Origin: Clavelina lepadiformis
Lineage: Eukaryota > Chordata > Ascidiacea > Aplousobranchia > Clavelinidae
Direction: 5' to 3'
Length of the DNA: 64,000 nt
Assembly: GCF_947623445.1 (NCBI RefSeq)
Contig: NC_135245.1
Coordinates: 14,391,501-14,455,500 of the forward strand
This document shows positions 1 to 64,000 of this stretch, one piece after another. Within the stretch, counting starts at the first letter, position 1; each line of letters begins with the position of its first letter. The notes beneath the pieces are model-generated. The model had not been told where the DNA came from and searched no databases. It was given only the letters and a program-made list of their open reading frames with translations. Both the position numbers and the translations under genes were made by a program.

Positions 1-99
1 GTAATCGCAGGAGTCAGCCGACCCGATGTGCAATGGGCAGGCCTCGTCCTGAGCCCACCATCTTCATGATCATGGTGTAGACTCTCGTCAGGTAAGTAT
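1..99 (-). ncRNA. RNU1: U1 snRNA, copy 1 (3' part beyond window)
   Basis: The minus strand starts at 99 with ATACTTACCTG, the U1 end that pairs with 5' splice sites. Next come a stem-loop I with the U1-70K-type loop GAUCAUGAAG and the stem-loop II loop CAUUGCAC bound by U1A. The window edge removes stem-loop III onward. The visible 99 nt match the array consensus. Confidence 0.93.
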
Positions 100-324
100 G
101 CGTGACGAAACGGATAAACATGCTTGGATCTACAAATATTACCTCAATGTTGCCTTGATAGTTTTGTCGTTGACGTGACCCTGTTCCATTAACGAAATGC
201 CAATAAGGGTAAGATGGAAAATGTTCGAGTTTCCGCAAGCGGAGAGTAGGGAACAACACTTAATCTATCGACTTCGGGTCACGGCAAATGTGGAGTTACT
301 GTTTCAACTTACTTTTTGAACAAT

Positions 325-488
325 CTGGGGAAAGCGCGAACGCAGTCCCCACTAACAGAAATTGTACGACCGAGTTACTCGCATTTGGAGTAATCGCAGG
401 AATCAGCCGACCCGATGTGCAATGGGCAGGCCTCGTCCTGAGCCCACCATCTTCATGATCATTGTGTAGACTCTCGTCAGGTAAGTAT
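325..488 (-). ncRNA. RNU1: U1 snRNA, copy 2 (reference description for the array)
   Basis: This is the RNA core of the U1 snRNP, which recognises 5' splice sites in the nucleus. On the minus strand the RNA is exactly 164 nt, the length of human U1. It has ATACTTACCTG at nt 1-11, the U1-70K loop GAUCAUGAAG at nt 29-38, the U1A loop CAUUGCAC at nt 65-72, a stem-loop III region ending near nt 117, the Sm site AAUUUCUG at nt 126-133 (the human position), and a GC-rich stem-loop IV ending in UUUCCCCAG. RNA polymerase II transcription is expected from the family. Differences from the array consensus are nt 26 C to A and nt 87 C to U (class B). The same pair occurs in copies 8 and 42. Confidence 0.97.
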
Positions 489-694
489 GCGTGACGAAAC
501 GGATAAACATGCTTTGATCTACAAATATTACCTCAATGTTGCCTTGATAGTTTTGTCGTTGACGTGACCCTGTTCGATTAACGAAATGCCAATAAGGGCA
601 AGATGGAAATGTTCGAGTTTCCGCAACCGGAGAGTAGGGAACAACACTTAATCTATCGACTTCGGGTGACGGCAAATGTGGAGTTACCGTTTCA

Positions 695-709
695 TCTTAC
701 TTTTTGAAC
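695..709 (-). promoter_or_regulatory. Candidate snRNA 3' box downstream of U1 copy 3
   Basis: Read on the minus strand this is GTTCAAAAAGTAAGA, three nt after the U1 3' end. It fits the metazoan snRNA 3' box GTTTN(0-3)AAARNNAGA with one mismatch. The core GTT(C/G)AAAAAGT follows every copy, even where the rest of the 3' spacer differs. Integrator-dependent 3' end formation is inferred from the family. Confidence 0.6.
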
Positions 710-712
710 AAT

Positions 713-876
713 CTGGGGAAAGCGCGAACGCAGTCCCCACTAACAGAAATTGTACGACCGAGTTACTCGCATTTGGAGTAATCGCAGGAGTCAGCCGACC
801 CGATGTGCAATGGACAGGCCTCGTCCTGAGCCCACCATCTTCATGATCATGGTGTAGACTCTCGTCAGGTAAGTAT
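713..876 (-). ncRNA. RNU1: U1 snRNA, copy 3
   Basis: Full 164 nt. Class C: one change from consensus, nt 63 C to U beside the U1A loop of stem-loop II. Confidence 0.97.
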
Positions 877-904
877 GCGTGACGAAACGGATAAACATGC
901 TTTG

Positions 905-945
905 ATCCACAAATATTACCTCAATGTTGCCTTGATAGTTTTGTC
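905..945 (-). promoter_or_regulatory. Candidate PSE/promoter region of U1 copy 3
   Basis: Roughly 30-70 bp upstream of the U1 start, where animal snRNA genes carry a proximal sequence element. This stretch is almost invariant in all units while the 3' spacer varies. There is no TATA box at the usual distance, as expected for a polymerase II snRNA gene. The exact element cannot be defined without species data. Confidence 0.4.
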
Positions 946-1101
946 GTTGACGTGACCCTGTTCGATTAACGAAATGCCAATAAGGGTAAGATGGAAAATG
1001 TTCGACTTTTCGCAACCGGAGAGTAGGGAACAACACTTAATCTATCGACTTCGGGTCACGGCAAATGTGGAGTTACCGTTTCATCTTACTTTTTGAACAA
1101 T

Positions 1102-1265
1102 CTGGGGAAAGCGCGAACGCAGTCCCCACTAACAGAAATTATACGACCGAGTTACTCGCATTTGGAGTAATCGCTGGAGTCAGCCCACCCGATGTGCAAT
1201 GGGCAGGCCTCGCCCTGAGCCCACCATCTTCATGATCATGGTGTAGACTCTCGTCAGGTAAGTAT
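1102..1265 (-). ncRNA. RNU1: U1 snRNA, copy 4
   Basis: Full 164 nt. Class D changes at nt 53 A to G and nt 80 C to G (stem-loop II), plus private changes at nt 91 (U to A) and nt 125 (C to U, next to the Sm site). Confidence 0.96.
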
Positions 1266-1490
1266 GCGTGACGAAACGGATAAACATGCTTTGATCTACA
1301 AATATTACCTCAATGTTGCCTTGATAGTTTTGTCGTTGACGTGACCCTGTTCGATTAACGAAATGCCAATAAGGGTAAGATGGAAAATGTTCGAGTTTCA
1401 GCAACCGAAGAGTAGGGAACAACACTTAATCTATCGACTTCGGGTCACGGCAAATGTGGAGTTACTGTTTCATCTTACTTTTTGAACAAT

Positions 1491-1654
1491 CTGGGGAAAG
1501 CGCGAACGCAGTCCCCACTAACAGAAAATGTACGACCGAGTTACTCGCATTTGGAGTAATCGCAGGAGTCAGCCGACCAGATGTGCAATGGGCAGGCCTC
1601 GTCCTGAGCCCACCATCTTCATGATCATGGTGTAGACTCTCGTCAGGTAAGTAT
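1491..1654 (-). ncRNA. RNU1: U1 snRNA, copy 5
   Basis: Full 164 nt. Class E: nt 127 A to U makes the Sm site AUUUUCUG; nt 76 G to U lies in stem-loop II. Confidence 0.95.
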
Positions 1655-1879
1655 GCGTGACGAAACGGATAAACATGCTTGGATCTACAAATATTACCTC
1701 AATGTTGCCTTGATAGTTTTGTCGTTGACGTGACCCTGTTCGATTAACGAAATGCCAATAAGGGTAAGATGGAAAATGTTCGAGTTTCCGCAACCGGAGA
1801 GTAGGGAACAACACTTAATCTATCGACTTCGGGTCACGGTAAATGTGGAGTTACCGTTTCATCTTACTTTTTGAACAAT

Positions 1880-2043
1880 CTGGGGAAAGCGCGAACGCAG
1901 TCCCCACTAACAGAAATTGTACGACCGAGTTACTCGCATTTGGAGTAATCGCAGGAGTCAGCCGACCCGATGTGCAATGGGCAGGCCTCGTCCTTAGCCC
2001 ACCATCTTCATGATCATGGTGTAGACTCTCGTCAGGTAAGTAT
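1880..2043 (-). ncRNA. RNU1: U1 snRNA, copy 6
   Basis: Full 164 nt. One change, nt 49 C to A at the base of stem-loop II. The upstream spacer carries small indels. Confidence 0.96.
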
Positions 2044-2267
2044 GCGTGACGAAACGGATAAACATGCTTTGATCTACAAATATTACCTCAATGTTGCCTT
2101 GATAGTTTTGTCGTTGACGTGACCCTGTTCGATTAACGAAATGCCAATAAGGGTAAGATGGAAATGTTCAAGTTTCCGCAACCGGAGAGTAGGGAACAAC
2201 ACTTAATCTATCGAATTCGGATCACGGTAAATGTCGAGTTATTGTTTCTTTGAACTTTTTGAACAAT

Positions 2268-2431
2268 CTGGGGAAAGCGCGAACGCAGTCCCCACTAACA
2301 GAAATTGTACGACCGAGTTACTCGCATTTGGAGTAATCGCAGGAGTCAGCCGACCCGATGTGCAATGGACAGGCCTCGTCCTGAGCCCACCATCTTCATG
2401 ATCATGGTGTAGACTCTCGTCAGGTAAGTAT
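2268..2431 (-). ncRNA. RNU1: U1 snRNA, copy 7
   Basis: Full 164 nt. nt 63 C to U only. The upstream spacer matches copy 1, so this unit looks like a class A/C recombinant. Confidence 0.97.
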
Positions 2432-2656
2432 GCGTGACGAAACGGATAAACATGCTTGGATCTACAAATATTACCTCAATGTTGCCTTGATAGTTTTGTC
2501 GTTGACGTGACCCTGTTCCATTAACGAAATGCCAATAAGGGTAAGATGGAAAATGTTCGAGTTTCCGCAAGCGGAGAGTAGGGAACAACACTTAATCTAT
2601 CGACTTCGGGTCACGGCAAATGTGGAGTTACTGTTTCAACTTACTTTTTGAACAAT

Positions 2657-2820
2657 CTGGGGAAAGCGCGAACGCAGTCCCCACTAACAGAAATTGTACG
2701 ACCGAGTTACTCGCATTTGGAGTAATCGCAGGAATCAGCCGACCCGATGTGCAATGGGCAGGCCTCGTCCTGAGCCCACCATCTTCATGATCATTGTGTA
2801 GACTCTCGTCAGGTAAGTAT
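2657..2820 (-). ncRNA. RNU1: U1 snRNA, copy 8
   Basis: Full 164 nt. Class B (nt 26 and nt 87), as copy 2. Confidence 0.97.
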
Positions 2821-3044
2821 GCGTGACGAAACGGATAAACATGCTTTGATCTACAAATATTACCTCAATGTTGCCTTGATAGTTTTGTCGTTGACGTGAC
2901 CCTGTTCGATTAACGAAATGCCAATAAGGGCAAGATGGAAATGTTCGAGTTTCCGCAACCGGAGAGTAGGGAACAACACTTAATCTATCGACTTCGGGTG
3001 ACGGCAAATGTGGAGTTACCGTTTCATCTTACTTTTTGAACAAT

Positions 3045-3208
3045 CTGGGGAAAGCGCGAACGCAGTCCCCACTAACAGAAATTGTACGACCGAGTTACTC
3101 GCATTTGGAGTAATCGCAGGAGTCAGCCGACCCGATGTGCAATGGACAGGCCTCGTCCTGAGCCCACCATCTTCATGATCATGGTGTAGACTCTCGTCAG
3201 GTAAGTAT
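3045..3208 (-). ncRNA. RNU1: U1 snRNA, copy 9
   Basis: Full 164 nt. nt 63 C to U. Its upstream spacer has two extra G residues near 3222. Confidence 0.96.
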
Positions 3209-3434
3209 GCGTGACGAAACGGGGATAAACATGCTTTGATCTACAAATATTACCTCAATGTTGCCTTGATAGTTTTGTCGTTGACGTGACCCTGTTCGAT
3301 TAACGAAATGCCAATAAGGGCAAGATGGAAATGTTCGAGTTTCCGCAACCGAAGAGTAGGGAACAACACTTAATCTATCGACTTCGGGTGACGGCAAATG
3401 TGGAGTTACCGTTTCATCTTACTTTTTGAACAAT

Positions 3435-3598
3435 CTGGGGAAAGCGCGAACGCAGTCCCCACTAACAGAAATTGTACGACCGAGTTACTCGCATTTGGAG
3501 TAATCGCAGGAGTCAGCCGACCCGATGTGCAATGGACAGGCCTCGTCCTGAGCCCACCATCTTCATGATCATGGTGTAGACTCTCGTCAGGTAAGTAT
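3435..3598 (-). ncRNA. RNU1: U1 snRNA, copy 10
   Basis: Full 164 nt. Class C (nt 63 C to U). Confidence 0.97.
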
Positions 3599-3823
3599 GC
3601 GTGACGAAACGGATAAACATGCTTTGATCCACAAATATTACCTCAATGTTGCCTTGATAGTTTTGTCGTTGACGTGACCCTGTTCGATTAACGAAATGCC
3701 AATAAGGGTAAGATGGAAAATGTTCGACTTTTCGCAACCGGAGAGTAGGGAACAACACTTAATTTATCGACTTCGGGTCACGGCAAATGTGGAGTTACCG
3801 TTTCATCTTACTTTTTGAACAAT

Positions 3824-3987
3824 CTGGGGAAAGCGCGAACGCAGTCCCCACTAACAGAAATTGTACGACCGAGTTACTCGCATTTGGAGTAATCGCAGGA
3901 GTCAGCCCACCCGATGTGCAATGGGCAGGCCTCGCCCTGAGCCCACCATCTTCATGATCATGGTGTAGACTCTCGTCAGGTAAGTAT
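3824..3987 (-). ncRNA. RNU1: U1 snRNA, copy 11
   Basis: Full 164 nt. Class D (nt 53 and nt 80). Confidence 0.97.
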
Positions 3988-4212
3988 GCGTGACGAAACG
4001 GATAAACATGCTTTGATCTACAAATATTACCTCAATGTTGCCTTGATAGTTTTGTCGTTGACGTGACCCTGTTCGATTAACGAAATGCCAATAAGGGTAA
4101 GATGGAAAATGTTCGAGTTTCAGCAACCGGAGAGTAGGGAACAACACTTAATCTATCGACTTCGGGTCACGGTAAATCTCGAGTTATTGTTTCTTTGAAC
4201 TTTTTGAACAAT

Positions 4213-4376
4213 CTGGGGAAAGCGCGAACGCAGTCCCCACTAACAGAAATTGTACGACCGAGTTACTCGCATTTGGAGTAATCGCAGGAGTCAGCCGACC
4301 CGATGTGCAATGGACAGGCCTCGTCCTGAGCCCACCATCTTCATGATCATGGTGTAGACTCTCGTCAGGTAAGTAT
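4213..4376 (-). ncRNA. RNU1: U1 snRNA, copy 12
   Basis: Full 164 nt. Class C (nt 63). Confidence 0.97.
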
Positions 4377-4601
4377 GCGTGACGAAACGGATAAACATGC
4401 TTTGATCCACAAATATTACCTCAATGTTGCCTTGATAGTTTTGTCGTTGACGTGACCCTGTTCGATTAACGAAATGCCAATAAGGGTAAGATGGAAAATG
4501 TTCGACTTTTCGCAACCGGAGAGTAGGGAACAACACTTAATCTATCGACTTCGGGTCACGGCAAATGTGGAGTTAACGTTTCATCTTACTTTTTGAACAA
4601 T

Positions 4602-4765
4602 CTGGGGAAAGCGCGAACGCAGTCCCCACTAACAGAAATTGTACGACCGAGTTACTCGCATTTGGAGTAATCGCAGGAGTCAGCCCACCCGATGTGCAAT
4701 GGGCAGGCCTCGCCCTGAGCCCACCATCTTCATGATCATGGTGTAGACTCTCGTCAGGTAAGTAT
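4602..4765 (-). ncRNA. RNU1: U1 snRNA, copy 13
   Basis: Full 164 nt. Class D (nt 53 and nt 80). Confidence 0.97.
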
Positions 4766-4990
4766 GCGTGACGAAACGGATAAACATGCTTTGATCTACA
4801 AATATTACCTCAATGTTGCCTTGATAGTTTTGTCGTTGACGTGACCCTGTTCGATTAACGAAATGCCAATAAGGGTAAGATGGAAAATGTTCGAGTTTCA
4901 GCAACCGAAGAGTAGGGAACAACACTTAATCTATCGACTTCGGGTCACGGCAAATGTGGAGTTACTGTTTCATCTTACTTTTTGAACAAT

Positions 4991-5154
4991 CTGGGGAAAG
5001 CGCGAACGCAGTCCCCACTAACAGAAAATGTACGACCGAGTTACTCGCATTTGGAGTAATCGCAGGAGTCAGCCGACCCGATGTGCAATGGGCAGGCCTC
5101 GTCCTGAGCCCACCATCTTCATGATCATGGTGTAGACTCTCGTCAGGTAAGTAT
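4991..5154 (-). ncRNA. RNU1: U1 snRNA, copy 14
   Basis: Full 164 nt. Only the class E Sm-site change (nt 127 A to U); nt 76 is consensus. Confidence 0.96.
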
Positions 5155-5379
5155 GCGTGACGAAACGGATAAACATGCTTTGATCTACAAATATTACCTC
5201 AATGTTGCCTTGATAGTTTTGTCGTTGACGTGACCCTGTTCGATTAACGAAATGCCATTAAGGGTAAGATGGAAAATGTTCGAGTTTCCGCAACCGGAGA
5301 GTAGGGAACAACACTTAATCTATCGACTTCGGGTCACGGCAAATGTGGAGTTACCGTTTCATCTTACTTTTTGAACAAT

Positions 5380-5543
5380 CTGGGGAAAGCGCGAACGCAG
5401 TCCCCACTAACAGAAATTGTACGACCGAGTTACTCGCATTTGGAGTAATCGCAGGAGTCAGCCCACCCGATGTGCAATGGGCAGGCCTCGCCCTGAGCCC
5501 ACCATCTTCATGATCATGGTGTAGACTCTCGTCAGGTAAGTAT
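5380..5543 (-). ncRNA. RNU1: U1 snRNA, copy 15
   Basis: Full 164 nt. Class D (nt 53 and nt 80). Confidence 0.97.
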
Positions 5544-5768
5544 GCGTGACGAAACGGATAAACATGCTTTGATCTACAAATATTACCTCAATGTTGCCTT
5601 GATAGTTTTGTCGTTGACGTGACCCTGTTCGATTAACGAAATGCCAATAAGGGTAAGATGGAAAATGTTCGAGTTTCAGCAACCGGAGAGTAGGGAACAA
5701 CACTTAATCTATCGACTTCGGGTCACGGTAAATCTCGAGTTATTGTTTCTTTGAACTTTTTGAACAAT

Positions 5769-5932
5769 CTGGGGAAAGCGCGAACGCAGTCCCCACTAAC
5801 AGAAATTGTACGACCGAGTTACTCGCATTTGGAGTAATCGCAGGAGTCAGCCGACCCGATGTGCAATGGACAGGCCTCGTCCTGAGCCCACCATCTTCAT
5901 GATCATGGTGTAGACTCTCGTCAGGTAAGTAT
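5769..5932 (-). ncRNA. RNU1: U1 snRNA, copy 16
   Basis: Full 164 nt. Class C (nt 63). Confidence 0.97.
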
Positions 5933-6157
5933 GCGTGACGAAACGGATAAACATGCTTTGATCCACAAATATTACCTCAATGTTGCCTTGATAGTTTTGT
6001 CGTTGACGTGACCCTGTTCGATTAACGAAATGCCAATAAGGGTAAGATGGAAAATGTTCGACTTTTCGCAACCGGAGAGTAGGGAACAACACTTAATCTA
6101 TCGACTTCGGGTCACGGCAAATGTGGAGTTACCGTTTCATCTTACTTTTTGAACAAT

Positions 6158-6321
6158 CTGGGGAAAGCGCGAACGCAGTCCCCACTAACAGAAATTGTAC
6201 GACCGAGTTACTCGCATTTGGAGTAATCGCAGGAGTCAGCCCACCCGATGTGCAATGGGCAGGCCTCGCCCTGAGCCCACCATCTTCATGATCATGGTGT
6301 AGACTCTCGTCAGGTAAGTAT
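6158..6321 (-). ncRNA. RNU1: U1 snRNA, copy 17
   Basis: Full 164 nt. Class D (nt 53 and nt 80). Confidence 0.97.
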
Positions 6322-6546
6322 GCGTGACGAAACGGATAAACATGCTTTCATCTACAAATATTACCTCAATGTTGCCTTGATAGTTTTGTCGTTGACGTGA
6401 CCCTGTTCGATTAACGAAATGCCAATAAGGGTAAGATGGAAAATGTTCGAGTTTCAGCAACCGAAGAGTAGGGAACAACACTTAATCTATCGACTTCGGG
6501 TCACGGCAAATGTGGAGTTACTGTTTCATCTTACTTTTTGAACAAT

Positions 6547-6710
6547 CTGGGGAAAGCGCGAACGCAGTCCCCACTAACAGAAAATGTACGACCGAGTTAC
6601 TCGCATTTGGAGTAATCGCAGGAGTCAGCCGACCAGATGTGCAATGGGCAGGCCTCGTCCTGAGCCCACCATCTTCATGATCATGGTGTAGACTCTCGTC
6701 AGGTAAGTAT
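6547..6710 (-). ncRNA. RNU1: U1 snRNA, copy 18
   Basis: Full 164 nt. Class E (nt 127 in the Sm site and nt 76), as copy 5. Confidence 0.95.
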
Positions 6711-6935
6711 GCGTGACGAAACGGATAAACATGCTTTGATCTACAAATATTACCTCAATGTTGCCTTGATAGTTTTGTCGTTGACGTGACCCTGTTCGAT
6801 TAACGAAATGCCAATAAGGGTAAGATGGAAAATGTTCGAGTTTCCACAACCGGAGAGTAGGGAACAACACTTAATCTATCGACTTCGGGTCACGGTAAAT
6901 GTGGAGTTACCGTTTCATCTTACTTTTTGAACAAT

Positions 6936-7099
6936 CTGGGGAAAGCGCGAACGCAGTCCCCACTAACAGAAATTGTACGACCGAGTTACTCGCATTTGGA
7001 GTAATCGCAGGAGTCAGCCGACCCGATGTGCAATGGGCAGGCCTCGTCCTGAGCCCACCATCTTCATGATCATGGTGTAGACTCTCGTCAGGTAAGTAT
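6936..7099 (-). ncRNA. RNU1: U1 snRNA, copy 19
   Basis: Full 164 nt, identical to the array consensus. Confidence 0.97.
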
Positions 7100-7323
7100 G
7101 CGTGACGAAACGGATAAACATGCTTTGATCTACAAATATTACCTCAATGTTGCCTTGATAGTTTTGTCGTTGACGTGACCCTGTTCGATTAACGAAATGC
7201 CAATAAGGGTAAGATGGAAATGTTCAAGTTTCCGCAACCGGAGAGTAGGGAACAACACTTAATCTATCGAATTCGGATCACGGTAAATGTCGAGTTATTG
7301 TTTCTTTGAACTTTTTGAACAAT

Positions 7324-7487
7324 CTGGGGAAAGCGCGAACGCAGTCCCCACTAACAGAAATTGTACGACCGAGTTACTCGCATTTGGAGTAATCGCAGGA
7401 GTCAGCCGACCCGATGTGCAATGGGCAGGCCTCGTCCTGAGCCCACCATCTTCATGATCATGGTGTCGACTCTCGTCAGGTAAGTAT
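7324..7487 (-). ncRNA. RNU1: U1 snRNA, copy 20
   Basis: Full 164 nt. nt 21 U to G in the stem-loop I stem; shared with copies 30, 31, 39 and 40. Confidence 0.97.
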
Positions 7488-7712
7488 GCGTAACGAAACG
7501 GATAAACATGCTTTGATCTACAAATATTACCTCAATGTTGCCTTGATAGTTTTGTCGTTGACGTGACCCTGTTCGATTAACGAAATGCCAATAAGGGTAA
7601 GATGGAAAATGTTCGAGTTTCCGCAACCGGAGAGTAGGGAACAACACTTAATCTATCAACTTCGGGTCACGGCAAATGTTGAGTTACCGTTTCATCTTAC
7701 TTTTTGAACAAT

Positions 7713-7876
7713 CTGGGGAAAGCGCGAACGCAGTCCCCACTAACAGAAATTGTACGACCGAGTTACTCGCATTTGGAGTAATCGCAGGAGTCAGCCGACC
7801 CGATGTGCAATGGGCAGGCCTCGTCCTGAGCCCACCATCTTCATGATCATGGTGTAGACTCTCGTCAGGTAAGTAT
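7713..7876 (-). ncRNA. RNU1: U1 snRNA, copy 21
   Basis: Full 164 nt, consensus. Confidence 0.97.
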
Positions 7877-8101
7877 GCGTGACGAAACGGATAAACATGC
7901 TTGGATCTACAAATATTACCTCAATGTTGCCTTGATAGTTTTGTCGTTGACGTGACCCTGTTCCATTAACGAAATGCCAATAAGGGTAAGATGGAAAATG
8001 TTCGAGATTCCGCAACCGGAGAGCAGGGAACAACACTTAATCTATCGACTTCGCGTCACGGAAAAAGTCGCGTAACTGTTTCTTTTAACTTTTTCAACAA
8101 T

Positions 8102-8265
8102 CTGGGGAAAGCGCGAACGCAGTCCCCACTAACAGAAATTGTACGACCGAGTTACTCGCATTTGGAGTAATCGCAGGAGTCAGCCGACCCGATGTGCAAT
8201 GGGCAGGCCTCGTCCTGAGCCCACCATCTTCATGATCATGGTGTAGACTCTCGTCAGGTAAGTAT
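8102..8265 (-). ncRNA. RNU1: U1 snRNA, copy 22
   Basis: Full 164 nt, consensus. The downstream spacer is the divergent type near 8040-8100. Confidence 0.97.
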
Positions 8266-8490
8266 GCGTGACGAAACGGATAAACATGCTTTGATCTACA
8301 AATATTACCTCAATGTTGCCTTGATAGTTTTGTCGTTGACGTGACCCTGTTCCATTAACGAAATGCCATTAAGGGTAAGATGGAAAATGTTCGAGTTTCC
8401 GCAACCGGAGAGTAGGGAACAACACTTAATCTATCGACTTCAGGTAACGGAAAATGTGGAGTTACTGTTTCATCTTATTTTTTGAACAAT

Positions 8491-8654
8491 CTGGAGAAAG
8501 CGCGAACGCAGTCCCCACTAACAGAAATTGTACGACCGAGTTACTCGCATTTGGAGTAATCGCAGGAGTCAGCCGACCCGATGTGCAATGGGCAGGCCTC
8601 GTCCTGAGCCCACCATCTTCATGATCATGGTGTAGACTCTCGTCAGGTAAGTAT
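8491..8654 (-). ncRNA. RNU1: U1 snRNA, copy 23
   Basis: Full 164 nt. nt 160 C to U in the terminal stem IV; shared with copies 24, 26, 33, 35 and 37. Confidence 0.96.
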
Positions 8655-8879
8655 GCGTGACGAAACGGATAAACATGCTTGGATCTACAAATATTACCTC
8701 AATGTTGCCTTGATAGTTTTGTCGTTGACGTGACCCTGTTCCATTAACGAAATGCCATTAAGGGTAAGATGGAAAATGTTCGAGTTTCCGCAACCGGAGA
8801 GTAGGGAACAACACTTAATCTATCGACTTCAGGTAACGGAAAATGTGGAGTTACTGTTTCATCTTATTTTTTGAACAAT

Positions 8880-9043
8880 CTGGAGAAAGCGCGAACGCAG
8901 TCCCCACTAACAGAAATTGTACGACCGAGTTACTCGCATTTGGAGTAATCGCAGGAGTCAGCCGACCCGATGTGCAATGGGCAGGCCTCGTCCTGAGCCC
9001 ACCATCTTCATGATCATGGTGTAGACTCTCGTCAGGTAAGTAT
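8880..9043 (-). ncRNA. RNU1: U1 snRNA, copy 24
   Basis: Full 164 nt. nt 160 C to U. Confidence 0.96.
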
Positions 9044-9268
9044 GCGTGACGAAACGGATAAACATGCTTGGATCTACAAATATTACCTCAATGTTGCCTT
9101 GATAGTTTTGTCGTTGACGTGACCCTGTTCCATTAACGAAATGCCAATAAGGGTAAGATGGAAAATGTTCGAGATTCTGCAACCGGAGAGCAGGGAACAA
9201 CACTTAATCTATCGACTTCGCGTCACGGAAAAAGTCGCGTAACTGTTTCTTTTAACTTTTTCAACAAT

Positions 9269-9432
9269 CTGGGGAAAGCGCGAACGCAGTCCCCACTAAC
9301 AGAAATTGTACGACCGAGTTACTCGCATTTGGAGTAATCGCAGGAGTCAGCCGACCCGATGTGCAATGGGCAGGCCTCGTCCTGAGCCCACCATCTTCAT
9401 GATCATGGTGTAGACTCTCGTCAGGTAAGTAT
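9269..9432 (-). ncRNA. RNU1: U1 snRNA, copy 25
   Basis: Full 164 nt, consensus. Confidence 0.97.
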
Positions 9433-9657
9433 GCGTGACGAAACGGATAAACATGCTTTGATCTACAAATATTACCTCAATGTTGCCTTGATAGTTTTGT
9501 CGTTGACGTGACACTGTTCGATTAACGAAATGCCATTAAGGGTAAGATGGAAAATGTTCGAGTTTCCGCAACCGGAGAGTAGGGAACAACACTTAATCTA
9601 TCGACTTCCGGTAACGGAAAATGTGGAGTTACCGTTTCATCTTATTTTTTGAACAAT

Positions 9658-9821
9658 CTGGAGAAAGCGCGAACGCAGTCCCCACTAACAGAAATTGTAC
9701 GACCGAGTTACTCGCATTTGGAGTAATCGCAGGAGTCAGCCGACCCGATGTGCAATGGACAGGCCTCGTCCTGAGCCCACCATCTTCATGATCATGGTGT
9801 AGACTCTCGTCAGGTAAGTAT
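9658..9821 (-). ncRNA. RNU1: U1 snRNA, copy 26
   Basis: Full 164 nt. It combines nt 160 C to U with nt 63 C to U, a recombinant of two classes. Confidence 0.96.
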
Positions 9822-10046
9822 GCGTGACGAAACGGATAAACATGCTTTGATCCACAAATATTACCTCAATGTTGCCTTGATAGTTTTGTCGTTGACGTGA
9901 CCCTGTTCGATTAACGAAATGCCAATAAGGGTAAGATGGAAAATGTTCGACTTTTCGCAACCGGAGAGTAGGGAACAACACTTAATCTATCGACTTCGGG
10001 TCACGGCAAATGTGGAGTTACCGTTTCATCTTACTTTTTGAACAAT

Positions 10047-10210
10047 CTGGGGAAAGCGCGAACGCAGTCCCCACTAACAGAAATTGTACGACCGAGTTAC
10101 TCGCATTTGGAGTAATCGCAGGAGTCAGCCCACCCGATGTGCAATGGGCAGGCCTCGCCCTGAGCCCACCATCTTCATGATCATGGTGTAGACTCTCGTC
10201 AGGTAAGTAT
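10047..10210 (-). ncRNA. RNU1: U1 snRNA, copy 27
   Basis: Full 164 nt. Class D (nt 53 and nt 80). Confidence 0.97.
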
Positions 10211-10435
10211 GCGTGACGAAACGGATAAACATGCTTTGATCTACAAATATTACCTCAATGTTGCCTTGATAGTTTTGTCGTTGACGTGACCCTGTTCGAT
10301 TAACGAAATGCCAATAAGGGTAAGATGGAAAATGTTCGAGTTTCAGCAACCGGAGAGTAGGGAACAACACTTAATCTATCGACTTCGGGTCACGGTAAAT
10401 GTCGAGTTATTGTTTCTTTGAACTTTTTGAACAAT

Positions 10436-10599
10436 CTGGGGAAAGCGCGAACGCAGTCCCCACTAACAGAAATTGTACGACCGAGTTACTCGCATTTGGA
10501 GTAATCGCAGGAGTCAGCCGACCCGATGTGCAATGGACAGGCCTCGTCCTGAGCCCACCATCTTCATGATCATGGTGTAGACTCTCGTCAGGTAAGTAT
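10436..10599 (-). ncRNA. RNU1: U1 snRNA, copy 28
   Basis: Full 164 nt. Class C (nt 63). Confidence 0.97.
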
Positions 10600-10824
10600 G
10601 CGTGACGAAACGGATAAACATGCTTTGATCCACAAATATTACCTCAATGTTGCCTTGATAGTTTTGTCGTTGACGTGACCCTGTTCGATTAACGAAATGC
10701 CAATAAGGGTAAGATGGAAAATGTTCGACTTTTCGCAACCGGAGAGTAGGGAACAACACTTAATCTATCGACTTCGGGTCACGGCAAATGTGGAGTTACC
10801 GTTTCATCTTACTTTTTGAACAAT

Positions 10825-10988
10825 CTGGGGAAAGCGCGAACGCAGTCCCCACTAACAGAAATTGTACGACCGAGTTACTCGCATTTGGAGTAATCGCAGG
10901 AGTCAGCCGACCCGATGTGCAATGGGCAGGCCTCGTCCTGAGCCCACCATCTTCATGATCATGGTGTAGACTATCGTCAGGTAAGTAT
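10825..10988 (-). ncRNA. RNU1: U1 snRNA, copy 29
   Basis: Full 164 nt. Private change at nt 16 (G to U), just 3' of the splice-site-pairing end. One flanking upstream base also differs. Confidence 0.96.
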
Positions 10989-11212
10989 GCTTGACGAAAC
11001 GGATAAACATGCTTTGATCTACAAATATTACCTCAATGTTGCCTTGATAGTTTTGTCGTTGACGTGACCCTGTTCGATTAACGAAATGCCAATAAGGGTA
11101 AGATGGAAATGTTCAAGTTTCCGCAACCGGAGAGTAGGGAACAACACTTAATCTATCGAATTCGGATCACGGTAAATGTCGAGTTATTGTTTCTTTGAAC
11201 TTTTTGAACAAT

Positions 11213-11376
11213 CTGGGGAAAGCGCGAACGCAGTCCCCACTAACAGAAATTGTACGACCGAGTTACTCGCATTTGGAGTAATCGCAGGAGTCAGCCGACC
11301 CGATGTGCAATGGGCAGGCCTCGTCCTGAGCCCACCATCTTCATGATCATGGTGTCGACTCTCGTCAGGTAAGTAT
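11213..11376 (-). ncRNA. RNU1: U1 snRNA, copy 30
   Basis: Full 164 nt. nt 21 U to G. Confidence 0.97.
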
Positions 11377-11601
11377 GCGTGACGAAACGGATAAACATGC
11401 TTTGATCTACAAATATTACCTCAATGTTGCCTTGATAGTTTTGTCGTTGACGTGACCCTGTTCGATTAACGAAATGCCAATAAGGGTAAGATGGAAAATG
11501 TTCGAGTTTCCGCAACCGGAGAGTAGGGAACAACACTTAATCTATCGACTTCGGGTCACGGCAAATGTTGAGTTACCGTTTCATCTTACTTTTTGAACAA
11601 T

Positions 11602-11765
11602 CTGGGGAAAGCGCGAACGCAGTCCCCACTAACAGAAATTGTACGACCGAGTTACTCGCATTTGGAGTAATCGCAGGAGTCAGCCGACCCGATGTGCAAT
11701 GGGCAGGCCTCGTCCTGAGCCCACCATCTTCATGATCATGGTGTCGACTCTCGTCAGGTAAGTAT
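11602..11765 (-). ncRNA. RNU1: U1 snRNA, copy 31
   Basis: Full 164 nt. nt 21 U to G. Confidence 0.97.
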
Positions 11766-11990
11766 GCGTGACGAAACGGATAAACATGCTTTGATCTACA
11801 AATATTACCTCAATGTTGCCTTGATAGTTTTGTCGTTGACGTGACCCTGTTCCATTAACGAAATGCCAATAAGGGTAAGATGGAAAATGTTCGAGATTCC
11901 GCAACCGGAGAGCAGGGAACAACACTTAATCTATCGACTTCGCGTCACGGAAAAAGTCGCGTAACTGTTTCTTTTAACTTTTTCAACAAT

Positions 11991-12154
11991 CTGGGGAAAG
12001 CGCGAACGCAGTCCCCACTAACAGAAATTGTACGACCGAGTTACTCGCATTTGGAGTAATCGCAGGAGTCAGCCGACCCGATGTGCAATGGGCAGGCCTC
12101 GTCCTGAGCCCACCATCTTCATGATCATGGTGTAGACTCTCGTCAGGTAAGTAT
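11991..12154 (-). ncRNA. RNU1: U1 snRNA, copy 32
   Basis: Full 164 nt, consensus. Confidence 0.97.
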
Positions 12155-12379
12155 GCGTGACGAAACGGATAAACATGCTTTGATCTACAAATATTACCTC
12201 AATGTTGCCTTGATAGTTTTGTCGTTGACGTGACCCTGTTCCATTAACGAAATGCCATTAAGGGTAAGATGGAAAATGTTCGAGTTTCCGCAACCGGAGA
12301 GTAGGGAACAACACTTAATCTATCGACTTCAGGTAACGGAAAATGTGGAGTTACTGTTTCATCTTATTTTTTGAACAAT

Positions 12380-12543
12380 CTGGAGAAAGCGCGAACGCAG
12401 TCCCCACTAACAGAAATTGTACGACCGAGTTACTCGCATTTGGAGTAATCGCAGGAGTCAGCCGACCCGATGTGCAATGGGCAGGCCTCGTCCTGAGCCC
12501 ACCATCTTCATGATCATGGTGTAGACTCTCGTCAGGTAAGTAT
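12380..12543 (-). ncRNA. RNU1: U1 snRNA, copy 33
   Basis: Full 164 nt. nt 160 C to U. Confidence 0.96.
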
Positions 12544-12768
12544 GCGTGACGAAACGGATAAACATGCTTGGATCTACAAATATTACCTCAATGTTGCCTT
12601 GATAGTTTTGTCGTTGACGTGACCCTGTTCCATTAACGAAATGCCAATAAGGGTAAGATGGAAAATGTTCGAGATTCCGCAACCGGAGAGCAGGGAACAA
12701 CACTTAATCTATCGACTTCGCGTCACGGAAAAAGTCGCGTAACTGTTTCTTTTAACTTTTTCAACAAT

Positions 12769-12932
12769 CTGGGGAAAGCGCGAACGCAGTCCCCACTAAC
12801 AGAAATTGTACGACCGAGTTACTCGCATTTGGAGTAATCGCAGGAGTCAGCCGACCCGATGTGCAATGGGCAGGCCTCGTCCTGAGCCCACCATCTTCAT
12901 GATCATGGTGTAGACTCTCGTCAGGTAAGTAT
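12769..12932 (-). ncRNA. RNU1: U1 snRNA, copy 34
   Basis: Full 164 nt, consensus. Confidence 0.97.
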
Positions 12933-13157
12933 GCGTGACGAAACGGATAAACATGCTTTGATCTACAAATATTACCTCAATGTTGCCTTGATAGTTTTGT
13001 CGTTGACGTGACCCTGTTCCATTAACGAAATGCCATTAAGGGTAAGATGGAAAATGTTCGAGTTTCCGCAACCGGAGAGTAGGGAACAACACTTAATCTA
13101 TCGACTTCAGGTAACGGAAAATGTGGAGTTACTGTTTCATCTTATTTTTTGAACAAT

Positions 13158-13321
13158 CTGGAGAAAGCGCGAACGCAGTCCCCACTAACAGAAATTGTAC
13201 GACCGAGTTACTCGCATTTGGAGTAATCGCAGGAGTCAGCCGACCCGATGTGCAATGGGCAGGCCTCGTCCTGAGCCCACCATCTTCATGATCATGGTGT
13301 AGACTCTCGTCAGGTAAGTAT
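13158..13321 (-). ncRNA. RNU1: U1 snRNA, copy 35
   Basis: Full 164 nt. nt 160 C to U. Confidence 0.96.
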
Positions 13322-13546
13322 GCGTGACGAAACGGATAAACATGCTTGGATCTACAAATATTACCTCAATGTTGCCTTGATAGTTTTGTCGTTGACGTGA
13401 CCCTGTTCCATTAACGAAATGCCAATAAGGGTAAGATGGAAAATGTTCGAGATTCTGCAACCGGAGAGCAGGGAACAACACTTAATCTATCGACTTCGCG
13501 TCACGGAAAAAGTCGCGTAACTGTTTCTTTTAACTTTTTCAACAAT

Positions 13547-13710
13547 CTGGGGAAAGCGCGAACGCAGTCCCCACTAACAGAAATTGTACGACCGAGTTAC
13601 TCGCATTTGGAGTAATCGCAGGAGTCAGCCGACCCGATGTGCAATGGGCAGGCCTCGTCCTGAGCCCACCATCTTCATGATCATGGTGTAGACTCTCGTC
13701 AGGTAAGTAT
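13547..13710 (-). ncRNA. RNU1: U1 snRNA, copy 36
   Basis: Full 164 nt, consensus. Confidence 0.97.
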
Positions 13711-13935
13711 GCGTGACGAAACGGATAAACATGCTTTGATCTACAAATATTACCTCAATGTTGCCTTGATAGTTTTGTCGTTGACGTGACCCTGTTCGAT
13801 TAACGAAATGCCATTAAGGGTAAGATGGAAAATGTTCGAGTTTCCGCAACCGGAGAGTAGGGAACAACACTTAATCTATCGACTTCAGGTAACGGAAAAT
13901 GTGGAGTTACCGTTTCATCTTATTTTTTGAACAAT

Positions 13936-14099
13936 CTGGAGAAAGCGCGAACGCAGTCCCCACTAACAGAAATTGTACGACCGAGTTACTCGCATTTGGA
14001 GTAATCGCAGGAGTCAGCCGACCCGATGTGCAATGGGCAGGCCTCGTCCTGAGCCCACCATCTTCATGATCATGGTGTAGACTCTCGTCAGGTAAGTAT
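13936..14099 (-). ncRNA. RNU1: U1 snRNA, copy 37
   Basis: Full 164 nt. nt 160 C to U. Confidence 0.96.
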
Positions 14100-14324
14100 G
14101 CGTGACGAAACGGATAAACATGCTTGGATCTACAAATATTACCTCAATGTTGCCTTGATAGTTTTGTCGTTGACGTGACCCTGTTCGATTAACGAAATGC
14201 CAATAAGGGTAAGATGGAAAATGTTCGAGTTTCCGCAACCGGAGAGTAGGGAACAACACTTAATCTATCGACTTCGGGTCACGGCAAATGTGGAGTTACC
14301 GTTTCATCTTACTTTTTGAACAAT

Positions 14325-14488
14325 CTGGGGAAAGCGCGAACGCAGTCCCCACTAACAGAAATTGTACGACCGAGTTACTCACATTTGGAGTAATCGCAGG
14401 AGTCAGCCGACCTCATGTGCAATGGACAGGCCTCATCCTGAGCCCACCATCTTCATGATCATGGTGTAGACTCTCGTCAGGTAAGTAT
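14325..14488 (-). ncRNA. RNU1: U1 snRNA, copy 38 (most divergent)
   Basis: Full 164 nt but five changes: nt 54, 63, 75 and 76 in stem-loop II and nt 108 in stem-loop III. The 5' pairing end and Sm site are intact. This is the likeliest copy to be a decaying gene or a functional variant. Confidence 0.92.
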
Positions 14489-14713
14489 GCGTGACGAAAC
14501 GGATAAACATGCTTTGATCCACAAATATTACCTCAATGTTGCCTTGATAGTTTTGTCGTTGACGTGACCCTGTTCGATTAACGAAATGCCAATAAGGGTA
14601 AGATGGTAAATGTTCGACTTTTCGCAACCGGAGAGTAGGGAACAACACTTAATCTATCGACTTCGGGTCACGGCAAATGTGGAGTTACCGTTTCATCTTA
14701 CTTTTTGAACAAT

Positions 14714-14877
14714 CTGGGGAAAGCGCGAACGCAGTCCCCACTAACAGAAATTGTACGACCGAGTTACTCGCATTTGGAGTAATCGCAGGAGTCAGCCGAC
14801 CCGATGTGCAATGGGCAGGCCTCGTCCTGAGCCCACCATCTTCATGATCATGGTGTCGACTCTCGTCAGGTAAGTAT
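14714..14877 (-). ncRNA. RNU1: U1 snRNA, copy 39
   Basis: Full 164 nt. nt 21 U to G. Its whole unit is nearly identical to that of copy 40. Confidence 0.97.
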
Positions 14878-15101
14878 GCGTGACGAAACGGATAAACATG
14901 CTTTGATCTACAAATATTACCTCAATGTTGCCTTGATAGTTTTGTCGTTGACGTGACCCTGTTCGATTAACGAAATGCCAATAAGGGTAAGATGGAAATG
15001 TTCAAGTTTCCGCAACCGGAGAGTAGGGAACAACACTTAATCTATCGAATTCGGATCACGGTAAATGTCGAGTTATTGTTTCTTTGAACTTTTTGAACAA
15101 T

Positions 15102-15265
15102 CTGGGGAAAGCGCGAACGCAGTCCCCACTAACAGAAATTGTACGACCGAGTTACTCGCATTTGGAGTAATCGCAGGAGTCAGCCGACCCGATGTGCAAT
15201 GGGCAGGCCTCGTCCTGAGCCCACCATCTTCATGATCATGGTGTCGACTCTCGTCAGGTAAGTAT
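15102..15265 (-). ncRNA. RNU1: U1 snRNA, copy 40
   Basis: Full 164 nt. nt 21 U to G. Apparent recent duplicate of copy 39. Confidence 0.97.
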
Positions 15266-15489
15266 GCGTGACGAAACGGATAAACATGCTTTGATCTACA
15301 AATATTACCTCAATGTTGCCTTGATAGTTTTGTCGTTGACGTGACCCTGTTCGATTAACGAAATGCCAATAAGGGTAAGATGGAAATGTTCAAGTTTCCG
15401 CAACCGGAGAGTAGGGAACAACACTTAATCTATCGAATTCGGATCACGGTAAATGTCGAGTTATTGTTTCTTTGAACTTTTTGAACAAT

Positions 15490-15653
15490 CTGGGGAAAGC
15501 GCGAACGCAGTCCCCACTAACAGAAATTGTACGACCGAGTTACTCGCATTTGGAGTAATCGCAGGAGTCAGCCGACCCGATGTGCAATGGGCAGGCCTCG
15601 TCCTGAGCCCACCATCTTCATGATCATGGTGTAGACTCTCGTCAGGTAAGTAT
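15490..15653 (-). ncRNA. RNU1: U1 snRNA, copy 41
   Basis: Full 164 nt, consensus. Opens the repeat of the copy 1-5 order. Confidence 0.97.
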
Positions 15654-15878
15654 GCGTGACGAAACGGATAAACATGCTTGGATCTACAAATATTACCTCA
15701 ATGTTGCCTTGATAGTTTTGTCGTTGACGTGACCCTGTTCCATTAACGAAATGCCAATAAGGGTAAGATGGAAAATGTTCGAGTTTCCGCAAGCGGAGAG
15801 TAGGGAACAACACTTAATCTATCGACTTCGGGTCACGGCAAATGTGGAGTTACTGTTTCATCTTACTTTTTGAACAAT

Positions 15879-16042
15879 CTGGGGAAAGCGCGAACGCAGT
15901 CCCCACTAACAGAAATTGTACGACCGAGTTACTCGCATTTGGAGTAATCGCAGGAATCAGCCGACCCGATGTGCAATGGGCAGGCCTCGTCCTGAGCCCA
16001 CCATCTTCATGATCATTGTGTAGACTCTCGTCAGGTAAGTAT
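15879..16042 (-). ncRNA. RNU1: U1 snRNA, copy 42
   Basis: Full 164 nt. Class B (nt 26 and nt 87). Confidence 0.97.
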
Positions 16043-16266
16043 GCGTGACGAAACGGATAAACATGCTTTGATCTACAAATATTACCTCAATGTTGCCTTG
16101 ATAGTTTTGTCGTTGACGTGACCCTGTTCGATTAACGAAATGCCAATAAGGGCAAGATGGAAATGTTCGAGTTTCCGCAACCGGAGAGTAGGGAACAACA
16201 CTTAATCTATCGACTTCGGGTGACGGCAAATGTGGAGTTACAGTTTCATCTTACTTTTTGAACAAT

Positions 16267-16430
16267 CTGGGGAAAGCGCGAACGCAGTCCCCACTAACAG
16301 AAATTGTACGACCGAGTTACTCGCATTTGGAGTAATCGCAGGAGTCAGCCGACCCGATGTGCAATGGACAGGCCTCGTCCTGAGCCCACCATCTTCATGA
16401 TCATGGTGTAGACTCTCGTCAGGTAAGTAT
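16267..16430 (-). ncRNA. RNU1: U1 snRNA, copy 43
   Basis: Full 164 nt. Class C (nt 63). Confidence 0.97.
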
Positions 16431-16655
16431 GCGTGACGAAACGGATAAACATGCTTTGATCCACAAATATTACCTCAATGTTGCCTTGATAGTTTTGTCG
16501 TTGACGTGACCCTGTTCGATTAACGAAATGCCAATAAGGGTAAGATGGAAAATGTTCGACTTTTCGCAACCGGAGAGTAGGGAACAACACTTAATCTATC
16601 GACTTCGGGTCACGGCAAATGTGGAGTTACCGTTTCATCTTACTTTTTGAACAAT

Positions 16656-16819
16656 CTGGGGAAAGCGCGAACGCAGTCCCCACTAACAGAAATTGTACGA
16701 CCGAGTTACTCGCATTTGGAGTAATCGCAAGAGTCAGCCCACCCGATGTGCAATGGGCAGGCCTCGCCCTGAGCCCACCATCTTCATGATCATGGTGTAG
16801 ACTCTCGTCAGGTAAGTAT
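16656..16819 (-). ncRNA. RNU1: U1 snRNA, copy 44
   Basis: Full 164 nt. Class D (nt 53 and nt 80) plus nt 90 C to U. Confidence 0.96.
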
Positions 16820-17044
16820 GCGTGACGAAACGGATAAACATGCTTTGATCTACAAATATTACCTCAATGTTGCCTTGATAGTTTTGTCGTTGACGTGACC
16901 CTGTTCGATTAACGAAATGCCAATAAGGGTAAGATGGAAAATGTTCGAGTTTCAGCAACCGGAGAGTAGGGAACAACACTTAATCTATCGACTTCGGGTC
17001 ACGGCAAATGTGGAGTTACTGTTTCATCTTACTTTTTGAACAAT

Positions 17045-17208
17045 CTGGGGAAAGCGCGAACGCAGTCCCCACTAACAGAAAATGTACGACCGAGTTACTC
17101 GCATTTGGAGTAATCGCAGGAGTCAGCCGACCAGATGTGCAATGGGCAGGCCTCGTCCTGAGCCCACCATCTTTATGATCATGGTGTAGACTCTCGTCAG
17201 GTAAGTAT
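17045..17208 (-). ncRNA. RNU1: U1 snRNA, copy 45
   Basis: Full 164 nt. Class E (nt 127 and nt 76) plus nt 35 G to A inside the U1-70K loop, which could weaken U1-70K binding. Its spacer also has private changes, as expected near an array edge. Confidence 0.93.
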
Positions 17209-17433
17209 GCGTGACGAAACGGATAAACATGCTTTGATCTACAAATATTACCTCAATGTTGCCTTGATAGTTTTGTCGTTGACGTGACGCTGTTCGATTA
17301 ACGAAATGCCGATAAGGGTAAGATGGAAAATGTTCGAGTTTCCGCAACCGGAGAGTAGGGAACAACACTTAATCTATCGACTTCGGGTCACGGTAAATGT
17401 GGAGTTAATGTTTCATCTTACTTTTTGAACAAT

Positions 17434-17597
17434 CTGGGGAAAGCGCGAACGCAGTCCTCACTAACAGAAATTGTACGACCGAGTTACTCGCATTTGGAGT
17501 AATCGCAGGAGTCAGCCGACCCGATGTGCAATGGGCAGGCCTCGTCCTGAGCCCACCATCTTCATGATCATGGTGTAGACTCTCGTCAGGTAAGTAT
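17434..17597 (-). ncRNA. RNU1: U1 snRNA, copy 46 (last of the array)
   Basis: Full 164 nt. nt 140 G to A at the base of stem-loop IV. Only about 125 bp of upstream spacer remain before foreign sequence, but the candidate PSE region is still present. Confidence 0.95.
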
Positions 17598-17722
17598 GCG
17601 TGACGAAACGGATAAACATGCTTTGATCTACAAATATTACCTCAATGTTGCCTTGATAGTTTTGTCGTTGACGTGACCCTGTTCGATTAACGAAATGCCA
17701 ATAAGGGTAAGATGGAAAATGT

Positions 17723-18376
17723 CCACCGGGGACAACTGAACGTGACGTAAATTGACGGCGAACAAACTGACTGTGATGTAAATTGACGGCGAACAAACTA
17801 ACCGGGAACAGACTTACCGGAATGAAAATTGACCGGGAGGTAAATTGACCGTGCAAGTGCTGATTTATTGTGTTTAAGTTGATGGTAGTATATGATGTGT
17901 AAAGTAAATATTTGTTTGTAACTATTTCCTTTGTTTTTAACAAAATTTTTTTTTTTTTTTTAATACACATTGAAACATTTATTGAAATAAACAGAAATAT
18001 TTCCGGAAATACGAGAAATACGAGTAACAACATTAAAAGAAGTTCACTGCAAAACACATATGACACTACATAATAAGGGCACTAAAATTTACACAAACTG
18101 TTATTTGACAAATCAGTCAACCTTGACTGCAATACACATACTTAATTGGCTGAGATTAAAGCTGTTGCGCGACTAGATAGTGAAATAGAATTTTGACCTT
18201 TTGACGGCCAATTTGTCGACGGTTAATTTGATCGCCGGCCAATTTATCGACGGTTAATTTCATCGCCGGCCAATTTACGTCACGGTTAATTTGATCGCCG
18301 GCCAATTTGTTGCCGGTCAGTTGTCCACTACCAGTTGTCGCCGGTGAGTTTGTTCACGGCCATATGTCGTGATCCC
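17723..18376. mobile_element. Inverted-repeat element with iterated GACCGG-type sub-repeats, abutting the array
   Basis: Both ends carry several copies of a short motif around AATTGACGGCGAACAAACT (left) and, in the opposite orientation, GCCGGCCAATTTGTCGACGG (right). They flank a centre with a long T run near 17948. The right end finishes at GTCGTGATCCC, but the left arm lacks the matching outer 30 bp or so, so the left tip appears lost at the array junction. No transposase frame is visible. The multiple sub-terminal repeats suggest a non-autonomous DNA element; family not identified. Confidence 0.6.
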
Positions 18377-20298
18377 TGGCATCATACAGAATAAAATTTT
18401 CATGCAGACCAGTGTAATATAATAAGATATATATAAGATATCTATGCTAAACAACAACTGCTGTTAGATTTCATGTTGTAGCAAGTTCGCTGTGGCTATC
18501 GACAGTATAACCTCAGCATTAACTTATGTGGCTTGGCACAATTCTAACCTCAGCAGATAGGCCTAGCACAATGTTGTTGTGAAAAAGTGGAGTTATTCAG
18601 GGTTGTGGATTCGTGATAGTACTGTTCCTCTCACACCCAGTAACTCAAGTGGGCACCTGTTAAACCTCTCTTCAGTTTATATACTTGCAAATTGTAACTA
18701 GAAATTTATCTATTCTAACAAAACACCTTATCAAACAATTTTGAGGGCCCTATGAAATTTCATCGATTCTGATTGAAATTTACAAGCAGGGTGATTACCA
18801 AAAGTGCGGGTGCTATTCAAAAATAGTAACCTACTGTTTTGTAATAGCGTATTACAATTTTTTCAGAAAAAAATAGCTCATTCTGAGTTACTGTCTGCAT
18901 GGGTGGAAAAGTTTTTTCGATCACCTATATATACTTAAGAATGGAAAATTTCCATCCACTTTGTTTCTTTTTAAAATTACATGCGTTTTGGCCATTGTAA
19001 AGATTTCGTTCAGGTGAGTTGCATATCAATTTTTTTACATGATAAAATAAAAAATTTGAAAATGCCTAGTTCTTATTATACATTGGTTTGAATCCTATAC
19101 ACTGGACAAGTTAGATAAGCAGTCACAGTACGTGGTCAGCAAAACACCTGATGTAAAATGCGTAAGAGTTTGTGTGTTATCTATGGCACTTTCGAATGTA
19201 GTAATTTGTTTGTGTTTACTTTTAGTTGATTATTTTAAGCTTTACTTGAAATGCCACACAAAATTAGCTTGTGTAACACACCACAAACAAAATTAGCCTG
19301 GGTAAAGCGCAGCAAATTACATGTTAGCTCTTACGCATTTCATATCGCATTCTTTGCTGACAACGTATCTAGACATCGTATCAGACAAGCCTAGTGCGAA
19401 GGTTTCAAACCACTTCAAAATAAGAATTAGGCAACATATTTTAAAAATGTTTTTGATCGCATAAAGGAATTTATATGCAAACTATGAAATCTGAAATCTG
19501 TATAATCCAATAATTAGAACGTTTGTAATTTGGTGAAAAATGGTGACGATAACTCGGAAAGAGTCTATGTTGTATTGTGCTGTTAATGTTTCGAAGTTTT
19601 AAATATTATGTCATTAACAGCAGAATCTCATTTACTAAACAGTAAACAGCAGGCTGCTGTACAACAACAACAGCCGTTATTATTATATAATGCCCCTGCC
19701 TTTTCAAACTATTAATCAGCAACAGTGCATGACGCCACTAATTGCAAAACAGCAGCTGCGGTTGGTGACGTCTCGAGAAAAACTTAGCATGTGCCCAGTA
19801 AAAACTGCTATAGAAAATTTGAACTATCATCATGGCTGAATGTATGAATCCAGTTGTGCTCATTTGTCATTATGTAAAGCATTGTGGTGTCTCGTTCTAC
19901 TAGGTAACACAAACGCAATGTCATATTTTACACGTAGGTTGTCATTGATTCAAATGTGCAAAAAGTTTGCTTAAAATTTATCTTGGGCGTGCAGCTGCCA
20001 CAAAATGCAGACCGGCTACTAGGTTCATCGATAACAACTCGACATCATACTAAAGAGTTAGTTTTTTCTTTCCTTCGTTGCTACATGATGTCAGATTTTC
20101 TCTAAATCTAGGATCTGTACGCCTGTGTTCAGCACCAATGCTTTTGGGTAGTGCTGTGATGTTTTATTAGCCTTTGAATCCAAGCAGTTTCCCAAAGTTG
20201 TTAAACTAATTGTTTTCCATTCTTTGCTTGTAGATTCTTAAATATATACAGTGTGCAATGTAAGTATTTACTTAATATGAGATAATTTGCTTGGAATT
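18377..20298. other. Intergenic; holds one large foldback
   Basis: No coding frame with family resemblance is visible between the array-edge element and JKAMP. The main structure is an imperfect inverted repeat at about 19001-19500. The JKAMP promoter and 5' UTR should lie at the right end, but no core promoter motif can be named with confidence. Confidence 0.5.
19001..19500. repeat. ~500-bp imperfect foldback (palindromic) repeat
   Basis: The left arm (about 19001-19165) pairs with the right arm (about 19330-19500) read in reverse. Matching blocks in order include GATTTC, TTGCATAT, GCCTAGTTCTTATT, GGTTTGAATCC, GTGGTCAGCAAA and AAATGCGTAAGAG. The arms differ at many sites, so it is old. It could be a MITE or a foldback element. 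No target duplication was identified. Confidence 0.6.
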
Positions 20299-23200
20299 AT
20301 GGACTTAGTTGAAAAATGCCCCGGACGTTATTGTGGAAAATTGAATTTTTCAATAGGTAATACTTACACATAACATAATTATTATAATTCATGTTGGTGC
20401 TAATTGCTAGTGAAACTGGGAAAAGTGTTATTACTACCGTATATTAATATTTCTTGAGGTTTACAAAAATATGGTTGCTTCTAACACTACGCAACAAACA
20501 CTTTTATATGCATGATTGCTTTATAGTGACAAGAATATTACTGTGTATACCGGCATATATAGTAGCTGACTTATTGGATTACAGGGTGACCATGCCACCC
20601 CATAACCGCTACTTCAGGGTGGCTGCTACCCCAATGTTTACATGAGTAAACTAGCTCTTTTTCATGACAATGTAAAGCGTAAATTACAGCAATGCTTAAT
20701 TTTGCCACAAGCTCATCTTGCATAGCATCAGATAAACTGCTTTTCCATGACAGGGGCGGATACAGCCAGGGTGTTGAAACGGTGCAACACCACCCTTGGC
20801 AGTTAAAACAATTTTTGTGTGTACTGGTTTAAGTTTATTTTGCCGGTTCAACATAACTCGTTCATACTAAAAAAACACTAACATATAGCTCAACACATTT
20901 TCTAAAACACTTTGATAACAAGAGGGAGGCATTTTTCTTCTCTCCCCTTGTGGGCAGAAACGGTGTGTGTGGATTTGCAATGCTAGCACTATACTGGTAG
21001 CCCACTGGAGGTTGGCTACTCAAAAAGTGGATGTTTTACTCCATAAACCTTTTCTGGTAAGGCATTTGTTCCACGCCATGTGCTCTAAAGGTTTGGCAAA
21101 CATAATTAATAGGTCGAGAAACCTACCTGCTGCATTGCATACCGCAGGGGTACTTGTGTTTTCGTGCTATGCGCCGCATATCACTTTATAAACTGTTATT
21201 TTTTCGAACACTCATCACTTTGCACTTTTGCGGCTCACTCGGAAATCCGCTTTCATCACAGTTCTATATCTTTCTTGTTTAAGATTCTGCAATTTGCTGA
21301 TTTATGAGCTGCCCTAATCTAGGAGATTTTGTTTCCTTGCATAAATGATTTTACTCAATCTTTTTCTGGCAAATCATTTTTGAACTGGGTTTTAATTTTA
21401 TGACTTCCATCTTTGGATGTACTATTGTGCCATTGTCTTTATTTGTTAAGCGGATGAACTAAACCCGAGATTACAAAGTTTGCTAATGTACTCAACTTTA
21501 GTTTCCTGATTGAAAACGTGCTTTCGACTGCAACGCAACGTCAATTTTCCCACTTAATGATGTTTTAATCATAATTACGTAAAACACTTGTTTATGTATT
21601 TTACTTGCGATTTTTCTGCGACTTCCTTTCCCTTGCAAAACTTCACTTATAGCATTTTGCATGTTCACCTTAATCCACTTTTGCTTGATTTTTCGAACAT
21701 AAGTTTTTGGCATGATGACTTTCTTTACTGAAATGAGAGAGTACGGATAATTCTGGACTAACATACCCCATTCGTAATGACCGGGTACAACTTATTGATA
21801 GGATCAAATAATATCAGCAGAATTATATTTGATAAATCACCACATTTGTGCAAATGATTTGTCACATTATCAGCAAAGTTTATCACACACCAGATGGAAA
21901 ATTATAACTAATTCTCTAGATGTGCGCCTTACTATACCATCCCTCAAGTGGTCAGAGCTCTTTTAGAAGTACTGATACCGGCCATCAAATACCTAATACT
22001 GCAATGATGGAAAAAATATAATCCAATGTATTCTAATTTCCAATCTGTTGGTTAGTCTGTTCAATGCTATTTGAATTATCAGGTTATGGCCACAAATATT
22101 AATAGAAAATAATAAAAAGTAAAGAAATATAAAGCTTGTAATGTGCACTGAACAATTTTAGAAAAATATTTTAAAATTAAAGAACAATTTCTTACATTAA
22201 TAACTGCCAATCATGCACAAGGCACACACCGCAACACTCGCCAGACTATTGTTTACGACCTGCGTCTGGTTAAACCCTTGACCTCCAGTAAAATTGGCTG
22301 CTGCGTTGCACAACTCGAGAATTTTCTAAAAAAATTCAAGTGACCTAAAGTTAATGTGTTCATTGGGTAAATGACATCATAACTCGCATGATCGTGCGAG
22401 CATATCAAGAACGATGCCAAAGCTTGCCCCAAAACTTGTTATTAAACAAAAATCAGTGACCTGGAAAATGAGGTTTTCTCAGAAAGTGAGAGCACATGCC
22501 CTTAGCCTATCTTTACAAAGTATCTAGAAGAATGATATGGCAATAAATTGGCCTGGACAATACTTGAAATTCTTTTCTTATAGCAATTAGTGGGGTGCCT
22601 TTTTTCCTGCCAACTCGATTGCACTTACTGTAACTGACTTGACTATTTATGCAAAGAACTTTGCTACATTGCTTATAATATTTGTTTATTATGATGTATT
22701 TTTATAAAGGAGGATTGAATGAATGTACATCTTGCCCTTCCGGTTATCGAACAAATGTTTCAAAATACTGTATGCCTTGCAATGAAAGTCTACAACTATA
22801 TGACTGGTTGTATCTTGGATTCATGGCTATACTTCCACTCGCACTACATTGGCTTTATATTTTTAGTGTTTGTCAGCATAAGAGGTATGTTTGCATATGC
22901 ACAATTAACGGCATTGAAGTCTAATACAGGATTTTTTCAATGATGTAACGTTTCATAGTATATCATGCAAATGTATTTAATTGTTTAGTGTAAATGTAAG
23001 AAAGTATATACTTATTACTTGTGGTTTTTCAGTTGAAATGTTGCTTTGTACAAAAAAAGCTTAAAGAAGTATTTTAGTCAGTGAAACTAGTAAACATAGT
23101 GAAGTGAAGTAGCGAGACAAGTGTTGTACGTAACCCAAAATTAATTACGTAATTTACATATTTTATGAGAGATCGCCAAAATAGAATCCTAATGGTTTCT

Positions 23201-26200
23201 AGAATAGGGATAGCAAATCTAGAATTTCATTTCATATCTTGTGAGTTCCAACAATGTTAACAAATGTTGACAAAATGCTCCGCCGTGTTGTGACACTTGG
23301 TGTGTCAGATGTGTAGTCAAGCAGTAAACTGGCAGACCAACTTCCATAAGGTTATACGTTTGTCATTCACTGAAAGAATACAGTTGTGTATTGGCAAGGC
23401 ACTTAAAAGCTTGTCTACAGAACCTTTTTCCGGCTTTGTGGTTTTCCACTAAGACTACCGGTTGTTGAATGTCATATTCTTTTTTTGCAAATAATTATCT
23501 AACCAGTGAAACATTGTTTCCAAAATTACTTTACCAGTTTATGCAGTTTTTTGTTTAGCTACTAGCAGAAAAAACAAAATGCAATTGTTAATTAGTAACT
23601 TTTTTTGCAGTAAATTAGCCGTTATGCACATTCTATCAGCACCTTGTGAGTTGTGCTTTGCTGGGATTGTCTCCTTACTACTGTTTAGTCCTGCAGGAAC
23701 ACTTGATCTCGATTCGTGTACTGTTAGGCAGTTGTCAGATTGGTACACCATATTTTTCAACCCCAAGATTAAATATACAACTACCTTGCATTGTGCCCAG
23801 GAAGCAGTTTATCCATTGTAAGCTGATAAAATTTAATAAGCATAAGTGATTTTAATATATCACTTACTCTATATCCTGTTTAGTTGCTTTGCACTGACTC
23901 AAAGATTTTATTGTTTGTATCTTATTTATTACATGTTTTTTTTATTTTTCTGCACTATATTCAGTGTGGAAATTTGCAATTGTTTTATTCTGCAGATATT
24001 CAATTGTTTTTGTCTGCTATCTTTTTTCACTTTCTTTGTCGATTATTCTACGTCCCATCTGGACATACAAATGTGTTGGAAAGGGCGCCGAAAGAAAGTT
24101 GAGCACAAAAGTGACATATGCTGCATTGTATTTTTATCCAACTCTGATGTTAATACATGCTATTGCTGCTGGACTCTTATGTAAGTTGAATTCTTGTGAT
24201 ACTATTTTACAGATATTTTATACCCATAGGTAGAAATTTAAAAATTTTTCCAGTATATGAGAAACCAAGCTTTTGACTTAAAAATTCGTTAGTACCCTCA
24301 CCAAGCCGGTATGTGTGACGGATGTCTGTCTAACGGTATGATAAACAGATGTCTGAAATGAAAGCATTTAACAGAATAAAATTGAAGCTGGTTTGTGACT
24401 CGTGAGTGCCTAAAATTGATTAGGCTCGTGCTCAGCACATCCCTAGTAGTAAATAGAAACTAAAACATTATTAATATTTGTAATACAAAAGAAATCACCT
24501 ATAATGACCTAAAGGGACTTAAAAAAGTGTCATTGTGTCAACAAAGTCAAGGAAAATGTTTGCTACATAGCGATTTTTATTGAATTGGCTACCTCAGTTT
24601 AATACAAGTTCCGTTAAATGTTGTCAGAATATATGCTAACTGCGTGTGAAAACCTATGCGTTGAAATACTAAGACCTGTTTATTTTAATCAACACCACAT
24701 GCAGTACAATAGGCTACATGTTTTTCTACAAAGCCAAATATGTTTAAGAAAATTGCTGTTTGGTTTGACTGTTGTAAACATTTATCAACCAAATTTGACT
24801 TAAGAGTGTTCTTGTAGGAACATTTTATTGTCACTGTCATCAAACCAGTTATAATCCGGGAGCTTATACATTTTCACCGTCTTCATTTTTTGTGACCATC
24901 TAACTTCAACTCAAATACTCTCTTCAGGATATCGCTCCTCAGCACTCGCCCATGCCATCTCACACTACCTGCTTCTGTCAAAGCATCTGCTGCTTCTTTT
25001 AAAATGGGCCTATCCAGAGCTTCGTAACAGATCATTTAAAAAGAGCGTCGCTCATGCACTCGTTTGTCAATGGAAAATGCGCCGCATATGCTTTTCCTTT
25101 TCAGAAAAGAAAAAGAACACACTTGTTTTCCCACTCACATTCCTGCTCTTTCTCTTATATGCCACGTGTCATTATGATACCATAAAACTGACCTTACACA
25201 ACTTCCATATAACTTTTTCTTTCAACCTTGAAGGGTACCTTCTTCCACACAACATTTCTCTGTATTCCCTAATTTTTTTTTCCATCTGAACCTTGTTTTT
25301 CCTTAACCACTCAAAGTTAATCTATTTCTTTGGTAGAAGAATGTATTAACATTTTCCACCTGATCACATAGTGCAGGGGTGGGCAACCTTTTTGAACCCG
25401 AGAGCCGCTTTAGTTGTTAAATTTTTACTGACGAGTCAAGTCATAAGAACTTATGACGTCATAAATAACACTGGTCTACACAAAATTTCAGGTTTGGGTT
25501 TTGACAACTCATTTTAGCTAATTTTGGGGCGCTGAATCCGAAAATGAACTCAGATTTTTTCTATCACATCACGTTTTTGAGATATGAAATATCCCTAATT
25601 TTTGAAAAAAATCAATTTTTGCCCCCCCTCTGTTGTCAAAACAAGGAATTCTGATGCAATAAACACTGGTTTACCTGCAATAATCTAGCTTTAATTAGCA
25701 AACAAGCATTCTATATTATATTCACACAAATTTGCGTTGTCTTTATTAAAATTTCATGTTTTGGAATAAAAAATAGGCATACAAAAGAGCAACCATAATA
25801 ACATCAAACGCTACATTATGCTGACGAACCTGTCCATAGGACAGTGACAAGGTATTATCTGAATTATAGCCTACAGTTCACACAATATGCACATAGACAA
25901 CGGAGTGCAGAAATTCTGAAGACACACACAGAAATAGCAAAGTGCCAAAATAAAGATTGACTCAAAGGGACTTGGGCAGGGCGAGTTCAGAAACAGTCAA
26001 CAAAAGAGCTTTCATAAAATATGAAATCTTCACTTATAAGCTTAAAAATGCTCTTTTGAGGAACTTTCTTTTATGAGCAGCATCTGGAATTTCTCTTTTC
26101 AAACTCCAGCAATAGTCGGCCATCATATGACAATCCCACCGACCTTGATAACGTTCCTCCATAATTTTAATATCCTGGTGGAAACGTTCACCCTGTTCTT

Positions 26201-28804
26201 CACTAACTTTCCCAAGGTTTTCTGGAAACTCATCCGCATGGCTCTTCAAGTAGTGAACTTTGATGCTCATCCTGCATCCCAAATCTTCAAAACTAAGCAG
26301 TAGCTCCCTTAAGAGATCTTTATAATTTTCTGCTTTTCTGTTTCCCAAAAAATGGAAGGATATAAGTATAGTTATAGTTCTGGAAGTGATATAAATACTG
26401 GCAGTGGCTTTTCATCACTGTGAGGAACTGGCCGCAATGCCGAATCCAGATATGGATATTTCAAACGATGTTTACTCTTTTTGTTATACCCTTTCACACT
26501 AATAAGACAAAAATAACAATCGTCAACATGATTTCGTTGCTCTCGCCAAATCATGGGTATTCCAAATTTCATTTGTGAACCTTTTCCTTGCGACCAACTT
26601 CTCAGACATTCAACGCAGGTCTTGCACGCTTTATGAGGAGCCCAGCTTTTGTCCTGGTCCCCTAACTTGACTTTAAAGTAAGCAAGATATGCCCTTTTAC
26701 AAACGTGGTAATATTGCATTGTTGAGACTTCAACATGAAGCATCCACAAATGTAACAAAATATATCCGGATCATTACAACATTTTCTTCTTTTGCTGGAA
26801 GCAGACATAGCTTGAGATCAAATATAACCTTTCTTTGTTAGTAGTTTTTAAGAGCAAGTTTTTCCACAGAAACACCACTATACCAAAAACTCTAACCGAC
26901 CTGAACTCAAACTTATATAGTATGAAAATACCTTTTCCTTCTACAAACCACTTTTCAGCTTGAACTCTGATGTTGGTCTGTACAATGTACATGTGCTTTA
27001 TGAAACTTCTAAATAAATCTTCCTTACTAAGCAAGAATTTATTACTAAGTCAAATCTACTCCCACCAGCTGTCTTCCTACGATATTCCAGCTGCACAGAG
27101 ATAGCAGCTGACCCACAGATAACGCCTGAGAAGCCAAGACAAGTTCAAACCAGCATGGAAAAACTCTACGCGAGCAATTTCAACTATGTCCTATTATGAT
27201 ATCATAACAGGATTTTTTTTATTTTAGAGAAAATCTGAACCAATTTATGAATTTAGTGCAAAAATATCTCTATGTTTGAAAGTTTATAGCTGTCAGAAAA
27301 TAATTATATTTGACATTTTACTGTAAAAAGGGTAAAATTGGTCAATTTCATAAAATAATGACACCGATAGAAAGAAAACTTGATGTGATAGAGAAAATCT
27401 GAGTTCATTTTCGGATTCAGCGCCCCAAAATTAGCTACAATCAGTTGTCAAAACCCAAACCTGAAAAAAAAAGTTGAAATTTGTAGACCAGTGTAATTTA
27501 TGTCGTTTAATTGTTCCATATCTGCATTCCTCAATCGAAAAATATCATTAAATTTGGATAATTAACAACTTGTCATCAATGCTGGCCTAAATAAGGAAAA
27601 GAAAAATAGAGAAAAACGTTCATAAACAGTACTCTTGGTAGCCTTTATACTTTTTTTGAAATTTTACGATTCGACTAGAAGAGCCACAAAAACATGCCGG
27701 AGAGCCGCAGTTTGCCCACCCCTGACATAGTGCTTCCGTCGATTGCACTCCTTCTCTCACAAACAAACTCCTTTACTAAATTTTGAATTACTTTTTATTT
27801 CAGTGCATCTCCCATTATCCAATTTCTTACATAGCCCAGATTTGACATAACCATCACTTTCATCTTTTCTATGTAAACCTTTATTTCCTTGCCCTCAAAT
27901 GCCTCTTTTCATTTCCAATACTCTCTTAAATCTGTCATTTCACTTACCAGAGCCAAGTGATCTGCACATAAAAATTCCTCCATTATGGCTTCTCTTGCAG
28001 TTTCTGTGATCACATCCACTATGGCAGCCGATCGATCGTTGATGTACTCCAATTTCACACAAAATTCCTCTGATAGCTACGATGCAACTCTGACTCAAGA
28101 TACAGAAATGTGGTATCAATGTAATCTCAAAGTCATCTTATACACAAGTCACTATAGGCAGAATCATTTTTATGTATGTAGAACATATACATGGTTTGCA
28201 AAAGATACTTAGCGTTGTAATTGTACCTTAGCGGTGTCATTGTACACAAAATGTCATTATAGGTGATCTCTACTACATTAATTTGTGCAGCCACTTTTGG
28301 GTTGATTTTTACAGACATTCACTGAATTTTTTTACTTTCAGATTATTCCTTTGAATACCTTTTAATTCTTGCCAGCATGATTGCTATGGTAATATATTGC
28401 ATAAAAAGGGATCTTTTGGTATGTGCAGTTTAAAAGTGGCAAACTTATTTGATGAAGTTTTGATTCTAAATATAACTTTTGGGAACATTTGTTAATTGCA
28501 GTATTTTGTTACTGTCATATTTCAAAATACTAAAGTTGCAGATTAACTTACTGTGTTTTTGTTGCAGAATGTTCGTGACATTTTCAATGAAAGGAAGATT
28601 TTACAACATACTTTCATTTTTTTTTGTCATTTGCTATTGTTATCTTATGCCATAATAGCAACAGGAACTTTCTTTGCAATGAACATATCACAAATATTAC
28701 CATATTTAAGCGCAACGCCAATTCCCTTAGCTTTTTTCTTCTTAACTGTGCAGTTTACAGATCCCAACACTGTTGCTCTTGAAACGACCAATCGTGAACT
28801 TTAA
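20299..28804 (+). CDS. JKAMP: JKAMP, JNK1/MAPK8-associated membrane protein
   Basis: Six exons: 20299-20356, 22710-22884, 23611-23817, 23996-24180, 28342-28418 and 28568-28804. They join in frame to 312 residues plus stop, close to the vertebrate length (about 311), and all junctions are GT-AG. The ATG at 20299 is chosen because the protein then opens MDLVEKCPGRYCGK like its relatives. The N-terminus is cysteine-rich (CTSCPSGYRTN, YCMPC). It is followed by YDWLYLGFMAILPLALHW, LSDWYTIFFNP and AVYPLYSIVF, the family hallmarks, and about seven hydrophobic spans. JKAMP is an endoplasmic reticulum membrane protein linked to ER-associated degradation and to JNK1 regulation (family knowledge). Intron 4 (24181-28341) holds the nested transposon. 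Intron 1 (20357-22709) holds no coding frame I recognise, and has a possible single hAT-like end at 20751. Intron 2 (22885-23610) shows nothing clear. Confidence 0.95.
25469..27493 (-). mobile_element. CACTG-ended DNA transposon (CMC/Chapaev-like), nested in the hAT element
   Basis: It begins CACTGGTCTACA and ends TGTAGACCAGTG, with about 100-bp inverted sub-terminal repeats sharing GGCGCTGAATCCGAAAATG. A TAA target duplication lies at 25466-25468 and 27494-27496. CACTG ends with a 3-bp TWA-like duplication fit the CMC superfamily (Chapaev3-type); that assignment is inference. The interior codes on the minus strand for the two ends of a transposase but lacks the core, so it is a deletion derivative. 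Confidence 0.8.
26034..26758 (-). pseudogene. Truncated transposase-like reading frames of the CACTG-ended element
   Basis: The upstream frame (26372-26758) carries a cysteine-rich N-terminal region with GDQDKSWAPHKACKTC, probably zinc-binding, and CYFCLISVKGYNKK. The downstream frame (26034-26348) carries the C-terminal signature SEEQGERFHQDIKIMEERYQ then MMADYCWSLKRE. The frames differ, and the middle domain seen in the related copy at 48763-49128 is absent, so this copy is dead. A short related leader may lie at 26774-27034 (LFRSFIKHMYIVQTN), but I cannot place it. Confidence 0.75.
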
Positions 28805-29501
28805 AACTTCCATAATTTGTGTTCTCTATTTTAACTCGTTGAAATTCACCTTGAAGACACAGCATTAGTGTTTGTTGGATTACGTTGTTTATAATGAGTT
28901 TTACATTTTGTTCTATCCCACCGGCATCAAAGTTTGGCTGACTAGTTGGAATTTTTTTGTTTTTCATAAGTAAAAGCAACTTTACGTTCATGTCATGATT
29001 GTGTTTTGCCCTGATTTATTGAAGTTGTTACTTCTTTATAGGGTTAAGACTAAGTGCCTAGTGCCCTATTCTGTCTGAATAGACAAAACAGTCTGTTTTA
29101 ACAATGAAAATTGATCCACTCGCTACGAGGTCGCTAACCCATTCGGTTCTTACATGTCGGTGATTTTCTTGAGTTACACTATAGGTGACGTATACGATGT
29201 GGTTTCATACGTGAAGAGTGTATTTAATTGAGGCGCAAAAGCACAAACACAAATATGTACAAAAAGAATTTACAAATCACTGTTCATTCACAAATAACGC
29301 ACCAAGTGGGGCGATTTTGTAACATTTCAATAAAACATGCGAAGGCGCATCGGGGCTGATCAAGCGACACCGACATGCGGTGTCTGTAAAAGGATGAAAG
29401 TTGAACATATTTGATCTAAACCTTTGATCGTTCCAGATCACTCCAATTAAAAGTTTTTAGTGATTGTTTAAAATTGGGTTGTGAACATTTTCCACGTTTA
29501 A
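28805..29501. other. Intergenic, JKAMP 3' side
   Basis: This stretch should contain the JKAMP 3' UTR. AATAAA-like signals are scattered, but none is clearly the used one. No gene or repeat end is recognised. Confidence 0.4.
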
Positions 29502-29901
29502 GGTGGCATCAAACACCAAAAAATGCCATAAAATCTTGGTTTGTTTTATTATACAGTAAATTTACTAAAAGACTGATTACATGGGGTTCTCTGAAATTTT
29601 GCATGTCAATTTAATATGCTTTGAACTACCATTCCATAAAATGCCATCAAAAAAACATGATTCAAACTTTTTTTACAGAGGCGCAAAATAAACACTAAAT
29701 TTTGGTCTAAAAAAACATTTTAAGCTACTTTCATGCTAATTTTTAGCACAATTCTGCACGCCAACTGCTAGGGTAATTCCTAGGCTAAAAAACAACACCA
29801 ACCATGCTGCATTCTAGTTGGTCTAAACATGTTTTTTAAAGCCCTACGTAGGACGTCCAACAAATTCATAAAGATCTTAGTTTTAGGTGTTTGATGACGT
29901 C
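29502..29901. mobile_element. MITE copy 1 (CATCAAACACC ends)
   Basis: The ends GGTGGCATCAAACACC and GGTGTTTGATGACGTC are inverted. The interior is shared with the copies at 31575 and 32491, including ATGCCATAAAA and CCCTACGTAGGACGTCCAA. It has no transposase. It sits at the 3' side of the LINE remnant. Confidence 0.65.
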
Positions 29902-31574
29902 TATCGTTCAGTAAACCCCAATAGGTTGTTTTAATCTTTCCCAAACAGAGTTCTTTCAACGTTACCTGGCGCTTACCAATTTTAGCCCGTGTTCGTAACA
30001 TCGCGAAGACGCTGCCACGTGAGGAATGTCATTGTTAATTTGGAGGTTGTAAACGTTCGATAATTAATTGATGACCAATTTGGTATTCCATTTCTTTATT
30101 TAATTCTGTTGTTGTTTGTCCGATAATTTTTTCCTGACAGAATGGTCCAATCGATTTTAAGTAGAGCAGGTCCCACATCGGGAAGTTTAAGATTTCGTAG
30201 CCCCCTCTTTTTGCCCTTTGTAAGATGTTCATGTCGTCATACGCATTGTGGTTGATTAATAAAAATCGTCCATGTTGGTACCGGTGTGGGTATCATGTGG
30301 GTACGGATGTGGGTACCGGTTAAGTAAAAGCGTTGAAAGAGCAGATTAGAAGGAGTTTGCTCCTGACAAATTCTTTTTTGCTTCTAACGTCGGGTTGAAT
30401 TGTATTTGCTGTCTGGTTCGCCTATAGTCGAACTGAGTATATTTACTTGCGTGTCCGTCAGTTTGATTTGTTGGAGTCGTTAAAGTATTTTCGGGTATAA
30501 ATTGCCCGTTAGCCCGATGATTTTATTTAAACTGATTTTCAAGCCAGACGCTTCCTCCTATTGGACAAGAGTTTCGAGGACTTGGGTTGCCGAATGCACA
30601 TTGCGCAGCGAGAATGTTGTTTCGTCCATGTAAGCTATACATTTCACCTCTTGTTGGCGGGTAGTTCCAAGCCCCTGTACGTTTTCATTCTCGTTTATGG
30701 AACCTTATCTAATGCCGGTTTTTAGGGAAAAGGTTTCTGAAGTGAAACCATTGATCATAATTTTGGACTTGGCGTCAGAGTAGAGATCTTATACCATGTG
30801 CGTGAATCGCGTTGGGAAATTTATTTTTACAAGAACTTTATTCGTGATTGACCGAGTCAAACGCCGTCACGACACACTCTTTATTTGTCTTTCACGTTTG
30901 TCCTTGATTAAACCAAGCTTTAATGACTTCTAAAAATACGCCACCGATAATACTCCAACAATTTTAATTTAACCCGTCCGGGCCAGCAGTTTTCGCTTTC
31001 GTTGTGGCGTTCACAGCGAAACAGATCTCTTGGTCTGTTATGTGAACAAAGTCTAAAGTCTTGGTCTAAAGTTCGGCGTCACTACGTTTACAAGTGGACA
31101 AAAGCGAGTTTAAAAAAGATTCCTTTTTGAAGTTGGACGTTGGTATTTCGGAATATAATTTTTGGAAAAAAACGCTTGCTACGGTGGGTAACAGGGCGGT
31201 TTCAGTCCACGGTTAATTGTTTGCGTCAATTAATTCTATGATGTTTGTTATCTTGCGGGAATTCATAAACTGTTTTAAAAAATCCTTGGTCGGAAAATTA
31301 TTATATCGCTCAAAACCCGTTTTTCGTTTCTTTCTGGTGGTTTCGTGTTGGTGTTTTGACAGGGCGCTTTTTGTCAAAGATAATTAATCTTTGAAAACCT
31401 TGTGCCAAGCCATCACACGCGGCTTTCTGGTAATTGTTTTTCTTTTTAACTTGGAGTGTTTGATAACAAGGCGCTTCACACGTTCTTTTATTTCGTTCCA
31501 CTGTTCAGGTAAGTTTTGAAAACACCGGGGTGCCAAGTACGCCAGAGAGGCTATTTTGATTCAAGCTCTTTCAA
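29902..31574 (-). mobile_element. L1/Tx1-type LINE remnant, reverse transcriptase part
   Basis: Minus-strand frames, broken many times, read like a non-LTR reverse transcriptase: a GPDGL-like block near 30990, AFDSVNHE near 30850, KIMINGFTSETFSLKTGIR near 30750, a YMDETTFSLRNVHSATQ block near 30620 in place of Y.DD, then EEASGLKISLNK near 30545. A C-terminal stretch follows at 30035-30232 (GGYEILNFPMWDLLYLKSI). Family placement rests on these motifs only. It is old and non-functional. Confidence 0.65.
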
Positions 31575-31820
31575 AGTGGCGTCAAACACCGACAAATGTC
31601 ATAAAATTTTTGTTTGTTTTACCATACAGTGAATTTAGTAAAAGACCAATTACTCGAAAAATCCATGTTTGCATGCAATCCATGTCAATTTAGTATGCTT
31701 TGGACTACCAACACCAACCATGCTGCCTTCTGATTGGTCTAAAGTCTAAACAGGTTTTCTAAAGCCCTACGTAAGACGTCCAAGAAAATCATAGAAATCT
31801 TAGTTTTAAGAGTTTGGCTG
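31575..31820. mobile_element. MITE copy 2 (CATCAAACACC family)
   Basis: It starts GTGGCGTCAAACACC and ends near AGTTTTAAGAGTTTGGC. The interior matches copy 1 with deletions. It appears inserted inside the LINE, whose probable ORF1 part continues on the far side. Confidence 0.6.
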
Positions 31821-32110
31821 ACTCTGAAAGAGTCGACGGCCATCTTTCTTTCGGTATTGAGGCTGGAATGCAGGATTTCGCCTACATTTTGGCGGATAAA
31901 ATTTTCAATCGGTAATCTCGGGAACAGGATAGGTACTTCACGCACTGTGATTGTTGAGATCTCAGCGGTAAGTGCCCTCACTACAATTTTTGGCTTGACA
32001 AGCGGCTTGCAGCCTTTTGGGTGCTGTTTTTGCCGTCGAAAGTGATATCAATATGGTTTCCAGGACGAATAAGGATGACTTCTACCGCGGCGATTGAAAT
32101 TTAAGCTTTT
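31821..32110 (-). mobile_element. Probable ORF1 remnant of the same LINE
   Basis: Minus-strand frames give VREVPILFPRLPIENFI, then VILIRPGNHIDITFDGK upstream, which resembles the RNA-binding ORF1 proteins of L1/Tx1 elements. It has the same strand and order as expected (ORF1 before the RT). Assignment is by resemblance and position only. Confidence 0.45.
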
Positions 32111-32490
32111 TTCAAAACCTAATACACATCAGCTGTTCGGTGGTTTGATTTTAGCTTGATTGCTACTTCCCGGTCTCTTCAATAGATTGGTGCAGGGCCG
32201 GCATTCGATTTAAGACGTTGCGCCCACTTGGGAGCCATAGTTTAAAGCAAAAAATTCTCTTCTTATTTTTTTACTTAATCGTCACAAGAGTATCATATTG
32301 ACAAAAGTTGAACATCTTGCAGAGTACACTTTGGTCGTGGTGAAAACCATCATCAGTTAAGTGTGATACGTGAAGAGTATCGTGCAACTCGACAATTGTG
32401 ACGCAGATGGCATGCAAGGTTTATGCGTGTTGGTTGGTTTGCCATGATAATGTTTATCGTCAGACTGAGGAAAGTCTTTGCACGACTAAA

Positions 32491-32648
32491 GGCGCCCTCA
32501 AATACCAAAAAATGCCATAAAATTCTTGTTTGTTTTATTATACAGTAAATTTAATAAAAAAATGATTACTCGAAAAATCCTTCTTGGGGCTCTCTGAAAT
32601 TTTGCATGACAATCAAAGAGATCTTAATTTTAAGTGTTTGGTGGCCTC
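32491..32648. mobile_element. MITE copy 3, internally deleted
   Basis: It starts GGCGCCCTCAAATACC and ends GTGTTTGGTGGCCTC. It shares CAAAAAATGCCATAAAATTC and the following bases with copy 1, but is only about 160 bp. Confidence 0.55.
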
Positions 32649-33448
32649 TTAAAGGAGGCGTAGGTTTCCATGATTTTGTTTGATGTTATGGTTAAAAAAT
32701 GTTACTTGCAAATAGCGGGATAAAAAATTCCAGGTCGCATGAAAAATGCAACCTTGACTTTAACATTCCATTACAAGTGTTAGAGATAGGTGGCTTTATT
32801 AGGTTTCAATGATATAGCAGTCTAAGGCTACTAAAGTGACATGCAAAGTTTTAGGGAGCCTCATGCGGGAGTTTTCAATTAGCCTAATTGCATTTTTAGT
32901 AATTTCACTTTTTGTTAATAAAAAGCGTGGTAATGGTTCGCTCAAGCGCGAGCTAGCCTTAGTGCAAGATCCGATTATATCATGTTTTTTTATATTGGAC
33001 TACCTGAATTTAGAACTGTCCACCAGTTTCCCTGAACAGAAGCAAATGTCGTTAATGCTTTGACCAAGGACATTACAATGGTATGGCGCCACTGAATGTC
33101 GAACACGGAACACAAGTCACGTTTCTTGCGAGGCCAGCACTCAGCTACCAAGCTGGCATTAAGCTCTTTTATCCTACATATTGGTGAATACAAAAACTCA
33201 GATTACCAGGGTCGTTCATCAGTAAAATGCAAATTGAGAAATCAAACTTTGCAATGTTTAACATAGGGCTTTATATACTGTAGGTGTGGCGTGCGTCGCT
33301 TCCTGAGTCCTCCAGGTAACCGCGGGTTTGGTCGAAAGACTGACAACAGAGCTATCTGACTCCGAATGACAAATTAGGAAAGCGTGTCCTTCCCAGTGAG
33401 CAATACTGCAATCCTGAACCTTTGCTACAAGAAAATAAAAAACAACTA
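32649..33448. other. Intergenic, nothing recognised
   Basis: Several short open frames exist on both strands, but none has family resemblance or supporting splice structure. Confidence 0.4.
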
Positions 33449-34254
33449 AGGTACCTGTACCGAACAAGGCCCGGTCCCTAATAAGGCCCATTGCTCATAT
33501 TTCGCAAACCCGTGCAAATAAATGAAAGATTTTGTCCCTACATAAAAACTAATATAAATTCATGATGGTTTACCAGATTTCGTCCTTGTCACGTGATCAA
33601 CCGATTCGCTAGAGCTCAACAAAAATTTGATATTTGCAGTTAAGGTGGTTTTGTTAATTTAGAAAAAAAGTAAGTGAGAATTTGGCCGGTTAAATGAACT
33701 GTTGTCAGCCGGCTGAAGTTTTCATGTAACAACCAACTTAGTATTGAAAAGAATAATGCACTTTTTTTTGCTAAAATTTTCTGATGATAATTAAAAATGT
33801 GACATTTTTTTCGTGGATGCCACATGCGCCTAATAAGGCCCATACAAGATGCTTGGCTAATTGATGTCCAGACTTCAAGAGTGGTTCCAGTCATCAGTTG
33901 GCAAATTGTTGCAGTTACTTTGATGCGCCTAGTGGAATCTTTTTAAATGTTTGTACAACTTAAAATGTGAAATTTCTAATAATGTTATATGTTGTCTATT
34001 ACTATGTTTTGAATCAAAATACTCACAAAATTGGTGGGCCTTATTAGGAGCCTATGCTCCTAATAAGGCCCATTTTTTGGAATTTTTAATTTCTTTATAA
34101 AAAATTTTTGGGGAGTTGTCAGGTATTGTGGTTTTAATATGTTGTAGTCATATACCCTCACTAATAGAATACGATTTTTCAGTCTATTCTCATTTATGGT
34201 TCTTGAGTTATTTTCAAAAAAGTGTTAGGTGGGCCTTATTCGGTACAGGTACCT
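33449..34254. mobile_element. 806-bp MITE with TA target duplication
   Basis: Near-identical inverted ends AGGTACCTGTACCGAA... with TAAGGCCC following are flanked by TA on both sides, as for Tc1/mariner-type elements. The motif TAATAAGGCCCA is repeated inside several times (near 33480, 33830, 34060). A perfect interrupted palindrome lies at 34035-34072. No transposase frame. Confidence 0.7.
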
Positions 34255-35639
34255 TAGTCATTAGCGAATTATACACCACGTACAAATGTGACACGTGACA
34301 ACTAGCAATACGATTAACGGGTATCACGATAAGACAAAACTTGAGCCCAACAAACCGTTTCTCCATCTCATCCGTCTTCGTCCACCACTCAACTCAACTG
34401 TCCAAGTTCCTCATCTCTTGGCAATGCAGATGTGTGATGTCGCAGTCTTGTGACGTCATAATTGTTACGATGAATGGTAACTGATAACTTTATAGTGGCA
34501 GGACGCCAACCGGCAAACACTCAGGCCTACACTCCCTGAACAGATATGATACAGGAAAGTAACCAAAATTCAACTGTACTGAAAATACCAATACTACATA
34601 TTTGATTAATGAGTTTAATTTGTTAATTAAACCCACGTCATGTCGCTGTGCAGCAGTGATACCATAGTATGTTTGTGGATTCCTGCAGCTGTGGCATTTG
34701 TAGTGATATACCAAACTACAATTTGTGCATATTATTAAGAAAGTTGTATTGTCTTTGGCTAGTCATGCCATTCAAACATTTAATTCTTAAAATAAAAAAT
34801 AGTTTTTTCCGGATTTCAAACAAAGTTGGTTTTGGGAAATGCTTTCAGTATACTTCGAGTATTACGAAATAGACCTGTTCTTGTTGGTAATATCTCTTCT
34901 ACGTAAAAGTGTTGTTAGATTGTTAGTGGTTACAAAGCTAATTACATATTTTGTCACATATTTACACATCGTCATGTGATGTTTAACGGATGGTCTACTT
35001 TGATTGGCTATAGCAGAAGGCTATGAAAAAGAGAAATATTTTTGGCTTAATTCTCTTTAAAAATGTTTCTTGTGAAAACTTTGTCTTATGAAGGCTCTCT
35101 TTGAAAAGTGTGTTTTGGAAATGGTACTTGACACTTTTTTCTGGTGTAATTAAAGACGACTGCATTGTGGAATATAAGAATCTGGACTTGAAACAATAAT
35201 AGATAGCATAAGCAAAGGAGTTAAATAGAAAAAAGGAATTCTGAAAGAACAATTAAACCCTTTTGGCTTTATGTCATCCAAATGGTTAATGTAGTCATCG
35301 CCACACAACTACGAGGCTACCCTCACCCAGCGGCGGATTAGCAAGCTAAAACCACCCGAGTCCATACCATGGTTTTTCAATAATTAACAGTTGCCGTGGT
35401 TATTTTAGAAAACAAAACGAGTGTACTGTATTTAGTAAGTAGCTTATATACAGTGCTAGGTGGTTTGAGGCCCTCTGGGATTGACTAGTTATGACTCCTC
35501 AGCGTTCTTCCCACACAGCACTATTTAATTGCCTCAAAAACGTCAAAACGCAGTATGGCAGATTAAACTATAGAAGTATAGAGCATGTAGCCTATTGCGT
35601 AGAACGCAGAGTGCGGCGGTGTCGTCAGTAGAATGACTT
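34255..35639. other. Intergenic, nothing recognised
   Basis: AT-rich with no gene, RNA or transposon end that I can support. Confidence 0.4.
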
Positions 35640-36214
35640 GCCTGGTCAGCATGGTGAGTAAGCTGACCTTGACGTGCAAACGAACAAATGGGAAAACACG
35701 TCAATAATGAGAAAAAACACAATTAAAGATGTTATACATAAATTTGGATTCTCTGTGGCGTCAACTGCCGGCACGGTGTCATCAGCAAGCATAATTGCAT
35801 CTATTTTTGTCAAACGATTTTTAAGTCACTTACGTAAATAAGGAAAAACAAACAACCTAGAATCGATCCTTTTAGATCTCTCTGTTGCATTTGTCTGGTT
35901 GAGCTAGGTCAGATTCTATTAAAATCTGCTATATGGTTACGATCAGAAAGATAGCTTTTGAACCACCGATCATTTCCGATTCCTCTAATGCCGCAGTCAC
36001 ATAATTTCGTAAGCAGAACATTATGGTTAATTGTGTCAAATGCTTTGTAGCCTAAATGTTCAAGAACACTCTCACTGCTAAGTTGCCCTTTTCAAAAGCA
36101 TCTGTGATTTTCGTTCTTAAAAAAGAGGCTACATGGCAAGTGGTATGGCCTTTGCGAAACCCAAATTGATTTTCAAAGAAAAAATTGCTTCTGTGTAGAA
36201 AAAAAGCATCCTTG

Positions 36215-36909
36215 TGTGGCGTTTGGATATCATCAAATTATAATTGACACTTTTAAAAGGCGGTTTTTGCATTCTCTCTGGCTGGAATTAAGTAAATGTT
36301 AAAACAGACGTATTTATCGTGTTAATCTCTTATTCAAACAAGAAATTCTGAACCGACATATTTAACGGTAGTTGAAGTATTTCAAGTAGCGTTGTTTTCA
36401 CGGTGTAAAGTTTGAGTGTACTTGAAAACGTTCAGATAACGTACAATATGCGACACGTGGTTTTACGGTAGCAGTGTAATAATAGAACATGGCGTTAGCT
36501 GATTGGCTGACGTGTATGATATAAAACGTTAAGCTTGGTTCAAGTCGTGATGCTGGATGTTCTGGCCGGCGAGGCTCTGCAAGGGCTTGTCCCTTCAGGA
36601 CTTGCTAGTACTTCTCTGGGCTCTTGGAAATTCTCTCTTCTCTGAGTTATTTCCCTTGTTCTGTAAAATTGAAGTTATTACTGAATTATTATGAAAGTGG
36701 GATCATGGTGTAAATATTGCTAATTCGATACAACTTATTCGGACAATATAACAACTAAACTTTATGAAGTTGGTGTTGATTTAAGAAGCAGAATAGAGAG
36801 AGCAAACGTAACGGAGTCAAAGACAATCATAGGAGTCAGACAATAAAACTAAAAGACTGGGTTTGGCTTAGGCCATCCCAAAACCATTACCACACCACGC
36901 TATCCCATA
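36215..36909 (+). repeat. Left LTR
   Basis: It begins TGTGGCGTTTGG and ends CCCATA. A TATA-like motif (GATATAAAACG) lies near 36518 and could be the element's promoter. Confidence 0.85.
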
Positions 36910-38528
36910 AATGGTAACCCCGTCTTTCTTCTGAAGAGAAGAGAACACTGCACTTCTGAAAGATTCGATTGATGAAAGGTAAAAATTGGAGTCAGATTAG
37001 GATCGAGAGACAAACTGCTTTCAACGGTCTGTTAGCGAGAAAATTGCGGCAGACATTTTAAAAATTCTCGAAGTAACCAGTTGAAAGAAATCTCGCTAAC
37101 GAACAATGACTGTCATGCTACTGGCGTTATGGATTACGATGATGACGACGCTAGCCAACACTAGCCAAAGCCAGCAACCTACACAGACCAGCGACAAGCA
37201 TCGCTCAAAAGAAAAATGGAAGAAAAATCATCAAGAAGTACGAAGTTATCAATCTGTTGTGGACACTTCTACATTTGATTCTGCACCCGATTAATTCTTA
37301 GCCGGTAAAGTACATTACTCATTTCTGAATAAATCGTAGCTTGTTATTGGTGTTATTAGATATTAGCGCACATATGTCATGATTATTAATAACACCAATA
37401 TTAAATACGTTTCTTATTCTGATTTTACTTCATAAAATTATGTCCCCAAGGACAACGCGCACATAAATTCATACTGTAGTAGTATAGTTATATCTTATAT
37501 TTGTTCTGCGTAATCCACGCATCATATAATACTAAACGAGAACTTAAAGTTGAACTACAAGTTAATGTATTCCTTATCCCCCTGTCGACTTCTATCTATA
37601 CTTATTTTTCCATATCATGTTTTGTGGTAGATGATTTTTTATTTTATTTTATTTTATTTGCATGGACACAGGCTAACTAAGCCAAATACTTATCAACGGT
37701 CACTTTCACCCATTGTCTACCTACAAAGCATTCTCTTAATCTTTTCTTACGCTAAACACTTTTAGCTACGTTTTATATTAACCCACCTTTATTGCTTCAT
37801 AAATGACTTACATAAGTACAAGCGTTAACAAAAACGCCGTACGATTATTTTGCCTGTTTGTCATAATATACCAGGTTGCAAACTGCTAGCCTGTATAAGT
37901 CAGAATCTGTTGATTTGTGACTATATCCCGTAATAACCTCGATTCACAAATGGGTACCGCATAAACTTGCATCAACAAATGCAAGGAGATAACGAGTTGG
38001 GGCGAATCGCGATATTAAGCTTATTACTCAGACTGATCGAACTTTTATTTTCTTCTCCTGCATTATGCAAACCCTCTTAACCCTTACCCACCCTTATACT
38101 TACATTATCTTGCTATAGAAATTCGGCAAACCAAACGCGTTGTCCGATATCATTTGTGTCAAAATATTGAAATGCATTTAGTTGTAATGGCAATCATTTC
38201 ATTCAAACTGTTTGTGTTAGGTTTTGTGTGCAACTACATTTACGATACCTTTATGTTACTTTGGTTTATGGTAAAAAGTATATAACAAAAACATCTCAAA
38301 ATATTTAAAAACCCTTCTATATAACATAGCATTAGTGAAGAATGTTTACTGCTATTTTTTCTTTTGCATATTCCATCTGTGTACGTTCGTTGACCGCATC
38401 ACAATTCTGACTGGAGAGAAAACAAATTCTGCATTCACATTGCAAGCTGACAACAAACAACAAGAAATCTTGCAACCTGCCAACGCCGACAATTCCTACC
38501 TCGAAGCTTTTATGGGTTGGGGGATTTA

Positions 38529-39224
38529 TGTGGCGTTTGGATATCATCAAATTATAATTGACACTTTTAAAAGGCGGTTTTTGCATTCTCTCTGGCTGGA
38601 ATTAAGTAAATGTTAAAACAGACGTATTTATCGTGTTAATCTCTTATTCAAACAAGAAATTCTGAACCGACATATTTAACGGTAGTTGAAGTATTTCAAG
38701 TAGCGTTGTTTTCACGGTGTAAAGTTTGAGTGTACTTGAAAACGTTCAGATAACGTACAATATGCGACACGTGGTTTTACGGTAGCAGTGTAATAATAGA
38801 ACATGGCGTTAGCTGATTGGCTGACGTGTATGATATAAAACGTTAAGCTTGGTTCAAGTCGTGATGCTGGATGTTCTGGCCGGCGAGGCTCTGCAAGGGC
38901 TTGTCCCTTCAGGACTTGCTAGTACTTCTCTGGGCTCTTGGAAATTCTCTCTTCTCTGAGTTATTTCCCTTGTTCTGCTGAATTGAAGTTATTACTGAAT
39001 TATTATGAAAGTGGGATCATGGTGTAAATATTGCTAATTCGATACAACTTATTCGGACAATATAACAACTAAACTTTATGAAGTTGGTGTTGATTTAAGA
39101 AGCAGAATAGAGAGAGCAAACGTAACGGAGTCAAAGACAATCATAGGAGTCAGACAATAAAACTAAAAGACTGGGTTTGGCTTAGGCCATCCCAAAACCA
39201 TTACCACACCACGCTATTCCCATA
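38529..39224 (+). repeat. Right LTR
   Basis: Nearly identical to the left LTR over its whole length. Confidence 0.85.
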
Positions 39225-39390
39225 CTTGTATTCATTAATCTCTCCAGAATTTTCGAAAAAGGGGATAAAAGACTTATTGGTCTATAGTACTGCATTGATG
39301 TGGGTCCCCCTTTTTTATACAGAAATTATTTTGGCTGTTTTGAGGGACTCAATGAATTTTCCCGTGGATAAGGACATAGTAAGCACATGA

Positions 39391-39947
39391 AATAATACAA
39401 ATAAACTAATTTTGCTGGTACAGACGAAATCGGTTCATCGTATACTGGTTAAACGTATCAATCGTTTTATGGTATCAAAATCTGAAATCCCAAACCAAAT
39501 CTTATCTAATGTTAAGTAAAACCATCGGTTAATCGAATCACACTTAAAGGAATAAATCGGATTATGGTATCAGGATTTGCTTCTCACTTGCATACTGCGG
39601 TCACTTAATCGTAGCATCGGATAACGTTTTTTCGGATAACGCATCCAGCCATCATTAACGAACACATTCCTTTTTTTACAAAAGTATAAATGACCGACGA
39701 GCATCGGACTCAACGAAATGCCTTACCAGTGGTAACCAACAACTCTTGTCGATTTGCACGTGGTCTTATACTTTGGTTAATTTAACAAGGTAACCAAGCA
39801 GTGGAATAAGCTAGGCTAAGAATTTTTTAGTCTACTGAAAAAAGCGCATATATTTTTAGCTTACTAACCTATACACTATAGAATATGGATGGTGACATAA
39901 AAGCAAAATTCCCTTTCCTGGGGAATCCCCATTTTCAAAAGTTCAGA
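39391..39947. other. Intergenic, nothing recognised
   Basis: No coding frame or repeat end found. Confidence 0.4.
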
Positions 39948-39955
39948 CTTAAGAG

Positions 39956-40275
39956 CAGTGGTTCCCAAACTTTTTCAGCTTGTGGCACACTAGAAAAATT
40001 AGAAAACGCTCGCGGCACACTTACAAGAGAAGAAATGTTGCTTTAAAAAATTACCCTACTCTATCGTCAATGCCATAATTGGTTTCATCGTCACATGTGC
40101 TTATTTCTCAGCTATTGAAGCCGCTAGAAAGCTTTTAAGTCGCATATGCTTGTCTGCATGCCTTATTTTAAATATTTATACAGTGCTTTTCCAAAATTCC
40201 AAAAAGATTCGCGGCACACCTGAGAATCTGTGGCGGCACACTAGTGTGCCGCGGCACACAGTTTGGGAATCACTG
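39956..40275. mobile_element. hAT MITE, 320 bp
   Basis: Inverted ends CAGTGGTTCCCAAACT and AGTTTGGGAATCACTG, with a perfect 8-bp duplication CTTAAGAG at 39948-39955 and 40276-40283. GCGGCACAC is repeated near both ends. Non-coding. Confidence 0.92.
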
Positions 40276-40424
40276 CTTAAGAGAAATGAAACAACCCCAT
40301 TAAAAATTCTGTAAATTCGCCCCTGTATGTGTCTTAACAAATGTTGTATTAGAGCTGAGAAACCAACCACCCTTGCATTAAATATAGCTAAATGTTATTT
40401 TATTAGTCATCTGCTGGTCTAGAT

Positions 40425-40672
40425 CAGGGCTTCTCAAACTTTTTAGTTCTGCGACCCTATTTTAGAAACAAACAATCTATGCGACCCCTTGATGGGTAAC
40501 CCACACGTTAAAGATATTAAAACAATAAACGTTTAATTACAAACCTCAAGTGGTGTTTTTTCTGTGGTAAAATCATACAAGTGCACACAATCCACCAAAG
40601 TACAGATGCTGTAGCTTACAGTAATAAAAGAACCGCATAGCGGGATCACGACCCACAGTTTGAGAAGCCCTG
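40425..40672. mobile_element. hAT MITE, 248 bp
   Basis: Inverted ends CAGGGCTTCTCAAACT and AGTTTGAGAAGCCCTG. The 8-bp flanks GTCTAGAT and GTCTACTC are a duplication with two differences. Non-coding. Confidence 0.85.
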
Positions 40673-52568
<11,896 letters not shown>

Positions 52569-52581
52569 GTTAAACATAAGT

Positions 52582-52903
52582 CAATGGTTCTCAACTGGGG
52601 GTTTGTCAAACATTTTTAGGACTCTGCGGAAACAGTTCTCCCTGTAAACAGTACAACTGCGAGGTGCAGTTGCTAGCTGAGGTTTGCGCAAGGAAATGTG
52701 CCAAACAAGCGTATAACACAATTTCCTTCTATGAGGTTAAACACCTACATAACTTTCAATTTTTTATTCCTTTATTCAGTTAGTTGTGGTCTTAGATGTT
52801 TTTCGCTCTGTCAAAATATGACAAGCAACTTGTAGGTCTAAAACTAATTTTGCTTACATTTAAAAACATCATGGGTAACACCATAAAGGGTTGAGAGCCA
52901 CTG
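52582..52903. mobile_element. hAT MITE just 3' of RBKS
   Basis: Ends CAATGGTTCTCAACTGG and GGTTGAGAGCCACTG are imperfect inverted repeats of the hAT type. No convincing 8-bp duplication, so it is older. It starts only 13 bp after the RBKS stop, so it may lie within the RBKS 3' UTR. Confidence 0.7.
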
Positions 52904-53777
52904 GCGTCAGCAATGGACGTGAAATGAGCTTCACTATATAAAATGTGGTAGAGTAATTTACTTGAGATATATATGGAAATAATTTCATTATGACGTTTTT
53001 ATCATATGCTACGTTACAGTCATAATCCAAACGCTTGTATTAGTAGCTTTTCGCTATTTAATGATAGCTGTAATGAATCTGTTGTGCCTGTAGGATTAAA
53101 ATGCACCCAGCACAAAATTCTCATTCTTTTCTGACTCTTGTTCCTTTATTGTCATGTTTTCTTATTTAGAAAATTAAGTTTAATTAAAAATGAATTATTT
53201 AGACCATCATCAAGGTTACTGCCTAATAAAGCGGATCGCAACACCGTAAATATTAAAACTGTTCCATTTGGTCACGAAATCAAACATACGGTAAACTACT
53301 GGAAGCAACAGATTAACCGCTAATATTGGTAACACGCACAGCATCTATGCGAATTCAGTTCAATTTAATTCATTAGACATAATAATTTTTTTAGGCATGT
53401 AGTTGATTAATCAATTTAAAAAAAACAGTCTTACCGTTCATCGATTCCTAACCTGAATCAGAACACTGTGTAACTCAATTTTTGTTTCTGAGTTCTAAGT
53501 GTTATTTCCTGATTGGTTACATCTAGAAACTAAGAAAAACTCATATAATTTCTTTTAAACTTTGCTTTTGTGAATACAAGAGTGATTTTTTCAAAATTCA
53601 GATTTTGTGCGAAAATGTGTACCACATTAAATTTGGTGTTATTTGTTTTTGCTATTGGAGAGGTTTACATTTTGTATTCTAATTTATGCTCCTTAACTTG
53701 TATGTGGAGTTGACAACCGAAAGATTTAAAACAACACTATTGAACAGTTAGATAGAAACAAACAGTAAACGAATCAT
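52904..53777. other. Intergenic, nothing recognised
   Basis: No gene, RNA or repeat end recognised between the hAT MITE and the next transposase remnant. Confidence 0.4.
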
Positions 53778-54550
53778 TTAAAAATGTTTGGTTTTTCTAG
53801 ATTTCCGACTACTACTTAAGCTACTTTCACGGATCAGCCCCCATATATAGTCACCCATCATGCGCTCATTATATTGTCCTTGGTAACGATGTTCAAAATC
53901 CAATATGTCCTGGTGGAAACGTTCTCCCTGTTCCTCTGAGTAAGCACCCATGTTTTCATTTAACGCATCCAGATAAGCGTCAAGCATGTGGACTTTGAGG
54001 GACATTCTGCAGCCCATTTCGTCGTAGTTTTTAGCTAATTTGGCAGCCAGCTCCACATAATAATCCACAACGGTGGAATCAATATTTTGCTGGAGTTAAT
54101 TAAAGGGTCCCATTTGACGTTGCTTTTCCCAACAGAAAATTCAGTTCGTTCTGGCCATATTCGTCTATGGTAGTGTGCAGTGGTATCTCTATTATCCCAA
54201 TGGCATAAGTAACATATAAATTTGGTAAATCCACCCTGGAGACCACCGAAATCATCAGAAACTTTTCTTACCTTCTAGGTTCTTTTTACAGTAGTCGCAA
54301 ACAAAGTGAGGTGCCCATGTGTTATCCTGATCCCCGACTGGCATACCGAAATTTGCTTTGTAGGCTTCACACATTCTAACGGATGCTTGCACAGAATGTT
54401 TTCTTGCTCTCGTTTTGATAAATTGTGCACAGACAAAGCAGAATGCTTGCAACCTCTCGAGAACATTTTCAAAGGCAGAATATACTGCAGTGAAACAGGT
54501 TGTAAATAAAACCAAAATTTCTTCAAGTTCTTAAAATTCGAATTAACTAC
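53778..54550 (-). pseudogene. Third relative of the CACTG-element transposase
   Basis: The C-terminal block at 53778-54068 has DEMGCRMSLKVHMLDAYLDA and SEEQGERFHQDILDFEHRYQ. An N-terminal part at 54255-54515 has CFVCAQFIKTRARKHSVQAS and GDQDNTWAPHFVCDYCKK. The two parts are only about 190 bp apart, so most of the core is missing, as in the copy at 26034. Transposon ends were not found here. Confidence 0.7.
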
Positions 54551-54559
54551 AAATTCTTG

Positions 54560-55380
54560 TTTAACAATAACTTAATCTTAATGAAGTTGACCTGGAGCAG
54601 AAAATATAATTAGAATAGTTGTATGGTATATAAAGTACATTTCAAAAAAGGCCTTCATTTTGCTGGATCAGTAACAACTTAGATACAAACTTGACAGCAC
54701 TAATCTAATCTTGGAGTGTTCCCCGCAAACGAAACGACTCTTCCTGTCTTTGTTTCTGTCGCAAAGGCTACAACGCTGTCGTTTTAATTTGGGAGCATTG
54801 ACATGATAAACTTCGTTTTTGCGCTGATGCTTCTGGCTTTTTGTCAGAAGTTGCATCAACATCTGGTTGCGAATACTTAGTTGATAGCATCGGCACCACA
54901 AAGTTCTCTTTTGAACAATACGAGGCAATAATGGCGTCATCTTGGAAGCCAAATAATGAAAAGCTGAGTTGTATTTTCACTTCTTCATTTATAAACTCCA
55001 ATAAGTATAACCACGCCAATAAATCTCTTGAACTCTTCAGGTTCCACAGTTTTCCATTCCCTACTATAAACAAGTTCTCCTGCATTGATCCATTTACAAA
55101 TTGTGTCGATGAGTGGTTGACGTAGAAACAGCATAAGCGAATCTACAACGGAACCACATCGCCGGTTTGCAAACCGTGGTGAGCACTGAGCAGCAGCTCT
55201 GCCAGCTGAAGGTCCTACAGCAGCACTGGAAGACCAACATACGGATTTTTTTTCGAGACAGAAAAGAATTCATGGAAGTTGTCAACGGACCATTTCTTCA
55301 CTATCACTTCCGGCGGAAGAATCTGTGCAAGCATAACCGCTGATGTGATCAACCTCGACGTCATCAGAAGGCTAAAATTC
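54560..55380 (-). other. Unclassified coding-like stretch, possibly piggyBac C-terminal
   Basis: The minus-strand frame at 54668-54952 has a cysteine pattern, RQRCSLCDRNKDRKSRFVCG, reminiscent of the C-terminal zinc finger of piggyBac transposases. An overlapping frame (54768-55085) continues upstream in other phases. No target site or ends. Could equally be a degraded unrelated gene. Confidence 0.3.
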
Positions 55381-55728
55381 ATCACAACTTAATTATATAT
55401 AACACAAACAGTTATATATAATAAAATAAACTAACAATTGCGGTTTTTATGCTATTATATTGTTTATAGACAAAAACCAAAGTGTTGGTTTAGTACTGCG
55501 GTTTACATAACGAAATAATGCTGTCAAGTTAATAGTTTTGTCAAAACAAACTAATACATAAGTAAGCCAGTTTAACAGCATTAGAAAAAGTGCAATTTGA
55601 TACTGAAAATTTGTCAATGGAATAATAAATGGCCCAAACGTCTTGAAAAGGTTAATTAAATGCATATGTCTATGACAAGTGAATAATAATAAAATCGTGT
55701 CGTTTTGAAATTTGTGGGTGTTCATCGC
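55381..55728. other. Intergenic, nothing recognised
   Basis: AT-rich sequence with a 130-codon minus-strand open frame that overlaps the next MITE and has no family resemblance. Confidence 0.4.
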
Positions 55729-55977
55729 CAAGGCCGGATTTACCAATAGGCTAGGCAGGCTGAAGCCTAGAGCCTCAAATTCAATTTGGAAGTTTGGTAT
55801 TGATGCCGATTTAATTGCTTTAGAGTTTAGAGAATCCATTTTCTATCCATAACTACTGAGGGTATTTTGACACCTTTAGTATACCATTTTGTACCAAAAT
55901 TAAGAACATGGCAACCCTGGGTATAGGCCTCACAAATGGAATAGCCTAGGGCCTGTCATGGTCTAAATCCGGCCCTG
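55729..55977. mobile_element. hAT MITE, 249 bp
   Basis: Ends CAAGGCCGGATTTA and TAAATCCGGCCCTG. Flanks TTCATCGC (55721-55728) and TTCATCGA (55978-55985) are an 8-bp duplication with one difference. Inner sub-repeats on TAGCCTAG. Non-coding. Confidence 0.85.
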
Positions 55978-56403
55978 TTCATCGACCACAGAAGCCACGG
56001 GCCAAAAAACCCAATTTATACATGCGACCTGAAAGTTTTCAACCCGCCTTCAGCTAGAGTGCAAGGCTGACCTTTTTCAAGTAACGGAATTAAATAGAAC
56101 GTCCAATCACACAATCTGACATTGGTCGGGCCCTTCACGCATGGTATCAATCGCAATAATAGAAGCATTATGATCGTTGCATTGATACCTAATTAGCAAC
56201 AACCGTTCGTGCGACCTGCGCAACATGCTACTTTGTTGTTAACTGTACTGCACTCTCTACTGGTTCACACTGATTAATGAACACCGTCTGGCTTTAGCGT
56301 TAATATATTTATATATATATATACTCGCAGAAAATAACAAGATAGAATTTGCGAACAAAAAAACATCTTAATAAACTGTACAAAACAAATAACGTTTGTA
56401 TTT
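55978..56403. other. Intergenic, downstream side of SRCAP
   Basis: No gene recognised. A TA repeat lies at about 56305-56325. If the 56404 stop is the SRCAP end, this holds its 3' UTR. Confidence 0.4.
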
Positions 56404-56871
56404 TTATCTGGTCTTAGACTGCAAACTTAACGCAGTGTCTTCCACAGTTCTTGCTGGAGAGTCGTTCAAAGATGCAGTAGTTGTATGCGGCGAGATCAAC
56501 AAACTAGCCTGCGAAGAATTCATTTGAATGCTTAACTGCGGAGATGACCCCGAAGTAGCGCTCTGAATATGCACTTGTTGCGGTACTTGACTAACTGCAA
56601 CTACTGGTGTATGGCGCTGAATTGGAGTCGATGCAATAATGGTTGAAGTTGTTACTCCTTGGCTTTGGCAACTGGTTACCTGGCATAACTAGAACAAAAG
56701 TTTGTACAGTATGTAAATACTGTAGTTACAACTTATTTCCTGACTGCAGGAACAGAAAACTGAAGTTAGTAGCTGCAACTGCTGACGTGGTTGGGTCAAT
56801 ACCCTTTGCTGTTGACCAGCATCTCCAGCTGATGGGACGATGGTAGTGGCAACAGACAACGGCAATTGCGT
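56404..56871 (-). CDS. Candidate last exon(s) of the SRCAP-like gene
   Basis: A minus-strand frame ends with TAA at 56404. It reads VTTSTIIASTPIQRHTPVVA, then SQVPQQVHIQSATSGSSPQL and TTTASLNDSPARTVEDTALS. A second open stretch just upstream (about 56750-56871) reads TQLPLSVATTIVPSAGDAGQ then VLTQPRQQLQ. Both are rich in Gln, Ser and Thr like the activator-type tails of SRCAP proteins. A TTCTAG acceptor near 56690 fits the first stretch. I could not make the splice phases join to the 57.2-kb frame, so the link is inferred. Confidence 0.45.
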
Positions 56872-56908
56872 CACTCACTCTCCAAATGATTCACCATTCT
56901 TCTCTTTT

Positions 56909-56975
56909 GAATGCATTTGGGGTGGCAGGTCAACTGTTCTAAATCTTTTTATTTCCAGCCACTCCAAATGCATTC
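56909..56975. repeat. Short inverted repeat (hairpin)
   Basis: GAATGCATTTGGGGTGGC pairs with GCCACTCCAAATGCATTC across about 30 bp, with one mismatch. It lies in the probable last intron or tail region of the SRCAP-like gene. Confidence 0.7.
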
Positions 56976-57232
56976 AACCTGACTAAATTGACTGCCTGCC
57001 ACCCAAGAGCATCCAAAATTAGATGAATAGTGTAATAGTATTTAATAGTGAAATTGGAACAGTAACAATAAGCATAAAGAAAATAAAAATTGCCTATTGA
57101 CATATAATCTATCTATACATAACGCAAAATCTTAAAACACGGCAAAAAGCTAAACATAGTTTAGGACAAACAAACATGGGCCTCTCAAAAATCAAAACAA
57201 CAGAAAGTGTAAGGCAGTTTGTTTACAGACAA

Positions 57233-57719
57233 CTACGATTGCAACAATGAAGCAAATGATTCATAGACATTTCGCTCTTCCTCATTGGAAGGCTCAAGAA
57301 AGTCCTCATGGCTTGGGCTAACAGGTTCAAGATTAACGGTAATTAGATCATCCTCACCAGAAACCTCATTATTTAGTTCCTCTTGGAGGGAATCAAACAA
57401 AGAAGCATTGGCTGAAACAGGGTTTGTGTCTATCATGAAGTCTAAATCAAATAAATTTTCTCGTGGTTTGGGCTGAACAGAATTCTTCGCTTTGTTTTGA
57501 TGTGGTATCACTATTAACAGTGTGGCTGCTATTGCTATTAGCAATTACCGACTGGGAGCTGGTAGAAACAATTTTCATTTGAGATATTTGTGGCAGGGAT
57601 GTCTGCTGTATAACAATGGTCTGATTGTTGTGTCTTTGAGGTTGAACAACATTGGCAGTGAATCGAATGGGTGAAATAGTGCTTACAGGATTAGCAAAAC
57701 GAGCCTGCATTGGTGTTAA
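57233..57719 (-). CDS. C-terminal coding-like stretch of the SRCAP-like gene after an in-frame stop
   Basis: Directly after the TAA at 57720-57722 the same frame stays open to 57447 (MQARFANPVSTISPIRFTAN, HNNQTIVIQQTSLPQISQMK). An overlapping frame shifted by one then runs from 57544 to a stop at 57233 and is acidic (GEDDLITVNLEPVSPSHEDF, EEERNVYESFASLLQS). Composition says both are real protein. The stop plus frame change could mean assembly error, an unusual small intron, alternative splicing, or a genuine 3' UTR relic. Confidence 0.5.
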
Positions 57720-63919
<6,200 letters not shown>

Positions 63920-64000
63920 CTATAAAACAAAAGATCTTTTGCAAAATAAAATCTCGGAACGTTTTTTTTTCATCTCACTTAAAATTTGCATAAGCTCAAG

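Follow-up and report, generated by a model that had tools for sequence, protein, structure and literature searches.

A tandem array of U1 snRNA genes and a second, dispersed class of U1 genes in the genome of the ascidian Clavelina lepadiformis

Tandem arrays of U1 snRNA genes are already known in animals, and in sea urchin and Xenopus the repeated unit measures 1-2 kb. In human, the RNU1/RNU2 loci consist of an array or cluster accompanied by divergent variants, and a tandem array of U2 is known in primates. The accessible portions of the literature report 11 and 35 genomic U1 copies for X. laevis (1L and 1S, respectively) and 20 for X. tropicalis (PMC10361878), as well as 297 intact U1 genes in zebrafish (PMC3706591), so that a high U1 copy number is not new in itself. 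In sources of the same kind, U1 isoforms are described as shifting during development in frog, mouse and fly, with sea-urchin studies suggesting likewise (PMC4291461), and the larvacean tunicate Fritillaria borealis as possessing two U1 versions whose 5' ends are the same (PMC13326754). Clavelina is absent from the main text of the latter article, where no tandem U1 layout was seen in the available portion; likewise, nothing on U1 arrays was found in the available portion of PMC2770079. The array of Clavelina lepadiformis described here is a new and compact member of the group.

The array was recognized in a stretch of 64,000 nucleotides of chromosome 6, hereafter the window, in which the original prediction had placed at least 46 U1 genes in tandem, each unit being made of 164 bp of U1 and about 225 bp of spacer. 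The minus-strand search with the Rfam U1 covariance model (RF00003) proposed along with it gave 46 matches within positions 1-17722, all on the minus strand: 45 are complete, and the other is truncated at the edge of the window. Each complete match covers model positions 1-166, measures 164 nt and scores 133.3-145.7 bits, and all 46 (72.7-145.7 bits) lie above the gathering score of 69.5. The same interval is a tandem repeat with a period of 389, 45.6 copies and 96% matches. The array copies are U1 snRNA genes, and the features of the locus are the following:

1..17722, minus strand: right-hand part of the tandem array, unit of a 164-bp gene plus ~225-bp spacer (from repeat and covariance matches)
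1..99, minus strand: edge-cut U1 snRNA gene (RF00003, 72.7 bits, cut 3'; the complete gene is C6:14391436-14391599)
325..17597, minus strand: 45 complete 164-nt U1 snRNA genes, one per 388-390-bp unit, with 5' ends at the high coordinates (488, 876, 1265 ... 17597)
3824..3987, minus strand: example U1 gene copy, 145.7 bits, one of the five top-scoring in the window
3977..3987, minus strand: 5' splice-site-pairing end of the example copy, which also carries GATCATGAAG, ATTGCAC and the Sm site AATTTCTG (from sequence)
3794..3823, minus strand: 3'-box-like sequence GTTCAAAAAGTAAGA, directly downstream of the example gene (from sequence)
4020..4066, minus strand: promoter-proximal block -79 to -33 of the example copy, candidate PSE region (from its invariance in 148 of 148 units)
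17724..18362, no strand assigned: repeat element with long imperfect inverted repeats, adjoining the right end of the array

The last of these elements has further copies across the genome and lies outside the U1 system. A tRNA scan of the window found none.

The predicted unit structure was borne out, since the 44 spacings between the complete window copies are 389 bp (35 cases), 388 bp (8) or 390 bp (1). The predicted number of copies held for the window and was exceeded by the locus as a whole: the complete array contains 151 gene copies in one orientation at C6:14350948-14409097, over about 58 kb of chromosome 6, and therefore begins some 40.5 kb to the left of the window, which includes its right-hand part only. 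Throughout the array the units measure 389 bp (99), 388 bp (48), 390 bp (1), 395 bp (1) or 230 bp (2), so that 148 of the 151 copies stand in units of 388-390 bp. The imperfect copies are two 134-nt fragments without a 5' end and two damaged genes at the extreme left, one of the latter matching positions 1-159 only and the other bearing a short insertion. The locus has the homogenised head-to-tail units of a tandem snRNA array.

The 11-nt 5' end responsible for splice-site pairing (ATACTTACCTG) is present, together with the 164-nt length, in all 45 complete window copies, as foreseen for the visible genes, and the 5' end is found in 146 of the 148 full units. The U1-70K loop of stem-loop I, whose consensus is of the GAUCANGAAG type, reads GATCATGAAG in 44/45 complete window copies and is canonical in 147/148 array units; the U1A loop ATTGCAC (AUUGCAC) is retained in 45/45 and 146/148, respectively. 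As Sm site, 41 complete window copies have AATTTCTG and the other 4 have ATTTTCTG, the corresponding numbers among the 148 full units being 132 and 15. All four key motifs are intact in 142 of these units. The 30 downstream bases, which we take to resemble the snRNA 3' box, occur in ten variants among the 45 copies.

Variation from unit to unit was used to look for constraint in 148 of the 151 units, the two 230-bp units and the 395-bp unit being set aside. Variable sites amount to 81/138 in the distal spacer, 10/87 in the proximal spacer and 36/164 in the gene (gene versus distal spacer, Fisher p = 8e-11, sites taken as independent). Moreover, the block from -79 to -33 is identical in 148/148 full units (0/47 sites variable), a run of 47 invariant positions that did not arise once when the variable spacer sites were placed at random 20000 times. 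An invariant upstream block and a gene of low variation, set against a drifting spacer, form the pattern expected of working genes with their own promoters, and this pattern of constraint supports the earlier proposal that most copies may be functional. Some frequent variants do fall within the gene (148 copies), at position 26 (24 copies), where a pair of stem I is broken, position 63 (30) and position 87 (28), in addition to an A to T change of the Sm site (15/148 copies). Units lying 1 to 120 units apart, compared at 24 distances, have a mean identity of 96.0-97.6% at every distance, and part of the low variation could derive from recent homogenisation.

Ten dispersed U1 genes, 81-86% identical to the array gene, were found in the same genome and constitute an unexpected second class. 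The two classes differ at 25-32 of 164 bases and in their upstream sequences, and 21 positions separate them in the 24 genes compared. The 11-nt 5' end is common to the array and nine of the ten dispersed genes, and the Sm site AATTTCTG is present in all ten; by contrast, the U1-70K-binding loop is altered in nine, with the stem-loop I sequences GATCCGGCAG, GATCCAGCAG and GATCAACCAG. The only dispersed gene with a canonical loop, C1c (163 nt), has an altered 5' end, and among the U1 genes found an intact 5' end and a canonical 70K loop occur together only in genes of the array and of a mini-array. The dispersed genes of C2 and C4 are 98.8-99.4% identical to each other, whereas their 150-bp upstream regions are only ~52-58% alike, and the nine genes with an altered loop look functional from their sequences. 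The original prediction had set against itself the case of a silent array with functional U1 genes elsewhere; the existence of such genes proved true (ten, nine of which look functional), but it does not make the array inert, given the invariant proximal block and genes far less variable than the distal spacer.

The changes between the classes respect the U1 fold. This was evaluated on an alignment of 24 chosen genes, 23 of them distinct (15 of the 45 complete window copies, four mini-array genes and five of the ten dispersed genes, with the 163-nt C1c left out), in which 34 cells show both sides of a pair changed (8.1 in shuffles); the covariation score reaches 0.133, compared with at most 0.059 with partners slid. 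Two of the five measures give the structure no support: the pairs with a double change (7) fall within the range of the shuffles (74/500 reach the value) and further pair types fall below them (500/500).

A functional snRNA gene is expected to carry a PSE-type element in its promoter, about 55 bp before the start. A motif search on ten chosen promoters, compared with 60 shuffles, gave a 14-position motif scoring 83.3 (best shuffle 81.1) and an 18-position motif scoring 94.9 (best shuffle 93.5), in both cases by a narrow margin and with some sites placed differently in the latter. When promoters were scored with the start positions of the 14-position run, all eight trained promoters were recovered in leave-one-out, with low scores for the U4 array and the C4 U1 gene; the promoters of the U1 and U2 arrays were not recovered. 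The resulting PSE-like motif is a candidate PSE common to dispersed U1, U4, U5 and U6 genes. At the expected place the U1 array promoter does not match it above chance (949/5000 shuffles reach its score), and therefore the PSE of the array remains a candidate only; its highest-scoring site at any position lies at -63 (raw score 1.1 bits). U2 genes and linked U4-U5 genes are also in tandem arrays, and U5 is split in a similar way: its arrayed genes are 120 nt long and its six dispersed genes 111 nt. The best 40 matches scored in the U2 and U4 DNA searches are all array copies.

A second U1-70K gene suited to the altered loop was considered and rejected. The other strong match in the genome (46% identity), on C3 at 22653182-22653490, reads as the 35K protein of the minor spliceosome, a likeness that we assume, and the remaining matches outside the U1-70K gene (26-37% identity) look like ordinary RRM proteins. 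In the U1-70K of this genome, 10 of the 11 residues named as RNA contacts in the portion of PMC4383343 available are unchanged; Lys138 is replaced by Val, and the exon containing Phe106 matches weakly (E = 0.13).

Taken as a whole, these observations are very probably explained by a working array that provides most of the canonical U1 when demand is high, alongside a dispersed second class. Each 389-bp unit would comprise an entire gene, its 164-nt RNA preceded by a control block of its own, together with a freely drifting spacer, and unequal exchange or gene conversion would keep the units alike. The RNA with the normal U1-70K loop would most likely come in bulk from the array, for instance during oocyte growth and in early embryos, and the ten dispersed genes, nine of them with an altered loop, form a class under other promoters. 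Transcription of the array, its role in dosage, its timing and a weaker binding of U1-70K by the dispersed class are what we infer on these grounds. A plain satellite is rejected by the covariance model and the constraint. That the array is instead a silent satellite derived from U1 and amplified by unequal exchange, all U1 being made by the ten dispersed genes, is quite improbable: the near identity of the C2 and C4 genes despite divergent upstream regions, and the motif they share with U4, U5 and U6 where the fit of the array promoter stays within chance, speak for it, but such a satellite should vary evenly, and 47 invariant positions beside the variable distal sites, the motifs intact in nearly all units and the restriction of the intact 5' end with canonical loop to the array and mini-array argue against it. 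Even less credible is a copy number expanded or wrongly repeated in assembly. A block of 20 consecutive units does recur without any difference 26 units away, which is possibly an assembly duplication, but 76 distinct sequences are present among the 148 units, the 70-kb stretch contains no N, and the available portion of PMC10884593 gives 117-fold HiFi coverage and QV 67.4.

The working array may also be read in a sharper form, in which it provides the U1 of oocyte and embryo and the dispersed genes that of adult or somatic tissues, a partition that has been reported in sea urchin and Xenopus. We place this at slightly below an even chance; it overlaps with the broader explanation, and the two confidences are not additive. 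The divergence of the classes in gene and upstream sequence, the parallel split of U5 and the changes of U1 isoforms during development in other animals (PMC4291461, accessible portion) are in its favor; in that same portion, however, it is the major isoform that is produced throughout, the rarer ones being made mainly in early embryos, so that the arrayed set is not thereby embryonic. More tentatively, and rather doubtfully, Clavelina might possess two functional kinds of U1, an arrayed one that binds U1-70K normally and a dispersed, conserved one whose rewritten stem-loop I would yield a U1 snRNP that binds U1-70K weakly, lacks it or recruits a different partner. The outcome would be two particles, made at different stages, with the same 5' splice-site pairing and unlike protein partners.

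The Clavelina locus offers an assembled snRNA array of an invertebrate chordate, in which variation from unit to unit reveals the promoter and RNA positions under selection, and its two-class layout of an array plus divergent dispersed genes is worth testing. If the classes do differ in timing or in U1-70K binding, this ascidian would be a natural test of the purpose of the conserved U1-70K loop. Like the U1 arrays of Xenopus and sea urchin, the Clavelina array is made of head-to-tail U1 genes, but it differs in its 151 copies and its 389-bp unit, compared with units of 1-2 kb in urchin and frog. Zebrafish is similar in its high U1 copy number. With Fritillaria borealis, as far as the accessible text describes it (PMC13326754), Clavelina shares U1 versions with a common 5' end, here that of the array and nine of the ten dispersed genes. 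Finally, the human RNU1/RNU2 loci and variant U1 genes resemble Clavelina in pairing an array or cluster with divergent variant copies, whereas in Clavelina it is the arrayed genes that keep the canonical 70K loop and the conserved dispersed genes that have an altered one.

The dense row of U1 snRNA genes that the original prediction placed at positions 1-17722 of the window was confirmed by an Rfam scan of the window, in which 46 minus-strand matches to RF00003 (U1) were found, 45 whole and one clipped by the window edge, and no other family scored above its gathering score. Over the same positions, Tandem Repeats Finder reported a single array with a period of 389, 45.6 copies and 96% matches, and the 44 intervals between the 45 complete copies measure 389 bp (35), 388 bp (eight) or 390 bp (one). 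As regards its reach, the prediction holds for the window (C6:14391501-14455500; C6 is taken to be chromosome 6), but this part is only the right-hand end of an array of 151 copies. A BLAST comparison of one U1 gene with C6:14341501-14411500 gave 152 matches, of which 151 point the same way and span 14350948-14409097; the remaining match, at 14342504, stands alone, inverted and truncated. Across the whole array the units are 389 (99), 388 (48), 390 (1), 395 (1) or 230 bp (2) long. Units 34-53 are repeated exactly as units 60-79 (C6:14363771 to about 14381331; 20 consecutive units, offset 26, about 10 kb), so that either the block was duplicated recently or the assembly contains it twice. The surroundings hold four further features:

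C6:14342504-14342865, inverted: degenerate U1-unit fragment, about 8 kb left of the array
C6:14078016-14078197: degenerate U1-unit fragment, about 0.27 Mb from the array
Window 17724-18362: repeat adjoining the right end of the array, in which long, imperfect inverted repeats occur together with 31-bp subrepeats, resembling a non-autonomous DNA transposon; related copies lie in two other stretches of the genome (L030, about 5132-6055; L054, 510-736)
Window 44510-44968: open frame that matches pfkB carbohydrate kinase (PF00294, E = 3.7e-15) and is probably a single exon of a gene for a ribokinase-like protein

Variation among the 148 full-length units is unevenly distributed, with 81 of 138 sites variable in the distal spacer (-225 to -88), 10 of 87 in the proximal spacer (-87 to -1) and 36 of 164 in the U1 gene. 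Both the gene (Fisher p = 8e-11) and the proximal spacer (p = 3e-13) differ from the distal spacer, values that take the sites as independent while the units are related; kinship of units alone should not, however, sort variation by function. From -79 to -33 every unit is the same, and when the 91 variable spacer sites were placed at random 20,000 times, an unbroken stretch of 47 constant positions never arose. All four key motifs are kept in 142 of these units (5' end in 146, U1-70K loop in 147, U1A loop in 146, Sm-like site in 147). Frequent within-gene variants would count against the array genes being alive: position 26 (24/148), which disrupts a stem I pair, position 63 (30/148), position 87 (28/148) and, in the Sm site, position 127 (15/148).

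The genome searched (209,060,895 bases, 95 contigs) also contains a second class of dispersed U1 genes, at least three on C1, two on C2, four on C4 and one on C9, with 81-86% identity to the array gene and unlike flanks. Array-class genes also form a short row elsewhere:

C4:16653823-16655651: U1 mini-array, four full units plus partial ends, 91-92% identity to the array over the unit

When 15 array, four mini-array and five dispersed genes were aligned, the number of differences between array and dispersed genes was 25-32 over 164 positions, and fixed differences at 21 positions set the dispersed genes apart from those of the array and mini-array. Under the U1 fold, 95.0% of cells were paired against 92.2% in shuffles, 34 cells against 8.1 were changed on both sides of a pair, and the covariation score was 0.133 against 0.075 (at most 0.059 with slid partners), so the between-class differences mostly fit the U1 fold. 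In the same alignment, two measures gave no support for the fold: pairs with a double change (seven against 5.3; 74 of 500 shuffles reach seven) and further pair types (15 against 18.3). Much of the signal is one split between the two classes counted in many rows.

Nine of the dispersed genes are also under selection: C2 and C4 genes share 98.8-99.4% identity with upstream 150 bp only about 52-58% alike, and C1a and C1b, two of the C1 genes, share 94.5-95.7% with the C2, C4 and C9 genes (upstream about 48-56%). The third, C1c, with about 86% identity to the other dispersed genes, may be a pseudogene; it retains the loop GATCATGAAG, but its 5' end is altered and its length is 163 nt.

The U1-70K loop is kept as GATCATGAAG in the array and reads GATCACGAAG in three of four mini-array genes, GATCCAGCAG in the dispersed C2 genes, GATCCGGCAG in those of C4 and C9, and GATCAACCAG in C1a and C1b. 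In the human structure, as described in PMC4383343, A32, C33, G34 and A35 are stacked on, embraced or ordered by U1-70K; at least one of them is changed in each of the nine dispersed genes, all of which have C where A35 would stand. The U1-70K RRM of this genome was assembled by aligning it, one exon after another, to a typed human stretch, and carries Val for Lys138, in a numbering obtained by counting. Another U1-70K-like match looks like U11/U12-35K. Of the 11 contact residues that PMC4383343 names, ten are retained, with Phe106 resting on a weak match. Since the loop contact bases are changed and the protein contacts largely kept, dispersed U1 may bind U1-70K more weakly.

U1, U2, U4 and U5 are all arrayed in this genome, and U5 shows the same split between array and dispersed genes as U1:

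C4:17035987-17125779, reaching at least 17125779: U2 tandem array, 776-bp unit (read in stretches L031, L032 and L049 only)
C2:7291603-7377659: linked U4-U5 array in which the two genes alternate within common units of 657 and 642 bp (stretches covered: L047 and L048)
C4:20488421, C6:13383640, C2:13694926, C2:16370686, C6:13824188, C9:9981700: six dispersed U5 genes of 111 nt, against 120 nt in the array

All 46 scored U2 matches, best matches only, fall inside the U2 array, where 23 of the 24 full-length copies in the stretches read are identical to the query over 193 bases; three short U2 fragments lie close to its left end. U6 gave five matches over the cut-off, all inside 18 kb of C4. A motif like CCACAAAT or GCAAAT lies about 56 bp upstream of dispersed U1, arrayed U4 and U5 and dispersed U5, and 63 bp upstream of U6. 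Its discovery narrowly exceeded 60 shuffles, a modest support, and leave-one-out recovered eight of eight trained promoters, two with low scores. At the expected place in the U1 and U2 arrays, this motif was no better than chance (reached by 949 and 4365 of 5000 shuffles, respectively).

With its many complete U1 genes in tandem, the array would most likely be a dosage device, and exchange between units would keep its copies alike. The natural guess would be that it serves oocytes or early embryos, since U1 isoform changes in development are reported or cited for fly, mouse and frog, and as a suggestion for sea urchin, in PMC4291461. The array is not described in what was covered of the open-licence papers on ascidian tandem snRNA genes (PMC13326754 and PMC3706591 among them); with the search confined to such papers, this is weak evidence for an unpublished array. 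The two-class layout, together with the changed U1-70K loop in the dispersed genes, adds to its interest. Tandem U1 genes are already a known kind, with Xenopus loci of 11, 20 and 35 U1 copies (PMC10361878), and the Clavelina array is a further member. For zebrafish, 297 intact U1 genes are reported (PMC3706591).
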